Shown here: positions 1 through 64,000 of the stretch, in pieces
Layout: each line of letters begins with the position of its first letter
Position numbering within the stretch: position 1 is the first letter of the stretch
Assembly (NCBI RefSeq): GCF_026016465.1
Contig: NZ_CP100390.1
Location: 682,001-746,000, forward strand
Source of the DNA: Alkalimarinus alittae
Lineage (GTDB): Bacteria; Pseudomonadota; Gammaproteobacteria; Pseudomonadales; Oleiphilaceae
Direction of reading: 5' to 3'
DNA: 64,000 nt
Translations under genes and position numbers: made by a program
The notes under the pieces: generated by a model
What the model saw: the letters and a program-made list of their open reading frames with translations, nothing else
The model's database searches: none
Told to the model about the DNA's origin: nothing

Positions 1-252
1 ACCCATGATACGTACTTCGCCTGACTGACCACCACTCCAAAAACCGTAGTACTCATCAAGTTCGCCAGGGTGAACCTGTGCTTTTGACATTGAATCTTTT
101 GCTGCTTGAGCAAATGACTCACGCGTCATGACTGTACCGGCTAAACCGGCAACGCCTGCAACACCCGCAGCACTTGCAGCTGCCGATGCGCCCAAAAAGC
201 CACGTCGGCTTATGGATGGCTGATTTTCGTTTTCGTTCTTCTTGTCTTCCAT
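1..252 (-). CDS. nosZ: Nitrous-oxide reductase NosZ, N-terminal 84 residues only
   Basis: The gene runs off the left edge of the window; only the 5' end is present. NosZ is the periplasmic copper enzyme that reduces N2O to N2, the last step of denitrification. The visible part has a twin-arginine signal ([16 protein letters not shown], then a cleavage region ending TRESFAQA) followed by the NosZ N-terminal signature [20 protein letters not shown], which I recognise from Pseudomonas-type NosZ. The start ATG at 252 has a GGAG ribosome site about 7 bases upstream. nosR lies 124 bp upstream on the same strand, the usual nosRZ order; nosDFYL would be expected beyond the edge. Its Tat signal requires TatABC, which is encoded at 32-34 kb. 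The copper-binding domains cannot be checked here. Confidence 0.95.
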
Positions 253-376
253 CGTTTTACTCCGCTTTAGTCGGGTTTTATTGGGGTACGAGACAACACA
301 TTTAACTCATATCCCGTGTTTATCTTAGGTTTACTAATTTTAAACTGTGTTTAAATTGTTGCGTTTATCGCGCGGC

Positions 377-2515
377 TTATCCGACATTGATCGCGTCAAT
401 GGGCTTCAGATTAGGCGCGGGTTTATTCTTTCGTGCTTTTTTGGCTTTATTCACCAAAGGTGGGCACTTATTCTCGTTGTGATATGTCATTTGGCAATCA
501 AGGCAGTGGTGACACTCGTTCGCATTGATGGTGCCGTCTGGGTGAATCGCTTGAATCTCACACTCAACCGCGCAAAGCTGACAAGGCTGACCGCATTCTT
601 TACGGCGCTTCAACCAATCAAATAATCTAAGTTTGGTTGGAATAGCCAACGCTGCGCCAAGAGGGCATATATAGCGGCAATAAACTTTGCGTGTGAAAAT
701 AGAGATAAAGAGCAACGTTACAGCGTAAGTCACAAACCACCACTCACGTTGGAATGCCAGTAAGATCGTTGTTTTAAACGGCTCAACCTCTGCAAAGCGC
801 TCAGCTGTAGACATTGACTCTAGTGAGATACCGAAAAGTGCTAGCAAGATGATATATTTTACTGCCCATAGGCGCTCGTGGACGGCAAAAGGGAGTTCGA
901 ACTGCTTGATTTTGAGCTTTCTGGATAGTTCGTTAATAAGTTCCTGCAGCGCTCCGAATGGGCACAGCCAACCGCAGAATATACCTCGACCCCAAAGCAA
1001 AATTGATGCAGCCGTGAAGCCCCATAAAATGAATATGATGGGGTCCATTAAGAACAGCTCCCAGCGGAAGTCTCCCATAACGGCATGTGTAAAGGTCAGC
1101 ACGTTGACGACGGACAGTTGTCCGAGGGTGTACCAACCAATAAATAATACAGTATAGATGAGGAAGCCTCTACGAAGGTTGTGCAGTAGGCGAGGGTAGC
1201 GCACTAAAATATCTTGCATAAAGATAACAGCACTTAGGAATACTAAACTAACTACTAACACCGAGATCGAAAAGGCTTTCTGCTGCCATATAGTCACCCA
1301 TATCGGCAGTTCTTCTTCTGCGACGGGTTGGATAGGGCGATCGATGTAAGCTTCTGGTGTTTGGTACCCACCCACAAAGCTAACAAAAACACTATCTAGC
1401 GGACCCGTCTGGCGACGTACAAGTAGTTCTATATCCCAAGGCGTGCCAGGGTCAAACTCAAATTGAGGACGAATAATAAAAATATCCATCTCTTTAAAGT
1501 CAGGCGTATTCGCAGTATATACGTCGGTTAAACGGTGATGGTCTACATCTCTAAAGCTAACGGTATCGTCACCTTGGTTGAGTTGCATACGATCAAATAT
1601 ACCGCCACGCACATAGCCATTCCCCTTAAATGAGTAGGGGCCTGTGCCGAGCACTGCGATTGCGTGTTCGCCTTCTTTAAGTTCACCCATTAACCAATCA
1701 TACTCACGATCACCTAATAGGTTTTTACCCACTGTAGGTGCGTTGAGGTAGGTGTAATACATGTCGATGAAGGTATCTTGTTTTTCATCTGCCGATGCTT
1801 CTTCTATCCCTTCGCCTGTTGAACCAATAAAGGCTTTGTCAACCTGAGCGCGGTCAAGGTGTAAGCGGCGAATGGAGCCGTCTCCGGTGAGGGTTGTCCA
1901 GTCGGCTTCTTTAAATACATCTTTCTTAACGGTGGCAGGTAGTATTGTACCGCCCGTAGTCGGTTCAATAAGGCCTATTTTTTCAGCGACCTTGTGAGCT
2001 GATTTCATAATGGTATCGTTAACCACTATAACGGTTACGGTAGCACCTGTTACTGCATCAACCGTTAACGCCTCAGGGTCAGAGCTAAAACCAACTCGAA
2101 TCTTGTCGGTGATTTCTTTGCCAATATACTGAGCTGCGAAATCCCATAATTTATGTGCTGGAATACCGACTAATAAGATAGGCTCGTGATGTTCAAGTAC
2201 CCATGAGTTTTTAAATATACCGTTTACATCGAATGAAACTAAAACATTGACGGGTTTGCCAGAATACGCAGGAATGCTGACTTGGTCATCGGTTTCAAAG
2301 GCATAACCTAGAACGGTATCTCCCGCCATGACAGGCCATACATTAAGTGCTTCATCAAATTTACCTAAGCTGTCTGCGCCTTCGTATTGATCAAGAACGC
2401 GCTCTGTTAAGTCAGCAGGCAGTGTTTTATCCGCAGCCTGTGAGAGCGAGGGGGCTGACAGATAGACAAATGCGACAAAAGCCGCAAAACAAAGGCTATG
2501 TATCAGTTTTCTCAT
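377..2515 (-). CDS. nosR: NosR, membrane iron-sulfur flavoprotein of N2O respiration
   Basis: NosR supports nosZ expression and electron supply to NosZ. I place the start at the ATG at 2515, which has GGAG five bases upstream and opens a signal peptide (MRKLIHSLCFAAFVAF...SQAA); an ATG 16 codons earlier has no ribosome site and precedes that signal. The protein is then 712 aa, normal for the family. Order: a periplasmic FMN-binding domain with VTGAT, the motif in which a Thr carries covalent FMN; a middle periplasmic region; about five or six membrane helices; two CxxxCP motifs (CGWLCPFGALQE, CRYICPLGAAL); then a C-terminal ferredoxin-like cysteine cluster (CGQPCQLC, CHHCLDC). It lies directly upstream of nosZ and has an FNR/DNR-type promoter. 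Confidence 0.95.
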   Translation of the reverse strand: MRKLIHSLCFAAFVAFVYLSAPSLSQAADKTLPADLTERVLDQYEGADSLGKFDEALNVWPVMAGDTVLGYAFETDDQVSIPAYSGKPVNVLVSFDVNGIFKNSWVLEHHEPILLVGIPAHKLWDFAAQYIGKEITDKIRVGFSSDPEALTVDAVTGATVTVIVVNDTIMKSAHKVAEKIGLIEPTTGGTILPATVKKDVFKEADWTTLTGDGSIRRLHLDRAQVDKAFIGSTGEGIEEASADEKQDTFIDMYYTYLNAPTVGKNLLGDREYDWLMGELKEGEHAIAVLGTGPYSFKGNGYVRGGIFDRMQLNQGDDTVSFRDVDHHRLTDVYTANTPDFKEMDIFIIRPQFEFDPGTPWDIELLVRRQTGPLDSVFVSFVGGYQTPEAYIDRPIQPVAEEELPIWVTIWQQKAFSISVLVVSLVFLSAVIFMQDILVRYPRLLHNLRRGFLIYTVLFIGWYTLGQLSVVNVLTFTHAVMGDFRWELFLMDPIIFILWGFTAASILLWGRGIFCGWLCPFGALQELINELSRKLKIKQFELPFAVHERLWAVKYIILLALFGISLESMSTAERFAEVEPFKTTILLAFQREWWFVTYAVTLLFISIFTRKVYCRYICPLGAALAIPTKLRLFDWLKRRKECGQPCQLCAVECEIQAIHPDGTINANECHHCLDCQMTYHNENKCPPLVNKAKKARKNKPAPNLKPIDAINVG

Positions 2516-2562
2516 GCTTACTCCGTAAATCAGGTGCGACACAATGTCGCATATAAGAGGCA

Positions 2563-2603
2563 ACTATACTCCCAAACAAAAAACTAAAATTGATGTTGGT
2601 CAA
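2563..2603 (-). promoter_or_regulatory. FNR/DNR-type box and -10 of the nosR promoter
   Basis: TTGACCAACATCAA on the minus strand (2590-2603) matches 9 of the 10 fixed positions of the TTGAT-N4-ATCAA consensus of FNR/DNR/ANR regulators. A TATAGT hexamer at 2563-2568 lies so that the box centre is about 41 bases upstream of the predicted transcription start, the classic class II activator position. This would tie nosR to low oxygen and nitric oxide. The match is seen directly; which regulator binds is inferred. Confidence 0.75.
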
Positions 2604-2722
2604 CTTGATTGTAGGTGTGGTGTTGTGAAAGGCGGACAGAGTAGGCGCAGTGGCGTATTCAGCGATGCTGAAGTGGTCGATGTTTGATTGGGTGAGAGGA
2701 ATATATTGTTATATCGGACATA

Positions 2723-2754
2723 AAAAAAGAGTCGGTTTAAAGCGACTCTTTTTT
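2723..2754 (-). terminator. Intrinsic terminator downstream of ppa
   Basis: AAAAAAGAGTCG and CGACTCTTTTTT form a perfect 12-base inverted repeat with an 8-base loop. On the minus strand it gives a short stem followed by a T run, 50 bp after the ppa stop. The A/T tails make it usable in both directions. Confidence 0.85.
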
Positions 2755-2770
2755 ACAACAATAGGCTTAA

Positions 2771-2794
2771 CAGATTAACAGATTAACAGATTAA
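2771..2794. repeat. Three tandem copies of CAGATTAA
   Basis: An 8-bp unit repeated exactly three times, plus a partial fourth, just downstream of the ppa stop codon. It looks like replication slippage in non-coding DNA; no function is evident. Confidence 0.8.
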
Positions 2795-2804
2795 CATGTT
2801 AGCA

Positions 2805-3338
2805 CTACTTATCGTTGTTATAGGCTGCAATAGAGTCAACGATCGCTTGTTTTGCAGCAGCTGCGTCTCCCCAACCTTGTACTTTAACCCATTTACCTTT
2901 TTCAAGATCTTTGTAGTTCTCGAAGAAGTGTTTGATCTGCTCGCGAAGTAGTTGTGGTAAATCAGTCGCTTCTTTAACATCATCGTATAGACGCGTGATT
3001 TTTTCGTGAGGGACTGCGATTAACTTAGCATCTTCACCAGCTTCGTCTTCCATGTTTAATACGCCTACAGGACGGCAGCGAATCACAGAACCAGGTACGA
3101 CTGGGTAAGGTGTAACCACTAGCACGTCAAGTGCATCGCCATCGTCTGCTAGGGTATTAGGGATGTAGCCGTAGTTTGCAGGGTAGAACATAGGGGTTGC
3201 CATAAAGCGGTCAACCATTAGTGCGCCCATATCTTTGTCAATTTCATATTTGATTGGGCTGCTGTTTGCAGGGATTTCAATCGCGACATAAATGTCTTCT
3301 GGAGCGTTTTCGCCTGCTGGGATATTGTCAAAGTTCAT
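2805..3338 (-). CDS. ppa: Inorganic pyrophosphatase, family I
   Basis: Soluble cytoplasmic enzyme that hydrolyses pyrophosphate to two phosphates and so pulls biosynthetic reactions forward. The 177-aa length equals that of typical bacterial family I enzymes. The metal-binding signature [11 protein letters not shown] is intact around residues 65-75, and the Lys/Tyr substrate positions near SPIKYEIDK and PANYGYIP are conserved. The gene stands alone with its own promoter (TATAAT at 3380-3385, TTGGTT 17 bases further upstream) and its own terminator at 2723-2754. A housekeeping gene; nothing unusual. Confidence 0.97.
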
Positions 3339-3379
3339 GGAAGTACCTTTGTCCGTTTTCCTGAATTATAAAGGCGCGA

Positions 3380-3408
3380 ATTATAATCGTTCCTGCTCAC
3401 CAAACCAA
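3380..3408 (-). promoter_or_regulatory. Sigma-70 type promoter of ppa
   Basis: Minus strand: -35 TTGGTT (3403-3408), 17-bp spacer, perfect -10 TATAAT (3380-3385), giving a leader of about 35 bases before the ppa ATG. A second TATAAT lies at 3365-3370. Confidence 0.6.
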
Positions 3409-3452
3409 CAGTTAGGGCTAAAAAGTTCACAAACCATACAATTAGTGTCGAC

Positions 3453-4610
3453 TTATAGCCCCATCTGCTTCGCAATTAGTTCTTTCATTATCTCAGTGGT
3501 CCCCCCTCCAATGGGTAGAATTCGGCTATCACGGTATAGTCTTTCAACCACTGATTCACGCATGTAACCCATGCCTCCAAATAGTTGTACTGCGTGATTC
3601 GTCACATTTTCGCAAATCTCAGTAGAGAAGTTTTTGGCCATAGAGACTTCTTTTATAGGGTTTTTGCCAGCGTCCATTAGTGCCGCGACGCGATAGGTAT
3701 ATTCTCTAGCAATCTCAACTTGGGTCGCCATGTCTACCAACTTATGCTTGGTTACCTGGAATTTACCAATAGGGCGGCCAAATGCTTCACGTTCTTTGAT
3801 GTATTTAAGGCTTTCTTCTAGTGCTAGTTGAGCGGTCATGTAAGCCATGATCGATAACGATAGCCGCTCTTTGATAAAGTTCGTCATAATGCAGATAAAA
3901 CCGCTATTCTCGACGCCAATTAAATGTTCAACGGGCACCATACAGTCATCAAAAAACAGTTCTGCTGTATCGCTGGCCCACCATCCCATCTTTTTGAGGT
4001 TTTTCCCTATGCTGAAGCCTGGCGTTTCTCTCTCTATCATTAGCATACTAATACCTGCGTGACCCTGGTCGCCGGTTCTAACGGCGACGGTATAAAAGTC
4101 GGCACGTACGCCACTGGTGATAAATATTTTGCTGCCATTAACCCTGTAGTGGTCTCCTTCTTTGACGGCTTTTGTAGAAATACCTGCGACATCTGAGCCT
4201 GCACCGGGCTCTGTTATCGCTAGTGCTGCAATTTTTTCACCTCTTAATACAGGAGGGATGACTTTTTCTTTGAGAGACTGACTACCCCAGAGCGCAATAG
4301 GGGGCAGCGCAATATTTAACGACCCCAAACTGGCAACTAAACCGCCGGATGTTGATCTCATTAATTCTTCACTGGCAGCCACTTGCATAAAGGTGTCTTT
4401 CTGTCCGTTGCCTCCGAATTCTTCAGAAAATCCGATGCCAAGAATGCCAGCATCTCCTGCCAGTTGATAAAGTTCTCGGGGAAAGCTGCCTTGTTCTTCC
4501 CAATTATTAATATTGGGCAATATGTGGCGGGAAACAAATTGACTGACGCTTTCACGTACCATTTTATGGGTATCGTTAAAGTAATTGCCTTTTTTATCCA
4601 TAGAGCTCAC
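3453..4610 (-). CDS. Acyl-CoA dehydrogenase
   Basis: A 385-aa FAD enzyme of the acyl-CoA dehydrogenase family, which oxidises acyl-CoA to trans-2-enoyl-CoA in beta-oxidation or amino-acid breakdown. The family signatures are present: AITEPGAGSDVAG near residue 130 (FAD/substrate loop) and QLFGGMGYMRE near residue 350 (C-terminal helical domain). The length is standard for the single-domain tetrameric type. Chain-length preference cannot be read from the sequence. It is monocistronic, with a 343-bp divergent intergenic region upstream carrying a perfect 9-base inverted repeat (4659-4680) of the kind bound by TetR-family regulators of acyl-CoA genes. The ACAD at 9.3 kb is a different, longer subfamily. 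Confidence 0.93.
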   Translation of the reverse strand: MSSMDKKGNYFNDTHKMVRESVSQFVSRHILPNINNWEEQGSFPRELYQLAGDAGILGIGFSEEFGGNGQKDTFMQVAASEELMRSTSGGLVASLGSLNIALPPIALWGSQSLKEKVIPPVLRGEKIAALAITEPGAGSDVAGISTKAVKEGDHYRVNGSKIFITSGVRADFYTVAVRTGDQGHAGISMLMIERETPGFSIGKNLKKMGWWASDTAELFFDDCMVPVEHLIGVENSGFICIMTNFIKERLSLSIMAYMTAQLALEESLKYIKEREAFGRPIGKFQVTKHKLVDMATQVEIAREYTYRVAALMDAGKNPIKEVSMAKNFSTEICENVTNHAVQLFGGMGYMRESVVERLYRDSRILPIGGGTTEIMKELIAKQMGL

Positions 4611-4658
4611 CTATTAAATATTGTTTTTATAGTAAGGCTGAGTATGAATGAGTTCAAT

Positions 4659-4680
4659 AAACCAAGCAAACGCTTGGTTT
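4659..4680. promoter_or_regulatory. Perfect palindrome, likely operator of the acyl-CoA dehydrogenase
   Basis: AAACCAAGC-aaac-GCTTGGTTT, 9-base perfect arms with a 4-base spacer, 49 bases upstream of the dehydrogenase start. Size and symmetry fit a TetR-type operator; the cognate regulator is not identified. The rest of the 343-bp gap (4611-4953) shows nothing else I can name. Confidence 0.55.
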
Positions 4681-4953
4681 ATTTTCGAGTGTATTAATAT
4701 TCCGCTTGACGGGGTGTTTGAGTTAAGCCCCTTGTGTGACCGTTTCTGTCAGGTATTTATGTCTAAATGTGGTTTTAATGCCCGTTATGTGAATACTGAG
4801 TAAGAACTAGTTCTAAGTGTTAAGTATACTTTTAGGAATGTAGGGTAACGCTAACGCTAAAGTACACTAATAATTGCTTGGCACGTATCAAGTGAGACGA
4901 ATCCAGTGCTTTAGGTTTGATTAGCGGTATTAAATGGAAAGTAGTATTCGCAA

Positions 4954-7098
4954 ATGGCAATTTCAATAAAAAAGTTAATTGATTGGGGGGTAATCCCAGA
5001 TATAGCCTCGAGCTTAAAAAAGTGCATACGGCTTTGTAATGCTTCTGCTATCACCCTAGGTTTAGGGCTTGTTCCATACCTCTTTATTTATTGGCATTAC
5101 GAGCTTCATCGCGTTTTTTCAACTGTTCTGATGCTTGTTCTGTTCAATTTTTCTATCCCATATCTAAACAAGCTAGGGTATATCCGCTTTACCCGTATTT
5201 CATTTGTGATGGTGAATTACAGCTTAGGGTTTCTTAATTCAGCGTTATTGGGGCAAGAAAGCTTTGTTTATCTCTACTTAATTGTAGGGTTGCCGGCGGC
5301 TGTTATGCTGTTTCGTTATCGAGAATATCGTTTGCAAGCGATCTGCTTGACTTCCGCGGTGTTCTTTATTGTGCTTGATTTAGTTTTTAATGTGGAACCA
5401 CTTGCGGTTTACCTGTTGTCGGCTGAGGCGCTTGGGTGTATCCAAATCTCAACTGTGTTAGGTGCTCTCTCATGCTCTGTGGTGTTTATTCTTTTCTTTC
5501 GACATGAGAGTGACGCTGCACAACGACGATTTGAGCAGCTAGTCGTCAGCAAGCAAATACTGAACAATGACCTGGATGCGGTTTTATTTTGTGGTATGGA
5601 TGGCCAGATAACGTTTGCAAACCAGGCGGCAGAAAAGCTTTATGGGTATGATCAGGCCGAGCTTATTGGTCGAAAATTAGAGTCTTTATATGTTACCACC
5701 CAAGATAGTGACGCATTAAAGCCACCTTTGATTGAGGAGGCCAAATCTAAGCAAACGAATTGGCGAGGTGAAATCGCGCTTAGGAAATCGAATGGTTGCC
5801 AATTTACTGCGCTGTTAACGCAGTTTGTGGTGACTGATGAAAGTGGGCAGTCGGTTGGTGTGGCTGCAACGGCAAAAGATATTACTCAACAGAAACTAAC
5901 CGAGCTTGCATTAATAGAAGCTAAAGATAATGCTGAAGAAGCCGCTAAGGTGAAGTCTAACTTTTTGGCGACAATGAGCCATGAGATCCGAACTCCGCTT
6001 AATGGCGTGATTGGTATGGCTCAATTGCTGTTAGAAGATAATCCAAAACCAGAACAAATTGAGAGCCTGAATATACTTAAATTCGCGGGTGAAAACCTGC
6101 TAGCGCTTATTAATGATGTGCTGGACTTTAGTAAAATTGATGCAGGCCGAATTACCCTTGAGACGGTTCCTTTTTGTCTTGCTGAGTTAATTCACAGCAT
6201 TAAGAGCAGCTCTAAATATTTAGCGTTTGAAAAAGGTATCAAGTTTTCTGTTCAATTAGATGACCAATTAGCCCAAAACTACCAAGGCGACCCTGTACGT
6301 TTGACTCAAATTCTTCTTAACTTGACCAGTAACGCTATCAAGTTCACCAAGGAGGGGCAGGTATCATTAGAGGTGAACGTAATTAAAGACGAACACGATA
6401 GTGCGGATATTGAGTTTAAGGTGTCGGATTCAGGTATTGGTATAGCGAAAGATAAGCTAGAGTATATTTTTGAGCAGTTCTCTCAGGCTGACAATACTAT
6501 CACCCGACATTACGGCGGTAGTGGGTTAGGACTTTCCATCACCAAAGGCCTTTTGGACGCTTTTGGTTCTGAGATACAAGTTGAAAGTGAAGAAGGTAAA
6601 GGCACGCGCTTTTCTTTTATTTTGGCGATGCAAAAAACGCCCGAAGCACTTTTATCCAGGCCGTCTAAATACATGAATAGCCGATATCATGTGCAGAGCG
6701 ATGTGGGGCTTGACGGTCTTTCTATTTTGGTTGCTGAAGATAACCCCGTAAACGTGATGGTTATTCAAAAGTGGTTAAGTAAATGGGGCGTTGAATTTGA
6801 TATTGCTAAAAATGGCCAAGAAGCCGTACAGAAAATTAATGAAAAGCAGTACGACCTGATCTTAATGGATATACAAATGCCAGTGATGGATGGTTTTCAG
6901 GCTACGTTGGCTATTCGCAGCTTGATGAAAGGAGCGCCTTTGCCCATTATTGCATTAACGGCTACCACAACTGATGAGTTTGTTGCAGAAGCTTACGAGG
7001 TAGGCATGAACGATTACCTTGGAAAACCGTTTAAACCCGAGCACTTAAAGTCAAAAATAAAGCAGCTTTGTTACCCAGCAGCGACACCGTTAAGCTAA
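4954..7098 (+). CDS. Hybrid sensor histidine kinase (6TM-PAS-HisKA-HATPase-REC)
   Basis: A 714-aa membrane sensor kinase. About six hydrophobic segments fill residues 30-185; a PAS domain follows (CGMDGQITFANQAAEKLYGY, about 210-315); then the HisKA box SHEIRTPLNGV with phospho-acceptor His343; the ATP-binding N box (NLTSNAIKF), G1 (DSGIGIA) and G2 (GGSGLGLSI); and a C-terminal receiver with acidic pair EDN and phospho-acceptor Asp639 (LMDIQMPVMDG), ending at the Lys of GKPF. All catalytic residues are intact. No output domain or partner response regulator is nearby, so phosphotransfer would go to an unlinked Hpt or regulator. The downstream gene is a solute-binding-like protein, 120 bp away, possibly a sensory partner. 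Ligand unknown. Confidence 0.92.
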   Translation: MAISIKKLIDWGVIPDIASSLKKCIRLCNASAITLGLGLVPYLFIYWHYELHRVFSTVLMLVLFNFSIPYLNKLGYIRFTRISFVMVNYSLGFLNSALLGQESFVYLYLIVGLPAAVMLFRYREYRLQAICLTSAVFFIVLDLVFNVEPLAVYLLSAEALGCIQISTVLGALSCSVVFILFFRHESDAAQRRFEQLVVSKQILNNDLDAVLFCGMDGQITFANQAAEKLYGYDQAELIGRKLESLYVTTQDSDALKPPLIEEAKSKQTNWRGEIALRKSNGCQFTALLTQFVVTDESGQSVGVAATAKDITQQKLTELALIEAKDNAEEAAKVKSNFLATMSHEIRTPLNGVIGMAQLLLEDNPKPEQIESLNILKFAGENLLALINDVLDFSKIDAGRITLETVPFCLAELIHSIKSSSKYLAFEKGIKFSVQLDDQLAQNYQGDPVRLTQILLNLTSNAIKFTKEGQVSLEVNVIKDEHDSADIEFKVSDSGIGIAKDKLEYIFEQFSQADNTITRHYGGSGLGLSITKGLLDAFGSEIQVESEEGKGTRFSFILAMQKTPEALLSRPSKYMNSRYHVQSDVGLDGLSILVAEDNPVNVMVIQKWLSKWGVEFDIAKNGQEAVQKINEKQYDLILMDIQMPVMDGFQATLAIRSLMKGAPLPIIALTATTTDEFVAEAYEVGMNDYLGKPFKPEHLKSKIKQLCYPAATPLS

Positions 7099-7218
7099 AA
7101 ATAAGTCGCTATAGTAGGCGCAGAATGTTGTAAAAGTTTGTGCTATCTGAATATTTATCCATACTGAAACTATCTAGTCGCCAAGTATGGTTGAGTGATT
7201 ATTAATAGGAACATTGTA

Positions 7219-7965
7219 GTGAAGCTGCTTTTTAACTGTTTGTTAATGTCGGTGATATCTTTAGATTTATGGGCCGCCGAGTCATTGACGTTAAAAATAG
7301 CGGGGTATGATTATCCTCCGCTGTATCACTTAAATGAACGCGATCAAGTCGAAGGAGAGTTTGTTGATGTGTTTAAAAAAATGTGTCAGCAGCAAGGTAT
7401 CAGTTGTAAGTTTACTGCGATCAGTGCTGCGCGAACATATAAACAGCTTGAAGATGGTGATATAGATATACTGCTTACCGGTAAAATTCCTCGTTTTAAT
7501 GAATGCTGCATTGTGAGTGACTGGTCATATCAATGGGTTGGGGGGATTTATTCAAGAGAGAAGATAGAGACTGAGATAGACTCATCGCTCTTGAAAGGGC
7601 GCTCATTGGTTATACCGTTGGGATTTGAACTTCCTCATTTAGTATTCAAAGATCTAAAAGAACTCGAAAGTAATCATGCGACGAGAGTCATTGAGGCAAG
7701 AACGGCTCGTTTGACGTTAAAAATGTTTGGTAAGGGAAGGGGGGACTTTTTGTGGAGCTCTAGTGAAACAGGTCCGTTGCTCCGCGAATACTCAGATAAT
7801 AAAGAGTCTCCTTACTACTTTTACCCATTAAAAACGATCCCTGTCGTTGCGTGGATAAATCGTACAAACCCTCATTATGAAACTATCCTGAACGGGTTTA
7901 ACCGATCATATGCTAATTTAAAGGCCTCTAAGGTTATTGCTGATGATGGCTTGATGGCAAGATAG
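7219..7965 (+). CDS. Periplasmic solute-binding protein, family 3-like
   Basis: A secreted protein of about 248 aa resembling amino-acid-binding (SBP_bac_3) domains: the opening LKIAGYDYPPLYHLNERDQVEGEFVDVFKKM has the usual 'substrate plus invitation' layout, followed by a second-lobe segment. I choose GTG 7219, which has AGGA eight bases upstream and starts a clean signal peptide (MKLLFNCLLMSVISLDLWAA); a GTG eight codons earlier lacks a ribosome site. No ABC permease or ATPase is nearby, so a role as a sensory binding protein for the upstream hybrid kinase is possible but only inferred from position. A second, distant protein of the same type is at 46059. Confidence 0.75.
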   Translation: MKLLFNCLLMSVISLDLWAAESLTLKIAGYDYPPLYHLNERDQVEGEFVDVFKKMCQQQGISCKFTAISAARTYKQLEDGDIDILLTGKIPRFNECCIVSDWSYQWVGGIYSREKIETEIDSSLLKGRSLVIPLGFELPHLVFKDLKELESNHATRVIEARTARLTLKMFGKGRGDFLWSSSETGPLLREYSDNKESPYYFYPLKTIPVVAWINRTNPHYETILNGFNRSYANLKASKVIADDGLMAR

Positions 7966-7970
7966 CACGC

Positions 7971-8294
7971 TTAAGCACTTTGCTGTAGGAACATATAAAG
8001 CCCCGTCCCGCACAAAATACTAATCAATGGGTTACGAAGCATTAGGTGAGCAGCCGTCACAACGCTTAATGCAATTAGCTCATTGACGCCGCCCTTATCG
8101 ACAAACCAGTTGATATCTTTAACGCAATAGATAAGCAATAAAAGCATAATAGCGGGCGGTAAATAGCGGCCTAAAAAGACTAATAGGGGATGCTCGCCTT
8201 GTTTGTGAAACAAAATAAAAGGGGCGGCCCGCGTGACAAATGTTGCAAGGCTCATGGTTAAAATAAAGCTAATAAGATAAAAGATATTATCCAT
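7971..8294 (-). CDS. azlD: AzlD-type small subunit of branched-chain amino-acid exporter
   Basis: A 107-aa membrane protein with about four hydrophobic helices and the AzlD family features FVTRAAPFILF near the N-terminus and RYLPPAIMLLLLIY in the middle. AzlD pairs with AzlC to export branched-chain amino acids and analogues. Its ATG overlaps the azlC stop (TAATG), so the two are translationally coupled. The gene converges with the binding-protein gene, leaving only 5 bp. Confidence 0.88.
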   Translation of the reverse strand: MDNIFYLISFILTMSLATFVTRAAPFILFHKQGEHPLLVFLGRYLPPAIMLLLLIYCVKDINWFVDKGGVNELIALSVVTAAHLMLRNPLISILCGTGLYMFLQQSA

Positions 8295-9073
8295 TACTTC
8301 GCGCTCCTTCTACTATTTAATCCCCGAATGTCTAATTGTTGTTTACCCAGTAGAAGTGCCAATGTCATCGTGATGGATATGAGTAGCATGCTATCGGAGT
8401 CAAAGAGCGTTAACGAGGCGATCGCGCAGATCAAGGCAATCACAAAGGGGAATAGTTTTCGTGTCGCTTTATATTGCTCGATAACCAACACCATAAATAG
8501 TGCCGGCAATGTAAAGTCGAGTCCTGTTGTGTCGAAGGTTATTGCGCCACCCAGCAATGCGCCAATGGTGCAGCCTAATACCCAGTAGCTTTGATTAAGC
8601 GCGGCAATGATAAATTGAAATTTACCCTCCTCTTGGTTTTCGAGCGGTGTTTTTTCTGTATGGCTTTGATGCTTCAGCGCATGGTGAGCCGTGAGTAGTG
8701 AATACGTCTCATCGGTGAGTCCAAAAATAATATATAGCTTGCGCCAGCCGGTTGCTTTGAGGTGGTGAATAAGTGACAAGCCATAAAATACGTGGCGAGA
8801 GTTCAGTAATAGCGTTGTCATGGCGACTTCAAACATCCCCGCACTTGCTGCAAGTAACCCGATGGCCATAAATTGAGCGGCGCCAGCAAAAATAACCACC
8901 CCCATGATGGTTGCCCAGTACCAAGCATATCCTTGGTCTGCTAGCAATAAACCAAAGGCCATTCCCATGGGAACGTAGCCGAATAAAACAGGGAGCGTCA
9001 TTTTAAAACTATTAGCAATCGTTACCGGCTGGGACGGCTGTGAAGATAAGAGCGATTGATCGGGAGTTGTCAT
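8294..9073 (-). CDS. azlC: AzlC family branched-chain amino-acid exporter
   Basis: A 259-aa inner-membrane protein matching the AzlC family: the N-terminal block LPVLFGYVPMGMAFGLLL, the FAGAAQFMAIGLL helix, the LLNSRHVFYGLSL motif and the GLTDETYSL motif are all characteristic. It forms an exporter with AzlD, encoded immediately downstream with a one-base overlap. The stretch 9074-9338 upstream holds two inverted-repeat elements but no obvious operator. Confidence 0.9.
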   Translation of the reverse strand: MTTPDQSLLSSQPSQPVTIANSFKMTLPVLFGYVPMGMAFGLLLADQGYAWYWATIMGVVIFAGAAQFMAIGLLAASAGMFEVAMTTLLLNSRHVFYGLSLIHHLKATGWRKLYIIFGLTDETYSLLTAHHALKHQSHTEKTPLENQEEGKFQFIIAALNQSYWVLGCTIGALLGGAITFDTTGLDFTLPALFMVLVIEQYKATRKLFPFVIALICAIASLTLFDSDSMLLISITMTLALLLGKQQLDIRGLNSRRSAK

Positions 9074-9200
9074 GTTAAACGGCTTTGATTTTGGTTTCGG
9101 GAGGATGGAATATAGAGGGACAATGACAGATTATCAATAAGCGTTTAGTTTAATCTAGGACAAACAATGATAAATGACGTTATAACGAATGAATGAGAGA

Positions 9201-9232
9201 GTCGAGCAGACTCGACTTAACGTCTGCTCGAC
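9201..9232. repeat. Perfect 11-bp inverted repeat
   Basis: GTCGAGCAGAC and GTCTGCTCGAC separated by 10 bases, in the gap between azlC and the large acyl-CoA dehydrogenase. It forms a stable hairpin on either strand but has no adjoining T run, so it is not a standard intrinsic terminator. Confidence 0.75.
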
Positions 9233-9264
9233 GATAAATTAGCTAGCCTCTACCCTAAAACAAA

Positions 9265-9312
9265 TGTCATTCTCGCATTAGCAAGGGTGACAGGAGGTAC
9301 AGTTACGGTGTT
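9265..9312 (+). repeat. Dispersed palindromic repeat, copy 1
   Basis: A 48-bp intergenic element: an imperfect palindrome (TGTCATTCTCGC...GCAAGGGTGACA) followed by GAGGTACAGTTACGGTGTT. The same two parts in the same order recur at 13706-13753, the last 19 bases differing at only two positions. It resembles the short palindromic elements scattered through many gammaproteobacterial genomes. Confidence 0.65.
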
Positions 9313-9338
9313 TCAGTATGTTTACTAGCTAGGCTAAT

Positions 9339-11111
9339 TTATGGGGTCATCTCGTACTGGTTTTTCATGTCATAGGCGTAATTTTCCCAGACGCGAATTT
9401 GGCGCGCGTCATCAACGTTTGGGCGTTTGATCATCTGGTTACAGAAGGTTTGCTGGACCAGCGTCGAGCACCCTTTTTGACTTAGCTGCAGTGCAAATTT
9501 TGAAAAATCACGAATGATAAAATCAAAGATCTGATCGACTAAGTCATCTTCAATGTCTTTAATTTTGGCGTTTTCTAAAATTAACTGGCCGTAGACAACT
9601 AAGGTGAACAGTTCGCCAAGAATCAACAAGAAATCGAAATCTTTGCTTTGCTCCTTGCTGGGCTTGCCTGCCACCAGTAGCATTTTAAGCAGGCGTATTT
9701 GTTTTTTGAATATGTTGACGTTAGGCAGGTCAACGCTGTCGTACACTTTACGATAATCATGGAATCGTGTCTTACCTAACCCTTTTGTTTCCCCCTGATT
9801 AAATAAGAAGTCATCATTAGTGGTTTCGTTCATTGTCGGAACGTCAGGAAACTTAGCGGGTTTGAAAAAGTAGTTGGCCATAAACTTCAAAATTAACGCC
9901 ATATTGACATGTACCGTGCCTTCAAGCTTAGGTAGTGCGCGAATGTCTCTCACGGCCATTTCAAAGTACATATTTTTTTCAAACCCCTTCGCGGCGATGA
10001 CGTCCCAAAGTTGGTTTATCACCTCTTCGCCTTGTGTCGTCACCTTCATTTTAACCATTGGAGTAAATAACAGATAGCGACGGTCTTCAGCACTGGCAAA
10101 CCGCATGTAATCGGCACCTCTTAGCGCAAATAGTTTCATTGCTGTTAGGCGTGCGTAAGCTTCTGTAAAGAGCTGCTGAATATGGACGAAGTCCGTTACA
10201 TAGTGATCAAATAGGCGGCGGCTAGAGGCATGATTAATCGCTTCATAATACGCATGAGAGCAGATACCAATGGACCCCCAACCTAAGTTAAACTTGCCCA
10301 CGTTAACTGTGTTAAGCGCCATGTCCCAAGCATCGCGGCCTTTAGCTAAGATATCTTCTTCGCGAACGGGGTAGTTGTTAAGTGTGTATTCGGAGACATA
10401 GTTTTGCGAATTTACGACGTTTTGCACTAGCTCATAGTTATCGTGTTGTGAATCGACCACAAAGAAAACGTATTCATCGGTGTCGGTGAGTTTGCCAAAC
10501 GTCGATACCAGCGCGGCTTTGTTCCCATTACCAATATAATACTTGCTACCATTAGCCACATAGGTGCCGTCTTCTTGGCGGGCTAAAAGCATATCGCTTG
10601 AGTAGATGTCTGCTCCATGTTCTTTTTCAGATAAGCCAAAAGCAAAGATACCACCTTCTTTTAATAGTTTGGCGGCACGTTTTTTAACGGCTTCGTTTTG
10701 ACTGATCCAAATGGCGCCTAATCCGAGAATAGTCACCTGCCAGGTGTACCAATAGGCTAAGCCATAAAAGCCTAATACTTCGTTAAGTGCGCAGTTTCTG
10801 GCGGTATCCCATCGCTGGTCTTTAGTGCCATAGCCTTCGGGTGTTAAAAAAGTAGCAAAAAGCTTCTCTTTTTTTTGAAACGCTAAAAAGTCTGCATACC
10901 ATGTGCGCTCATGATCATCTTCTTTAAGTGTCGCTTTCCCTCGCGCTTCAAAAAACGCGATAGTCTTTTTTATCAACGCCCTTGATGTCTTATCGAGGTG
11001 ATCATAATTCTCGATTTTGGGGTTGAGTATTACTTTGTTTTTTTGGCTAGAAGGGGTTGCGGGCAATGTGTTGTTAAATAAAATGCTACCGGCTAGGTCT
11101 AAGAGTTTCAT
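9339..11111 (-). CDS. Acyl-CoA dehydrogenase family protein, 590 aa
   Basis: A long acyl-CoA dehydrogenase-like flavoprotein. Visible features: an N-terminal extension of about 100 residues, a helical domain containing the NEVLGFYGLAYWYTWQVT segment, the beta-domain signature FAFGLSEKEHGADIYSS followed by GSKYYIGNGNKAALV (FAD and acyl-CoA contacts), and a longer C-terminal helical region. This is well beyond the 380-aa classical type and resembles the long ACAD-like proteins common in lipid-degrading gammaproteobacteria; substrate length cannot be read. It appears monocistronic, with a long hairpin element between it and pspA upstream. Confidence 0.85.
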   Translation of the reverse strand: MKLLDLAGSILFNNTLPATPSSQKNKVILNPKIENYDHLDKTSRALIKKTIAFFEARGKATLKEDDHERTWYADFLAFQKKEKLFATFLTPEGYGTKDQRWDTARNCALNEVLGFYGLAYWYTWQVTILGLGAIWISQNEAVKKRAAKLLKEGGIFAFGLSEKEHGADIYSSDMLLARQEDGTYVANGSKYYIGNGNKAALVSTFGKLTDTDEYVFFVVDSQHDNYELVQNVVNSQNYVSEYTLNNYPVREEDILAKGRDAWDMALNTVNVGKFNLGWGSIGICSHAYYEAINHASSRRLFDHYVTDFVHIQQLFTEAYARLTAMKLFALRGADYMRFASAEDRRYLLFTPMVKMKVTTQGEEVINQLWDVIAAKGFEKNMYFEMAVRDIRALPKLEGTVHVNMALILKFMANYFFKPAKFPDVPTMNETTNDDFLFNQGETKGLGKTRFHDYRKVYDSVDLPNVNIFKKQIRLLKMLLVAGKPSKEQSKDFDFLLILGELFTLVVYGQLILENAKIKDIEDDLVDQIFDFIIRDFSKFALQLSQKGCSTLVQQTFCNQMIKRPNVDDARQIRVWENYAYDMKNQYEMTP

Positions 11112-11181
11112 CTGGTGTATTCCCTGATGTATTTAGGATGGCGACTCTTAGGGTAGTTCTTAATGGTATTAGGTCAAGATA

Positions 11182-11270
11182 TCGCGGCAAAGTGGCGCTT
11201 CTACAATGTTGGCGTCATCGTATATAAATAGATGATTTTCTCATTGTAGACGCTGCTCTCCGCCGCGATC
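11182..11270. repeat. 89-bp long inverted-repeat element
   Basis: Two 28-base arms (11182-11209 and 11243-11270) pair at 22 of 28 positions, with perfect 8-base matches at both ends (ATCGCGGC/GCCGCGAT outside, CTACAATG/CATTGTAG at the loop), around a 33-base AT-rich loop. It starts 17 bp after the pspA stop and ends 70 bp before the dehydrogenase start. No T run or obvious target-site duplication flanks it. It could be an RNA structure or a miniature element. Confidence 0.7.
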
Positions 11271-11287
11271 CTGTTTTCAGTGTTGGT

Positions 11288-11971
11288 CTATACCTTCTTC
11301 ACTCGGTCTAAAATTGATTGAATATCCGCTTTTCGAGTACCTAGCCCTGCCTCTTCAACTTTTTTATCTAGCGAGCCCTCACCAATTTCACTCTCAATGG
11401 TCGAGATGGCCTCAGATGTATCGTCAACTCGTTGCTGTTTTTGTTTGATACGCTGTAATGATGCATTCAGGTCGATGATATGGGTATCGACAGACTGAGA
11501 GTGTGAGCCTGCCAAATTTGATGCCTTTTGTGCGCAGGCGGTTGCTTTGGCGATGCTAAGCTCTCGGCGAAAGGTTTTTATTTGTTGTGCTGCTGCTTGA
11601 ATTTTTCGGGTGAGATTCCTTTCTCGTGTGGTGAGGTTTTGTGCCGCCAATTGTTGTTCGTTTACGGTCTGCTCTTTATCAAAAATATCTTCAGCCAGCT
11701 CGGTTGCTAGTTGTTCATCATTTATGTTCCACGCTTTAGCCGCTTGTTGTTCACGATTGATTATTTGCTCTTTTAGGGCGGTATTAGCGCGCTCTAGTTG
11801 AACGCGTTCTGCCATTACATGAGCCAGCTGTTGCTTTGATCGTGCGATACCTTGTTCTGCATCGAGTATTTCCTGTTCAAATATACGAATTGCATTGGCA
11901 TCAATAACTACTTCTGCGCTTTCTCTAACGGAACCACGAAGTGCGGTCGAAATTTTTCTCATGATGTTCAT
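11288..11971 (-). CDS. pspA: PspA/IM30 family membrane-stress protein
   Basis: A 227-aa almost entirely helical, Gln/Glu/Lys/Arg-rich coiled-coil protein, beginning with an amphipathic helix (MRKISTALRGSVRESAE) and ending near the conserved KADIQSILDRV region. This is the PspA/Vipp1 fold, a peripheral inner-membrane ESCRT-III-like protein that stabilises damaged membranes. The start at 11971 has GGAG seven bases upstream. It follows the yiaA-like gene by 35 bp, so the two are probably one transcript. No pspBC or pspF is present and I see no sigma-54 promoter, so regulation differs from the E. coli psp operon; the divergent XRE gene is a candidate. Confidence 0.88.
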   Translation of the reverse strand: MNIMRKISTALRGSVRESAEVVIDANAIRIFEQEILDAEQGIARSKQQLAHVMAERVQLERANTALKEQIINREQQAAKAWNINDEQLATELAEDIFDKEQTVNEQQLAAQNLTTRERNLTRKIQAAAQQIKTFRRELSIAKATACAQKASNLAGSHSQSVDTHIIDLNASLQRIKQKQQRVDDTSEAISTIESEIGEGSLDKKVEEAGLGTRKADIQSILDRVKKV

Positions 11972-12006
11972 CTTAACTCTCCTAAAATTTGCTCATTATT
12001 AACGAC

Positions 12007-12282
12007 TTAAGCATCTGAATATTCTTTAATAATTTGTTGTGTCTTCGCTTCAGATAGCTTGTTAATTAGTCGCTGGCTTTCGTGATTGTCTCGAAGCGTT
12101 TTAGACATCGTGATCGTTGAGCTCACGACAAATAGTGCGCATATTCCTAAATACCCTTTAACCATCATGTCGGCAGGAATCATGACAATACCGACAGCCA
12201 TTGCGAGGAGTGAGATGGCAAAAGATGCTTTAACGAAAAACAACCAGCTTTGACTATTACTTTGCACTTCATCAATCATCAT
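12007..12282 (-). CDS. yiaA: YiaA/YiaB two-helix inner-membrane protein
   Basis: A 91-aa protein with two membrane helices (about residues 15-35 and 42-60) and the YiaAB-family segment VKGYLGICALFVVSSTITMSK followed by TLRDNHESQRL. The biochemical role of the family is not established. The start has GGAG within ten bases. It is the first gene of a probable pair with pspA, which suggests membrane stress; a divergent helix-turn-helix regulator is 202 bp away. The gene symbol is by family resemblance only. Confidence 0.8.
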   Translation of the reverse strand: MMIDEVQSNSQSWLFFVKASFAISLLAMAVGIVMIPADMMVKGYLGICALFVVSSTITMSKTLRDNHESQRLINKLSEAKTQQIIKEYSDA

Positions 12283-12314
12283 GTTGATTCTCCTGAATCG
12301 TGTTGTTTGTGTTA

Positions 12315-12333
12315 ATCGACTGCTTATGTCGAT
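12315..12333. promoter_or_regulatory. Palindrome upstream of yiaA-pspA
   Basis: ATCGAC-tgcttat-GTCGAT, perfect 6-base arms with a 7-base spacer, about 33 bases upstream of the yiaA start. The arm/spacer layout resembles the second palindrome at 12430. Operator function is inferred from position only. Confidence 0.4.
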
Positions 12334-12429
12334 AGGACTGTGTATGTGTGTTCAGTTGATGAGTGAAATTTAGAGATGAAGGCTTAAATAAACAACCTTT
12401 ATGCTTGAAGTCTATGTTTACTGAACTAT

Positions 12430-12450
12430 AAGTATCGTATAGTGATACTT
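12430..12450. promoter_or_regulatory. Palindrome overlapping the putative -10 of the XRE regulator
   Basis: AAGTATC-gtatagt-GATACTT, perfect 7-base arms around a 7-base spacer. The TATAGT in the spacer could be the -10 of the regulator gene, whose best start codon is at 12485. A site placed there would suit autorepression. Confidence 0.5.
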
Positions 12451-12484
12451 TATGAGTTTGAATGTGCCGAAAGGAGAGAGCAGG

Positions 12485-13234
12485 TTGGCGGAAACGGGCA
12501 GCATAGTGAGTGCATTAAAGCGAGCGTTAAAATCTCATGGGTTAACCTACCGAGATGTTGGCGAAGCATTGGGTATTGCTGAGTCGAGCGTCAAGCGTTT
12601 GTTTGCAGATAAAGACTTTTCGTTAAAGCGGCTTGATCAAATATGTCAGCTAATGCATATGGAGATATCTGAGCTGTTACAAAAAATGGATCAGGAAAAG
12701 CGTTTGATTAGTCAGCTGACATTAGAGCAAGAAGCCTGGTTGGTGAGTGACCATAAAACATTGTTAGTGGCGATTTGTGTCGCCAATAGGTGGACGTTTG
12801 AAGATATTCTGAATGCCTATAAATTGACAGAGCATGAGCTTATTAAGATGCTCGCGGCGCTGGACAAATTAAAGCTAATTGAGTTACAACCTAATAATAG
12901 GGTCAAACTACTGATGTCGACCGATTTTAGTTGGATCCCAAACGGCCCAATTAGCCGGTTTTTTGATGAAGAGGTACAATCTAACTTCTTTAAGTCGCGC
13001 TTTAATGGGCCTGGTGAGGCCAGAATATTTGCGTCGGGCATGCTTTCGCGCGCCTCAAATGAGATATTGATTCGAAAAATGGAGCGACTGGCTCAGGAGT
13101 TTCGCCAGTTCAATGAAGAGGATCAAGAGTTACCGCTAACCGAGCGATTCGGTAGTAGTATCATGATTGCCATGAGACCATGGGAGTTAGCCGCGTTTGA
13201 GGCATTTAGAAAAGATGATAATAAGCGCTTCTAA
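12485..13234 (+). CDS. XRE-family transcriptional regulator
   Basis: About 249 aa. An N-terminal Cro/CI-type helix-turn-helix (LKSHGLTYRDVGEALGIAES, then SSVKRLFADKDFSLKRLDQI) binds DNA; the remaining 180 residues match nothing I recognise and may sense a ligand or pair subunits. I choose TTG 12485 because AAGGAGA sits eight bases upstream; the ATG at 12452 has no ribosome site and lies one base after the palindrome, so translation from there would place the start inside the promoter. It diverges from yiaA-pspA and precedes a DUF2237 gene by 31 bp. Control of the pspA pair and of itself is inferred from the palindromes. Confidence 0.8.
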   Translation: MAETGSIVSALKRALKSHGLTYRDVGEALGIAESSVKRLFADKDFSLKRLDQICQLMHMEISELLQKMDQEKRLISQLTLEQEAWLVSDHKTLLVAICVANRWTFEDILNAYKLTEHELIKMLAALDKLKLIELQPNNRVKLLMSTDFSWIPNGPISRFFDEEVQSNFFKSRFNGPGEARIFASGMLSRASNEILIRKMERLAQEFRQFNEEDQELPLTERFGSSIMIAMRPWELAAFEAFRKDDNKRF

Positions 13235-13265
13235 ATGACATAGTTGCGTAATCTAAGGAGGTATT

Positions 13266-13652
13266 ATGAGTGAGCTTGAGATGGATGAGTCCGTTAATGT
13301 ATTTGGGGAGCCATTGATTAGCTGTAGTGAAGACCCTGTAACCGGTTTTTTTAGAGATGGCTGCTGCAACACTAACGATCAGGACTTAGGCTCTCATACG
13401 GTATGTATCGAGACCTCTCAAACGTTTTTGGAATTTTCACGCTTTAAAGGCAATGATCTTTCGACCCCGATGCCAGATTATGGTTTCCCGGGTTTAAAAG
13501 CGGGTGATCGTTGGTGTTTATGTGCGGCTCGATGGTTAGAAGCGCACGAGCAGGGGATGGCGCCACGAGTTCATTTGTCTCGTACACATATAAAAGCACT
13601 TGAGATTATTCCGTTGGATGTTTTAAAAAGCTACGCGGCTGACTTAAATTAA
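13266..13652 (+). CDS. DUF2237 family protein
   Basis: A 128-aa protein that is a close match to the DUF2237 family: NVFGEPLISCSEDPVTGFFR, then DGCCNTNDQDLGSHTVC, GNDLSTPMPDYGFPGLKAGD and RWCLCAARWLEA. The many conserved cysteines suggest metal binding or redox chemistry, but the family's function is unknown to me. An AAGGAGG-like site lies just before the ATG. It converges on rpiA; in Pseudomonas I recall a gene of this family beside rpiA, so the adjacency looks ancestral. Confidence 0.88.
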   Translation: MSELEMDESVNVFGEPLISCSEDPVTGFFRDGCCNTNDQDLGSHTVCIETSQTFLEFSRFKGNDLSTPMPDYGFPGLKAGDRWCLCAARWLEAHEQGMAPRVHLSRTHIKALEIIPLDVLKSYAADLN

Positions 13653-13705
13653 ACGACAGCCACGCTAGGTGTCGCCGTCTGACGAGTGTCCATCCAGAAA
13701 CAACA

Positions 13706-13753
13706 GACATCCCCGCCTATGCGAGGATGACAACAAGGTACAATTACGGTGTT
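13706..13753 (+). repeat. Dispersed palindromic repeat, copy 2
   Basis: An imperfect palindrome (GACATCCCCGC-ctat-GCGAGGATGAC) followed by AAGGTACAATTACGGTGTT. It is the second copy of the element at 9265-9312, in the same orientation, lying between the DUF2237 gene and rpiA, which converge here. Confidence 0.65.
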
Positions 13754-13796
13754 CGAGGGTAGGCACTCGCGAGTTTCTAAGTGCTAGTTTATAAGA

Positions 13797-14471
13797 CTAT
13801 TTAGCCTTGAGTGTTTTAACACCTTCTGCAGTCCCCATTAAGACAACATCTGCTGGGCGATAGGCAAAAAGGCCGTTCGTGACAACACCGGTAATTTGGT
13901 TGATGCGCTGCTCAACAGTAATGGGGGCCGAAAGGTCCATGTTGTGAACATCTAAAATAATATTGCCGTTATCGGTGACAAACCCTTCACGGTAGACCGG
14001 GTCTCCGCCGATTTTGACTATTTCTCTCGCAACAAAACTGCGGGCCATTGGCAGTACTTCAATTGGTAGCGGAAATTCACCCAAAATGTTCACCATTTTA
14101 GAATCGTCGATAATACAGACAAACTCGTTGGCAACCGCCGCTACAATTTTTTCTCGGGTGAGCGCACCGCCACCGCCCTTGATGAGCTCAAGTTGATCGT
14201 TGGTTTCATCTGCACCGTCTACATAAAACTCAAGATATGAAACCGAGTTAAGCTCATAGACGGGAATACCGTGTGCTTTTAGCCGCTCAGCCGTCGCTTC
14301 AGAGCTTGCGACAGCCCCGTCAAATGAGGTTTTAATGGTAGCAAGGGCATCAATAAAATAATTGGCGGTTGAACCTGTACCAACACCGATGACGCTGTCT
14401 TCTGATAGCTTAGGTTGAATATAATCTAGGGCTGCTTTTGCTACCGATTCTTTAAGCTGATCTTGGTTCAT
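13797..14471 (-). CDS. rpiA: Ribose-5-phosphate isomerase A
   Basis: A 224-aa cytoplasmic enzyme interconverting ribose 5-phosphate and ribulose 5-phosphate in the pentose phosphate pathway. The family signatures are complete: [15 protein letters not shown] (phosphate loop, about 26-40), [19 protein letters not shown] with the catalytic Asp, and [12 protein letters not shown]. Length and start (GGAG just upstream of the ATG) are standard. In Pseudomonas rpiA is immediately divergent from ilvA; here ilvA is about 8 kb away in the same relative orientation. Confidence 0.97.
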
Positions 14472-14685
14472 GATATCTCCATGATTGCTGGAACGTAAGT
14501 GCGTCTCAGGTGTAGTCAGTACGTTAATAATCTAGGGGTACAAATGATACAACCATTATAGCGCTGATTAGGTTTATACACTATCTTCTGTTGACGTTTA
14601 GGCAAGATTCGCAGACACTCCGTAGCGCTTTTTTCATTATCACGGGCCAACGTCCTGTTATCTACTTTCTGTAATTAAAATCCTT

Positions 14686-15534
14686 ATGAAAAATATAAAT
14701 TGGCGTGAAGAGTTAGACCTATTTTTTACTGCATTGATGTTTTTGACACGCATCCCGTCTCCTAAGTGGGTGAAGTTTGAAGAACGCTACCTCAATGAAT
14801 CTGCTCGCTACTTTCCTTTAGTTGGGTTAGTGGTCGGCGTGATTGCTGCTGTAGCCTATGCACTTTTGTCTATACTGTTAGGCCCGCTGCTAGCCATAAT
14901 ATTGTCTATGGCTCTGACTATATGGGTGACCGGAGCATTTCATGAGGATGGTTTAGCCGATATGTGTGACGGGTTTGGGGGCGGCTGGAAAAAAGATCAG
15001 ATTCTACACATCATGAAAGACTCCCGGCTAGGCACGTATGGTTCGGTGGGGTTATTTTTGGTTATAGCGATCAAATTTATGGCGTTACTTACGCTCGCGC
15101 TTATGTCGCCTGATGTGTCTGTATCAACTGCTGCGGGAGTACAAGCAAGCTTGCCGTTATTAAATGGCGACTATTCAAGTGCCGTTGTTGTTGCATTTTT
15201 GGTCGCACACCCCCTTAGCCGACTCTTCTCTATATCTTTTATTCATAGCTTGGAATATGTGCAGGATATCGATCAGAGCAAAGTGAGGCCGTTGGCTAGC
15301 CATTTATCGAACAATGGTGTGTTGTTTGCGGGTTTGAGTGTTGTTGCTGTACTGATGTTACTCAATCTAATCACAGTGATGAGTCTTTTATCGGTCTTAT
15401 TTGTGATGCATATAATCTTGAGTCGTTATCTCGTTGGTAAAATTGGCGGTTATACCGGTGATTGCTTGGGGGCTGCACAGCAGCTGTCAGAGGTGATGGT
15501 CTATATTGTTTTGTGTGCCTTTATTTCTTATTAA
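14686..15534 (+). CDS. cobS: Adenosylcobinamide-GDP ribazoletransferase (cobalamin synthase)
   Basis: A 282-aa integral membrane enzyme that joins adenosylcobinamide-GDP to alpha-ribazole (phosphate), the end of the cobalamin lower-ligand pathway. The CobS motifs are present: FLTRIPSPKW near the N-terminus, the catalytic acidic stretch FHEDGLADMCDGFGGG, the DSRLGTYGS segment and the C-terminal GGYTGDCLGAAQQLSE. No other cob gene is nearby, which suggests salvage or a dispersed pathway. I looked for a cobalamin riboswitch in the 214-bp leader and saw none of the expected boxes. The MFS gene follows by 27 bp. Confidence 0.93.
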   Translation: MKNINWREELDLFFTALMFLTRIPSPKWVKFEERYLNESARYFPLVGLVVGVIAAVAYALLSILLGPLLAIILSMALTIWVTGAFHEDGLADMCDGFGGGWKKDQILHIMKDSRLGTYGSVGLFLVIAIKFMALLTLALMSPDVSVSTAAGVQASLPLLNGDYSSAVVVAFLVAHPLSRLFSISFIHSLEYVQDIDQSKVRPLASHLSNNGVLFAGLSVVAVLMLLNLITVMSLLSVLFVMHIILSRYLVGKIGGYTGDCLGAAQQLSEVMVYIVLCAFISY

Positions 15535-15561
15535 AAGAATGGGGCTAATTGAGGGTGCTAG

Positions 15562-16725
15562 ATGAAAACACTGCCATTTAACGTATGGTTATTGATGGTT
15601 GTCGGGTCAATAGCCATGACCGCTGCCCCAATGGTGGTTTTTACTGGTGGTTTTATTGGTGCAGCGTTAGCACCTAGTAGCTCATTAGCTACATTGCCTG
15701 TTGCGATATTGGTGGTGGGCACTGCTGTTGCGGTTATTCCTGTTGCTTTTCTTATGCAGCGCATAGGGCGAAAACGTGCGTTTTTATTAGGCAGTTTTAT
15801 TAGCACCTGTGGGGCGCTTTTATCGGCGTTCTCTATTTCAACTCAGAGCTTTTGGGGCTTTTGTGGCGGCATCTTTTTTTTAGGTGCGGGTCTAGCTTTT
15901 GTTCAGCAATATCGTTTTGCAGCTATGGAAAGTGTTGAGCCGAATAAAATGGCGAGTGCGGCTGCCAGGGTGCTGCTGGGTGGGTTAATCGCCGCGTATG
16001 TTGGGCCTGAGATTTCGCTCGCGAGTAAAGATGTTCTCGCCACGCCTTATGCGGGCGGGTTTGTGATTTTGGCTGTCCTGTATTTAGGGGGCAGTGCTTT
16101 GATTCTATTGTATAAGCCTAATCCCATACCGGTGGCTGAACACAAAAACAAAGGACGCGGATTATCTGTTATTGCAGCGCAGCCGTTATTCTGGGCTGCC
16201 GTTCTATCTGCGGCGGTTGGGTATGCCGTTATGAGTTTTATTATGACGGCGACGCCGCTCAGTATGCACACTCAAATGGGGCATTCGCTAGAAGATACCA
16301 AGTGGGTTATTCAGAGTCATATTATGGCGATGTTTTTACCTTCTTTTTTTAGCGGTTGGCTGGTTGGAAGGTTTGGTAGTAGCAATATTATGTTGGCGGG
16401 CGTTTTTACCTTCGTGCTTTGCATTATTATTGGTTTTGTCGATCAATCGCTGATGAACTACTGGGCGTCACTCGTATTATTAGGGATAGGTTGGAATTTT
16501 TTGTTTGTCGGTGGCACGGCACTGTTGCCACAAAGTTATCGTGAAGGGGAGCAATTTAAAGCGCAGGGATTTAATGAGTTTTTTGTTTTTGGGCTTCAAG
16601 CTGTTGCTTCTTTGTCGTCTGGCTGGGTGCTATATACATTGGGTTGGCAGGCTTTGCTGGTTATTTGTGTGCCGTTGCTATTTGTTGTTGTTCTTGCGAT
16701 ATATTGTTGGAAGAGGACAGGCTAA
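15562..16725 (+). CDS. MFS transporter, substrate unknown
   Basis: A 387-aa inner-membrane protein with about 12 hydrophobic helices. The MFS loop 2-3 motif appears as MQRIGRKRAFLLGS, and the equivalent half-repeat motif as SGWLVGRFGSSNIM. It begins 27 bp after cobS and may share its transcript, but a link to corrinoids is speculative. The sequence gives no substrate. Confidence 0.85.
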   Translation: MKTLPFNVWLLMVVGSIAMTAAPMVVFTGGFIGAALAPSSSLATLPVAILVVGTAVAVIPVAFLMQRIGRKRAFLLGSFISTCGALLSAFSISTQSFWGFCGGIFFLGAGLAFVQQYRFAAMESVEPNKMASAAARVLLGGLIAAYVGPEISLASKDVLATPYAGGFVILAVLYLGGSALILLYKPNPIPVAEHKNKGRGLSVIAAQPLFWAAVLSAAVGYAVMSFIMTATPLSMHTQMGHSLEDTKWVIQSHIMAMFLPSFFSGWLVGRFGSSNIMLAGVFTFVLCIIIGFVDQSLMNYWASLVLLGIGWNFLFVGGTALLPQSYREGEQFKAQGFNEFFVFGLQAVASLSSGWVLYTLGWQALLVICVPLLFVVVLAIYCWKRTG

Positions 16726-16928
16726 TAATGTGTTTTTTCTCGATTTTAATGTTGGTTTTCAGAATATCTTCTATTATTAAATATCAGTATGCATAAACCG
16801 CCGTGCATAGACTATAGCCAATAGGTTTTTGGCATCGACATTCAGTAAGTTTGCCGATACATCGTTAGAACGCGTTTGATAGAAAATATGTGTGAGGACT
16901 TATTAATACTCAGCTAAAGAATACAGGT

Positions 16929-19900
16929 ATGGCAAAAACGTTAGAGTCCGTTGCCTCTAATTGGTGGGCGCCGGTCTTGTTTGTGGCCGGGTTGATTCCG
17001 GTGAATTTATTTAGCCCTTTACTTTTCCATACGCTGTCTGAGTTATTTGCCGTTACCATTGCAATGATAACATTCGTTGTTGCATGGAATACCTATGCAC
17101 TCTCACGTAATAACTATTTGATGTTTTTGGGCGTAGGTTATTTTTGGGTCGGTACACTCGACCTTTTTCATATGCTTACGTTCTTGGGGTTACCTTTCTT
17201 TTCGATAGAAGATGCAAACCCGACATTACAAATATGGGTTATCTCGAGGTTTTTTGAGGCATTTGTTCTGCTCGCTGCGCCCATCTTTATTTACCGGACA
17301 CTCAATCGATTTATGGCATTTTTTTACTGTGCCATGTTTGCGGTTTTAGGGCTTTGGGCGGTTATTAATCATTGGGTTCCCGTTATGTATCTTGCGGGTG
17401 ACGGTCTGCAAGCGATAAAGGTCATAAGCGAATATATTATTATTGCTATGCTGGCGTTAGCATTCTTTGCGTTGTGGCGTGAGCGTAAGAGAATTGATAC
17501 TTACGTATTACGTCTAATGTACACATCAATCATATTCACAATAGCGGCTGAGCTTTCTTTTACACTGTACAGTGATCTAGACGGCGTGATGTTGATGGTC
17601 GGACACCTACTCAAGCTAATTTCATTTTGGGCAATTTATGTCGCGTTAATCGAGTCTTCATTAAAGGAACCTTTTAGAAACCTTTCGCGTGAAGCGAACA
17701 CTTACGATGCGATCCCTGATGAAACGGTTGTGATTGATGGTCGTGGTGTGGTTAGGCAAGTTAACGAGGCGGTCAGAGACGTTACTCAACTATCTTCTTC
17801 TGATCTTATAGGTATTCATTGCCATGAGATACTCCACCCGGCAAGTACGGATATGGCGGCGTGTGAGATATGTCAGGCAATTGTTAACCAAAAACAGTTG
17901 CGGTGTTTCGAGTTTTTTAATCCAGACGATGAGCAGTGGTTCGAAGTTTCATTATCAAACATACACTTTAGAAATAAGCTCGCAGGCATGGTGCATGTGC
18001 GGCGAAATATTACCCTACGCAAGCAAGCTGAAGAGAAGTTTACCCGCCTAAATCGGCTTTATACGGTACTGAGTCATACAAATAAGGCGATTTTGTTAGC
18101 GACTAATCGAGAGGATTTGTTTCAGCGTATTTGTGATATTACGATTCAGAAGGGCGGCTTTAAAATGGCATGGGTCGGCTTAATCGATGGTATCAATGTG
18201 GTGCCGAGCCAATTTGCGGGTGATGAAGGTGGTTATTTAAAAGGCCTGAAAATGAGAGCGGACCAGTCGGAATGGTCAAATGGGCCTGTAGGAAAAGCGG
18301 CAAAACTCGCAAAAGTGTATTGTGTGGATGACGTGACCATTGATCCAGATTTTGAGCTTTGGCGTGATGCCGCGGTATCAAGAGGGTTTCAGGCTATTGC
18401 AGCGGTGCCCCTTAAAGCTGAAGGCCAGGTGTTTGCTATATTTACAATTTACTCAGAGCTCCCTAATGTTTTTGGTCATGAGATGTTTAATTTGTTGACC
18501 ACTCTGAGTGATGATCTTAGTGCCGCCATATTGCACCTTGATCATGAAGAGCAGAGAGTAATCGCCGAGGGTAAACTGAGACAGCTATCGCAGGCGGTAG
18601 AACAAAGCGCAAACGCGATCATTATTACCAATGCTGACGGCGATATTGAGTATGTAAATCGTTCATTTATTAAGCTAACTGGTTATACGTTAGCTGAAGT
18701 TGCCGGTAAAAAACCTAAGGTGTTTAAAAGCGAAAGCACCCCTCATGCGATTAGCCAAGAAATCTGGGAAACCTTATTGGCGGGCGAAGAGTGGAATGGT
18801 GAACTTCAAAACAAAAAGAAAGATGGAAGCCTTTATTGGTCGTTGCAGTCCATCTCGCCCATTAAAGATGAGCAGGGCAATGTTACTCATTATCTTTCAA
18901 CTCAGGAAGATAACACTGAGCTACATGAGGCTCAGGAGACGATTAAAAAACTCGCTTTTTATGACCCCTTAACGAATCTTCCAAATCGAAGGCTATTAGC
19001 CGATCGGCTAGATCAAGCTATTGCCAGCGTTAAACGCTACCCCCATCAAATGGTGGCGGTGATGTTGTTTGATCTTGATAATTTTAAGCGGATCAATGAC
19101 TCATTAGGGCATAAGTACGGCGATATGCTGTTACAACATGTGGCGAAGAGTTTTCTGGAGCTGGTTCGGGAAGAAGACACTGTCTCACGCTTAGGTGGAG
19201 ATGAGTTCACTATTATTTTGAGGGGCATTCCTAGTGTTGAGAAAATTACGGATATTGCGTCGCAGTTTATTGAGACATTGGCTAAGCCTATTGAGCTAAT
19301 GGGTAACCAGGTCATCATCAGTTCTAGTATCGGTATTTCAGTATACCCGCAAGATGCAAGTGACCGAGATACACTGATGCGTAATGCTGATATGGCTATG
19401 TATCATGCTAAAGCAGAAGGGAAGCATAACTTCCAATTCTACAAAGAAGAAATGAACACGAAGGCTCAAGAGCGGTTGCTACTTGAGAATAAGCTACGAC
19501 ACGCCGTTGAAAGTGGGCACTTTGTTTTACATTATCAGCCTCAAGTTGATTTAAGAACCGGGGAGTTGATTGGCTTAGAAGCGTTGATTCGTTGGATTGA
19601 CCCCATTCAAGGGATGATATCGCCCCTTACGTTTATCCCTTTAGCAGAAGAAACGGGGATGATTGGTACGATCGGGGACTGGGTTATTCGTAAAGCTTGT
19701 GAAGAAAATAAACGACTACAACTGCAAGGGTTTCCTGAAGTTAAAGTGGCAGTGAATGTCTCGGCTTACCAGTTTAGGCATGGCGACCATCTTTGTGATG
19801 TGATTAAAAGCTCATTGGCTTCCACTGGGTTGCAGGCTAAGCATTTGTCGGTTGAATTGACTGAAAGTATTCTTATTGAGGATGTAGAAGACACGATCGC

Positions 19901-20252
19901 TCAGCTTCATAGTCTAAAGGGGTTAGGCATTACCTTAGCGGTTGATGACTTTGGTACAGGGTATTCATCGTTGAGCTATTTAAAACGCTTTCCCATTGAT
20001 ATATTGAAAATTGATCAGTCATTTATTCGAGATATTCTGGATGATGTCAATGATGAGGCTATTGTTAATGCGATTATTGGTATGGGGCGATCATTAGGCT
20101 TGACGGTCTTAGCTGAGGGGGTCGAGACAATAGCGCATAGAGATTATTTGCTTCATCAGAAGTGTAACTTCGCTCAAGGTTATCTGTATTGTAAACCTAA
20201 GCCAGCTGACGAGTTATTAGAGTGTTGGGAGGCGGGGAGTTTATTGCTTTAA
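16929..20252 (+). CDS. MASE3-PAS-GAF-PAS-GGDEF-EAL cyclic-di-GMP protein
   Basis: A 1107-aa multidomain signalling protein. Order: N-terminal MASE3-like membrane sensor (about 1-240, with FWVGTLDLFHMLTFLG); PAS (about 260-360, with a CxxC-type pair in AACEICQ); GAF (about 390-540); PAS (about 555-665); GGDEF domain with intact GGDEF at 756-760; EAL domain with E884-A-L, the ELTES segment and DDFGTGYSS from residue 1006. The allosteric I-site RxxD (R747-D750) is present five residues before GGDEF. Both cyclase and phosphodiesterase motifs look competent, so the net activity cannot be predicted. It is monocistronic; a 203-bp gap precedes it in which I see nothing notable. Confidence 0.93.
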   Translation: MAKTLESVASNWWAPVLFVAGLIPVNLFSPLLFHTLSELFAVTIAMITFVVAWNTYALSRNNYLMFLGVGYFWVGTLDLFHMLTFLGLPFFSIEDANPTLQIWVISRFFEAFVLLAAPIFIYRTLNRFMAFFYCAMFAVLGLWAVINHWVPVMYLAGDGLQAIKVISEYIIIAMLALAFFALWRERKRIDTYVLRLMYTSIIFTIAAELSFTLYSDLDGVMLMVGHLLKLISFWAIYVALIESSLKEPFRNLSREANTYDAIPDETVVIDGRGVVRQVNEAVRDVTQLSSSDLIGIHCHEILHPASTDMAACEICQAIVNQKQLRCFEFFNPDDEQWFEVSLSNIHFRNKLAGMVHVRRNITLRKQAEEKFTRLNRLYTVLSHTNKAILLATNREDLFQRICDITIQKGGFKMAWVGLIDGINVVPSQFAGDEGGYLKGLKMRADQSEWSNGPVGKAAKLAKVYCVDDVTIDPDFELWRDAAVSRGFQAIAAVPLKAEGQVFAIFTIYSELPNVFGHEMFNLLTTLSDDLSAAILHLDHEEQRVIAEGKLRQLSQAVEQSANAIIITNADGDIEYVNRSFIKLTGYTLAEVAGKKPKVFKSESTPHAISQEIWETLLAGEEWNGELQNKKKDGSLYWSLQSISPIKDEQGNVTHYLSTQEDNTELHEAQETIKKLAFYDPLTNLPNRRLLADRLDQAIASVKRYPHQMVAVMLFDLDNFKRINDSLGHKYGDMLLQHVAKSFLELVREEDTVSRLGGDEFTIILRGIPSVEKITDIASQFIETLAKPIELMGNQVIISSSIGISVYPQDASDRDTLMRNADMAMYHAKAEGKHNFQFYKEEMNTKAQERLLLENKLRHAVESGHFVLHYQPQVDLRTGELIGLEALIRWIDPIQGMISPLTFIPLAEETGMIGTIGDWVIRKACEENKRLQLQGFPEVKVAVNVSAYQFRHGDHLCDVIKSSLASTGLQAKHLSVELTESILIEDVEDTIAQLHSLKGLGITLAVDDFGTGYSSLSYLKRFPIDILKIDQSFIRDILDDVNDEAIVNAIIGMGRSLGLTVLAEGVETIAHRDYLLHQKCNFAQGYLYCKPKPADELLECWEAGSLLL

Positions 20253-20268
20253 TAGTGTGGCTGAATTT

Positions 20269-20297
20269 AGAATGGGCGGACGACGCCCTCCCATTCT
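20269..20297. terminator. Hairpin between convergent genes
   Basis: AGAATGGG and CCCATTCT form a perfect 8-bp stem around a 13-base loop that itself contains GGGCG...CGCCC. It lies between the converging GGDEF-EAL and OYE genes. There is no strong T run, so termination is likely but not certain. Confidence 0.5.
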
Positions 20298-20338
20298 AAT
20301 GGGTCAATTTGTGAAGATTAAAAATCGGCGGCTACAGA

Positions 20339-21571
20339 TTAAGCGCGGCGTTTCTTAAATGCGTAGACCCCTGCACCGAGTAACGTTTTCAAGAATGTAC
20401 CCCATTCACTCATATCAGGCTTTGGTGCTTTCTTCTTAGCCATTCTTTCAAGCTGAAACTCGTACCATGTGATATCAAGCATCGCCATCTTGTCAACCAT
20501 TTTTACACCGGTGGTGAGAGGGCGGAGTTCAATGCTGTGAGACGCATTTGCCATGAGCTCGTTGGGTAAGTTTGGATATACCGCTAGTGGGCGAGCAAGA
20601 CCAATAAAGTCTGTTGCGCCGCTTCTAAGGGCTGTCACCATGCCATCAGCAGACCGGAATCCACCTGTTACCACCAGAGGCGTATCAATTAGACTTCGCA
20701 CTTTTTCTGCATATTCTAAAAAGTAGGCTTCGCGTTTTTGCGTGGTGGGTTTCATTTTATGACCGACCATTGACGGGCTTTCGTAGGTACCGCCTGAAAT
20801 TTCAATAAGATCAATCCCCGCGTTTGCCAATGCTTTAACGACTTCCATCGAATCTTCTTCGGTGAAGCCGCCTCGCATAAAATCAGCAGAGTTGAGTTTT
20901 ATACCAATCGGGAAATCGGCGCCTACTTTTTCACGTATTGCTTGATAGACCGACAATACAAAGCGCATTCTATTTTCAAGAGAGCCGCCCCACTGATCAT
21001 CTCGCTGATTGTGACGAGGCGATAAAAACTGGCTGACAAGGTAGCCGTGTGCGCCGTGAATTTGTACGCCTGTGAAGCCTGCTTGCTTCGATAATTCTGC
21101 CGCTGTGGCGAACTTGTTGATGATCTCGAATATCTCGTCTTCTGTTAGCGCACGAGGCTGGTTAAACCCCTTTTCAAGCCCATTTTCAAGAGCGATTGCC
21201 GAAGGTGCAACGGGCTCTTTGGTAATGAAGTTGGGTATTTGTTTACCCGGGTGGTTAAGTTGAGTCCATATATGAGAACCGTTTACGCTACCTGCTTGAG
21301 CCCAGTTTTTGAATGGTTCTAAATCACTTTGAGTATCTAAAACTACATTTTTAGGTTCGCCCAGTGCGGTGCGATCTATCATAATATTGCCAGTAATAGA
21401 CAGCCCTAGGCCTCCTTCGGCCCATGTTTTATAAAGTGTTGCTAGCCCTTTGGTTGGGTTGTGATCTTTAGTACCAAGCTGCTCGCTCATGGCCGACTTG
21501 AATAACCTATTTTTAATAACGGTGCCGTTTTTTAAGGTGAACGAGTCGCTCAGGTTAATATCTTTATTCAC
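20339..21571 (-). CDS. NADH:flavin oxidoreductase, Old Yellow Enzyme family
   Basis: A 410-aa FMN-dependent TIM-barrel enzyme. The OYE substrate motif HGAHGYLVSQFLSPRHN is present near residue 175, with PIGIKLNSADFMRGG and the phosphate-binding end VVTGGFRSADGM / DFIGLARPLAVYP. It lacks the C-terminal 4Fe-4S and FAD domains of dienoyl-CoA reductases, so it is a short OYE that reduces activated alkenes; the substrate is unknown. The start is GTG 21571 with GAGGA nine bases upstream. It follows a TetR gene by 37 bp, the usual NemR-like regulator/reductase layout. Confidence 0.9.
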   Translation of the reverse strand: MNKDINLSDSFTLKNGTVIKNRLFKSAMSEQLGTKDHNPTKGLATLYKTWAEGGLGLSITGNIMIDRTALGEPKNVVLDTQSDLEPFKNWAQAGSVNGSHIWTQLNHPGKQIPNFITKEPVAPSAIALENGLEKGFNQPRALTEDEIFEIINKFATAAELSKQAGFTGVQIHGAHGYLVSQFLSPRHNQRDDQWGGSLENRMRFVLSVYQAIREKVGADFPIGIKLNSADFMRGGFTEEDSMEVVKALANAGIDLIEISGGTYESPSMVGHKMKPTTQKREAYFLEYAEKVRSLIDTPLVVTGGFRSADGMVTALRSGATDFIGLARPLAVYPNLPNELMANASHSIELRPLTTGVKMVDKMAMLDITWYEFQLERMAKKKAPKPDMSEWGTFLKTLLGAGVYAFKKRRA

Positions 21572-21608
21572 GAAATTGTCCTCTTTAATAGTGCGGTAGA
21601 CGGATCGT

Positions 21609-22232
21609 CTATGTATTCTGGTTGATGGCTAGGGGTTTAAGTAGGTGATCCAACATGATGTAAAGTGTGTCTTTTGCAGAATCAATACTTCCTTCCATTT
21701 TCATTTTTAGCAGGCTGCCTTCCCACGTTGCCCAAAAAATATTTGTCACTTGGTCTGCGGTTAAATCATTGCGGATTTCGCGCCTGTCTTGTGCCTGCTG
21801 AATGAGGGTGGATACGCGTTCTTTAGATAGTGCCACTGACTCCAGCATAGCCGCTTGGCAGACTTCACTCTGGTTACCTATTTCGGCTGCAATGCTGCCC
21901 ACTAAACAGCCTCGTTGGCAGTTTTCATTAGAGAATTTAGTCAGCATAAATTCATATATGGTTTTAATTTTATCGAGGGGGGACTCTTCAGAGTTAGCAA
22001 CGTAGTCATCAAGTATCTTCAGATATTGATGGCTATACTCGCGCAAAATTTCAGCGACAAAGGCTTCTTTGCTAGCAAAATAATTATAAAACGACCCCTT
22101 GGGTACGTTTACCGCATCGAGTATTTGTTTGATTCCAGTACCGTGGTAGCCATTCAAAGATAGCTGTTCGATACCGTTTTCTATTAGCGCTTCGCGCGTC
22201 TGTTCACTTCGTCTAGGTCTTGGCATGATCAT
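21609..22232 (-). CDS. TetR-family regulator, likely controls the adjacent OYE
   Basis: A 207-aa repressor: an N-terminal helix-turn-helix (REALIENGIEQLSLNGYHGTG, then IKQILDAVNVPKGSFYNYF) and a C-terminal TetR_C-type ligand-binding domain with Cys pairs (ENCQRGCLVG) that could sense electrophiles, as NemR does. It is upstream of and co-directional with the OYE gene. A GACCGGTC palindrome lies eight bases upstream of the start codon. Either ATG 22232 or 22226 could be the start; neither has a good ribosome site, so the message may be nearly leaderless. Confidence 0.88.
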   Translation of the reverse strand: MIMPRPRRSEQTREALIENGIEQLSLNGYHGTGIKQILDAVNVPKGSFYNYFASKEAFVAEILREYSHQYLKILDDYVANSEESPLDKIKTIYEFMLTKFSNENCQRGCLVGSIAAEIGNQSEVCQAAMLESVALSKERVSTLIQQAQDRREIRNDLTADQVTNIFWATWEGSLLKMKMEGSIDSAKDTLYIMLDHLLKPLAINQNT

Positions 22233-22239
22233 AATATAT

Positions 22240-22247
22240 GACCGGTC
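22240..22247. promoter_or_regulatory. GACCGGTC palindrome, possible TetR operator
   Basis: A perfect 8-bp palindrome immediately upstream of the TetR-OYE pair, the expected place for an autoregulatory operator. It is short, so chance is not excluded. Confidence 0.4.
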
Positions 22248-22429
22248 GTCTTTTAATTCAAGGTTAATCGTGTTTTGTGGCGAAAAAAACAGTGTTAGGG
22301 TAGTAATCTCGAATCAATAAGATAATATTGTTATAGTAAAGATCCAGTACTGTAATTTCTTCAAGGCGTTGTACCGTTAACAAATCGTTAATGCTTCGTT
22401 CCACCCTCATACAGATAGAAAAATATCTC

Positions 22430-23953
22430 ATGTCACAGCGATATATAAAAAAGATACTCGATGCGCGGGTTTATGACGTAGCTATCGAAACCCCCTTAAC
22501 ACACGCCAGACTTCTTTCTACCCGTTTTAAAAACCATATTGTGCTTAAGCGAGAAGACTTGCAGCCGGTTTTTTCATTCAAAATTCGGGGCGCATACAAC
22601 AAGGTTTTTCAGCTGACAGAAGAAGAAAAAGCTAAAGGTGTTATCGCTGCGTCTGCCGGAAATCATGCACAAGGGTTAGCGTATTCTGCTCAAAAACTGG
22701 GCATAAAAGCGACTATTGTAATGCCGAGAACAACCCCTGAAATAAAAGTGAATTCGGTTAAGAGTCGAGGGGCAAAAGTGATTCTTATTGGTGATGCGTT
22801 TGATGAAGCGTCGGCTTATGCGCAAGACCTAGTCAAGAAAAAGGGTATGGTGTATATCCCTCCTTACGACGATGAAGAAGTGATTGCCGGGCAAGGAACG
22901 GTTGCAATGGAGTTGTTATGGCAGCACTCCGCACCGCTGCACGCAGTTTTTATACCTGTAGGCGGTGGCGGACTGATCGCCGGTATGGCAGCGTATATTA
23001 AGTACGTAAGACCAGACGTAAAGGTAATAGGTGTAGAGTCAGATGAGTCTGCATGTTTATATGAAGCACTTAAAGCCAATAAACGTGTGATCCTTGATGA
23101 GGTCGGTATTTTTGCCGACGGGGTTGCTGTTAAGCAGATTGGCAAGTTGCCATTTGAAGTGGCAAAAGACTGTGTTGATGAGGTCATTAAAGTGACGGCT
23201 GACGAAATTTGTGCAGCGATGAAAGATGTCTTTGATGATACTCGCTCTATTGCTGAGCCTGCGGGTGCTTTATCGATTGCAGGCTTAAAGAAATACGTCG
23301 ATCGCGAAGGCATAGAAGGCCTCAATTTGGCTGCAATCGTGAGTGGTGCCAATGTGAACTTTGATCGCTTACGTTACATTTCTGAGCGAACTGAAATAGG
23401 TGAAAAGCGAGAAGCGATACTGGCGGTGACGTTGCCAGAACGGCCTGGAAGCTACAAGCAATTTGTACAAGCGTTGAGTAAGCGTAACATTACTGAGTTT
23501 AACTATCGCTATTCCGACTTGTCTGCTGCCCAAGTGTTTGTTGGGGTTCAAATCCAGCAGGGCGGTCAAGACCGCGAAGAACTGTTGGCGAGTCTAAAAG
23601 AAGACGGTTACCCAGTGCTTGATTTGACGGATAACGAAATGGCAAAGCTACATATTCGTTATATGGTCGGTGGTCACTCAGCGGCAACAGATAACGAAAA
23701 GGTGTTTCGGTTTGAGTTTCCAGAACGCCCAGGTTCGTTAATGAAATTCTTAATGTCGTTGGGTACGCGTTGGAATATATCGATGTTTCATTACCGTAAC
23801 CATGGCTCAGCTTATAGTCGTGTACTGATGGGTGTTCAGGTTGATGATAGCGATCTACCCGAGCTCCATAAAATGCTAGACAAGGTGGGTTTTAGATACT
23901 GGGATGAAACGGATAACCCTGCTTATAAGCTATTTTTGGGGAGTTCAGCATAA
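22430..23953 (+). CDS. ilvA: Biosynthetic threonine dehydratase (threonine ammonia-lyase)
   Basis: A PLP enzyme that turns threonine into 2-oxobutanoate, the first step of isoleucine synthesis. The PLP lysine lies in FSFKIRGAYNK; SAGNHAQGLAYS and the PVGGGGLIAG phosphate loop are intact. Two C-terminal ACT-like regulatory repeats (GEKREAILAVTLPERPGSY and VFRFEFPERPGSLMKFL) predict isoleucine feedback inhibition. I prefer ATG 22430, giving 507 aa that begin MSQRYIKKILDARVYD, the normal N-terminus; an ATG 13 codons upstream is possible. The gene diverges toward rpiA but is separated from it by 8 kb. Confidence 0.95.
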   Translation: MSQRYIKKILDARVYDVAIETPLTHARLLSTRFKNHIVLKREDLQPVFSFKIRGAYNKVFQLTEEEKAKGVIAASAGNHAQGLAYSAQKLGIKATIVMPRTTPEIKVNSVKSRGAKVILIGDAFDEASAYAQDLVKKKGMVYIPPYDDEEVIAGQGTVAMELLWQHSAPLHAVFIPVGGGGLIAGMAAYIKYVRPDVKVIGVESDESACLYEALKANKRVILDEVGIFADGVAVKQIGKLPFEVAKDCVDEVIKVTADEICAAMKDVFDDTRSIAEPAGALSIAGLKKYVDREGIEGLNLAAIVSGANVNFDRLRYISERTEIGEKREAILAVTLPERPGSYKQFVQALSKRNITEFNYRYSDLSAAQVFVGVQIQQGGQDREELLASLKEDGYPVLDLTDNEMAKLHIRYMVGGHSAATDNEKVFRFEFPERPGSLMKFLMSLGTRWNISMFHYRNHGSAYSRVLMGVQVDDSDLPELHKMLDKVGFRYWDETDNPAYKLFLGSSA

Positions 23954-24032
23954 ATTCGCACCATAGTTGGGCGAAAATTACTCGAAAACTGGACAAATTC
24001 GAAATATAGGATATCTTAAGGTTACCGTTGTT

Positions 24033-24059
24033 AGCTGTGTTACAGTTTGTAATACAGCT
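24033..24059. repeat. 12-bp inverted repeat downstream of ilvA
   Basis: AGCTGTGTTACA-gtt-TGTAATACAGCT pairs at 11 positions plus one wobble, 80 bp after the ilvA stop. It has a strong stem but no T run; it could be an RNA stabiliser, a weak terminator or a protein site. The rest of 23954-24193 shows nothing I can name. Confidence 0.6.
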
Positions 24060-24193
24060 ACAACTAATTGATTATCAAAATACACTTATTATGAGTCGTA
24101 TTTAACTGCAAGGATGCCCACAAAAAGAAAAATGAGAGCATGGACGGCCTCAAATCTACGAAACGTTAACAATAATGGATCTTTGGGGGATCT

Positions 24194-24337
24194 ATGAAGC
24201 GTAAGCCTGACAGCATGGTTGCACTTGTTTTTTTGTTTTGCTTAGGATTAGCCGCAACGGGGTTTGCCTCGATTTTGTCTGACGATGAACCTCGCCTTAG
24301 TCAGGCGGCGGTTACTCAGACACTTGCAGAAAAGTAA
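24194..24337 (+). CDS. Small single-span membrane protein, 47 aa
   Basis: The frame starts at ATG 24194 after a GGGGGA ribosome site and encodes a basic N-terminus (MKRKPDSM), one hydrophobic helix (VALVFLFCLGLAATGFASIL) and an acidic then polar tail ending TLAEK. The layout predicts a type II single-pass inner-membrane microprotein with the tail in the periplasm. I recall small proteins beginning MKRKPD with a similar helix in Pseudomonas relatives, but cannot verify that here. It lies between ilvA and ygfA (convergent), and is easily missed because of its size. Confidence 0.7.
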   Translation: MKRKPDSMVALVFLFCLGLAATGFASILSDDEPRLSQAAVTQTLAEK

Positions 24338-24391
24338 TTTTAAGCAATACGGGCGCTTTCTTATTGACTAAGTAAAACGCCCTTTGTTTAT

Positions 24392-25018
24392 TCAATGAGT
24401 GATAAAGAGTTGCTTATCGGTTGCTATGCCGTGTAGTGGGATATCCCATTGCTCTAGTGGAATTGATGCAACTTCTTGAAAGTGATGTGCTAAACCATAA
24501 AGTTGAGTTCTTTTACCTAAGGCGCTCGCTTTATCCTTTCGTGTAAATTCAAACGTCCGATCATAAAAACCTCCGCCCATTCCTAAGCGTCCTCCTTGGC
24601 TATCAAAAGCGACCAACGGGAATAACACTAAGTTAAGTGCCCACGGCGATATTCTTGATTTATTGTTGATCAAAGGTTCTAAAATGCCAAATCGATTTTT
24701 TTTCAGTGGTGTTTTCTGGTTGTATCGATAAAACCAAAGGTGATTTTTTTTTGTTGGGTGCAAAACAGGTAAGTAACAGTGCTTGTTGCTCTTCCACAGT
24801 TTAGTTATAAATACTGAAGGGTCTATTTCTCCATCGTTGGCTAAGTAAATAGCAACATGCTTACTTCGGCTAAAAAAAGGGCTTAGGGTTAGTGTAGACG
24901 TTAGTTTTTGTGCGGCGTTCTTTTGCTGAAAAGGCGATAGAGATCGTCTTTTTTTGCGCATTTGGCGTCTAAGTGAGGGTTTGTCGAAAGCGGGTTTTGA
25001 AGGAACGTGATTGACCAT
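24392..25018 (-). CDS. ygfA: 5-formyltetrahydrofolate cyclo-ligase
   Basis: About 208 aa, also called FthC. It converts 5-formyl-THF to 5,10-methenyl-THF with ATP. Signatures: KPSLRRQMRKKRRSLS at the start, the HVAIYLANDGEIDPS segment and the C-terminal phosphate loop RLGMGGGFYDRTF. I set the start at ATG 25018; an ATG 20 codons upstream (25078) would put coding sequence inside the 6S RNA, so it is unlikely. It sits just downstream of ssrS, the arrangement conserved across gammaproteobacteria, and is probably expressed partly by read-through from 6S RNA. Confidence 0.93.
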   Translation of the reverse strand: MVNHVPSKPAFDKPSLRRQMRKKRRSLSPFQQKNAAQKLTSTLTLSPFFSRSKHVAIYLANDGEIDPSVFITKLWKSNKHCYLPVLHPTKKNHLWFYRYNQKTPLKKNRFGILEPLINNKSRISPWALNLVLFPLVAFDSQGGRLGMGGGFYDRTFEFTRKDKASALGKRTQLYGLAHHFQEVASIPLEQWDIPLHGIATDKQLFITH

Positions 25019-25029
25019 AGTTGATAGAA

Positions 25030-25243
25030 GTTTCCCAATGTGCCGCGGTCGAATATGGCCTTGAACCCTATGGTTCAAGGTGGTAGCAGCTGTGATAAAT
25101 TAGGCTTTCCCCTAATATCCTTAAAGAGATACGAATACCTCTATAAAAGACGTGGGGACTTGCACACATTACCCTGAGTCGCCACCGGTAAAACGCTTAT
25201 CGGCTCGAGGACTTATCCAACTCGCTAACACACCAGGAAACTA
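25030..25243 (-). ncRNA. ssrS: 6S RNA
   Basis: 6S RNA mimics an open promoter and sequesters sigma-70 RNA polymerase in stationary phase. Its 5' end (GTTTCCTGGTGTG, from 25241) pairs completely, with three wobbles, with the 3' end (CACATTGGGAAAC, to 25030), forming the closing stem. The family's conserved 3' hairpin CACCTTGAACCATAGGGTTCAAGG is present at about 25058-25083, nearly identical to the E. coli stretch. The location between ygfA and zapA is the conserved one. At about 214 nt it is longer than the 184 nt of E. coli. The ends are estimated from the stem and the upstream -10. Confidence 0.9.
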
Positions 25244-25249
25244 ATGCTT

Positions 25250-25278
25250 AGTATAATAGAAGCGGGAGAAGGTTTAAA
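25250..25278 (-). promoter_or_regulatory. Sigma-70 promoter of 6S RNA
   Basis: Minus strand: -10 TATACT (25250-25255) and -35 TTTAAA (25273-25278) with a 17-bp spacer, placing the start about seven bases downstream, at the predicted 5' end of the RNA. Confidence 0.6.
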
Positions 25279-25343
25279 TCTGGTTATTTGATTTTTAGCA
25301 AAAATTAACCATTCTTAACATAGAAAACTAAAGAATGGCTTAT

Positions 25344-25631
25344 TTACTGTGCTTTAGATAATGCCGCGTCCAGTTTCTCATCAAGATCTTGAATGATCTT
25401 ATTGGTATCTTCTGAAAGCTGTGAACCTTGTTGCAAGTCATGGGTGATATTGAGTGCAGCCATCACAGCAATTCGCTCGGTGCCATGCACTTTGCCACCA
25501 TTACGGATTTCACGCATTTTGTTATCCAGATGTTTTGCCGCGCGCTCTAGCTGTAAACGAGCTTCATCCGGGCACGCAATTAAATACTCTTTATCAAGTA
25601 TTTTAACTTCTACGGTATTACTTTCGGACAT
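25344..25631 (-). CDS. zapA: Cell-division protein ZapA
   Basis: A 95-aa cytoplasmic protein that bundles FtsZ protofilaments at the division ring. It has the ZapA pattern: an N-terminal beta segment (VEVKILDKEYLIACPDEAR), then LERAAKHLDNKMREIR and the RIAVMAALNITHDL helix, followed by a coiled coil. It overlaps the upstream 68-aa ZapB-like gene by one base (TAATG), so the two are translationally coupled. Confidence 0.93.
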   Translation of the reverse strand: MSESNTVEVKILDKEYLIACPDEARLQLERAAKHLDNKMREIRNGGKVHGTERIAVMAALNITHDLQQGSQLSEDTNKIIQDLDEKLDAALSKAQ

Positions 25632-25837
25632 TAATGTTGCTCCAACGCTTTAAGACGGCCAATCATTGCTTCAATTTTATTACGCGCTAAGTCGTTCTTC
25701 TGCATTAACTGAGAGCGCTCTTGGTGCCAACCTTCTTGCAATTCCCGAAGGGCAGAGTTATCGCTCTCTAATTGCGCACAATACTTTATGAGCCGTTCTA
25801 CTTTATCTGACAAAACTTCTAATTTGGCTTCAGCCAT
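25631..25837 (-). CDS. TIGR02449-type small coiled-coil protein upstream of zapA
   Basis: A 68-aa protein predicted to be a single coiled coil (LEVLSDKVERLIKYCAQLES, then DNSALREL...NKIEAMIGRLKALEQ). It is the small partner that usually precedes zapA in Pseudomonas-type genomes and looks ZapB-like in size and heptad pattern. A division role is inferred from its coupling to zapA. The upstream gap (25838-26115) is the divergent promoter region shared with ygfB; a TATAAT at 26073-26078 faces ygfB. Confidence 0.85.
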   Translation of the reverse strand: MAEAKLEVLSDKVERLIKYCAQLESDNSALRELQEGWHQERSQLMQKNDLARNKIEAMIGRLKALEQH

Positions 25838-26115
25838 AATACTTTTCCGAAAACCTGTTTGTTAAAACTATAATTTGGCGCTCGTCATGGGTCAATCCGA
25901 CAAGAGGCCTTACCACAAATATTTTTTAATTTTTAACGCTTTTTCTCTAAATAGCGCTCAATACGTTGATTTGATGCCCGAATTACTTAAGTCTGAGTAT
26001 AGCGGTTTTGTTGAAAAAAACCTCTAATGAAACAAATCACTGTAGTTTAGTTTCTTCATTCTGTTCAACCCGTATAATAGAGCGATAACCCATCTCGACT
26101 GGAAATGACTTATCT

Positions 26116-26712
26116 ATGACTGATTTTAACATTGAGCAAGAGACTGACTTTGATTGGTTAGCCAATTTCTACGCAAGCCAGGGCGCTATAAATCATCCTT
26201 GTGAATTGCATGGTTTACTTATTGGCCGTTTAGCGGGTGGTGAGAGACTAAACGCTGACGAATGGATTAGGCTTGTGGTTGAGCACATGGGGCTAGAACA
26301 GTTAGTGCAAGACGATAAAAGTGAGCGTGCGCTTACTAATCTTATTGAATTATATACTACAAACTTACAGCAGCTTGAAGAAATGGCCATGGGGTTCAGT
26401 CTGGTATTGCCTGATGATGAGTTTGTGCTCGACCAGCGAGTTGAAGCTTTGGGTATGTGGGTTAGAGGGTTTCTTGAAGGGCTGGCTCTGGCAGCAAAAG
26501 GGCAGTTAAAGACGGCAGATGCCGATATACAAGAGCTTTTGAGAGACCTGGTTGCGATTTCTCAAATAGATGACCAAGCTGAAGATAGTGAAGATGCAGA
26601 AAAAGAAATCATTGAGATTATTGAGTATGTCAGAGTTGGCGTCGTCACTGTGTTTTCTGAGTTTAATGGTCAGGAAGATCCTGAGGCTGAGCAAAGTACA
26701 ACACTTCATTAA
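26116..26712 (+). CDS. ygfB: UPF0149 (YgfB/YecA-like) protein
   Basis: A 198-aa, strongly acidic, helical protein with the UPF0149 features: the N-terminal CELHGLLIGRLAGG block and the central LGMWVRGFLEGLALA. It ends in an acidic tail and lacks the C-terminal SEC-C zinc motif of YecA. The family's molecular function is little known; YgfB has been linked to gene regulation and beta-lactam resistance in Pseudomonas. It is the first gene of the conserved ygfB-pepP-ubiH-ubiI order. Confidence 0.92.
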   Translation: MTDFNIEQETDFDWLANFYASQGAINHPCELHGLLIGRLAGGERLNADEWIRLVVEHMGLEQLVQDDKSERALTNLIELYTTNLQQLEEMAMGFSLVLPDDEFVLDQRVEALGMWVRGFLEGLALAAKGQLKTADADIQELLRDLVAISQIDDQAEDSEDAEKEIIEIIEYVRVGVVTVFSEFNGQEDPEAEQSTTLH

Positions 26713-26764
26713 TCATTGCGTTAAATAATCTAAAAATAATTTATTCGGTAGGGTGTTCAAATTT

Positions 26765-28084
26765 ATGGGTATCTCTCTCAAAGAGTTTGCTAAGCGGCGA
26801 AAAAACCTCATAGAGCAGATGGGCGATAATTGCATTGCTATTCTTTCGGCTGCTCCTGTGAAATCTCGTAATAGAGATGTTGATTATATTTTTCGGCAAA
26901 ATAGTGATTTTCAATACTTAACGGGGTTTCCTGAGCCGGATGCTGTGCTGGTTTTAATTCCTGGACGCGAGCACGGTGAAAGTGTTCTATTCTGTAAAGA
27001 GAGAGATATCGAAAAAGAGCTTTGGGATGGGGTCATTACGGGCCCAGAGCGCGCACCCGAGATGTTTGGTGTGGACGATGCGTTTCCCATCGGAGATATA
27101 GACGATATTTTACCCGGTATGATTGAGGGTACTGAAAAAGTGTTTTACTCAATGGGGCTTGATGCACAGTTTGATAAACGCTTAATGGAGTGGATTAACG
27201 TCATTCGCAGCAAAGTCAGAAATGGCGCTCATCCACCGGGTGAATTTGTAGCGCTTGAGCACTATTTACATGATATGAGATTGTTTAAAAGTGCAGCTGA
27301 AATTAAACTCATGGCTAAAGCTGCAGAAATTAGTGCGGAGGCCCATAAGCGTGCGATGCAAACCTGCCAACCTGGAAAATACGAATACCAACTTGAAGCC
27401 GAAATTACTCACACCTTTATGGATGCGGGAAGCCGTTCAGCCGCCTACCCATCTATTGTAGGAGGAGGGGATAATGGTTGTATTCTGCATTATATTGAAA
27501 ACAACGCACCCCTTAAAGATGGCGATTTAGTATTAATTGATGCAGGCTGTGAACTCGACTGTTATGCCTCTGATATTACGCGTACATTCCCCGTAAACGG
27601 TCGTTTTTCTGCTGAACAACAAGCGCTTTACGAAACAGTGCTGAATGCTCAAAAAGCGGCTATTGCAGCGGTTAAACCGGGCAGCCATTGGAACCACCCT
27701 CATGAGGCTGCGGTAAGAGTCCTGGTTGAAGGGTTAGTCGAACATGGTTTGTTAAAAGGTGATGTAGACACCTTAATTGAAGAGGAAAGCTACAAGCCTT
27801 TTTATATGCATCGAACAGGGCATTGGTTAGGGATGGATGTGCACGATGTCGGTGAATACAAGGTCGGCGGCGAATGGCGAGTGTTGGAGCCAGGCATGGT
27901 GATTACGGTTGAACCTGGCCTCTACGTGTCTCCGCGTAATGAAGATGTAGAGCCTCGCTGGCGCGGCATTGGCATTCGAATTGAAGATGATGTTGTTGTG
28001 ACCAAAGAGGGGGCTCGAGTACTTTCTGAAAACGCACCAAAAGAAGTAGCAGAAATTGAAGCGTTGATGGGTCAAGGGGCCTAA
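26765..28084 (+). CDS. pepP: Xaa-Pro aminopeptidase
   Basis: A dinuclear manganese peptidase that removes N-terminal residues preceding proline. It has an N-terminal creatinase-like domain (DYIFRQNSDFQYLTGFPEPD) and a C-terminal pita-bread domain with all metal ligands: the Asp pair (LIDAGCELDCYASDITRTF), the His of HRTGHWLGMDVHD, and the Glu residues in EPGMVITVEPGLY and GIGIRIEDD. ATG 26765 is preferred over GTG 26753; it has AGGG about 11 bases upstream. In the conserved pepP-ubiH-ubiI cluster. Confidence 0.95.
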   Translation: MGISLKEFAKRRKNLIEQMGDNCIAILSAAPVKSRNRDVDYIFRQNSDFQYLTGFPEPDAVLVLIPGREHGESVLFCKERDIEKELWDGVITGPERAPEMFGVDDAFPIGDIDDILPGMIEGTEKVFYSMGLDAQFDKRLMEWINVIRSKVRNGAHPPGEFVALEHYLHDMRLFKSAAEIKLMAKAAEISAEAHKRAMQTCQPGKYEYQLEAEITHTFMDAGSRSAAYPSIVGGGDNGCILHYIENNAPLKDGDLVLIDAGCELDCYASDITRTFPVNGRFSAEQQALYETVLNAQKAAIAAVKPGSHWNHPHEAAVRVLVEGLVEHGLLKGDVDTLIEEESYKPFYMHRTGHWLGMDVHDVGEYKVGGEWRVLEPGMVITVEPGLYVSPRNEDVEPRWRGIGIRIEDDVVVTKEGARVLSENAPKEVAEIEALMGQGA

Positions 28085-28114
28085 CAATAACCGAACTAAA
28101 AGCAGGGTGCATTA

Positions 28115-29389
28115 ATGAGTAGTCATTATGACGTGGTGATTATTGGTGGCGGTATGGTTGGCGCAAGCTTGGCAATGGCGTTGAGAAATACAGTATTAAA
28201 AATTGCTGTTATTGAACCGTTTCCAATGGTCGAGCATGATGATAGCTGTCAATCATTTCAGCCTAGCTATGATTCGAGATCGACGGCTATTTCTTGGGGT
28301 AGCAGGCTTATTTATCAGCAGTTAGGGCTTTGGGATACGCTATCTCAGCATGTCACACCGATCAAGAAAATACATGTTTCAGACAAAGGGCGTTTTGGCG
28401 CAACGCGACTCAAAGCAAACGATTATAATGTTGAGGCATTAGGTTACGTTGCACCCAATGAGTGGATAGGTAGAACGCTTATTGCAGCGCTCAAAGCCAA
28501 CAGCAATGTCGACTTTATTTGCCCTGCTAAGGTTGACGATATCGCGCGAACTGAAATGTCTAATTGCATTACCTTGATCAAACGAAACCAAGAGACGGGT
28601 CAGTTTGATACCAAAGCAGAAAGGCAAACTGTTACGGCGAAGTTAGTGGTTATCGCCGATGGTGGGCGGTCAGAAACCTGCCAAAAGCTCGGTATAGAAA
28701 TGAGAACAGAGACCTACGGCCAGCATGCGCTAGTGACGAATGTAACCACTTCAAATCATCACGATTATGAAGCCTTTGAACGCTTCACAGAGGATGGCCC
28801 TATTGCGATGTTGCCATTAGGGGGCGCTGATAATCGGTCTAATTCAGACTGCGCATTAATTTGGACTCTACCTGAAGATCAGATAGTTGACGTGATGGCG
28901 ATGCCTGATGTCGAGTTTATAGCGCTACTCCAAAGTCGATTTGGTTATCGGTTAGGCAAGATCGAGCATGTGGGGACACGGGCTCATTATCCTTTAAAAC
29001 TAACGCAGTCAGTCGAACAGGTCCGAGCAGGTATCGTGGTTGTAGGGAATGCTGCTCATGCCTTGCACCCTGTTGCAGGGCAAGGATATAACCTTGCGTT
29101 GAGAGGTGTTGTCGCACTAGCTGAACGAGTGATAGAGACGACTAATAAGGGTGAGGATATTGGTTCATTATCTATGTTGCAACGATATGAGCATGATCGC
29201 CATATTGATCAGGATAAAACCATCTTGTTTAGTGACAAAATTACGCGATTGTTCGGCGATGCGAACGCAGGTATTGGCCTGTTTAGAGATTTAGGATTAG
29301 TAGGGTTGGATATACTGCCGGGGGCCAAGCGACTATTTGCGAGGCAGGCAATGGGACTAGGCGGATCAGAGGCAAAAATTTCATCATGA
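28115..29389 (+). CDS. ubiH: 2-octaprenyl-6-methoxyphenol hydroxylase UbiH
   Basis: A 424-aa FAD monooxygenase of ubiquinone synthesis. It contains the N-terminal Rossmann GGGMVGASLA, the family DSRSTAISWGSRLIYQQLGLW segment, the IHVSDKGRFGATRL motif that marks UbiH within the UbiH/F/I group, an internal VIADGGRS and the FAD-binding GNAAHALHPVAGQGYNLALR near residue 310. It overlaps ubiI by 4 bp (ATGA), implying coupled translation. Acts with the soluble Ubi complex that includes UbiJ, encoded at 36.6 kb. Confidence 0.93.
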   Translation: MSSHYDVVIIGGGMVGASLAMALRNTVLKIAVIEPFPMVEHDDSCQSFQPSYDSRSTAISWGSRLIYQQLGLWDTLSQHVTPIKKIHVSDKGRFGATRLKANDYNVEALGYVAPNEWIGRTLIAALKANSNVDFICPAKVDDIARTEMSNCITLIKRNQETGQFDTKAERQTVTAKLVVIADGGRSETCQKLGIEMRTETYGQHALVTNVTTSNHHDYEAFERFTEDGPIAMLPLGGADNRSNSDCALIWTLPEDQIVDVMAMPDVEFIALLQSRFGYRLGKIEHVGTRAHYPLKLTQSVEQVRAGIVVVGNAAHALHPVAGQGYNLALRGVVALAERVIETTNKGEDIGSLSMLQRYEHDRHIDQDKTILFSDKITRLFGDANAGIGLFRDLGLVGLDILPGAKRLFARQAMGLGGSEAKISS

Positions 29390-30672
29390 GTAGCATAAAG
29401 CATTCATACGATATCGTTATTGTGGGCGGCGGAATGGTCGGCGCTACTCTGGCCTGTGCGCTTGCCAAAACAGCGTATAGTGTTGCCGTGGTCGAAGGTC
29501 AGTCATTAGGTTGTTTAATCGCCGGTGGCAGTGTTAGCCCTAATGACGTAGCTGGCTCGCAGACTGAACAAAGAGCCGTTGATCAGTACTGCCCAAGAGT
29601 CAGTGCGCTGACGGTCGCATCTCAAACATTTTTGGATAACTTGGGAATATGGCCGCGAATGCTTGAAAAGCGCGTCAGTCCTTATCAAGAAATGAAAGTG
29701 TGGGACGGCGATGGTACGGCGAGTATCGAGTTTTCTGCAGCAGAGCTTTATCAACCGGCATTAGGGCATATTGTCGAGAATAGCATTACCGTCACATCTG
29801 TATACGAACAATTACAGTGCCATGACAACATTACACTATTGACGGGTGAACGAATTCGACAGGTTGAATTAACCGGAGAACGCCCTGTATTAGTATTAGA
29901 GAGTGACGTTCAGATAAGCGCGACGTTGGTTGTCGCCGCAGATGGCGCTAACTCGCTTATTCGTAAGGTTTCAGGGTTGCCCACAAGAGAGTGGGATTAC
30001 CAGCATCATGCGATTGTCGCTACGGTAAAAACTGAAAAACATAACGAAAAAACGGCTTGGCAACGTTTTATGAATACAGGGCCATTAGCATTTTTACCCT
30101 TGGCCGCTGACCCATTAGGTTGTGACGCGACAGCGTCTCATTACTCATCTATTGTATGGTCAGCTGTACCTGAACGCGCTAAAGAATTGATGGCGCTAAG
30201 TGATGACGTATTCTGCCAAGAATTGGGGCGCAGCTTTGAGCATCGCTTAGGACGCATCGAAGCCGTATCTAAACGGTATAGCATCCCATTACGGCAACGC
30301 CATGCAAAGCAATACGTAACGTCTAATATTGCCTTAGTCGGTGATGCTGCGCATACCATTCACCCGCTAGCAGGGCAGGGGGTTAATCTAGGACTGCAAG
30401 ATGTAGCTGTCTTAGCAGACGAGCTGATCAAAGGTTCAGTACAAGGGTTAGCTGCAAATGACTCATTAATGCTAAAGCGCTACCAGCGCCGAAGAATGGG
30501 ACCAAACCTTGCGATGATGGGCTTAATGGAAGGGTTTAAACAACTATTCTCGCAAGACTCATTAGCGGTTAGATTATTAAGAAATACTGGCATGCGTTGG
30601 CTAAATAGCCGGAGTTTCTTGAAGAACCAGATAGTCTCTCAGGCCATGGGGCTTGATGGTAAAGTGCCTTAA
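29386..30672 (+). CDS. ubiI: UbiI/VisC-type ubiquinone hydroxylase
   Basis: A 428-aa paralogue of the preceding gene. GGGMVGATLA starts the FAD fold; PRVSALTVASQTFLDNLGIW, followed by KVWDGDGTASIEF and ALGHIVENS, is the UbiI/VisC pattern (C5 hydroxylation). The C-terminal FAD motif GDAAHTIHPLAGQGVNLG is intact. A slightly unusual insertion of about 20 residues sits after the first beta-alpha-beta (around GGSVSPNDVAGSQTEQRAVD). Last gene of the pepP-ubiH-ubiI run; it converges with the phosphoesterase over a 61-bp gap. Confidence 0.92.
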   Translation: MSSIKHSYDIVIVGGGMVGATLACALAKTAYSVAVVEGQSLGCLIAGGSVSPNDVAGSQTEQRAVDQYCPRVSALTVASQTFLDNLGIWPRMLEKRVSPYQEMKVWDGDGTASIEFSAAELYQPALGHIVENSITVTSVYEQLQCHDNITLLTGERIRQVELTGERPVLVLESDVQISATLVVAADGANSLIRKVSGLPTREWDYQHHAIVATVKTEKHNEKTAWQRFMNTGPLAFLPLAADPLGCDATASHYSSIVWSAVPERAKELMALSDDVFCQELGRSFEHRLGRIEAVSKRYSIPLRQRHAKQYVTSNIALVGDAAHTIHPLAGQGVNLGLQDVAVLADELIKGSVQGLAANDSLMLKRYQRRRMGPNLAMMGLMEGFKQLFSQDSLAVRLLRNTGMRWLNSRSFLKNQIVSQAMGLDGKVP

Positions 30673-30733
30673 AACGAAATACCGCAGAATGTTATAACGG
30701 CCTACATACGTCAATCCAAAATAACAGCGTACG

Positions 30734-31525
30734 TTATTCCCCTAATTCCAAACAAAGCTCAGAATTAAAATATGTTTGTTCACGCTGATACCCCAGCTGA
30801 TTAGACACTATGCGGGTCTTCCCTACTAGATAATCGACATTAAAATGTGTATGACCAAACAGCCATAAGTCAGGTTGTTGTTCAGTGATAAAGTCGTTTA
30901 GGTTATTAACGTAGTAAGGGTTGAGTTCATCTCCCTTATAGTCTGGATTGACACATTCTTTATCGGGCCCAAAGTGTGTGCAAATCACTTTTTTCATTGT
31001 GGGTGGGCATTCGTTTAGGGCGTTATTAAGCCATTTAAAATGTTGTTTAAAGAGTGCCCGAGTGTCGACCGACTGAATGAGTTCATCGTTGAAACTGATC
31101 GCTCGGTAGTCTGCTAACCGCCGTTGTGCGGCTTGTATTGCCCAAGGCATTTCATCTTTGCCATGAAGCAGAAAATCGCTCCATAGCGTGCAGCCAAAAA
31201 ATCGGACGCCTTTGATGTCGGCATAGCCCATTTGTAGTAATGTAATATCATATCGCTCGCAGATTTCAGGTAGCTCTTGATTAAGCGTTTGAAAGTGACT
31301 GCCGTAGTACTCATGGTTGCCTGGTATAAACAGAATGGGTTGTTTAAAGTGGCGCCTGAAAGCGGCGAAGGTCTGGTCAAATTGGTTCTTGGTCTTGTGG
31401 TAGCGATTGGTAATATCACCTGCTAGCACAATAACATCAGCATCTGTTGGGAGCACGGGAATGGGAACAGCGCCATAGCTGAGTTCAATGTGTAAGTCTG
31501 AGGCTAGGGCGATACGAATAGTCAT
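30734..31525 (-). CDS. Metallophosphoesterase
   Basis: A 263-aa calcineurin-like phosphoesterase. The dimetal ligands are visible in order: ASDLHIEL, LAGDITNRY, PGNHEYYGSH, the CTHFGPD segment and LFGHTHFNVDY. These are all five blocks of the fold, so the enzyme should be active, but its substrate cannot be predicted. It starts 9 bp after rsmE on the same strand and is the apparent end of the long ubiE-tat-rsmE run. No signal peptide, so cytoplasmic. Confidence 0.88.
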   Translation of the reverse strand: MTIRIALASDLHIELSYGAVPIPVLPTDADVIVLAGDITNRYHKTKNQFDQTFAAFRRHFKQPILFIPGNHEYYGSHFQTLNQELPEICERYDITLLQMGYADIKGVRFFGCTLWSDFLLHGKDEMPWAIQAAQRRLADYRAISFNDELIQSVDTRALFKQHFKWLNNALNECPPTMKKVICTHFGPDKECVNPDYKGDELNPYYVNNLNDFITEQQPDLWLFGHTHFNVDYLVGKTRIVSNQLGYQREQTYFNSELCLELGE

Positions 31526-31534
31526 GGGGGGAGT

Positions 31535-32242
31535 TTAGAACAGTTTAGCAAGAAGAACAGGGACTGCAGTCTCGGTTCTTAGAATACGATCACCTAAGCT
31601 AACGGGGGTAAAGCCACAGGCCTCTAGTTTTTCGATCTCATAAGGGATAAATCCTCCTTCTGGGCCAATCACAAGGGTTGTTTGTTGTTTTACCTGAATA
31701 GGGCAGTCTTGGCTATCAGACGGGTGAGCAACCAAACGGAGCGAGTCTTTTGAAATGCCCGTTAGCTCATCTTCCACAAAGGGCTTAAAGCGTTTTCTGA
31801 GGTGAATCTTTGGTAGCCGCGTATCCATGGCTTGCTCGAGGCCTAATATAATATTCTCTAATAACTTGGCTTCGGTTAGCCAAGGTGATTGCCAAAAGCT
31901 TTTTTCGACCTTATAAGTGTTAATAAAATAAAGCTCTTTAACCCCCATGGTGGCAATGGTTTGAATGATACGTTTAACCATTTTAGGGCGAGGTAAGGCG
32001 ATAATGAGGGTGACTGGTAGTGGGGCGGGTGGCTGTTTATTCCAGATGATTTTTAATGTTGCTGACTCGCTATCAAGCTCAACAACGGTCGCATCACCTA
32101 GCAGGCCATCCGCTTGGCCTACGCCTATCTGGTCGCCTAGCTTTATATCTCGAATTTGCTGTAAATGCTTGAGTCGTCGATCGGTTACGACAGCGGTGTC
32201 GTCATCGATAAAGTCGTCTTCAAAAAGCAGGGCGATATTCAT
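31535..32242 (-). CDS. rsmE: 16S rRNA (uracil-1498-N3)-methyltransferase RsmE
   Basis: A 235-aa SPOUT-fold methyltransferase modifying U1498 of 16S rRNA with SAM. It has an N-terminal PUA-like domain (RLKHLQQIRDIKLGDQIGV) and the C-terminal trefoil knot with VIGPEGGF and SLGDRILRTETA, the SAM-binding signatures. It follows tatC by 27 bp, as in Pseudomonas, where this gene ends the tat neighbourhood. Confidence 0.95.
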   Translation of the reverse strand: MNIALLFEDDFIDDDTAVVTDRRLKHLQQIRDIKLGDQIGVGQADGLLGDATVVELDSESATLKIIWNKQPPAPLPVTLIIALPRPKMVKRIIQTIATMGVKELYFINTYKVEKSFWQSPWLTEAKLLENIILGLEQAMDTRLPKIHLRKRFKPFVEDELTGISKDSLRLVAHPSDSQDCPIQVKQQTTLVIGPEGGFIPYEIEKLEACGFTPVSLGDRILRTETAVPVLLAKLF

Positions 32243-32269
32243 AATGAAGCGGTTAGGCTAGCGAAAAGG

Positions 32270-33097
32270 CTAGCCTTGTTCGTTCTCTTCTGGGTAATCA
32301 GGAGGTGTGCGCTTATCAACCATTCGGCTAAAAAACACGCCAATTTCGAACAGTAGCCACATGGGGATGGCAAGTAGTGTTTGAGATATCACGTCAGGTG
32401 GCGTTAATAGCATGCCAATCACAAAGCAGCCCACCACGATGTAAGGCCGTTTTCGGCTGAGACTTTCGGGGGTCGATGCACCTGTTGCCACTAAAATCAC
32501 CGTGGCAATAGGGATTTCAAAAGCGAGTCCAAAGGCAAAAAATAGCTTTAAGACAAAGTCTAGGTATTTACTAATGTCGGTCATAACCGTCACGCCTTCT
32601 GGGCCGGCGCTAGTAAAGAAACCGAACACCAGAGGGAATACAACGTAATAGGCAAATAGAACGCCCATGTAAAACAGCATTACGCTAGATATAAGCAGGG
32701 GGATCGCTAACTGCTTTTCGTGTTTATACAGTGCGGGAGCAACAAAACGCCAAAATTGAAACAGGATAAAGGGCATCGAAAGAAAAATGGCCATGACTAG
32801 CGTGAGCTTGAACGGCGTTAAAAAAGGTGATGCTACGTCAGTTGCAATCATCGAGGTGCCTTCAGGCAAATAGACTCGAAGTGGTTCAGAAATGACGAGG
32901 TAAAAATCATTTGCGAAGTAATAGAGGCCTAAAAATACAGCAAGCACCACGAGAACAGAGCGAAGGATACGATCTCTGAGCTCGATCAAGTGTTGGATCA
33001 GCGGCTGCTGTTGCTCCACGTTCGTTCCACTTGCCGTGTTAGAGGGCTCGTTTGGAGGTGTTTGCTTGCCGGTATTAGGAGATGACGAATTGGTCAT
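32270..33097 (-). CDS. tatC: Sec-independent translocase subunit TatC
   Basis: A 275-aa inner-membrane protein with six helices, the twin-arginine receptor of the Tat export system. The family segments [16 protein letters not shown] (N-terminal signal-binding face), the [21 protein letters not shown] block and the later [11 protein letters not shown] helix are intact. A polar Ser/Asn/Thr-rich cytoplasmic extension of about 30 residues precedes the core. In this window NosZ is a clear Tat substrate. Confidence 0.97.
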
Positions 33098-33124
33098 TTA
33101 CTTCAGGGTCTTCTAGTTAATCAA

Positions 33125-33517
33125 TTAAGAATTTTTTAAGGTCGAAGCCTTACCTGTATTTTCAGCATCTGAGGGCGCTGCCTGCACAGGTGTTGTCACT
33201 GGCGCAATATCGAGCTGTTCAGCAGATATGTCTTTGTTGACCATGTGTTTGAAGTCTTCAGCTCTATCGAGAGCTTCTCGAATGGTTTTTTGAACTTCTT
33301 CAACCTTGATATCGTCACCGGCGTCTTTAATGCGCTCTCGAAGCTCTTCAGCTTTGAGTTGCCGATCGACCTCTTCGGTCAAATTGCTCGCCATGCGCTT
33401 TGCTTTGCCCACCCATTTACCAGCAGTTCTGGCGGCATGAGGTAAACGCTCAGGGCCCAAAACAAGGAGCGCAAGTACGGCTATCAGGACTAATTCAAGA
33501 AAACCAATATCAAACAT
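33125..33517 (-). CDS. tatB: Sec-independent translocase subunit TatB
   Basis: A 130-aa protein: one N-terminal membrane helix (MFDIGFLELVLIAVLALLVL), the conserved GPERLPHAARTAGKWVGKAK hinge and amphipathic helix, then a charged cytoplasmic tail. With TatC it forms the Tat signal-recognition complex. 24 bp after tatA and 27 bp before tatC. Confidence 0.96.
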   Translation of the reverse strand: MFDIGFLELVLIAVLALLVLGPERLPHAARTAGKWVGKAKRMASNLTEEVDRQLKAEELRERIKDAGDDIKVEEVQKTIREALDRAEDFKHMVNKDISAEQLDIAPVTTPVQAAPSDAENTGKASTLKNS

Positions 33518-33541
33518 AGTGATGCTCGAGTAAAATGGGCG

Positions 33542-33766
33542 TTAGCTTTTAGGCTTCTCTTCTTCAACCTTTTCTGCTTTTGCATCAATCACTTCGCCAG
33601 ACTCTTTTTCAAGTGGCTTGTTTTTCTCTTCGTCAGTAACGGCTTTCTTAAACCCTTTAACAGCGCCACCAAGGTCTGACCCCATATTACGAAGCTTTTT
33701 TGTGCCAAACAGTAATACCACAATGACTAAAACGATTACCAGTTGCCAAATACTAATGCCGCCCAT
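33542..33766 (-). CDS. tatA: Sec-independent translocase subunit TatA
   Basis: A 74-aa protein with a short membrane helix ([17 protein letters not shown]), the [20 protein letters not shown] amphipathic segment and a Lys/Glu-rich tail. It oligomerises to form the Tat translocation pore. AGGAG precedes the ATG. The 250-bp gap upstream (33767-34016) contains a perfect TATAAT on the minus strand (33833-33838), so tatABC probably also has its own promoter, and a GACCTC/GAGGTC hairpin at 33964-33983 after hisE. Confidence 0.96.
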
Positions 33767-34016
33767 CAGGTTACTCTCCTAAACAATCAATTTTCTAGAT
33801 CCGCTGAAGGCTATAGGTCGCTTCTCTCGCGGATTATAAGTAGTTTTATTGTACACCAATTGACTCACTAAAAAGCTTTTTTATCACGGCTGGTTCAGTA
33901 TTCAAGCGTTATTGGTGTACCTTAAGCGTCGCCATTTTGCCGTAGAAAAGAGGGGATCGTTATGACCTCCGTCAAGCGAGGTCTTTAGGTACCGACTAAT
34001 ACGACAAAAAAGTGAG

Positions 34017-34349
34017 TTACTTATCGCCCCTAGCTGCTTTTTCTTCTAAGCCTGAAAGGTCAAACCTGCGTTCAAGTTCAGCTAAGATAGCGTCTGGTCC
34101 CACATCTAGGTGAGATAGCATCACTAAACTGTGAAACCATAAATCGGCTGTTTCATAGACGAGGTCAGTTGTATCACCTGAGCGCTCAGCATCTTTAGCC
34201 GCGAGTATGGTTTCGGTACATTCTTCGCCTACCTTCTCAAGGATTTTATTAAGCCCTTTTTTATGAAGACTGGAAACGTAAGAACTATCAGCATCTGCTT
34301 GTTTGCGCTGTTCTAGTACTTTTGCCAGTTCTTTCAGTACGTCTGTCAT
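34017..34349 (-). CDS. hisE: Phosphoribosyl-ATP pyrophosphatase
   Basis: A 110-aa enzyme of the second step of histidine synthesis, hydrolysing PR-ATP to PR-AMP. The MazG-like helical motif [16 protein letters not shown] and the following [17 protein letters not shown] carry the Glu/Asp metal ligands. It is separate from hisI, as in Pseudomonas, rather than fused as in enterics. 119 bp separates it from hisI. Confidence 0.95.
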
Positions 34350-34468
34350 TCTTTAAATTCCGTAAATTGCTAGTGTTGTAGATGTTTGGTTAATGCAGTC
34401 CCGAAAATCCAGAGTCGTGTATCTCAGGGCGGGCCTGAGTAGCTTGTGGTTTCGCTGAGTTATCTACT

Positions 34469-34876
34469 TTAAGGCTTATAAATATCTTCTGGGTCTTTCA
34501 ATACGGGTTCAACGGCTTGCCATTCGTTATCGTTAAGTTGTTGATAAAAACAACTGCGGCGACCTGTGTGGCAGGCGATATCACCGAGTTGCTCAACTTT
34601 AAGCAAGATAACATCGGCATCACAATCGAGTCTTATATCATGTAGTTGCTGAACATGCCCTGAAGACTCGCCTTTACGCCATAGTGACTGCCGTGAGCGA
34701 GACCAGTAGATCGCACGTTTTTCTGCAACGGTTAGACTGAGTGAATCACGATTCATCCAAGCCATCATTAATATTTCGCCGGTTTTGTAATCTTGCGCAA
34801 TAGCCGGCACTAAGCCGTCTTCGGTCCACTTTATTTTGTCTAACCATGTCGAGGTGTTGAGCTGTTTTTCAGTCAT
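34469..34876 (-). CDS. hisI: Phosphoribosyl-AMP cyclohydrolase
   Basis: A 135-aa zinc/magnesium enzyme opening the adenine ring of PR-AMP, the third step of histidine synthesis. Signatures: [14 protein letters not shown], the [15 protein letters not shown] block, DCDADVILL with the Asp/Cys metal ligands, and [11 protein letters not shown] with the other cysteines. It starts four bases after the ubiB stop, so it is co-transcribed with the ubi genes. Confidence 0.96.
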
Positions 34877-34880
34877 GTTT

Positions 34881-36521
34881 CTATTTTCGCTTGATTAGGA
34901 AATATAATCCAATGCCAGCCAATAACCAGCTTTGTCCTGGTAAGTCTCGTAGCCAATCAACTGCTTCAGCGTTTTGACTTAATACCGCAGCGCCAAATGC
35001 CAATGCTGCAAACATATAGTCTTTGTTGATGCCCTGTCTTCTATGCATTTCTTGTTTAAGTGCTTTGATGCTACGTTCTTGGTTATGACTAAAGTTATCA
35101 AGGTTTTTAACTTGATTAATAGCATCATAAACCATCTGAGGGATTTCGGGGCTTTGCTCTAACCAGCTTGGAATATGCTGCTTGATATTTTTCCAAAGCC
35201 CTGGTGGACCCACGCGTTGCTTCATCCAATCTTCTAAAAAGGGCTGCGCGGTGGTCCATAAATCTAAATCAGGGTAAAGCTGCCTGCCTAGTCCTTCGAT
35301 ATTGAGCAATGTTTTTTGGAGTAGCACAAGCTGTGGCTGTACTTCCATATTAAAACGGCGAGCGGTCTGGAATAGTCTTAATAACACCTGGCCAAACGAA
35401 ATGTCTTTTAAAGGCTTTTCAAAAATCGGTTCGCACACGGTTCTTATGGCTGATTCAAACTCGTTAACGGGTGTGTCTTCGGGTACCCACCCAGAGGAGA
35501 TATGCAGTTCAGCGACTTGCCTATAGTCTCGATTAAAAAAGGCCAATAAGTTGCGAGCCAGATAGCTTTGATCGTCAGGGGTTAAACTGCCGACAATGCC
35601 AAAGTCGATAGCGATATACTGAGGGTCTTCTGGGTTGTCTACGTTAACGAAAATATTGCCAGGGTGCATGTCAGCATGAAAAAAACTGTCGCGAAATACC
35701 TGAGTAAAAAAGATATCGACGCCTTTTTCGGCTAACTTTTTGAGGTTAGTGCCGTGAGCGTTGAGTGTATCAATATCGGCCACTGGCACCCCGTAGACTC
35801 TCTCCATAACCAATACATCGGTATTGGTGTAATCCCAGAATATCTCTGGCATATAGATCAGGCTGGAATTTTCAAAGTTGCGGCGCAACTGGGAGGCATT
35901 CGCGGCTTCTCGCTGCAAATCTAGTTCGTCAAATATAGTTTTTTCATAATCACTGACAATCTCGACAGGGTGAAGCCTTTTACCATCTTCCCAGTATTTT
36001 TCTGCGAGCCCTGCAACAACATACATGAGGGCGATATCTTGATGAATAACGCGAGTGATGCCGGGACGAATGACCTTGACCACGACCTCTGTGCCGTCTT
36101 GTAGTTGTGCGGCATGAACCTGAGCGATAGACGCAGATGCCAGCGGCTTGATATCAAAGGATAAAAATATATCGTCGGTAGATTGCTTTAGCGCTTGCTC
36201 AACGATCATTTGCGCGGTCTCACCGGGGAAGGGGGCAACATTGTCTTGCAACGACTTTAATTCGATGGCGATATCGTCTGGTAATAGGTCTCGGCGAGTC
36301 GATAGTATTTGTCCGAACTTAATAAATATTGGGCCTAACTCTTCGAGTGCGTATCTAATTCGTGCACCACGGGGTAGTTCGGGCTTTGGAAATAAGCGCC
36401 ATGGGGCGAGCATGAATAGCAGTCGTAGGGGGAGAGGTAAATGCGTGAGGGGCAAAAATTCATCAAGCCGATATTTGCCAATAACCCAGATAATTTTTAT
36501 TAGTCGTTGAATGCGTGACAC
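34881..36521 (-). CDS. ubiB: UbiB, atypical kinase of ubiquinone synthesis
   Basis: A 546-aa ABC1/ADCK-type protein needed for ubiquinone production. The defining KxGQ motif appears as [15 protein letters not shown], the nucleotide Lys as VVKVIRPGI, the catalytic loop as [12 protein letters not shown] and the metal DFG as DFGIVG. The C-terminus ends with two hydrophobic helices that anchor it to the membrane. Middle gene of ubiE-ubiJ-ubiB, 54 bp after ubiJ. Confidence 0.96.
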
Positions 36522-36575
36522 AGGCTACTCATTTGTTGGTGTTTGACGATACAGGTCAGTTGATAATGTTTGCTG

Positions 36576-37199
36576 CTAAGTCAGTTTTGCTAACCGAGCG
36601 GCGAGCCTCTCTGTTGAGAGGCGAAGGCGGTCAATTTCTGAAAACTGCTCTTGAAGTTCAATGCGGTTAGGCAGTAAACGACTTTCTTCGTGCAAATGTT
36701 CTTCGATATTGGCGGTTAAACTTTGGTGAGTTTGTTTACTCCAAGAGGTGCCTTGGCGAATTTTCTGTCCGATAAAATGTGCAGGTATATCACCAATAAT
36801 ATCCGCTAGAGCGCTTTCCCAATCTATATTTAATCCTGATAACATTGATTGAAACTTCTGCGCTATTTCGGCGTCGCCTAAAAGTTTAATGTCACCCGAA
36901 CGAATCAAGCTATTCTTATCGTCTTCGAATACTAAGCGAGATAACGAAAAGGGTGAGCCTTCGATAGTGACATCGATTTCTTCGTCGGTGAATTTTTCAG
37001 GGTTGGCTGATACCACTAAGCGACTGCTGCAAGCTTGAAGCGTGAAAGATAAATCAAGAGGTGTCAGCGCTATCTTAACAATCGCGCCCTCTAGGTCTGC
37101 GACTTTCTGTAAGGCAGCAGAGTCTAGCGCTAATGTTTTATTAACGAGAACCTCTGCCGAAGCAACGGCCGCAGTAACGAGTGAAGGGTCGATCCGCAT
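36576..37199 (-). CDS. ubiJ: UbiJ, ubiquinone synthesis accessory factor
   Basis: About 207 aa. An N-terminal SCP2 lipid-binding domain (LACSSRLVVSANPEKF-type region and the VTIEGSPFSLSRLVFED segment) is followed by a C-terminal coiled coil (LLPNRIELQEQFSEIDRLRL). UbiJ holds prenyl intermediates for the soluble Ubi complex. I set the start at ATG 37199, one base after the ubiE stop; an upstream in-frame ATG would overlap ubiE by 29 bases. Confidence 0.93.
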   Translation of the reverse strand: MRIDPSLVTAAVASAEVLVNKTLALDSAALQKVADLEGAIVKIALTPLDLSFTLQACSSRLVVSANPEKFTDEEIDVTIEGSPFSLSRLVFEDDKNSLIRSGDIKLLGDAEIAQKFQSMLSGLNIDWESALADIIGDIPAHFIGQKIRQGTSWSKQTHQSLTANIEEHLHEESRLLPNRIELQEQFSEIDRLRLSTERLAARLAKLT

Positions 37200-37200
37200 G

Positions 37201-38037
37201 CTAAGGCTTAACCCCAGTGTGCAAAGCAACGATGCCGCCGGTCATGTTGTGGTAGCGACAATTAACCAAACCTGCGTTTTCCATCATCCCTTTAAGGGTT
37301 TCTTGGTCAGGGTGCATACGGATAGACTCTGCCAAATACTTATAGCTCTCAGAGTCACCGGCAATTAGCTTGCCCATTACCGGGAGGGCGGTGAACGAGT
37401 AGAGATCATACGCTTTAGTTAAGAGCGGATTTTCAGGTTTTGAAAACTCCAAAACTAACAGCTTTCCACCCGGCTTCAATACGCGAGTGATAGAGCGCAG
37501 CGCTTTATCTTTATCGGTTACATTTCTTAACCCAAACGCGATAGTGACGCAGTTAAAGAAATTGTCAGGAAACGGCAGTTCTTCAGCGTTAGCCTGAACC
37601 ACTTCGATATTAGACGAGTAGCCTTTATCCATTAGGCGGTCACGGCCAACTTTGAGCATTGAATCGTTAATATCCGCTAAAACAACAGTACCTTCAGCGC
37701 CAACGATATCAGAAAACTTCATTGTTAGATCGCCGGTACCTCCGGCTAAATCGAGTACTTTATGGCCTTTTCTAACGCCACTGAGTTCAATGGTAAAGCG
37801 TTTCCATAGGCGATGAATGCCCATCGACATAAGGTCATTCATCATGTCATATTTACTGGCGACTGAATGAAAAACCTCTGCTACGTGGTTCACTTTATCT
37901 TCTGTTTTTACCTGCTGATAGCCAAAGTGAGTACTGCTACTAGCCTTAGTTTGAGTCGATGGAGATGCTTCAGGTACAGGGGATTCAGATGAAGTTGTAT
38001 CAAGTACTGGGGTTTCAGGTACCGGGGTATTAGACAT
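37201..38037 (-). CDS. ubiE: UbiE C-methyltransferase of ubiquinone/menaquinone synthesis
   Basis: SAM-dependent methyltransferase acting on demethylmenaquinol and the benzoquinol ring. The core is textbook: [38 protein letters not shown] (SAM loop), [13 protein letters not shown] and [14 protein letters not shown]. The ATG at 38037 has AGAGG six bases upstream; three ATGs ten codons earlier lack a site. Even so, about 37 residues precede the conserved start: a Pro/Ser/Thr/Glu-rich stretch with two similar [16 protein letters not shown] units, absent from E. coli UbiE. The 256-bp gap to the next gene holds divergent promoters. Confidence 0.95.
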
Positions 38038-38293
38038 TAGGGCCTCTGTTGGCGTTCTCATCATCAAAGTTATTAATTGGGGTATATTCTAACGATACAT
38101 TCAAGCAATGTCTTTTTTTATGTCAATTTTGGAATACAATATCGCAGAATTTTATTTATGTTGGGTATAGTATTGCCTTTATAGCATTCAAGTAGCTGAC
38201 CCTAGCGGGCGCTTCGGGCTACAAATTGATGCAATGTTTTGCTTAACACTTAATATAAAGACTTATTATAAAGTTTTAGATCGAAGGAGCTAT

Positions 38294-38578
38294 ATGTCTG
38301 TTATTGATATCACCCGTCACCACACCCTTAATCACGGCGATGCGATCGCAACAGCAGAAGACCTTGCAAAGCGTTTATCTGAGCGGTTTGATGTGTCTTA
38401 TTCTTGGGATGGTGATACGCTGACTTTCAAGCGCAGTGGAGCTAAAGGTAAGCTGACAGTAGAGCCGACAGTGATTCATATCAAAATGGAATTAGGGTTT
38501 TTGCTACGGCCTTTTAAAGGGCGTATTGAGCAAGAGATCCATAGCCATTTGGATGGAATGTTAGAAGAAGGTAAATAA
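38294..38578 (+). CDS. Polyhydroxyalkanoic acid system family protein
   Basis: A 94-aa protein of the family found beside PHA granule genes in Pseudomonas (TIGR02610-like): RHHTLNHGDAIATAEDLAKR then LTFKRSGAKGKLTVEPT and MELGFLLRPFKGRIEQEI. The function is unproven. I chose ATG 38294, which has a perfect AAGGAG seven bases before; an upstream ATG at 38234 lacks one. In Pseudomonas the same gene sits between phaI/phaF and ubiE, so its place here is ancestral although phaI and phaF are absent. Confidence 0.85.
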   Translation: MSVIDITRHHTLNHGDAIATAEDLAKRLSERFDVSYSWDGDTLTFKRSGAKGKLTVEPTVIHIKMELGFLLRPFKGRIEQEIHSHLDGMLEEGK

Positions 38579-38734
38579 CGTTTAGGGTAAGTAATTTAAA
38601 ATAAAAAATTGCCGGTGAGACCGATTACTCAGGTCATAACAGCCATTGCTATGACGATGATTAATTACTATTCTCAATCGGAATAACAGGGATGGACTAC
38701 ACCCCTCTGATAATAATTAAAGAACGGAGATGTT

Positions 38735-40564
38735 ATGAGTCACTCAGATGTAATAACCCTACCTCAATTCCTTTCGCGGATACCGGGTTTGCTAGCTAAT
38801 TTACCTAGCACTATTAAGGGTGTGAAACTAGGGAATAATACCGATAAAACTAAGCCTGTTGGCTTGGGGATTTGTATTGAAGAGGCGGTTAAAGAAAACC
38901 CTCATGGTAATGCGTTGATTTATCAAGATACGTATATTACTTACAGTGAGTACAACGCTTGGGCTAATCGCATTGCACACTATCTATTGAAAAAAGGGGT
39001 TAAAAAAGGCGATACCGTCGCTATCCTGATTGAAAATAGACCTGAACTATTTGCTTGTGTTGCTGCTTGCGCAAAAATTGGTGCGATAAACGCCCTGATT
39101 AACACCTCTCAGAGAGGAAAAGTATTAACACATAGTATTAACCTTGTTGGACCTAAAGCTGCCATTGTTGGTGAAGAGCTGGTTGAAGCATTTGATGAGG
39201 TGAAAAGCGATTTAGTGGTGTCTGCAGAAGGGCATTACTTCCTTGCTGACCAAGATACATTAAAAGACCCTGGAGCAGCGCCAGAAGGTTGGTTGAACCT
39301 AGCGACCGAAACGCATGGATTTTCTGAGAGCAACCTGCCAGAAACACAGCAGGTGTTTAGTGAAGATCCTTGTTTTTATATTTATACATCCGGTACAACC
39401 GGCTTACCTAAAGCGGTTATTTTTAATCATGGCCGCTTCATGAAGGCTTACGGTGCGTTTGGTTATGGCGCACTGCGTTTGAATACGACTGACCGCATTT
39501 ACGTCACGCTTCCTTTTTATCATGCGACGGCGATGGCTGTTTGCTGGGGGTCAACGTTAGCAGGTAAGTCAGGGCTAATTATTGCGCGTAAATTCAGTGC
39601 TAGTCGATTTTGGGATGACGTTCGTCGTTATGATGCGACAGCTTTTGGTTATGTTGGCGAGTTATGTCGTTACTTGATGGACCAGCCTGCAAAAGCAAGT
39701 GATCTTGATAATAATATTCGCGTTATCGTGGGGAACGGTCTTCGTCCGAGTATTTGGAAGGCATTTAAAGAGCGCTTCGGTATTGAGCGGGTGATGGAGC
39801 TTTACGCATCAAGTGAAGGTAATATTGGTTTTACCAACGTTTTAAATTTCGATAACACCGTTGGTATTTCACCTTTCCCGTATGCCATTGTTGAGTATGA
39901 CAAAGAAGCTGAAGCCCCCGTTAGAGATAATAATGGCTTTATGCGTAAAGTTAAGAAAGGTGAAGCAGGCTTGTTGGTGGGTGAAATCACAGAGAAGACG
40001 CCTTTTCATGGCTATACAGACCCAAAGAAAACAGAAGAGTGTATTTTACGGGATGTTTTCAAAAAAGGGGATGCTTGGTTTAATACCGGCGATCTAATGC
40101 GTGACCTCGGATTTAAACATGCTCAGTTTGTAGATCGCTTGGGCGATACGTTTAGATGGAAAGGCGAGAACGTGTCTACCACAGAGGTAGAGCATATTGT
40201 TGATAGCTGTAACCATGTGAGCGAAACGGTGGTTTATGGCGTGGAAATTCCTGAGACTAACGGTCGAGCGGGAATGGCTTCCATTCGTTTAGAATGTGAA
40301 GAGTCCGAATTTGACTTTAAGTCGTTGCTTAAGCATTTACAGCAAGAGCTACCTCATTATGCTGTGCCTGTGTTTTTAAGACTAAGCCAAGGGATGGAAA
40401 CCACGGGTACGTTTAAGCATAAAAAAGCACCATTAAAGGAAGCGGGATTTGACCTTTCAAAGCAAGAAAACCCTGTTTATGTTTGGTTACCAAAAGCTGA
40501 CTCTTATGTGCCATTAACCGCCGATATTCAGAAAGATATCGAGTCGGGCGAATACCGCTACTAA
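38735..40564 (+). CDS. Long-chain acyl-CoA synthetase (FATP/FadD-like)
   Basis: A 609-aa AMP-forming ligase that activates fatty acids to acyl-CoA. The AMP signature YIYTSGTTGLPKAVIFNHGR and the later motif YASSEGNIGFTN, GDLMRD and FRWKGENVSTTEVE are all intact. The EGNIGF variant and overall layout place it in the long/very-long-chain (FATP-type) subfamily. No membrane anchor beyond possible short hydrophobic stretches. Monocistronic, followed by a strong hairpin at 40609. The 156-bp gap before it has no feature I can name. Confidence 0.92.
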   Translation: MSHSDVITLPQFLSRIPGLLANLPSTIKGVKLGNNTDKTKPVGLGICIEEAVKENPHGNALIYQDTYITYSEYNAWANRIAHYLLKKGVKKGDTVAILIENRPELFACVAACAKIGAINALINTSQRGKVLTHSINLVGPKAAIVGEELVEAFDEVKSDLVVSAEGHYFLADQDTLKDPGAAPEGWLNLATETHGFSESNLPETQQVFSEDPCFYIYTSGTTGLPKAVIFNHGRFMKAYGAFGYGALRLNTTDRIYVTLPFYHATAMAVCWGSTLAGKSGLIIARKFSASRFWDDVRRYDATAFGYVGELCRYLMDQPAKASDLDNNIRVIVGNGLRPSIWKAFKERFGIERVMELYASSEGNIGFTNVLNFDNTVGISPFPYAIVEYDKEAEAPVRDNNGFMRKVKKGEAGLLVGEITEKTPFHGYTDPKKTEECILRDVFKKGDAWFNTGDLMRDLGFKHAQFVDRLGDTFRWKGENVSTTEVEHIVDSCNHVSETVVYGVEIPETNGRAGMASIRLECEESEFDFKSLLKHLQQELPHYAVPVFLRLSQGMETTGTFKHKKAPLKEAGFDLSKQENPVYVWLPKADSYVPLTADIQKDIESGEYRY

Positions 40565-40608
40565 CGCGTACTGGTAAATGGGCATCAGCCCAACCACGAC
40601 CCAATGAT

Positions 40609-40640
40609 AACGACCGCTCCTGATCAAGCGAGCGGTCGTT
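40609..40640 (+). terminator. Hairpin after the acyl-CoA synthetase
   Basis: AACGACCGCTC and GAGCGGTCGTT form a perfect 11-bp stem with a 10-base loop, 45 bp after the stop. Only a weak T stretch follows, so termination efficiency is uncertain. Confidence 0.7.
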
Positions 40641-40823
40641 ATACGACTGTTTTCTCCTCCAAGCATACTTTTACGTCTCTTTGTTTACTAACGCGATACT
40701 AAAATTTACGTTTATTAACGGTGTTATTGGCCGTATGTTCCTAAACTTGTCTATGAAATGATCATTCTTATGCTTTCGCTTGGTCAATTTAATACATGGT
40801 AATGAACAAGTTGGGGGTGTCGA

Positions 40824-41195
40824 GTGAAACATAATCAACGTATAAGCGCGTTAATAGCAGGTGTTGCTTTACTGGGAATGTCTTCTTTGGTTGTTGCTGA
40901 GGAATACGCATCAGTGGAAGATACTATTTTACTGGCTGAGTGTGGTGGCTTTTTTAATGCTTATGGAACCTTAGTCGGCCGTTCTGATTTGAGCTCTACG
41001 GGTAATCGACTTGCCGCAAAAGTATTAGACCGAGAAGAGGATGACGTTCGTTCGTTAGCGATCAGCTTCGAACGAGGGAGTGATTTTGCTGACAGCTGGC
41101 ACGACACCAATGAGCGAGAGGTGGTGGTTGACTATATCCAAATGTGTTCAAGGGTTGTTAGTCGTAATATGGACTATTTAAAATCGGCATCCTGA
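40824..41195 (+). CDS. Secreted protein of unknown function
   Basis: A 123-aa protein beginning at GTG 40824 (GGGGGTG site upstream), with a clear signal peptide (ISALIAGVALLGMSSLVVAEE) and a mature part of about 95 residues with two cysteines (AECGGFF, QMCSRVV) that could form a disulfide. I do not recognise the family. It stands alone between the acyl-CoA synthetase and the crotonase gene, with a hairpin after it at 41218-41235. Confidence 0.7.
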   Translation: MKHNQRISALIAGVALLGMSSLVVAEEYASVEDTILLAECGGFFNAYGTLVGRSDLSSTGNRLAAKVLDREEDDVRSLAISFERGSDFADSWHDTNEREVVVDYIQMCSRVVSRNMDYLKSAS

Positions 41196-41217
41196 ACTGG
41201 CTATAGCCGGACGAATA

Positions 41218-41235
41218 GGGAGGGATAACCCTCCC
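41218..41235. terminator. Short GC-rich hairpin between convergent genes
   Basis: GGGAGGG-ataa-CCCTCCC, a perfect 7-bp stem with a 4-base loop, between the secreted-protein gene and the crotonase gene, which converge here. No T run, so the terminator role is tentative. Confidence 0.5.
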
Positions 41236-41257
41236 ATAGATAATGTTTAAATTGCGA

Positions 41258-42061
41258 TTACTTCGCGCGCTTTTTAAAGGTCATTGGGTTTTTTTCTTTT
41301 GGGTTATTCTGGCTGATGGCTGCTCGTTGATTCCAGCGACCCAAAAGTTGCTTCTGTAATTTTGTTTCCCACCAAAGTGCTACTTTCTCTGTTGCTGTCC
41401 AAGTGTTATTAAATAGCTTTTTGGCATTGGCAATGGCATCGGGCGATCGTTGAGAGAGCTCTTTAGCGAAGGCGATAGCGTCATCAAATGGCGTGTCAGA
41501 CACTTTGCTTACCAGTCCCATGGTTTTTGCTTCGTTACCCTCAAATATACGTGCGGTCATGGTGAGCTCTTTGGCTAAATCAATCGAGATTAATTCTCTC
41601 AACGTAATGCTGCCGCTCATATCGGGTATGAGACCCCACTTCATTTCCATGATAGAAAATTCACAATCGGGCGTGGTGTAGCGGAAGTCAGCCCCCAGTG
41701 CAATTTGAAAACCACCTCCCCAACACTTGCCATGAGTAACGGCAATAACAGGAACGGGAACCTGACGCCAAAGGTAGCCTACATCTTGGGCAAGGTTTGA
41801 TATTTTACGTCCAGGTTTGATGAGCAGTTTTGCGGCCCCAAGAGGGTTTTTCATGAGGCTTTTGACATCGAGGCCAGAGCAAAAGGCATTGCCTTCGCCG
41901 CGCAAAATAACCGCTCTAATATCACGATTCTTTGCGAGTTTTTTGGCTGTTTTAGCAAGGCCATCAAACATCGCCATATCAAGAGCATTGAGCTTATCTG
42001 GGCGGTTCATGGTGACAACAGCTATGTTATCAATAATCTCTAAAGTGACGCGCTCGTTCAT
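41258..42061 (-). CDS. Enoyl-CoA hydratase/isomerase (crotonase) family protein
   Basis: A 267-aa crotonase-fold protein. Oxyanion-hole motifs GEGNAFCSGLDVKSLM and HGKCWGGGFQIALGADFRY are intact, and the acid/base region reads IMEMKWGLIPDMSG, a variant in which the second usual Glu position is not obvious. Such WGLIPDM members are common in Pseudomonas and close relatives and are annotated only as crotonase-like, so hydratase activity is likely but not certain. It follows the FFLEELY-motif gene by 29 bp, probably co-transcribed. Confidence 0.88.
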   Translation of the reverse strand: MNERVTLEIIDNIAVVTMNRPDKLNALDMAMFDGLAKTAKKLAKNRDIRAVILRGEGNAFCSGLDVKSLMKNPLGAAKLLIKPGRKISNLAQDVGYLWRQVPVPVIAVTHGKCWGGGFQIALGADFRYTTPDCEFSIMEMKWGLIPDMSGSITLRELISIDLAKELTMTARIFEGNEAKTMGLVSKVSDTPFDDAIAFAKELSQRSPDAIANAKKLFNNTWTATEKVALWWETKLQKQLLGRWNQRAAISQNNPKEKNPMTFKKRAK

Positions 42062-42090
42062 GGGGTATCCTGTAATCGGTTATTGTTTGT

Positions 42091-42879
42091 TTATGAAGCC
42101 TGACGACTGTTAACGAGTGTACTCGCCTGATGTACGGCCTCTGACGTTGGGTTACTGAATGGGGTATTTTCATTGTTGTAGATTGACTCAAGAATAGCGC
42201 TTTCTCTGCTGATGATAACGGTCAGGAGCTCATCAACCCCATTCATTTCTTGAAATGCACTAAAACCTCGTCTTAAAAAACTGTGGAGGTTGCCTAATCC
42301 TGCCATTTCAGCGGGAGATCGAGTCATTTTTAGGGTGAAGCGTACTAAACGACTGCGCACGTAAACGTCGAGGTCATTGCCTATGTTGGCAATTAGCTGA
42401 GTTTGGTGCAAACGTTGAGATTTGTTATTGCACAGACGGTATGCTTCACAATAAGATGCTTCAGAAATATCACTAACCTTAAGTTGGTTGAAAAGTACGT
42501 CTGCTAATGCCATATCGAGTTGTTGTGTGAGCAAGTTAAGCTCGACCAGTAAACCGATGGTGTAAATAAGATTATCGGGCAATAGTTTTACGGCAACGGG
42601 AAATATGCGCTCAAGATCGTCATCCCTCTGAGTAAACTCTTTCGGTGCGTACAAATCTTTTAGTAAAAACGTTAAGCCTTCGTGATAGCGTGGTGCTTGA
42701 TATAGGTCTTGATGTGTAACCTTTAAACGATCGGCTTGCCACTGGCTGAGTTTGGCCATATAGGGGTCAAGTGAGAGGTCGTCGCGATAGCGAAAATTAT
42801 GATAATCGAGTAACAGCTGTCTGAGTCTTTCAGCATTATCGCTTTTGACTTTGGTGTGTATTAGCTTTTCCTTAGACAT
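42091..42879 (-). CDS. FFLEELY-motif protein
   Basis: A 262-aa soluble protein of a family named for its motif, here read as LTFLLKDLYAPKEF, followed by RDDDLERIFPVAVKLLP. It is predominantly helical. The family's function is unknown; members occur with fatty-acid genes in Pseudomonas-type bacteria, and here it precedes a crotonase in a two-gene run, which fits a lipid-related role by context only. The 183-bp gap upstream carries a terminator for the hydrolase gene. Confidence 0.8.
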   Translation of the reverse strand: MSKEKLIHTKVKSDNAERLRQLLLDYHNFRYRDDLSLDPYMAKLSQWQADRLKVTHQDLYQAPRYHEGLTFLLKDLYAPKEFTQRDDDLERIFPVAVKLLPDNLIYTIGLLVELNLLTQQLDMALADVLFNQLKVSDISEASYCEAYRLCNNKSQRLHQTQLIANIGNDLDVYVRSRLVRFTLKMTRSPAEMAGLGNLHSFLRRGFSAFQEMNGVDELLTVIISRESAILESIYNNENTPFSNPTSEAVHQASTLVNSRQAS

Positions 42880-43021
42880 CGACGTTCCCTGAATAGACAG
42901 AGCCTTTAATAGATGCAGGCTAGAATATGAAGCGCGTATTCTACACTATTGATGAATATTCAGGAGAGTGGATAAAGGAAATTTCTTGAGGAATTAGAGT
43001 AAAACTATTCAAATTTAAACG

Positions 43022-43046
43022 GGCGGGGCTTTTTATTTGCCCCGCC
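43022..43046 (-). terminator. Terminator of the alpha/beta hydrolase gene
   Basis: GGCGGGGC-(9 bases)-GCCCCGCC, a perfect GC-rich 8-bp stem with an AT loop, 16 bp after the hydrolase stop; on the minus strand it is followed by a modest T-rich stretch. Confidence 0.75.
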
Positions 43047-43062
43047 AGTCGGCGTTTGAGGG

Positions 43063-43995
43063 TTATTGTGCTATTTGTAACCGGGGCTCTGATGAGCCGT
43101 CAAGCGTAGGCAGCCATTTTTGGTTATCAAGTGTAATAAAATGGCTAGAGGCATCTGTTTCGATAATCCTAACCGAGTTCGGGCTATTTTCAGCGCTAGA
43201 CAGCATCGCAGAACGGTCAAGGATTCTGTCTACTTTCGGAATCAGGAATGTGCCATGAGTAATATGGTCATAAACCTCAAATGATGTTTTTTCCATCCAT
43301 GTCATAATGTCTTCAATATTACGCACAATGGTTAAATGATCTTTGGTTGCTGTAAACAGCTTGTTAAGTAGCTGTTTTTTACGGCCGTTCATTTTACCGA
43401 AGAAGCTTTGGCCGTATGAGGATGATGGCGTACTGTTAATAAAACGTATAACCCAAGGCCACATGCCATGACTCACAGGTTCAAGTAGTGCTGTGACTAG
43501 CGGGTGTAGTTGTCCTTGTGGTAATACTGAGGCTTCTAATACGATATCGGCATGAGTATAGAGCTCTGGGCGCTGTCTAATCGCCTCTAGTACGACCGCT
43601 CCGCCACGTGAATGGCCATGAACTCTGACATTTTCAGTTGTAGGTAAGTTCTCCATCGCTTGATTCAGAATTTTGGCATCATACTGGATGGTCCCCTCAA
43701 GTGACTTTATAGGCACTTCCCAAGGCGCCGGCTCAGGTGATGGTCCGCTAACAGGTATGTGATAATTACTGCAGGTGAGCAATATGAGTTCAGTGGTTGC
43801 ATCTTGATAAGATTGGGTAAAGTAACAGTGGTTTTCAAGAAAACCATGAACGCCAATAACGGTATTTTCGGCCTTTCCGCTGTGGTTTCGAATAGAAACA
43901 GCGCCTTTGCCAACCGTGTAAACCTTGCCAGAAAACATTTCTGTATAGGTTTGATCTATGGACTTTATTAGCTTTCGGGCATGAATTGCCTTCAT
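43063..43995 (-). CDS. Alpha/beta hydrolase
   Basis: A 310-aa hydrolase with the nucleophile elbow GHSRGGAVV (Ser at about residue 130), an oxyanion region VIGVHGFLEN, and a late His (DASSHFITLDN). The Asp of the triad lies in the KVDRILDRSAM region, less certainly. No signal peptide. It converges on nothing and is followed by its own terminator; its neighbours are the FFLEELY gene and the wax-ester synthase, so a lipid ester substrate is plausible but unproven. Confidence 0.85.
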   Translation of the reverse strand: MKAIHARKLIKSIDQTYTEMFSGKVYTVGKGAVSIRNHSGKAENTVIGVHGFLENHCYFTQSYQDATTELILLTCSNYHIPVSGPSPEPAPWEVPIKSLEGTIQYDAKILNQAMENLPTTENVRVHGHSRGGAVVLEAIRQRPELYTHADIVLEASVLPQGQLHPLVTALLEPVSHGMWPWVIRFINSTPSSSYGQSFFGKMNGRKKQLLNKLFTATKDHLTIVRNIEDIMTWMEKTSFEVYDHITHGTFLIPKVDRILDRSAMLSSAENSPNSVRIIETDASSHFITLDNQKWLPTLDGSSEPRLQIAQ

Positions 43996-44110
43996 ACGCT
44001 TACTCCCCCAATTTCAGATAACAGACTGTACAACATATAACGTAGTTACTTGCCCTTGCTGTTAGGCTAATACGAATCTGCTACTTCTTTATTATTGTTG
44101 GTTTTATACC

Positions 44111-44138
44111 ATAATGAGGACTATTTATACCTCATTAT
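44111..44138. promoter_or_regulatory. Perfect 9-bp inverted repeat upstream of the wax-ester synthase
   Basis: ATAATGAGG-actatttata-CCTCATTAT, in the 502-bp gap 43996-44497 between the divergent hydrolase and wax synthase genes. Without a T run it looks more like an operator than a terminator. The rest of the gap is AT-rich with no frame that I would call a gene. Confidence 0.5.
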
Positions 44139-44497
44139 CATAATACTCTAGTCGCCCTGTTAAATTGAAGCTACCTTAATTTATATTACTTTAGTATAAG
44201 AATAGCGGCTCTAACACGACTTTGTGATAGCTGTAACACTTTAATGGCTTTAGTGCTTGTGGATAGACATTAACAGTACGGCATAACACTATGAAATTAT
44301 TATAGGGCAGTAAATTGCACAGTTGTGTTATTTTTTGTTACTGAAAACTTGCACATAATTTAAACAGCTTGAGTAGGGTTGAACTGTTAGTTGTAAAGGT
44401 TCATATTGCAATCCATAAGTATGAAACTGCACTTAGAACCCTATATTTGGCAAGGGAATCGTTTATACTTGTAGCGAATAATAACAAGGAGTTCGGT

Positions 44498-46093
44498 ATG
44501 AGCACTGAAGCTAGCGAACCGATAAGCGGCGTTGATATTGCTTGGTTGAGAATGGACACGCCGACTAATTTAATGATTATTAATTCGATGTTGATAATCG
44601 ATAAACTTGATTTCGACGAGTTTAAAACGACAGTACGAAATCGATTTCTCGCATTTAGCCGATTTAAAAAGCACCCAGTATGTCACGCAGGGCAGTATTT
44701 CTGGGAGTTAGACCCGTATTTTGACATAGACAATCATGTGCATAAAGTGGCTTTAACCGGTCGTGCGGATAAAGCCGCACTACAAGCTTATTTGGCAGAT
44801 CAGTTAACCGTTGCGTTTGATCCTTCAAAGCCTTTATGGCAGATCCACTTTGTTGAAAACTATATTGATGGTGTTGCTGCCATTTTGCGAGTGCATCATT
44901 GCTACGCTGACGGTATCTCATTAGTCTCTGTGTTTAACTCAATTACTGATAGCAGCCCTAATATTAAGCCTTTTACTGGCGGAGATGTGAGTGTCACTAG
45001 TGCGGATACGTTAGGCCGCGAAAGTACTAATGCATCTGATACAGCTCCTTTATCTGATAAAGAGGTGTTTAAGCAAACAGCCTCTAGCCAAAAAGAAACC
45101 GAGACTGGACAAGAAGGGCAAGAACGTTCTCAAGAATCAGCGGGCCCCGACGATATTTATCCGTGGCCGCTTTACCAGCAATTTATTGATAACGCCGTTA
45201 ATTGGGTTGAGAAATATACCCGAGTGGGGCTAAAAGCGTCTGAAGAGGGTGTTCATCTTCTTAGAGATCCTGATGTTGTAAAGGCATATGCTAATGATTG
45301 CTTAAAGATGGTATCAGAGGTCGGCAAGCTAGCCCTGTTACCGCCTGACCCTGAAACATCGCTTAAAGGTCCGTTGGGTGCCAGAAAAAAATGTGCTTGG
45401 TCTGAGCCTGTTTCGCTGGATTATATTAAGGATGTGGCGAATGGCTTAGGTTGTAAAATTAATGACCTGTTGATGTCTTGTGTTGCTGGCGCGCTTCGAG
45501 AAAAAATGCAGGAGTCCGGTGATGATGTTGAAGGGCATACCGTACATGTTACCGTCCCTGTAAACATTCGCCCAGCAACAAGTGCTTCTGAACATAATAC
45601 ACTAGGCAACTATTTTGGTACTGTTTTTGTGCCACTTCCTGTGGGGATAGCAAACCCTATCGAGAGAGTCTACAAGCTTAAGCACGACATGATCGCGTTA
45701 AAAAAGTCGTTTCAGCCTGGGGTTTCATTTGGGCTATTGTTTGCCGCAGGCTTGATGCCGAAGCAAGTTCAAAAGCCCCTGATGGATATTTTCGCTAAAA
45801 AAACCAGTGCGGTAATGTCTAACGTTCCGGGTGCTAAAGAGTCTCGTTATTTTGCAGGAGCAAAAATAAAAGAGCAGATGTTTTGGGTTCCTCAGACCGG
45901 GGGTGTTGGTTTAGGGCTGAGTATTATCAGTTATGCAGGACAGGTTCAGTTTGGCTTGATTGGGGATGCAAAATTATTCCCAAACCCCGATCGAATTGTT
46001 CAGCGCTGCGTTGATCATATAGAAAGTCACCGTTTTGACTTTTCAATAAGGAGTGAAAATGCAGATTCTAAACAATATCAAAAGCAAACGTAA
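44498..46093 (+). CDS. Wax ester synthase/diacylglycerol acyltransferase
   Basis: A WS/DGAT of 531 aa that condenses acyl-CoA with a fatty alcohol or diacylglycerol to make storage wax or triacylglycerol. The catalytic HHxxxDG motif is intact (HHCYADG, residues 133-139), as are PLW at 112-114, NIRPATS, the LGNYFGTVFVPLPVGI segment and MSNVPG. ATG 44498 has a perfect AAGGAG six bases upstream; an in-frame ATG 43 codons earlier does not. The last 35 bases overlap the next gene. Acyl-CoA synthetase, dehydrogenases and desaturase elsewhere in the window supply or drain its substrates. Confidence 0.94.
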   Translation: MSTEASEPISGVDIAWLRMDTPTNLMIINSMLIIDKLDFDEFKTTVRNRFLAFSRFKKHPVCHAGQYFWELDPYFDIDNHVHKVALTGRADKAALQAYLADQLTVAFDPSKPLWQIHFVENYIDGVAAILRVHHCYADGISLVSVFNSITDSSPNIKPFTGGDVSVTSADTLGRESTNASDTAPLSDKEVFKQTASSQKETETGQEGQERSQESAGPDDIYPWPLYQQFIDNAVNWVEKYTRVGLKASEEGVHLLRDPDVVKAYANDCLKMVSEVGKLALLPPDPETSLKGPLGARKKCAWSEPVSLDYIKDVANGLGCKINDLLMSCVAGALREKMQESGDDVEGHTVHVTVPVNIRPATSASEHNTLGNYFGTVFVPLPVGIANPIERVYKLKHDMIALKKSFQPGVSFGLLFAAGLMPKQVQKPLMDIFAKKTSAVMSNVPGAKESRYFAGAKIKEQMFWVPQTGGVGLGLSIISYAGQVQFGLIGDAKLFPNPDRIVQRCVDHIESHRFDFSIRSENADSKQYQKQT

Positions 46094-46865
46094 TAGATTA
46101 GGTGTGACCAAGAGAGGGGCAGGTTTATGGTGCTCATGGCTTCTAGCCAGTGCGTGCCTGTTGTTAACGCCCGCCGCGTCAGCAGAGCCACTTAAGCTCG
46201 CTACTGCCAGTTGGCCGCCTTACATAGGTAAAGACCTCCCTAAAAAAGGGATGGCGGTTGATATCGTTACCCAGGCGTTTAGCCAAGCGGGTGTAGAAAC
46301 TAGCGTGGTGATACTGGCTTCTTGGGATGATGTCAGAGAAGGCGTAGAGTCGGGTGTGTATGACGTGATTTTGGGATATTGGTACTCTGATGAACGCGCT
46401 CGATTTCATAGCTATAGTGATGCGTTTATGACTAATCGACTTAACTTTGTGAAGCGGAAAGGGAGCGGCATAACGTACCAATCCCTTGCAGACTTAGAAG
46501 GTTTAATGATCGCGACAGTACATAACTACGCCTATGGGGATGAGTTTGAGACTTACCCTGGCATATACCAAGTTAAAAGTAATCATGTGATACAGATATT
46601 GCTAACCTTGTTAGAGGGACGGGCCGATCTTGCGTTAGGTGATGTGAACGTTATCACGCATGAGCTGCACAGTTATATGCCCAGCAAATTGAAAGAGATA
46701 GAAATATTGCCTAACCCACTGTCCGAAAAAGGGCTTCATATAACCGTGAGCCTATATAATAAAAATGGTAGCAACATATTAAAGACTTTTAATCGACAAA
46801 TCGCAGATATGCGTTCAAAAGGTGAAATAGCATCAATTATTGATGCACATACACCGGGTTATTAA
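46059..46865 (+). CDS. Periplasmic solute-binding protein overlapping the wax synthase gene
   Basis: About 268 aa with a long basic N-terminus then a signal peptide (LWCSWLLASACLLLTPAASA) and an SBP_bac_3-type core (LKLATASWPPYIGKDLPKKG). ATG 46059 has AAGGAG five bases before it, inside the wax synthase gene, so translation is coupled by a 35-bp overlap. No transport permease is nearby. The binding pocket residues are not well enough conserved to name a ligand. A second such protein, at 7219, shares the same general fold but is not a close copy. Confidence 0.85.
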   Translation: MQILNNIKSKRNRLGVTKRGAGLWCSWLLASACLLLTPAASAEPLKLATASWPPYIGKDLPKKGMAVDIVTQAFSQAGVETSVVILASWDDVREGVESGVYDVILGYWYSDERARFHSYSDAFMTNRLNFVKRKGSGITYQSLADLEGLMIATVHNYAYGDEFETYPGIYQVKSNHVIQILLTLLEGRADLALGDVNVITHELHSYMPSKLKEIEILPNPLSEKGLHITVSLYNKNGSNILKTFNRQIADMRSKGEIASIIDAHTPGY

Positions 46866-46937
46866 TTTCTCCTCTTGCTTTGGACTACACTTTAGATCAG
46901 TACCTTATTTATAAGTGAGTTTGATTAGGAGGCTATT

Positions 46938-47225
46938 ATGCAACTATCAGAAGATGCGCTTACCAATCACGAAGTGACTATTTGCCTTAATGGCGGTGCA
47001 GTTTTGGGCCCCTTTAACGCGACATGGAGCAAAGAAGATAGTGGCGATGTTAGAGCGCTAAGTCGAGAGTTTGATGAATACCTTAAAGGTGAAAATCAGG
47101 CTCGTTTCAAGTACCACCTTCATGACACCTACACCAATGCGGTACACACCCTGATTCTTCGGTTTGAAAATGTAACGGCTATTTATGACCATGTAAAGCT
47201 GCGCGATCAAAATAACAAACAGTGA
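46938..47225 (+). CDS. Hypothetical protein, 95 aa
   Basis: A soluble protein with a strong AGGAGG site upstream. It contains ICLNGGAVLGPFNATWSKED and DVRALSREFDEYLK, mixed beta/alpha, with no transmembrane or signal segment. I do not recognise the family. It starts 72 bp after the solute-binding gene on the same strand and may be the third gene of that run. Confidence 0.65.
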   Translation: MQLSEDALTNHEVTICLNGGAVLGPFNATWSKEDSGDVRALSREFDEYLKGENQARFKYHLHDTYTNAVHTLILRFENVTAIYDHVKLRDQNNKQ

Positions 47226-47328
47226 CAAACTGTAGCTGTTTTGGTGTAGATGGGAAAATTAAATACGTTAAGCTGTAAGCACATTTATTCTCCATTGTTC
47301 CTGCGAATAGAGGCTTGCTGTTTACTAT

Positions 47329-48135
47329 ATGTCTACGCTAAGTGTTGGTGGAATCTTATTATTATTTTGTCTGATCGTGCCTATGGGGTTACACCTATAT
47401 AAGCGCTATCAGGATGCACAAGTAGAAAAAATGCGTCGAGTCGCACAGCTGACGCACGCCTATCGTCTTACCCAGCGTTTTTTACATCAAATACCGAATC
47501 AATACTTAACGCGAGAGTCTAAATTATTATTGTTAGAACGGGCTATTTTCTTTTTGAATAAGCTAAAAAAAGAGATCCCCACTAGCCAGTTGGTAATGAC
47601 AAAGTTGTTACGTAACCAAACGATGTATGATGCGTTACAAGAACATTATATCAAACCAGCCTCAACGGTTATTAACTCGGCGATTGAAGCGCGTGATGCA
47701 CAAATCAATTTATCTGATTTTAGTCGATTTGTTGAAATCCAGTTTCGAGTTAACGCAATTGAAAAAGCGCTAGCAATGGAGGTTTTAAACCAAGCTAATT
47801 GGTTTTCGGTGCAATGCTTAACAGATTTTTATCGTGCTCAAAGTCAAAAGGCCTCAAATGAAGGTGAGTTTAGATTAGCCATCCATCATCTCAATAATGA
47901 AATGAGTGAGTTTAAAAAGCACACGGGGGTTGAGAGAGCTGAGCTGGGCGTACAGGAATGTGTAGCGCTCATTAGTGAAAATAGACAATTACTTGAAGCC
48001 CAAGAAGATACCCATGAAAAGGGTGATCAGCCATCAGATGACGTTAAACCCGTAGAAAATGTCTTATTAATGAAGGATTGGGATGCTACCGATGATGAGG
48101 TTGTGCAACGTAAGAAAAAGCAACTCTATGGATAG
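47329..48135 (+). CDS. Hypothetical membrane-anchored helical protein
   Basis: A 268-aa protein with one N-terminal membrane helix (LSVGGILLLFCLIVPMGLHLY), then a long helical, basic-acidic cytoplasmic part with segments such as QRFLHQIPNQYLTRESKLLLL and LAIHHLNNEMSEFKKH, and an acidic linker before KDWDATDDEVVQRKKK at the end. The family is not recognised. The start codon is ATG 47329 with no clear ribosome site. It converges with yebG, 32 bp away. Confidence 0.7.
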   Translation: MSTLSVGGILLLFCLIVPMGLHLYKRYQDAQVEKMRRVAQLTHAYRLTQRFLHQIPNQYLTRESKLLLLERAIFFLNKLKKEIPTSQLVMTKLLRNQTMYDALQEHYIKPASTVINSAIEARDAQINLSDFSRFVEIQFRVNAIEKALAMEVLNQANWFSVQCLTDFYRAQSQKASNEGEFRLAIHHLNNEMSEFKKHTGVERAELGVQECVALISENRQLLEAQEDTHEKGDQPSDDVKPVENVLLMKDWDATDDEVVQRKKKQLYG

Positions 48136-48167
48136 TTGCTTTCTCTCAGTATCGACGTAAAAAAGCG

Positions 48168-48464
48168 TTAGGCTGTATTCTTTTTCGAGCTAATTGACTC
48201 AACATTTCCTTTGTCTTCATCAATGTTTGCCAATATCTCTGGTTTACCTTTGAGGGCTGTTATCATTTCATCTTTGTAGTCTGCGATTAGAAGGCCAATC
48301 TGTTCGGCCTTTTCTTCATCAAGTCCTACGATGCGAGCCTCTAAGAATACCCGTAGATTTTCAGCGAACTCGAGTTTTTTATCTAAGGCGTCAGCTTCTT
48401 TTTTGTCGGTGAAGGTGCGCTTTTCAGGATCTCGATCAGACATATATAACGTGGTTACCGCCAT
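48168..48464 (-). CDS. yebG: YebG-family SOS protein
   Basis: A 98-aa small acidic protein matching YebG of E. coli: the N-terminal MAVTTLYMSDRDPEKRTFTD then KKEADALDKKLEFAENLRVFL, same length and spacing as the E. coli protein. YebG is DNA-damage-induced; its biochemical role is unknown. The promoter carries a perfect-symmetry LexA box 15 bp before the start codon, so SOS control is well supported. Confidence 0.9.
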   Translation of the reverse strand: MAVTTLYMSDRDPEKRTFTDKKEADALDKKLEFAENLRVFLEARIVGLDEEKAEQIGLLIADYKDEMITALKGKPEILANIDEDKGNVESISSKKNTA

Positions 48465-48478
48465 TATTTGCTCCGGTA

Positions 48479-48494
48479 CTGTATAAATAATCAG
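48479..48494. promoter_or_regulatory. LexA (SOS) box of yebG
   Basis: CTG-TATAAATAAT-CAG, exactly the gammaproteobacterial CTG-N10-CAG layout with an AT-rich centre, close to the CTGTATATATATACAG consensus. It lies 15-30 bases upstream of the yebG ATG, the normal repressor position. Confidence 0.8.
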
Positions 48495-48719
48495 TTAATA
48501 GTATCTGGGGCTCGCCATATTTTCAACTGTTTAGTGATGATTGTTCGTTTAGGCGTAGATAGAATAAAAAATACAGATGTGGTTAAATAATGATCAGTTG
48601 AACTATATTTAGAGCAACACTTAAGATAACTGCGGATAAAGCACTGAATTGATAGCAACCGTATGTATAGGTAGGGCTCTCACCTAATTGAAGAGGGTTG
48701 ATGTAGTGTGGAGGCGAAC

Positions 48720-49529
48720 ATGGCTATTTCAATGAATAGTCCTACGGGCGTAACCAGTAACCCTGTATCTAATAGCAATGTTAACACCCCGTATAACCGT
48801 ATTAGCACTGGCCAACGAATTAACAGTGCTGCCGATGACGCTGCGGGGCTAGCTATTTCTAATAAAATGGCAACGCAATTAGGTGGGTTAAATACGGCTA
48901 TACGAAATGCTGGAGATGGTATTTCTTTAGTGCAAGTGGAGACTGGCGCGCTCACTAGCGTTAACGCAAATCTTCAGCGAATGAGAGAGCTCTCGGTACA
49001 AGCAGGAAACGGTGCGTTAAACGCCAGTGATCGAAAGGCACTACAGAAAGAAGCCGACCAACTATTGGACGATACAAAAAACATACTTGAAACCAGTAGC
49101 TTTAATGGTAAGCAGTTATTGAATAGCGATACTACGCAGCCGTTTCAGGTAGGGCCTAATGTATCTGATGTAGTTTCAATAGAGGGTAAAAATATACAAG
49201 GGCTATTAGAGCAGGCTGACTTATTTGATCTTGATTTGACTACACCTGATGCTGCTTCACATGCTATCGGCGTACTGGACGTCTCATTAACGACAATCAG
49301 TGAAAGAAGCGCCGAGCTAGGTGCTGTCGCTAACAGGTTTGAGTCAACGATCAATAATCTGCAAGACGCACGTATTAACACGGCAGAAGCGAGAAGTCGG
49401 ATTGCTGATGCAGATATTGCCAAAGAAGCCTCTGATTTGGCGGCGAACCAGATTAAAAATCAGGTTCAAATAGCCATACAGGCACAAGCGAATAGCAGTC
49501 GAGGGCTAGTACTTCAGCTCTTAACCTAA
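48720..49529 (+). CDS. Orphan flagellin-family protein with altered N-terminus
   Basis: A 269-aa flagellin: the conserved RINSAADDAAGLAIS then NMATQL-like, NAGDGISLVQVETGAL, LQRMRELSVQAGNG and the C-terminal RIADADIAKEASDLA...QAQANSSRGLVLQLL are all there. The first 32 residues differ from all classical flagellins: prolines at about 8, 15 and 24 and many Asn/Ser (NSPTGVTSNPVSNSNVNTPY) replace the helix-forming repeat that packs the filament core. The central variable domain is also very small. ATG 48720 has GGAGG six bases before. No other flagellar gene is nearby. Confidence 0.85.
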   Translation: MAISMNSPTGVTSNPVSNSNVNTPYNRISTGQRINSAADDAAGLAISNKMATQLGGLNTAIRNAGDGISLVQVETGALTSVNANLQRMRELSVQAGNGALNASDRKALQKEADQLLDDTKNILETSSFNGKQLLNSDTTQPFQVGPNVSDVVSIEGKNIQGLLEQADLFDLDLTTPDAASHAIGVLDVSLTTISERSAELGAVANRFESTINNLQDARINTAEARSRIADADIAKEASDLAANQIKNQVQIAIQAQANSSRGLVLQLLT

Positions 49530-49531
49530 CG

Positions 49532-49555
49532 AAAAAAGCAGCGCTAGGCGCTGCT
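49532..49555 (-). terminator. Minus-strand intrinsic terminator
   Basis: AGCAGCGC-tag-GCGCTGCT, a perfect 8-bp stem with a 3-base loop; read on the minus strand it is followed by TTTTTT. It terminates transcription arriving from the 36-codon gene at 49611-49721 (and/or the gene at 50092), not from the flagellin. Confidence 0.8.
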
Positions 49556-49610
49556 GGTGGGTGAATATAAATATTGCTCTCAAGCGTATATTCCTTTTGA
49601 TTGAATGCGG

Positions 49611-49721
49611 CTAATTCGCAAAATACATAGCGCTGAAATAGGCCTCCATTTCTTTCATGTATTCTGCTTCACAAGGATGCGTTAGCGTGAATAATAGGCT
49701 ACCTTCTTTTACTCGTTTCAT
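49611..49721 (-). CDS. Putative 36-aa small protein, ends YFAN
   Basis: The frame starts at ATG 49721, eight bases after GGAG, and encodes 36 residues from MKRVKEGSLLFTLTHPCEAE to a tail MKEMEAYFSAMYFAN; an ATG two codons earlier is also possible. A strong terminator with a T run follows 56 bases after its stop, so it forms a complete transcription unit. There is one Cys and many aromatic/Glu residues. The C-terminus resembles PqqA (Tyr-Phe-Ala-Asn and a Glu-x3-Tyr pattern, E24 to Y28), but no pqqB-E genes are visible. The surrounding 49728-50091 is otherwise empty of genes. Confidence 0.5.
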   Translation of the reverse strand: MKRVKEGSLLFTLTHPCEAEYMKEMEAYFSAMYFAN

Positions 49722-50091
49722 AATCATCTCTCCGATGTTTAAAATTTCTGATTACTTAGAAAAGCGTGTAATTAGAAGCACTGAGTGGAGAGGCTTTGAT
49801 TACGACTAGGTTAGTGAAAGCTCCCACGCCAATGTTTCTTACATGTTAGATAATGCATTACCTGTACCACTTTTTAGGTATTAGATTAAGTGTCGATAAA
49901 ATACATCAAAATCAATAGGATGACGTTATTGGTTGGGTTTTCACGATGTTTTCAAGGGAGTATTTAAAACAGCTAGGCGCTTAGTAATGGTGCATTGAAC
50001 GTTAAAGTGCTCAAAAATTGAGCAGCCGATACGGCGGGCTTTTTGTAACGCACCGCCATGACTGGTGACATTAAGTGTTGCGTATTAAACG

Positions 50092-51321
50092 TTAGATAAC
50101 AGAAAACGTTAGCCCTGCATTTTGCTCTAAACGGTCAATAAAACGTTGATCGAACACGGTGGCAGTGGTCCAAAAACCACCTGCTTTTTCATCTTTGCTA
50201 ATATCTTGAACAAGGCTAATACCGGCTTGCGCCAACATTTTAGAGGTAGAGCCATAGCCTGGGTCACGGTCACCCGTTACTTTGGTTCTTATGGTTTCGC
50301 CGTTATCTGTTTTGCCGATAAAACGAATATCATAAAAGCCTTTTTCCTGATCACTTGGGCTAGGGCCTTCGCCAGGTTTAGGAAGTATGTAGTTTTCCAA
50401 TAGCCAACGTGTGGGCTTGATGGCTGCGCCGACTAGAAATAAGCCTAGGCCTACGCCGAAACCGCTAGCTGTTAAACGTCCTTTAGTGCCCTTGCCCATG
50501 AGCATGGACTCGTCATATTTAAAGGATGAGCCATAAGCGTTGCCGCTTAAGGCATTACTGCGATGCACTACGCGGGTATTGATTCCTGCCATGATAAATG
50601 GGCCTGCCCATTGCCCTGACTCGCTGTCGAGCTCAGGTGTCGATACATTGTGTTGGCGTGCGGTAAATTGATGGCCATCTGGGCAAATAGAGTAGGGGTT
50701 AGCAAGTTCTTTGCGCAAGGCTTTGCTCTTGGCCGCTTCTTTGGTGATATTAATCATGCTTGCAATAGTGCCGCCAGAGGCCGCCCCTCGCATGGCTTTA
50801 ACGCGCATTCTAATTGATGTGCAAGGCGCACCAAGCTGATTAAGCGACTGCTGCTGAAGGTGAAACACCCCCATGTCAGAAGGGATCGAGTCAAATCCGC
50901 AGCAATGTACAATACGCGCGCCTGTTTTCTGTGCTTTTTTCTCATATTGGCTGATCATTCGTTTAACCCATTGCACTTCGCCAGTTAAGTCGCAGTAGTC
51001 TGTGCCTGTCTCAGCACAAACCTTTACCAACGGCTCACCAAACAATGCATAAGGACCAACGGTAGAGATTATGACCTTGGTTTTTTCGCATAAGCGGGTT
51101 AAAGCCGTTTCATCGGCTGCATCTGCGGTTAAAAGCGTTAAGTTATCTGCTGTATTACCTAAACTACTTTTAAGGGTTTTGAGTTTGCTTAGTGAGCGTC
51201 CTGCAGCAGCCCATTTTATATCGCTATCTACACCGTATTGATCGTTTAAATAGCGACATAATATTTGACCTACAAAGCTGGTTGCGCCAAATATGATTAG
51301 ATCGAATTGTTGGTTGCTCAT
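50092..51321 (-). CDS. Saccharopine dehydrogenase-like / trans-acting enoyl reductase family protein
   Basis: A 409-aa NAD(P)-dependent oxidoreductase of the saccharopine-dehydrogenase fold: N-terminal Rossmann LIIFGATSFVGQILCRYL, then VISTVGPYALFGEPL, CDLTGEVQWVKRM and HCCGFDSIPSDMGVF. This branch is homologous to mycobacterial trans-acting enoyl reductase; in gammaproteobacteria the substrate is not known, and a role in lipid modification is likely. AAGGA precedes the ATG by six bases. Monocistronic in appearance. Confidence 0.9.
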   Translation of the reverse strand: MSNQQFDLIIFGATSFVGQILCRYLNDQYGVDSDIKWAAAGRSLSKLKTLKSSLGNTADNLTLLTADAADETALTRLCEKTKVIISTVGPYALFGEPLVKVCAETGTDYCDLTGEVQWVKRMISQYEKKAQKTGARIVHCCGFDSIPSDMGVFHLQQQSLNQLGAPCTSIRMRVKAMRGAASGGTIASMINITKEAAKSKALRKELANPYSICPDGHQFTARQHNVSTPELDSESGQWAGPFIMAGINTRVVHRSNALSGNAYGSSFKYDESMLMGKGTKGRLTASGFGVGLGLFLVGAAIKPTRWLLENYILPKPGEGPSPSDQEKGFYDIRFIGKTDNGETIRTKVTGDRDPGYGSTSKMLAQAGISLVQDISKDEKAGGFWTTATVFDQRFIDRLEQNAGLTFSVI

Positions 51322-51395
51322 AGTAATCCTTGAAAAACGAAAAAGCGGTTTATAAATATCTAACTAGTGAGGTTGGCTTATTTTAGCGTGTTCAC

Positions 51396-53201
51396 CTAAC
51401 GTACTGATGTTGTATCGGGCGCTAGGTCGCTGACCATTACGGCATCTCTACCTGAGACTTTAACTTTGTACATTAATTTGTCGGCAGAGGCTAAAAGTCT
51501 CTCAAGAAGCCGCTCTGCGTTCTCTTCAAAACCAGAAGGCTTATCCAGGCAGACTAAACCAAAGCTTGCCGTAATGGCCACCTTAAGATCATTGTGTTTG
51601 ATCTCAATGTTGTTGATAGCGTTTCGCAATCGATCGGCTAAAACGTGTGCGTACTCAGCATCGGTCGCATGCAGTAAAATAACAAACTCTTCCCCTCCAT
51701 AGCGACAAATAAGCTCACCTTCTCGGCAGGTCTCTTTGGTGGTGGACGCGATGGCCTTTAGTACCAAATCTCCAACATTGTGCCCGTACTGATCATTGAT
51801 ATCTTTAAAATGATCGATGTCGAATAACAGCAGTGATAGTGGGCGATTAAAACGAATAGCTTTTGAAAGTTCGGTGGTGGCTAACTCTGCAAATGACCGC
51901 CTATTTAAAAGTGAGGTTAAGAAATCCTCTCGCGCCAATTTCTCAAGCTGCTTTTTGCTTGAATGTAGCTCTTTGGTTCGGTGCTCGACTTCGGCTTCTA
52001 GGTGTTCTGTTAGTGCTGCGAGTGCTATTTGTTGCTTCCAATCTTGCACAAGGTAAATGGCCAGCGAGGCCAGTGAAAAGGAGATTAAGCCCCATTGGCC
52101 TGAGCGGCCTATCCAAGTGATAAGGTTGTGAGCACTAAGCATGTCGAGTAGTAGCGAGATAAAAAGCGTTAGTATGCCAAAAATCATGATAACGCCTGGC
52201 AGGTCAAGCGTCTTAAATTGCTGATAACAGCCAATAACTAACGCCAACACCAATAGAATGAACAACACATCAAAGTAAGGGTAGGCATTGATGAAGTTAA
52301 ACTCTGTAAAGGCAGAAAGAGCAGCAACGACCAACACAAAAAGGCTAGATGCCACTAATACGCCATAGGCTACTTTGGGGGTTTTATCTTTCAGCCAGGC
52401 TATGATGATACCTGATAGAAAAACAGGGATTAAAAAATAGCAAAATGCAGCAATATAGCGCCAGTTTAAGGGGCTGAACCAAACAACCTGGCTTAGCTCA
52501 TTTTCGGCAAACATCATGATGGCCAAATTAAACGAAAGTAGTCCAGTGCTAATAGCGGTACTGCTGTCTTTTTTGATTGAGCCCATTATTGTGCTAATGA
52601 TGCCCACTAATAGAACAATAAGGATAAAAGATAACCCCATGATCCCGCGGGTATAGACTTCATTCAATAAGCTAAATCGGTCGCCAATAGCGACCGCCCC
52701 AGATAAACCAATATAAGGGTAATCGGAGTATATTCGGAGATATAAAGGGTGGTCTTGGTAGTCATCGGGTAAGCGGATAATATGCCACGGCCATCCTTCG
52801 AACTGGCTATTACCTTCAGCATCGATTTCGCCAAAATGGTAAATCTGTTGATTGTTTTGGAAGGCTTGAAACGTAAGGTCAACGCTATTAATAAATAGGT
52901 AAGGGTCGCGCCACGCCTTAGTGGGTAAATCTATTTTAAGCCAAACAATATTCTCATCGGTCCGACCAGGTATATCACTGGGCGAAGTGGTGGGCTTCCA
53001 TAATACTGTACTATCACGCCACTGGCCGGTTACTGGGTTTTTAGGTAAATCTCCCCAGTGGTATGACCATCCCCCAGAAATAAGCTCTCTTTTGGGTGCC
53101 GTGTTACTCTCTTGCGCCAGAGAAGAGCCAATAACTATGCTATAGAATGCAAAAACTGTAAGGAAAAATCCGACAGTTTTTCGAACATTAAGTAAAAGCA
53201 T
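51396..53201 (-). CDS. 7TM-DISM diguanylate cyclase
   Basis: A 601-aa membrane diguanylate cyclase: a signal peptide (FFLTVFAFYSIVIGSSLAQ), a periplasmic DISM-like beta domain (WSYHWGDLPKNP ... NIVWLKIDLP ... YPYIGLSGAVAIGDR), about seven membrane helices (190-400), a short coiled coil (EVEHRTKELHSSKKQLEKLA) and a C-terminal GGDEF domain with GGEEF at 502-506, plus FDIDHFKDINDQYGH with the metal Asp. The RxxD inhibitory site is absent (REGE in its place), so product inhibition is not expected. It diverges from the DUF2156 gene over a 298-bp gap. Confidence 0.92.
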   Translation of the reverse strand: MLLLNVRKTVGFFLTVFAFYSIVIGSSLAQESNTAPKRELISGGWSYHWGDLPKNPVTGQWRDSTVLWKPTTSPSDIPGRTDENIVWLKIDLPTKAWRDPYLFINSVDLTFQAFQNNQQIYHFGEIDAEGNSQFEGWPWHIIRLPDDYQDHPLYLRIYSDYPYIGLSGAVAIGDRFSLLNEVYTRGIMGLSFILIVLLVGIISTIMGSIKKDSSTAISTGLLSFNLAIMMFAENELSQVVWFSPLNWRYIAAFCYFLIPVFLSGIIIAWLKDKTPKVAYGVLVASSLFVLVVAALSAFTEFNFINAYPYFDVLFILLVLALVIGCYQQFKTLDLPGVIMIFGILTLFISLLLDMLSAHNLITWIGRSGQWGLISFSLASLAIYLVQDWKQQIALAALTEHLEAEVEHRTKELHSSKKQLEKLAREDFLTSLLNRRSFAELATTELSKAIRFNRPLSLLLFDIDHFKDINDQYGHNVGDLVLKAIASTTKETCREGELICRYGGEEFVILLHATDAEYAHVLADRLRNAINNIEIKHNDLKVAITASFGLVCLDKPSGFEENAERLLERLLASADKLMYKVKVSGRDAVMVSDLAPDTTSVR

Positions 53202-53499
53202 TAGGGAGCTTGTTAACCTTTGTCGTACTGTGGTTGAGTGCTTCCGCAGTGATTAAGGTGCTAGCGGAAGAATATTTATTATAAGAGTTAGCATATAAAT
53301 TATAGCTAAACTAATAGAGTGTGCTGTGAAAATCAATGCGCTTTAAAGAATATTGTTCAATTGTACATATAAATGATAGCGTTCACAGAATGGTGTTATT
53401 CGCCTTTACATCACTCATATCTGGGGTAATATTCTTGGTATATGTTATCGCTGAACACTTGCAGGCGCTGATAATTCTTCGTACAGACGGTACAAAGTT

Positions 53500-54546
53500 A
53501 TGGAAACCCACCAGGGTGTATGTAGAGTACCGGCTAATCAGCGGTTATCTGAGAATGACTATGGGCCATTAGAGCAGCACGAGGCTTGCTTAATTGTGCA
53601 ATTATATGGCTCACAGTCTAGTGCCCAGTTTTTATTTCAAGACGGTGTGAATTACTTTGGCCTAGCCTCAGAGGGTGTTATTGGCTACGCGCCGCAAAAA
53701 GGCTTCTTAGGGACTACCAACATTGTTTTCGCTAACCCTGTATGCGCACCCTCCACCCTAAATTCTTTATTGTCCGCGTTCTTAGCGAGTCAAACTGAGC
53801 CCACATTGTTTGTCGGTGTTGATCAAACGGTTGCTGAGGCATTGTCGTCAGTGGGCTATCGATCTAACCAAGTAGGCGTAGAAAGTCACATCGAAATAGA
53901 CACCTTTAATGTTGTTGGCCAGCATAAAAAACAGTTACGACATGCCTCTAACTTTGCAAAACGGCATAGGTGTCGTGTCGATGAACTATCTTGGCAAGCG
54001 CTAGACACCAAGCAAGTGATAAGGTTATCGGAAGAATGGCGCTCGAATAAAGGGGTTAGTCGTCGAGAGTTGAAGCTATTAACTAAACCTCCAGTATTTG
54101 AAGATGAACCTTTGGTCAGAAAATTTTACTGCTTTGAGGGCCATAAGCTTCTAGGGTTTGTCTATTTTGAGCCCTATTTCGAAAGCGGTAAGATCAAAGG
54201 GTACTGCGCTAATATTATAAGATCATTAGTGGATGCCGAGTACGCAGGCGTTTCGGATTATATTATTCTTGAAGCGATTAAACAGTTTAGGCTTGAAGGG
54301 GTTAAAGTGTTATCTCTCGGGCTGTCTCCGCTTTATAATATTCAGCCAGAGAATAATGATAACCCTCGTGTTCGGTGGATGCTTAGGCTGATGTATCAGC
54401 GAGCGAACGCGCTTTATGCCTTTAAAGGGCTGGCCTATCATAAAACGCGTTATCGTCCTGTGCAAACACCTTGGTATCTCTGCAGCAAAGATCTGAGTAC
54501 GCCGAGGCTGTTTAGTGCGCTGTTTTTTGGCCTTGGCGTGCTTTGA
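53500..54546 (+). CDS. DUF2156 (LPG synthase C-terminal-like) protein
   Basis: A 348-aa protein resembling the cytosolic domain of phosphatidylglycerol lysyltransferase (MprF), a GNAT-fold enzyme that uses aminoacyl-tRNA: the DUF2156 blocks FGLASEGVIGYAPQKGF, LRHASNFAKRHRCRVDE, EWRSNKGVSRREL, and LEAIKQFRLEGVKVLSLGLSPLY are seen. It has no membrane-spanning flippase part. Start codon ATG 53500 has only a weak site. It runs into the flavoprotein gene with one base between stop and start, so they are coupled. The acceptor and the amino acid are unknown. Confidence 0.85.
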   Translation: METHQGVCRVPANQRLSENDYGPLEQHEACLIVQLYGSQSSAQFLFQDGVNYFGLASEGVIGYAPQKGFLGTTNIVFANPVCAPSTLNSLLSAFLASQTEPTLFVGVDQTVAEALSSVGYRSNQVGVESHIEIDTFNVVGQHKKQLRHASNFAKRHRCRVDELSWQALDTKQVIRLSEEWRSNKGVSRRELKLLTKPPVFEDEPLVRKFYCFEGHKLLGFVYFEPYFESGKIKGYCANIIRSLVDAEYAGVSDYIILEAIKQFRLEGVKVLSLGLSPLYNIQPENNDNPRVRWMLRLMYQRANALYAFKGLAYHKTRYRPVQTPWYLCSKDLSTPRLFSALFFGLGVL

Positions 54547-54547
54547 T

Positions 54548-55720
54548 ATGATGAATGTGAATGTGAATGTGAATGTTAAAGCCGTTATTGTGGGTGCTAG
54601 CATTGCAGGGTGTTGCACTGCATTGAGGCTTGCAAAACAAGGCATAAAAGTAGCCATTATTGAGAAGCAGCCATCATCTGATCACTATAAGAAAATGTGC
54701 AGTCATATCATCCATCCTTCAGGCCGCAAAGTGTTAGCTGACCTTGGTGTATGGGATGACTTAACCGCACTCGGTGCCCAAGCAACCTATATGGATGTTG
54801 AAAGTCAGGGGGGTCGACTATTTTATCCATTCAGTAAAAAACCGAAAGCAGCGAATATTGAACGACGACTTCTTGATTCGGCGCTTAGAAAGCGAGTGGG
54901 TGAACACCCCAATATTACGATCAATTATGGCCTTCGCATCAAGAGTCTGTTGCGTGAAAAGCGCCAAGTTATCGGGCTGACTGCAGAAGATTCTACGGGT
55001 GATATATTCACGTTTTATTGCTCTTTAGTGGTTGCTGCAGATGGAAGAGCGTCCCGTGTCGCTAGACTGGATGAGTGTGAAAATCATACCGTAAAAAACC
55101 ATCGGGTCGCGTTATTTTCGTACTTCAAAGGGGTCTCTAGAAGAGTGCCGAGTAATGTTTGGGTGCTCGATAAAGGGCGCGCTTATATCGCCTGCTTTCC
55201 AAACAGCGATAAAATGCTGTTGAGTTGTTATATACCCGAGCATCAATTTAAAGAGATCAAAGATAATCAGCTATTTTATGATTCATTTGTTAAAGACTTT
55301 GTCGAACGTAAAGGCATTCAATTAGGTGATCAGGTAGATGACCTGTTTATCGCGAAAGATACGTCAACGCTTTATCGATCACCTAACTCGAAAGGCCTAG
55401 TATTTGTAGGGGATGCCTTTCTCGCAGCAGACCCGTTAACGGGTATTGGCTGTAGCTGGGCCATGAGTTCAGCAATGCTGTTGAGCCAGTGTGTGGGACG
55501 GCCGCTGCTAAACCATGGCGAAGAAACTCGCGCTCAAAGTCGGTGGTTCAGGTTTAAACTAAACAGTACTATCTCGATTTATAACATGTTACATCGAATT
55601 AAGTACTTGATCCCCGCCTATTTGATGGCTTGGTTGTCGCTCAAAGGCGGGGTTGTTTTTAATAAACGACTATTTGGTCTGTTTGCCGCGCTATTGGGAA
55701 AGCGGTCGCCTCGCCGGTAG
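54548..55720 (+). CDS. FAD-dependent oxidoreductase/monooxygenase
   Basis: A flavoprotein of about 390 aa with the Rossmann VIVGASIAGCCTALRLA, the internal VVAADGRASRVAR and the FAD-closing FVGDAFLAADPLTGIGCSWA. It belongs to the geranylgeranyl reductase/aromatic monooxygenase/halogenase superfamily, but lacks the WxWxIP of tryptophan halogenases. ATG 54548 follows the DUF2156 stop by one base; the annotated reading could start further upstream but would then sit inside the DUF2156 gene. A (AATGTG)n run just after the start encodes NVNVNVNV. Substrate unknown. Confidence 0.88.
   Translation: MMNVNVNVNVKAVIVGASIAGCCTALRLAKQGIKVAIIEKQPSSDHYKKMCSHIIHPSGRKVLADLGVWDDLTALGAQATYMDVESQGGRLFYPFSKKPKAANIERRLLDSALRKRVGEHPNITINYGLRIKSLLREKRQVIGLTAEDSTGDIFTFYCSLVVAADGRASRVARLDECENHTVKNHRVALFSYFKGVSRRVPSNVWVLDKGRAYIACFPNSDKMLLSCYIPEHQFKEIKDNQLFYDSFVKDFVERKGIQLGDQVDDLFIAKDTSTLYRSPNSKGLVFVGDAFLAADPLTGIGCSWAMSSAMLLSQCVGRPLLNHGEETRAQSRWFRFKLNSTISIYNMLHRIKYLIPAYLMAWLSLKGGVVFNKRLFGLFAALLGKRSPRR
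54554..54576 (+). repeat. Hexanucleotide AATGTG repeat inside the coding start
   Basis: Three exact AATGTG copies plus a partial fourth (AATGT), encoding an NVNVNV run right after the start codon of the flavoprotein gene. A 6-bp unit keeps the frame, so copy-number changes would alter length without a frameshift. Confidence 0.8.
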
Positions 55721-55745
55721 TGGGTAGGATTATTATTGTCCTCCG

Positions 55746-56792
55746 CTATTTACTTCCCTTAGTTAAACACTCAATAGCGGCGCTAGAAGTATAGAATGAC
55801 GCTAAACGTCGTCTTAAAAGACCTTCGAGCTGACCGCTTTCTTTTAATTCCGATAAAACCTGAGGTGCAAATCGCTCAGTTTCTTCTTTGATTCGCTCGG
55901 GTGTCATCATAAAGTCATCAAACAGTACTTGTAGGGTATTGTCACCGTACTTATCAAAGAAATACTCTACGATTAGCTCATAACTCTGCTTGAAGTATTC
56001 TGACTTGCGAAAACGCAACCAGAACTCATAACCAAGTACCACAAACTCTGATAGATCAAGGCTGTCGATCCCTGTTTGAAGCTCGCCAAGCGATTTGCCT
56101 TCTACAAAGTCCCACAGGTCCATCGCTGATGTTTTAAGCTCTTCGTCGGTCATGTTGTTTTCAAGAAACGACTTACTTTCAGTGATGATTAAACCCAGGT
56201 TATTACTGATATAACTTTTGACGTTATCTTCAACAGCCCCTTCGAGTTTCGGCACTGTTTTGCTAATCATACTGCTGCCAAATTTCAGCATCGACGATAC
56301 ACCGGGTACCTTTTTACTGAGGATGTTGTTGTCGTATATATAGTTAACGATGGCTTGATAGAGCACGCCTGAAATAAGATCGGTATAGATGGGTAAATCT
56401 ATAATACGATTTAGCCCTTCTGTGCGCTGCTCCTGAAGTTCAAGTGCTTTATCGACAAACGCTTCAACTTCTTGGCTAGTGATTATTTCGTTAAGCCGCG
56501 TGTTTTTATGCTGCTCAGAGGTGAATAATTTTGTGGCTGCTTCACCGGCTATTTCGGCAATGCTGCCTGGAATTTCACGCTCAACCACATTTGAGTGAAT
56601 GGTCTCGTTGATAGACTGCTGAGTCACAAGCTGATTAAGCTTGAGTGTTTGTAGCCACTGAAAAACGGTTTCAGTTTCATCCTGAAGCCAGCTGATAAAC
56701 GTGGCGCTATCGAGTGCCGCTAGTTCATGCTGTATGTGAAGCTCTAGCAAGTTGTTTGCGATGTCTTCAGGAGAAAGAGTGCTTTTAGCCAT
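55746..56792 (-). CDS. Unknown protein in the desaturase operon, 348 aa
   Basis: A soluble, largely helical protein without signal or membrane segments. Visible pieces: PEDIANNLLELHIQHELAAL at the start, EIAGEAATKLFTSEQHKN, a less polar middle (IDLPIYTDLISGVLYQAIVN), and EFWLRFRKSEYFKQSYELIV late. I do not recognise the family. It starts 23 bp after the next unknown gene upstream and is apparently the last of four co-directional genes (ferredoxin reductase, desaturase, 108-aa unknown, this), so it may act in fatty-acid desaturation. Confidence 0.7.
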   Translation of the reverse strand: MAKSTLSPEDIANNLLELHIQHELAALDSATFISWLQDETETVFQWLQTLKLNQLVTQQSINETIHSNVVEREIPGSIAEIAGEAATKLFTSEQHKNTRLNEIITSQEVEAFVDKALELQEQRTEGLNRIIDLPIYTDLISGVLYQAIVNYIYDNNILSKKVPGVSSMLKFGSSMISKTVPKLEGAVEDNVKSYISNNLGLIITESKSFLENNMTDEELKTSAMDLWDFVEGKSLGELQTGIDSLDLSEFVVLGYEFWLRFRKSEYFKQSYELIVEYFFDKYGDNTLQVLFDDFMMTPERIKEETERFAPQVLSELKESGQLEGLLRRRLASFYTSSAAIECLTKGSK

Positions 56793-56815
56793 AAGTTGAT
56801 TCCAGATAACTGTTT

Positions 56816-57142
56816 CTAAGACGGGTTATTGTCTTTTTGATTGTTCTTTGTCATGACTTCCGAGGCATGAGCGCTATCCTCAAGCGTAGCAAAATAATCG
56901 GAAGCCAGTTGGCCAATATTTTGATTTACGTCTCGGATTGCATCGTAAACTTTACTAGCAGAAAGGTCGTGCTTTTCTTTAAGCGAATTAAGTCGCTTCT
57001 CGTCTACAGCGCCTTGATTAAGAATGCTATAGCTGGTGTCTGCAATAACCGTGTGAACGCTTTCAACGGCGGTAACCGTGTTATCAATCGCGGTTTGTGC
57101 AACATCTTTGGCTAATTCTAAGCGTTGGAGTAGGGTTGTCAT
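56816..57142 (-). CDS. Unknown protein in the desaturase operon, 108 aa
   Basis: A soluble protein rich in Ala/Val/Thr, predicted helical: LLQRLELAKDVAQTAIDNTV, an AVESVHTVIADTSYSIL middle, and LSASKVYDAIRDVNQNIGQLA before an acidic-Asn-rich tail. A perfect AAGGAG site precedes the ATG. The amphipathic helices with heptad-like spacing recall phasin or apolipoprotein-like surface proteins, but this is only a resemblance. 33 bp downstream of the desaturase. Confidence 0.7.
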   Translation of the reverse strand: MTTLLQRLELAKDVAQTAIDNTVTAVESVHTVIADTSYSILNQGAVDEKRLNSLKEKHDLSASKVYDAIRDVNQNIGQLASDYFATLEDSAHASEVMTKNNQKDNNPS

Positions 57143-57175
57143 GTTAATCTCCTTAAAAGGTCCGACTATCAGGCG

Positions 57176-58270
57176 CTAACTGACAGACAGTGGCGCTGAC
57201 TTTTTAGGGGGTAGCGAATAGCGTGCAATTCTGGCTAGTACAGACTTGTACTGACGTCCAAATGACCCCGTGTTGTACGGTATATCATATTTTTTACATA
57301 GTTGTTGTACTTTGATCGCCATTTCTGGATATCTGTGAGACGGAATATCAGGGAACATGTGGTGTTCAATTTGGTAGCTTAAGTGTCCGCTCATAATATG
57401 CAGCCACTTACCACCGGTAAAGTTGCTAGAGCCTAATAGCTGACGATAATACCACTGGCCGCGCGTTTCATTTTTACATTCTTCTTCACTAAACGTTTGA
57501 GCATCGCCTGTGAAGTGACCACAGAAGATAATGGTTGATGTCCACAAGTTTCTGTTGAGGTTGGCCAGAAGGTTACCTGCAATCACTTTAGGTGCGCCGG
57601 GACCTGCAAGAGCGGGGAAAAACAAGTAGTCTTTTGCCACTTGCTTTGCGGCTTTTTTGCTAAAACGCTTAACAAAAGGGATCTTATCTTTCCAGCTGAT
57701 TTCGCCGCTTTTAATTCTATCTATTTCTAGTTCGTGAAGACCAACACCCCATTGGAAAAAAGCACTTAATACACCGTAATTAACCAGTTGGAATAAATGT
57801 CTTGGCTTCCAAGGTTCATCGTCAGTTAATCGCAGTACCGCGTAACCATAGTCGCGGTCTTTACCTAAAATATTAGTGTAGGTGTGGTGTTCAAAGTTAT
57901 GGGTATTACGCCATGATTCTGAGTCACAGACGGTATCCCACTCATAGCTTTGAGAGTTGAGTTCAGGATCGTTCATCCAGTCATATTGTCCATGCATCAC
58001 ATTATGGCCGATTTCCATATTTTCTAGAATTTTAGAAACCGATAACAAGCCTACACCTGCCGCCCATGAAAGAGGGTTAAGACCAAACTGTATCAGTGTG
58101 CGCCCCGCTATTTCGCTGTAACGTTGTTTTTTAATGATGCTGCGAATATGGTCGGCATCTCTCTGACCTAAATCAGCAAGCACTTCTTGGCGGAGTTGTT
58201 CGATCTCATTCCCAAAGTTTTCAAACTCTTGGTGGGTCAGGGTGTTGAGTGTACTTGTTTTCATGTCCAT
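57176..58270 (-). CDS. Fatty-acid desaturase (membrane, three His boxes)
   Basis: A 364-aa integral membrane di-iron desaturase. His boxes: HNVMH (89-93), HNFEHH (124-129) and QIEHH (300-304), with extra His in CGHFTGDA (252). The QxxHH third box is the type of the linoleoyl-CoA/front-end-like desaturases, as in Pseudomonas DesB. About four membrane helices. AAAGGA precedes the ATG. It needs electrons from the adjacent ferredoxin reductase gene upstream, 46 bp away. DesT-like operators upstream of the pair predict control by the saturated/unsaturated acyl-CoA ratio. Position of the inserted double bond cannot be read. Confidence 0.92.
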   Translation of the reverse strand: MDMKTSTLNTLTHQEFENFGNEIEQLRQEVLADLGQRDADHIRSIIKKQRYSEIAGRTLIQFGLNPLSWAAGVGLLSVSKILENMEIGHNVMHGQYDWMNDPELNSQSYEWDTVCDSESWRNTHNFEHHTYTNILGKDRDYGYAVLRLTDDEPWKPRHLFQLVNYGVLSAFFQWGVGLHELEIDRIKSGEISWKDKIPFVKRFSKKAAKQVAKDYLFFPALAGPGAPKVIAGNLLANLNRNLWTSTIIFCGHFTGDAQTFSEEECKNETRGQWYYRQLLGSSNFTGGKWLHIMSGHLSYQIEHHMFPDIPSHRYPEMAIKVQQLCKKYDIPYNTGSFGRQYKSVLARIARYSLPPKKSAPLSVS

Positions 58271-58316
58271 TAGCGTGTCCTTTCTGGTGTTCTAAAGCTT
58301 GTGTTGGCAATATGGT

Positions 58317-59438
58317 TTATAAATTATCGATTGATAAGTCGCCTACAGGTATCGATATACAAGCTTGAATATGGGTTTGGTCGCTGGGTATCAGTTCGCC
58401 TGTTAACTTGTTAAGCGCACGACCTGTATTTTTAGTGCATTTACACTCGTGGCAAATCCCGCTACGGCAGCCGTACTTGGGTTTTAGGCCAGCAGATTCG
58501 GCAAGCTCTAATAGTGTTTTGTCACCATTGGATGCAATGCTTTTACCTGAATTTAAAAAGCTTACTTGGCCTTTAGTGGATGATTTGATATTCGATAGAA
58601 CAGGTACGCCAAAGCTTTCTTGCAGAATATTCTTAGCGGCAACACCCAAGTCGTTGCTCTGTGTTTTAACCGACTCCATAAATTCGTGAGGGCCACAGAG
58701 GTAAATAGCGCGTGCCGAGATATCAGGGCAATCAAGTAATAATTGCTGTGCCGTGATATAGCCTTCAGATTCAGTAAAGTGAGGGAAGAATGACAAGTTC
58801 GGCATGCTAGACGCCAGTGCGTGCAGTTGTTTTTCAAAAATTAATGATGGCACATTATTGCTATAGTAAATGAGCGTAATAGGCTGCTGATGGTTTTCTT
58901 CTTTTATTTCGTTAAGCATCGAGAGTACAGGGGTAATGCCGCTGCCTGCTGCAATGAATAAAGGGTTAGCAGTAGGGCTAACAGTGGTTGAGTGGTTTAA
59001 CGTAAAGTCACCCGCGGCATTGCCAATAGTGAGGATGTCACCCACCTTTAATCGCTCATGCAAGTGTGTTGATACACGTCCCCCATCGACTTTTTTAACG
59101 GTGATACTCACTAATTGCTGTTCTTTGAATATCATTGGCGCATTTGAGAGGGAGTAATTGCGGCGTAATGTGACACCGTTTATCTCTACTTCAACATTAA
59201 TATACTGGCCTGCTTTAAAACCCGACCATCGGCTTGAAGGTCGAAGGATAAACGTCTTGGTATCGGCCGTTTCATTGACTATTTTGGTGACTTCAGCGGC
59301 ATTACGCTTAATGCTGAACATAGGGTCTATTTCAGTTAACAAAAAATCAAAGTATGTTTGAAGAGTCCCTTCTTGTTGCCAAAACCTGGCTGCAAGAGCA
59401 GTCATATAGTGTGAGGCGCTAGATAATGGGTTTTGCAT
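58317..59438 (-). CDS. Ferredoxin reductase fused to 2Fe-2S ferredoxin, desaturase electron donor
   Basis: A three-domain redox protein of 373 aa: FAD-binding (LRRNYSLSNAPM), NAD(P)-binding (FIAAGSGITPVLSML and IYLCGPHEFM) and a C-terminal plant-type 2Fe-2S ferredoxin (YGCRSGICHECKC, with the fourth Cys in IQACISI). It passes electrons from NAD(P)H to the desaturase downstream. The best start is ATG 59438 with AGGA seven bases away; a TTG at 59474 has no site and would overlap operator A. It heads the operon. Homologous to Pseudomonas DesC by function and position. Confidence 0.9.
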   Translation of the reverse strand: MQNPLSSASHYMTALAARFWQQEGTLQTYFDFLLTEIDPMFSIKRNAAEVTKIVNETADTKTFILRPSSRWSGFKAGQYINVEVEINGVTLRRNYSLSNAPMIFKEQQLVSITVKKVDGGRVSTHLHERLKVGDILTIGNAAGDFTLNHSTTVSPTANPLFIAAGSGITPVLSMLNEIKEENHQQPITLIYYSNNVPSLIFEKQLHALASSMPNLSFFPHFTESEGYITAQQLLLDCPDISARAIYLCGPHEFMESVKTQSNDLGVAAKNILQESFGVPVLSNIKSSTKGQVSFLNSGKSIASNGDKTLLELAESAGLKPKYGCRSGICHECKCTKNTGRALNKLTGELIPSDQTHIQACISIPVGDLSIDNL

Positions 59439-59465
59439 AGAACGGTCCTGATTAAAATTCTTATA

Positions 59466-59483
59466 GGTGTACAAGTGTCCACT
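59466..59483. promoter_or_regulatory. DesT/FabR-type operator A
   Basis: Minus strand AGTGGACACTTGTACACC, 18 bp and largely palindromic; it matches the AGTGAACGCTTGTTGACT that I recall as the Pseudomonas DesT site at 13 of 18 positions. It ends 28 bases before the ferredoxin reductase start. Confidence 0.6.
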
Positions 59484-59506
59484 AATGTAGTGTAGAAGGT
59501 TGTCTC

Positions 59507-59524
59507 AGTCAACACCTGTACACT
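59507..59524. promoter_or_regulatory. DesT/FabR-type operator B
   Basis: Minus strand AGTGTACAGGTGTTGACT, matching the recalled DesT operator at 14 of 18 positions, the best of the three. Its centre lies 41 bp from that of operator A, about four helical turns, so the two face the same side of DNA. Confidence 0.7.
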
Positions 59525-59686
59525 AAAAAATCTATAAACTGAGACTTTAAGCATACGAGGCTATATAAAACGGTAGGTTGACGAAGTGGTATGTGGCCAT
59601 AAGGGGCATTTTAATCCCTATATGGCATTAAAATAATGTAGTATGTGTAAATATAGGGTCCAAAGATCGTGTATCTATTTTTTATT

Positions 59687-59704
59687 AGTGTACGGTTAGA
59701 CACT
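59687..59704. promoter_or_regulatory. DesT/FabR-type operator C, near the regulator gene
   Basis: AGTGTACGGTTAGACACT, 18 bp with AGTGT/ACACT arms, about 60 bases before the regulator start; consistent with autoregulation. The gap 59525-59686 between B and C shows only AT-rich sequence, no gene. Confidence 0.55.
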
Positions 59705-59763
59705 TAGTTAGGGCTTGTAAATACAGTGTTAGGGCTTGTGAATACAATTATCGGAATTTATTA

Positions 59764-60387
59764 ATGCTAAGCAGAGAAGATAAAAAGCGCCAAACGAGAC
59801 GATCATTAATGGATGCTGCTCTGATGTTGGTCGGTAAGGGGGGGAACTTTTCGAGTATTAGTCTACGAGAAGTCGCAAAAAATGCGGGGGTTGTACCTAC
59901 CTCTTTCTATCGACACTTTACCGATATGGAAGAGCTTGGCCTCAGTCTAGTGGACGAGCTCGGTATGCTATTAAGAAAGCTGATGCGATCGACTCGCCAG
60001 AACAACGGAGGGGTTGATGGGCTTATTCGTAGTTCAATTGATGTGTATGTCGATTTTGTCATCCAGCATCCTAATCATTTCTATTTTTTGTCACAAAGTA
60101 GAACCGGTGGCACACACCCGCTACGCAACGCGATTCGTAATGAGTTAAAGTTTTTTGCTAATGAACTCGCTTCAGATATTCGCCAATCATCCATGCTACC
60201 TAATGTTGGACGTCTCGATTTAGATATGATTTCAGAGTTAATTGTAGCGACGGTGGCTGAAACGACTATTGATATTCTGGATTTGACTGAAGCCTCGCCG
60301 AGTTATCGGCAAGAGTTTGTCGAGCGAACCGAAAAGAAACTTAGGCTCGTGTGGCTAGGTGCCGGTGTTTGGCGTTCACCTGAGTAA
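59764..60387 (+). CDS. FabR/DesT-type TetR regulator of fatty-acid unsaturation
   Basis: A 207-aa TetR protein clearly homologous to E. coli FabR: KRQTRRSLMDAALMLVG, then SLREVAKNAGVVPTSFYRHF (recognition helix nearly identical to FabR) and DMEELGLSLVDELGMLLRKL, DVYVDFVIQHPNHFYFL. Such regulators bind acyl-CoA or acyl-ACP and adjust unsaturation. It diverges from the desaturase operon over 325 bp containing three matching operators, the DesT layout of Pseudomonas. No ribosome site is strong at ATG 59764. Whether it is the FabR or the DesT orthologue cannot be settled by eye. Confidence 0.93.
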   Translation: MLSREDKKRQTRRSLMDAALMLVGKGGNFSSISLREVAKNAGVVPTSFYRHFTDMEELGLSLVDELGMLLRKLMRSTRQNNGGVDGLIRSSIDVYVDFVIQHPNHFYFLSQSRTGGTHPLRNAIRNELKFFANELASDIRQSSMLPNVGRLDLDMISELIVATVAETTIDILDLTEASPSYRQEFVERTEKKLRLVWLGAGVWRSPE

Positions 60388-60411
60388 AAAAGCCCCACAC
60401 TCCTGCGGGGC
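60386..60411 (-). terminator. Intrinsic terminator after fmdB
   Basis: Minus strand GCCCCGCAGGAGTGTGGGGC followed by TTTTTT: a 5-bp GC stem extended by two more pairs, and a clear T run. It overlaps the end of the convergent FabR/DesT-type gene (stop at 60385-60387). Confidence 0.85.
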
Positions 60412-60422
60412 AAGACTAGGCG

Positions 60423-60776
60423 TTAGTGGCTAATCATCCAAGGCCGCATGGACGGAAACATCTTGCTTCCGTCAGCGGTATACATGAGCTTTGAGCGACG
60501 TTTTTTATGTGTACAGCCGCAGCCATGCTTTAGTTTTTCAGCATTTTCTGCACGCGTATCCGCAGTAGAGTGCTGGGGTTCATGTTTGGCTGCTTCATTA
60601 CGATCAATCGCCTGCTTTTTTTCCTTTGCCATATCCAGAATGCCTGGCGACATAATGATGACACGAGCGGACATTGCATCACATTTAGGGCAAGGGGCTG
60701 GCTCGGCATGGTTGTCCATGCTCGCTAGCTCAAAAAACAAACCATGTTCAGCACATTTATAGTCATAAACAGGCAT
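60423..60776 (-). CDS. fmdB: FmdB-type zinc ribbon protein
   Basis: A 117-aa protein with an N-terminal zinc ribbon of the FmdB family: MPVYDYKCAEHGLFFELASM, then APCPKCDAMSARVI. The ribbon is followed by a charged linker and a Cys/His-rich CGCTHKKRR. FmdB accompanies formamidase in Methylophilus and is thought to regulate or assist it; the exact role is not proven. It starts 11 bp after fmdA and ends at its own terminator. Confidence 0.9.
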   Translation of the reverse strand: MPVYDYKCAEHGLFFELASMDNHAEPAPCPKCDAMSARVIIMSPGILDMAKEKKQAIDRNEAAKHEPQHSTADTRAENAEKLKHGCGCTHKKRRSKLMYTADGSKMFPSMRPWMISH

Positions 60777-60787
60777 GGGTTATCTCC

Positions 60788-62023
60788 TTATTTTTTTATA
60801 TCTGGCGCTAGAGGCATGGTTACGCTGCCATCGAGGAACTTGGTGGGGCCATCGGCATTCGGCTTGATATCAAATTCAAATATATCGGTCGGCAGCCAGA
60901 GTGTGGCACAGGAGTTGGGTATATCGACAACCCCGCTGATATGTCCTTGAACAGGTGCGGTACCGAGCAACGAATAAGCTTGCGCACCGGAATAACCAAA
61001 TTTCTTTAGATATTCAATAGCATTTAAGCAGGCTTGGCGATAAGCCACGTTTACATCCAGATAATGCTGCTTGCCATGCTCATCAACCGAGATCCCTTCA
61101 AAAATTAGATAGTCATCATATTTGGGGGTAATCGGGCTAGGCTTGAATATCGGGTTTTTAATCGCGTATTTTTCCATGCCGCCTTTGATTAAATTGACCC
61201 TTAAATGAATCCACCCCGCCATTTCAATGGCACCGCAGAATGTGATTTCGCCATCGCCTTGGCTAAAGTGAAGATCGCCTACAGAAAGGCCACCGCCTTC
61301 AACATAAACAGGGAAGTAGACTTTAGAACCACGCGATAAATCTTTAATATCACAGTTACCGCCATGCTCTCTTGGTGGTACGGTTCTAGCCCCTTCTGCT
61401 GCAGCAACTTTCGCATCATCCGGTTTCATTCTGCCCATATGAGCGGTTTCAGCATAAGGGAGAGCCGCGAGAGCGGGTACTCGATCTGGCTCGGTGTCAT
61501 ACAGTTCTTTCTCTCGGGTGTTCCACTCTTCAAGCATCTCTTTAGAAGGGAGGCAGCCAATCAGGCCTGGGTGTATGAGGCCCGCAAACTCAACACCGGG
61601 TACGTGACGAGAGCTGGTGAACATGCCGTTAAAATCCCAAATCGATTTTTGTGCTTCAGGGAAGTGCTCGTCTAGAAAACCACCGCCATTTTGTTTAGAG
61701 AAGAAGCCATTGAAGCCCCATTGACTCTCATCGAACGTGCCAATATCTAAGATATCTACTACGAGCAGATCGCCAGGTTCTGCGCCTTCAACGCCGACAG
61801 GCCCCGATAAAAAGTGAACTTGTGTTAGGTCGACATCTCTTACATCAGAGGCATCATCATTATTTTTGATCTGCCCGCCCGTCCAGTCTAAACACTCAAT
61901 TTTAAAATCATCACCGGGTTTTACCATCGCAACCATCGGGATATCTGGGTGCCACCGGTTATGAATATTATCGTGTTCATAGGCTGATTTTTTTAGGTCA
62001 ACTTTAATAATGGTTTCAGTCAT
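60788..62023 (-). CDS. fmdA: Formamidase
   Basis: A 411-aa acetamidase/formamidase family enzyme (FmdA_AmdA), hydrolysing formamide to formate and ammonia, so a nitrogen-scavenging step. Features: HNRWHPDIPMVAMVKPGDDF, DLTQVHFLSGPVGVEGAEPG, a SSRHVPGVEFAGLIHPGLIG segment and DLHFSQGDGEITFCGAIEM. AGGAG precedes the ATG. Placed between urtE and fmdB on the same strand, exactly the context of amide-uptake operons. Confidence 0.93.
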   Translation of the reverse strand: MTETIIKVDLKKSAYEHDNIHNRWHPDIPMVAMVKPGDDFKIECLDWTGGQIKNNDDASDVRDVDLTQVHFLSGPVGVEGAEPGDLLVVDILDIGTFDESQWGFNGFFSKQNGGGFLDEHFPEAQKSIWDFNGMFTSSRHVPGVEFAGLIHPGLIGCLPSKEMLEEWNTREKELYDTEPDRVPALAALPYAETAHMGRMKPDDAKVAAAEGARTVPPREHGGNCDIKDLSRGSKVYFPVYVEGGGLSVGDLHFSQGDGEITFCGAIEMAGWIHLRVNLIKGGMEKYAIKNPIFKPSPITPKYDDYLIFEGISVDEHGKQHYLDVNVAYRQACLNAIEYLKKFGYSGAQAYSLLGTAPVQGHISGVVDIPNSCATLWLPTDIFEFDIKPNADGPTKFLDGSVTMPLAPDIKK

Positions 62024-62128
62024 TTTAGGCTCCTAATTTAGCCGAGGGTGATACTGTTGGGTTTAATCGTTTTTGGATTTGGTCGTGCATCGTTTAGTTT
62101 TTGTTGTTTAATCGCCCCATGCGGTTTG

Positions 62129-62818
62129 TTAGACCGATAGGTATTTTTTAATTTGGTCACTGTCGACGTTCTCTCGCATGTCTTCGTGAATGAATTCGCC
62201 TTTATCAATCACGATAATGCGATCGGCGATCGCCATGGTGAAACTCAATACTTGTTCTGAAACAATGATGGTAATGTCTCTGAGTTGTTTAATTTCATTC
62301 AGTATTTTGGCGATATCTTTAATGATCGAAGGCTGTATTCCTTCGGTGGGCTCATCTAATAGCAATACTTTTGGGTTGGTGACTAAGGCTCTAGCAATCG
62401 CCAATTGTTGTTGCTGGCCACCAGAAAGGTTGCCGCCTTTGCGGTTACGCATTTCTCTCAGAACTGGAAATAGCGCATAAATATCGTCGGGTATCTTTTT
62501 TAGCTTTGATACTTCCATACCGGTTTCAATGTTTTCTTTGACCGTGAGGTTAGGAAAAATCATACGACCTTGCGGAACGTAGGCGATGCCGTTTTCAACC
62601 CGCTGATAACTTTCACATTGAGTGACGTCTACGCCGTCGACTTCAATTTTTCCGCCCGCTGCAGGTAAAATGCCGATTAGGGATTTAAATAACGTGGTTT
62701 TTCCCATGCCATTTCGGCCCATAATGGCCAATGTTTCGTTTTTGGGGACGGTGAAATTCAAATCATGTATGACTTCACTCTGCCCGTAACACACATTTAG
62801 ATTAGAAACGCTTAACAT
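62129..62818 (-). CDS. urtE: UrtE-type ABC transporter ATP-binding protein
   Basis: A 229-aa ATPase of the urea/short-chain amide ABC transporter. Walker A is GRNGMGKTTLFKS, the signature LSGGQQQQLAIARAL, Walker B LLLDEPTEGIQP, and the QGRMIFPNLTV segment is typical of the LivF/UrtE branch. ATG 62818 is the best start (AGGTGA site); a frame 19 codons longer would begin inside a small tandem repeat and is unlikely. fmdA follows by 105 bp. Confidence 0.92.
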   Translation of the reverse strand: MLSVSNLNVCYGQSEVIHDLNFTVPKNETLAIMGRNGMGKTTLFKSLIGILPAAGGKIEVDGVDVTQCESYQRVENGIAYVPQGRMIFPNLTVKENIETGMEVSKLKKIPDDIYALFPVLREMRNRKGGNLSGGQQQQLAIARALVTNPKVLLLDEPTEGIQPSIIKDIAKILNEIKQLRDITIIVSEQVLSFTMAIADRIIVIDKGEFIHEDMRENVDSDQIKKYLSV

Positions 62819-62840
62819 ATATTCACCTGTCAATAATGTA

Positions 62841-62882
62841 GGCCTGGTGTTCAGGTTCTGAGGCCTTGTATTCAAGTTCTGT
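62841..62882 (-). repeat. Imperfect 21-bp tandem duplication upstream of urtE
   Basis: GGCCTGGTGTTCAGGTTCTGA and GGCCTTGTATTCAAGTTCTGT are adjacent and match at 17 of 21 positions, with a further GGCCTA after them. It lies in the 89-bp gap between urtD and urtE, and produces an artificial NTRP repeat if an early urtE start is used. Confidence 0.75.
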
Positions 62883-62907
62883 GGCCTATCGTGTAAACCG
62901 ATTAAAG

Positions 62908-63660
62908 TTAGTGGCCAAGGTACACCTCAATCACTTTAGGGTCGTTTTGAACGGTTTCCATATCGCCCGTCGCGAGGATTTTTCCTTGGTGAAGTACGGT
63001 CACTTTGTGGGCAATACGTGCGACAAATTCCATATCATGCTCAATGACTAATACAGAGCGCCCTTGGCTAATCTTGTTCAGCAGCACGGCTGTTTGTTCT
63101 CGCTCTTTTACGCTCATCCCGGCAACGGGCTCATCGAGCATGAGTAGTTGTGGGTCTTGGATGAGCAGCATGCCGATTTCTAACCATTGCTTTTGGCCGT
63201 GACTGAGCAGTCCTGCTTCGGTGTCGAGGGCATCTTCAAGCATGATTTCCCGCGCAATTTCATGGATCTTAGTCAGTACCGTCTCGCTACGTTTGAACAT
63301 TAGTGAGCCAAATACCCCTCGACCGAGCGGGTACGACACTTCGAGGTTCTCAAGCACGGTCAGGTTTTCATAAATGGACGGTGTCTGAAATTTACGGCCC
63401 ACCCCAGCTCTAACAATGGCGTGCTCCGATAACCCGGTTAGCTCATGGTTTAAGAACTTGATGCTCCCTGATGTTGCTTTTGTTTTGCCGCAAATCAGGT
63501 CGAGTACCGTTGTTTTTCCCGCGCCATTGGGGCCGATAACGACGTGGAGTTCGTTTTTATCGAGATAAAAGTTCAGCTTGTCGACGGCTTTAAAGCCGTC
63601 GAATGAAACCGTTAAGTCTTCTATCGATAAGGTAAAATCAGTATTTGTGAGCATGTTCAT
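62908..63660 (-). CDS. urtD: UrtD-type ABC transporter ATP-binding protein
   Basis: A 250-aa ATPase, partner of UrtE: Walker A GPNGAGKTTVLDLI, signature region LLSHGQKQWLEIGMLL (the LSHGQ variant is usual for UrtD), Walker B LLMLDEPVAGMS, and GRKFQTPSIYENLTV after the D-loop region. It overlaps the urtC stop by one base (TAATG), so translation is coupled. Confidence 0.93.
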   Translation of the reverse strand: MNMLTNTDFTLSIEDLTVSFDGFKAVDKLNFYLDKNELHVVIGPNGAGKTTVLDLICGKTKATSGSIKFLNHELTGLSEHAIVRAGVGRKFQTPSIYENLTVLENLEVSYPLGRGVFGSLMFKRSETVLTKIHEIAREIMLEDALDTEAGLLSHGQKQWLEIGMLLIQDPQLLMLDEPVAGMSVKEREQTAVLLNKISQGRSVLVIEHDMEFVARIAHKVTVLHQGKILATGDMETVQNDPKVIEVYLGH

Positions 63661-64000
63661 TATCTTGCATCCTCTACTTTTCGCAGCATCGATTGAGGTA
63701 CCAGCTTGCTAAACCCTTTAGCTATAAAGCGAAGCTTGTTGGTGATGTGATGGCCATAGTCATCCCATAACCCTGCTAACCCATTAGGGAACAGCATGAC
63801 CACGGCGATAAATAAGCCGCCTATTAAGAACAGCCACATTTCGGGAAAAGACTCTGAAAAAGTTGTTTTACCAAAGTTGATGAGTAGTGTTCCGTAGACC
63901 GCACCAATGAGTGACATACGACCACCGACGGCTGCAAATATCACCATTTCAATTGAAGGAACGATGCCAACAAATGAGGGTGACATGAAGCCCACTTGTA
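63660..64000 (-). CDS. urtC: UrtC-type ABC permease, C-terminal part
   Basis: The gene enters from the right edge; about 113 C-terminal residues are visible. They hold the LivM/UrtC pattern MSPSFVGIVPSIEMVIFAAVG, then MSLIGAVYGTLLINFGKTTF and two hydrophobic helices with a FPNGLAGLWDDY ending. The permease would import urea or formamide with UrtB, both presumably off-window. The real start is beyond the edge. Confidence 0.92.
   Translation of the reverse strand, partial: QVGFMSPSFVGIVPSIEMVIFAAVGGRMSLIGAVYGTLLINFGKTTFSESFPEMWLFLIGGLFIAVVMLFPNGLAGLWDDYGHHITNKLRFIAKGFSKLVPQSMLRKVEDAR

Follow-up and report, generated by a model that had tools for sequence, protein, structure and literature searches.

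A DesT-type regulator gene and a phased pair of candidate operators at a desC-desB operon of Alkalimarinus alittae

Genes and candidate operators between desC and desT

The window analysed here is a 64-kb stretch (positions 682001-746000) of the 4.25-Mb, one-contig genome of Alkalimarinus alittae, and its closest named relatives are MAGs of the Oleiphilaceae. A desT-like gene on its plus strand (59764..60387) encodes a TetR-family regulator of 207 amino acids and is divergent from two genes of the minus strand, with a gap of 325 bp from ATG to ATG. The nearer of these, desC-like (58317..59438), encodes a ferredoxin/FAD/NAD reductase recognised by the Pfam domains FAD_binding_6, NAD_binding_1 and Fer2; the ATG at 59438 is preferred as its start, as starting from the alternative TTG (59474) would make the gene run into operator A (see below). 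The second, desB-like (57176..58270), encodes a membrane fatty-acid desaturase of 364 amino acids, which has both the Pfam FA_desaturase domain (101.4 bits, cut-off 29.7) and the three histidine boxes expected of a membrane acyl-CoA or acyl-lipid desaturase, the latter visible in the translation as HNVMH, HNFEHH and QIEHH; against the NCBIfam DesB model it scores only 33.5 bits (cut-off 500). Two uncharacterised genes, orfX (56816..57142, minus strand; 108 amino acids), beginning 33 bp after desB, and orfY (55746..56792, minus strand; 348 amino acids), beginning 23 bp after orfX, are probably the third and fourth genes of the operon. No convincing family was found for either in PHROGs or Pfam.

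Three 18-bp sites lie within 239 bp between desC and desT, each matching 12 of the 14 positions of the DesT-type pattern used for scoring (AGTGTACnnnnGTACACT). Candidate operators A (59466..59483) and B (59507..59524) are read on the minus strand at the desC side, and candidate operator C (59687..59704) on the plus strand, 59 bp ahead of the start codon of desT. These are the only sites of at least 11/14 in the window, and their arrangement, two at the desaturase operon and one beside the regulator, is that of the original prediction. The agreement of 14/18 which the prediction had given for operator B was recovered, in a count by hand, when its minus strand was compared with the operator of L187, from the genome whose DesT is identical to that of PDB entry 3lsj. 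A and B are 41 bp apart (3.9 turns at 10.5 bp per turn), and hence on the same helix face, as had also been predicted.

The strength of single sites was ruled out as proof of a regulon, being at background in both window and genome: with up to three mismatches the window contains 12 matches to the pattern compared with 11.9 expected from shuffles, and with up to two mismatches the whole genome contains 45, compared with 49 for the reversed-pattern control. One site alone therefore means little. Matches with one mismatch occupy eight rows at six places genome-wide, A and B being two of these, and a scan for further targets based on single sites returned mostly intragenic ones (open reading frames were read at seven places of the genome-wide DesT-type match list besides the three window sites). 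Equally strong sites scattered at random had been named in advance as an outcome that would speak against the prediction; such scatter is in part found for single sites, but not for the cluster of three between the two genes, which together with its conservation exceeds chance. Single sites of this strength are thus not distinctive, and it is clustering together with conservation that carries the case.

The operators coincide with a putative desC promoter. The last six bases of B on the minus strand form a candidate -35 box, TTGACT (59507..59512), which is followed after a 17-bp spacer by a candidate -10 box, TACATT (59484..59489, minus strand); operator A starts at the next base, at the expected transcription start near 59477-59482, and the operator distance is the sum 18 + 17 + 6 = 41. 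The promoter scan that recognised these boxes performed at chance level by itself (2 found, 2.0 expected), and the assignment draws on the comparison of operators with promoter and on the conservation described below. On sequence alone, the desC promoter carries a palindromic operator of the DesT type.

Conservation of the operator pair

Ninety-one regulators were examined (that of the window, with 61 and 29 relatives), of which 36 have a divergent reductase gene within 1.6 kb; these 36 rows are partly redundant, L027/L146 and L032/L083 being identical proteins and L030/L031 nearly identical ones. The 400-bp regions upstream of the linked regulators contain 74 sites of at least 11/14, while permuted palindromes gave a mean of 0.60 and a maximum of 24 (n = 300). 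A site of at least 11 was found for 15 of the remaining 55 regulators. Neighbouring sites form a pair 40-43 bp apart in 24 of the linked rows (40 bp in six, 41 in eleven, 42 in one and 43 in six) and 20-21 bp apart in eight (21 bp in seven and 20 in one), corresponding to about four and about two helical turns, respectively. Neither pair occurs in four rows: L085 has a spacing of 48 bp, L148 and L149 have no close pair, and L163 has no site. A second search covered the Pseudomonas genus that includes L035 (25 genomes, some of which overlap the 36-row set) and yielded 23 matches, 21 with a pair at 41-43 bp and two without sites; one of the 21 comes from a genome whose protein matches 3lsj at 100% identity over 201 residues, and its pair is spaced 43 bp. 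The predicted pair is therefore conserved as far as Pseudomonas.

Among the 24 rows with 40-43 bp spacing, 23 have an operator B whose desC strand ends with TTGACT (AGTCAAC on the strand of the regulator), L153 being the 40-bp pair that lacks it, and the same holds for all 21 Pseudomonas pairs. The -10 candidates of Pseudomonas are weak (GATTTT, 3/6), in a comparison that covered solely operators already containing GTTGACT. In the eight rows of the 20-21 bp class, the -35 box, as judged by eye, lies upstream (TTGACA in six, TTGACG in one and TTGCCC in one) and stands 17-18 bp before a TACATT or TACAGT inside the first operator. Core promoter elements thus appear to be written into the operators in both spacing classes, and the bound dimers would remain about two or four turns apart. 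In the regulator tree, the 20-21 bp rows fall within one clade of ten, alongside L153 and L152.

The 40-43 bp spacing could reflect promoter geometry alone, without interaction between dimers, and we place this only a little below an even chance. The sum given above is exact in the window, where B holds the -35 box and A abuts the -10 box; however, the 20-21 bp class keeps its two turns though no promoter element lies in its second operator, and L153 keeps 40 bp in spite of lacking TTGACT. Together, the short-spaced class and L153 favour helical phasing as well as promoter geometry. Sequence and comparison establish the genes, the operators, how these are spaced and conserved, and the match to a promoter.

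The third site is more restricted. Among the 24 rows with the 40-43 bp pair, 11 carry a regulator-side site of at least 10/14 (seven of these at least 12), none of them Pseudomonas or Alcanivorax; such a site also occurs at L025/L143 and L026, loci without desCB. Autoregulation of desT, as originally proposed, is accordingly limited to part of the family: site C is present and makes it a plausible and fair inference for this lineage, but no desT promoter was recognised near C in the promoter scan of the window or in the upstream regions of relatives that were read.

DesT and FabR in the same genome

The best PDB match of the 59764 regulator is DesT (3lsj), with an E-value of 9.9e-37 compared with 6.3e-05 for the second best, at a moderate overall protein similarity (130 bits), and its recognition helix is near-identical to that of DesT (VPTSFYRHF and VPAGFYRHF). 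It also passes the FabR model NF008402 (168.7 bits, cut-off 151), but a paralogue in the same genome (G000:C1:1675438) reaches 299.4 bits and groups in the tree with FabR-type rows of kin; the 59764 protein is thus not the best fit to the FabR model in its own genome and was ruled out as the FabR of this organism. The tree places 3lsj and the Pseudomonas rows across the midpoint root from the window regulator, where long branches meet (a warning of the tool), and the DesT type is consequently a class call, short of strict orthology. Judged from its protein and its divergent neighbours, the regulator is a DesT-type TetR repressor facing a desC-desB operon, which upholds its prediction as a clear FabR/DesT homologue and narrows it to DesT.

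The original prediction had proposed looking for operators at fabA and fabB. These genes adjoin one another (fabA, 215 bits, cut-off 124; fabB, 611.5 bits, just below its cut-off of 630), and no site of at least 10/14 occurs in the 18 kb around them (L123), which rules out fabA and fabB as targets of this regulator. The operator at fabA and/or fabB that is characteristic of FabR is consequently absent, as is a site for the secondary control of fabAB attributed to DesT; this control has a modest effect in P. aeruginosa and was taken as non-defining for membership of the DesT class.

A FabR-type pattern (AGCGTACAnnTGTACGCT), allowing up to three mismatches, matched 18 places in the genome compared with five in the control. 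Genes were read at eight of the 18 and included a second desCB operon (desCB2), whose desaturase is 57% identical, a DesA-family desaturase gene, and a plsC-like gene for an acylglycerol-phosphate acyltransferase, with a lipase-like gene 179 bp away. Among kin, 10 of 16 plsC rows (three of five in the genus) have a FabR-type site of at least 12/16 before the gene, as do five of 10 desA rows, namely all five within the genus and none outside it. Four of five genus members keep the desCB2 site at 11/14 or better, and in three additional genomes the nearest homologues have AGCGTAC-like sites before them. Upstream of a putative alpha/beta hydrolase gene, which adjoins a FadL-type gene, lies the best DesT-type site in the genome (211587); the hydrolase translation contains the motif GFSLGG and has no match in Pfam or NCBIfam. 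This DesT-type site is kept at 13-14/14 in all five genus members, but among the remaining 13 rows of homologues only three have one of at least 11/14. Both the hydrolase and the desCB2 sites score under the DesT-type and the FabR-type patterns.

This double scoring, the closeness of the two motifs and the presence of a FabR of 299.4 bits are compatible with a different assignment, in which the FabR paralogue mainly reads the sites, or both proteins share them, and the regulator next to desC serves some other function. We consider this improbable. The desC pair accompanies adjacent regulators of the DesT clade, and no such site was found upstream of the eight listed FabR-clade relatives (L166, L167, L002, L168, L169, L161, L162 and L163, the last assigned to that clade by low identity alone). 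Moreover, the FabR-type targets of this genome carry half-sites of the C/G type, and the residue preceding the conserved P of the recognition helix is V in all 34 readable desCB-linked rows (two were unreadable and L085 was left out) compared with A in 28 FabR-type rows. This last difference correlates with site type, but is equally a matter of phylogeny.

A model of control and the partners of desT

The reading that we favour, and regard as highly probable, is a local control unit of the DesT type, in which two phased dimers at the desC promoter repress desC-desB and possibly orfX-orfY with it. One dimer of the TetR-family repressor would occupy each 18-bp palindrome, so that at desC two would share one face of the helix with about four turns between them, that on B covering the -35 box and that on A the start site, and together they would exclude RNA polymerase from the operon. 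P. aeruginosa DesT responds oppositely to saturated and unsaturated acyl-CoA (PMC10634369, PMC3536700); by analogy, binding would become tighter with unsaturated acyl-CoA and be released by saturated acyl-CoA, and the desaturase would be made when saturated chains dominate, while site C would damp desT itself. All of this, from DNA binding and its cooperativity to the sensing of ligands, repression and autoregulation, is predicted, with binding, sensing and repression drawn from P. aeruginosa DesT. Counting against this model, the 325-bp gap between desC and desT exceeds a rule of thumb of 200 bp described for TetR repressors that control a divergently transcribed neighbour (PMC3511530). That the regulator instead activates desCB is very unlikely, for although this gap and the existence of TetR-family activators such as AtrA (PMC3511530) speak for it, the overlap of both operators with core promoter elements is what a repressor would be expected to show, and the related DesT of P. 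aeruginosa is a repressor (PMC10634369).

The repression model resembles the DesT-desCB system of P. aeruginosa (PDB 3lsj, 3lsp and 3lsr) in pairing a TetR repressor with a divergent reductase-desaturase operon, in operator B (14/18 identical), in the spacing of the pair (41 bp here and 43 bp there) and in the position of TTGACT. It differs in the extra operator C at desT and in the two additional genes behind desB; moreover, P. aeruginosa DesT is reported to bind the fabAB promoter (PMC10634369, PMC3462791), whereas fabA-fabB is without a site here. With FabR of E. coli and other gammaproteobacteria, the regulator shares its TetR subfamily and passes the FabR model cut-off, but the outer half-site is T/A instead of C/G and fabA-fabB is site-free. 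FabR-desA of Shewanella oneidensis likewise combines a divergent regulator and desaturase, with a single FabR-type site beginning at the mapped transcription start, as opposed to the pair found here, and a desaturase of another kind that has no reductase partner (PMC4273635). As FabR is described as co-regulating desABC in several gammaproteobacterial lineages (PMC5343134), control of desaturases by this regulator family is already known, and the desT-desCB switch is of a known type and mostly ordinary. DesT is not mentioned in PMC8041468, and no account of a two-operator, promoter-embedded desCB control region was found in those parts of the literature that were searched, though one may be published. 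The comparison brings marine bacteria associated with lipids and hydrocarbons into the range of an acyl-CoA-sensing repressor whose structure is solved, and offers a concrete promoter model with the -35 box in one operator, the start site in the other and two dimers in helical phase.

In relatives that have lost desCB at this place, orfX and orfY stay beside desT. A deletion in L025, whose regulator is identical to that of the same-genus genome G003, joins the start of desC to the end of desB and leaves orfX-orfY in place together with the promoter and its operators A and B; in L026, operator B with its -35 box stands directly before orfY; L145 (G004) keeps orfX-orfY without desCB; and in L152, orfY adjoins the regulator gene. 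A and B in L025 were considered as possible fossils of the lost desCB, but orfX-orfY still lie behind the promoter, so that the operators there may still work. No orfX or orfY was found at E ≤ 1e-4 in the loci of Hahella, Alcanivorax and Pseudomonas, within the 1.2-1.7 kb past desB that were covered and which would miss genes farther away. Together with the putative hydrolase, orfX and orfY are probable targets of DesT, and the two may merit study.

Tentatively, and with distinctly less than even confidence, the genus may be viewed as splitting the control of unsaturated lipids, with FabR reading AGCGTAC-type sites (desA, plsC and desCB2), DesT reading AGTGTAC-type sites (desCB1, desT itself and the putative hydrolase), and fabAB free of both. 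The most persistent partner of DesT would then be orfY, and not the desaturase, and because the orfY relatives of Acinetobacter, Gordonia and Tsukamurella lie near lipid genes, the DesT unit may serve the handling or storage of imported acyl chains and not membrane fluidity alone. A search of viral contigs for orfY returned none. The relatives in these three genera, at 23-26% identity, are on records of a plasmid collection, where their neighbours are hydrolase, acyl-CoA thioesterase-like or beta-oxidation genes.

The orfX-orfY pair adjoining desB

Directly after desB, on the minus strand, lie orfX and orfY (window positions 55746-57142), for neither of which Pfam or PHROGs gave a convincing match to a known family. 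In relatives whose desT neighborhood has lost desCB, orfX/orfY persist next to desT (loci L025/L143, L026, L145, and L152). At L025 (positions 3480-3800) and L143, desC-desB is internally deleted; the operator pair, the start of desC, and the tail of desB are retained. A further desC copy (L120), located elsewhere in the same-genus genome G003, comes with a single site scoring 13/14 as well as a relative of orfX.

DesT-type sites elsewhere in the genome

The top-scoring DesT-type site of the genome (L086:6588-6605; G000:C1:211587) was found upstream of a putative hydrolase gene adjoining a FadL-type gene, and it is retained in all five genus members (5/5). A DesT-like palindrome, TGTGAACAAATGTGCACT, was also observed at L015 (G000:C1:849293), approximately 340 bp upstream of a gene that, from its translation, looks like one encoding pyruvate dehydrogenase E1.

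FabR-type sites

Sites of the related FabR-type pattern precede desA (L170; G000:C1:28219), the genes of the second desCB operon, desCB2 (L011; G000:C1:221034), and a plsC-like gene (L171; G000:C1:436932); the plsC site recurs in 10 of 16 homolog rows. At L177 (G000:C1:2291528), a FabR-like site lies between a lipase-like gene and a second, divergent one.
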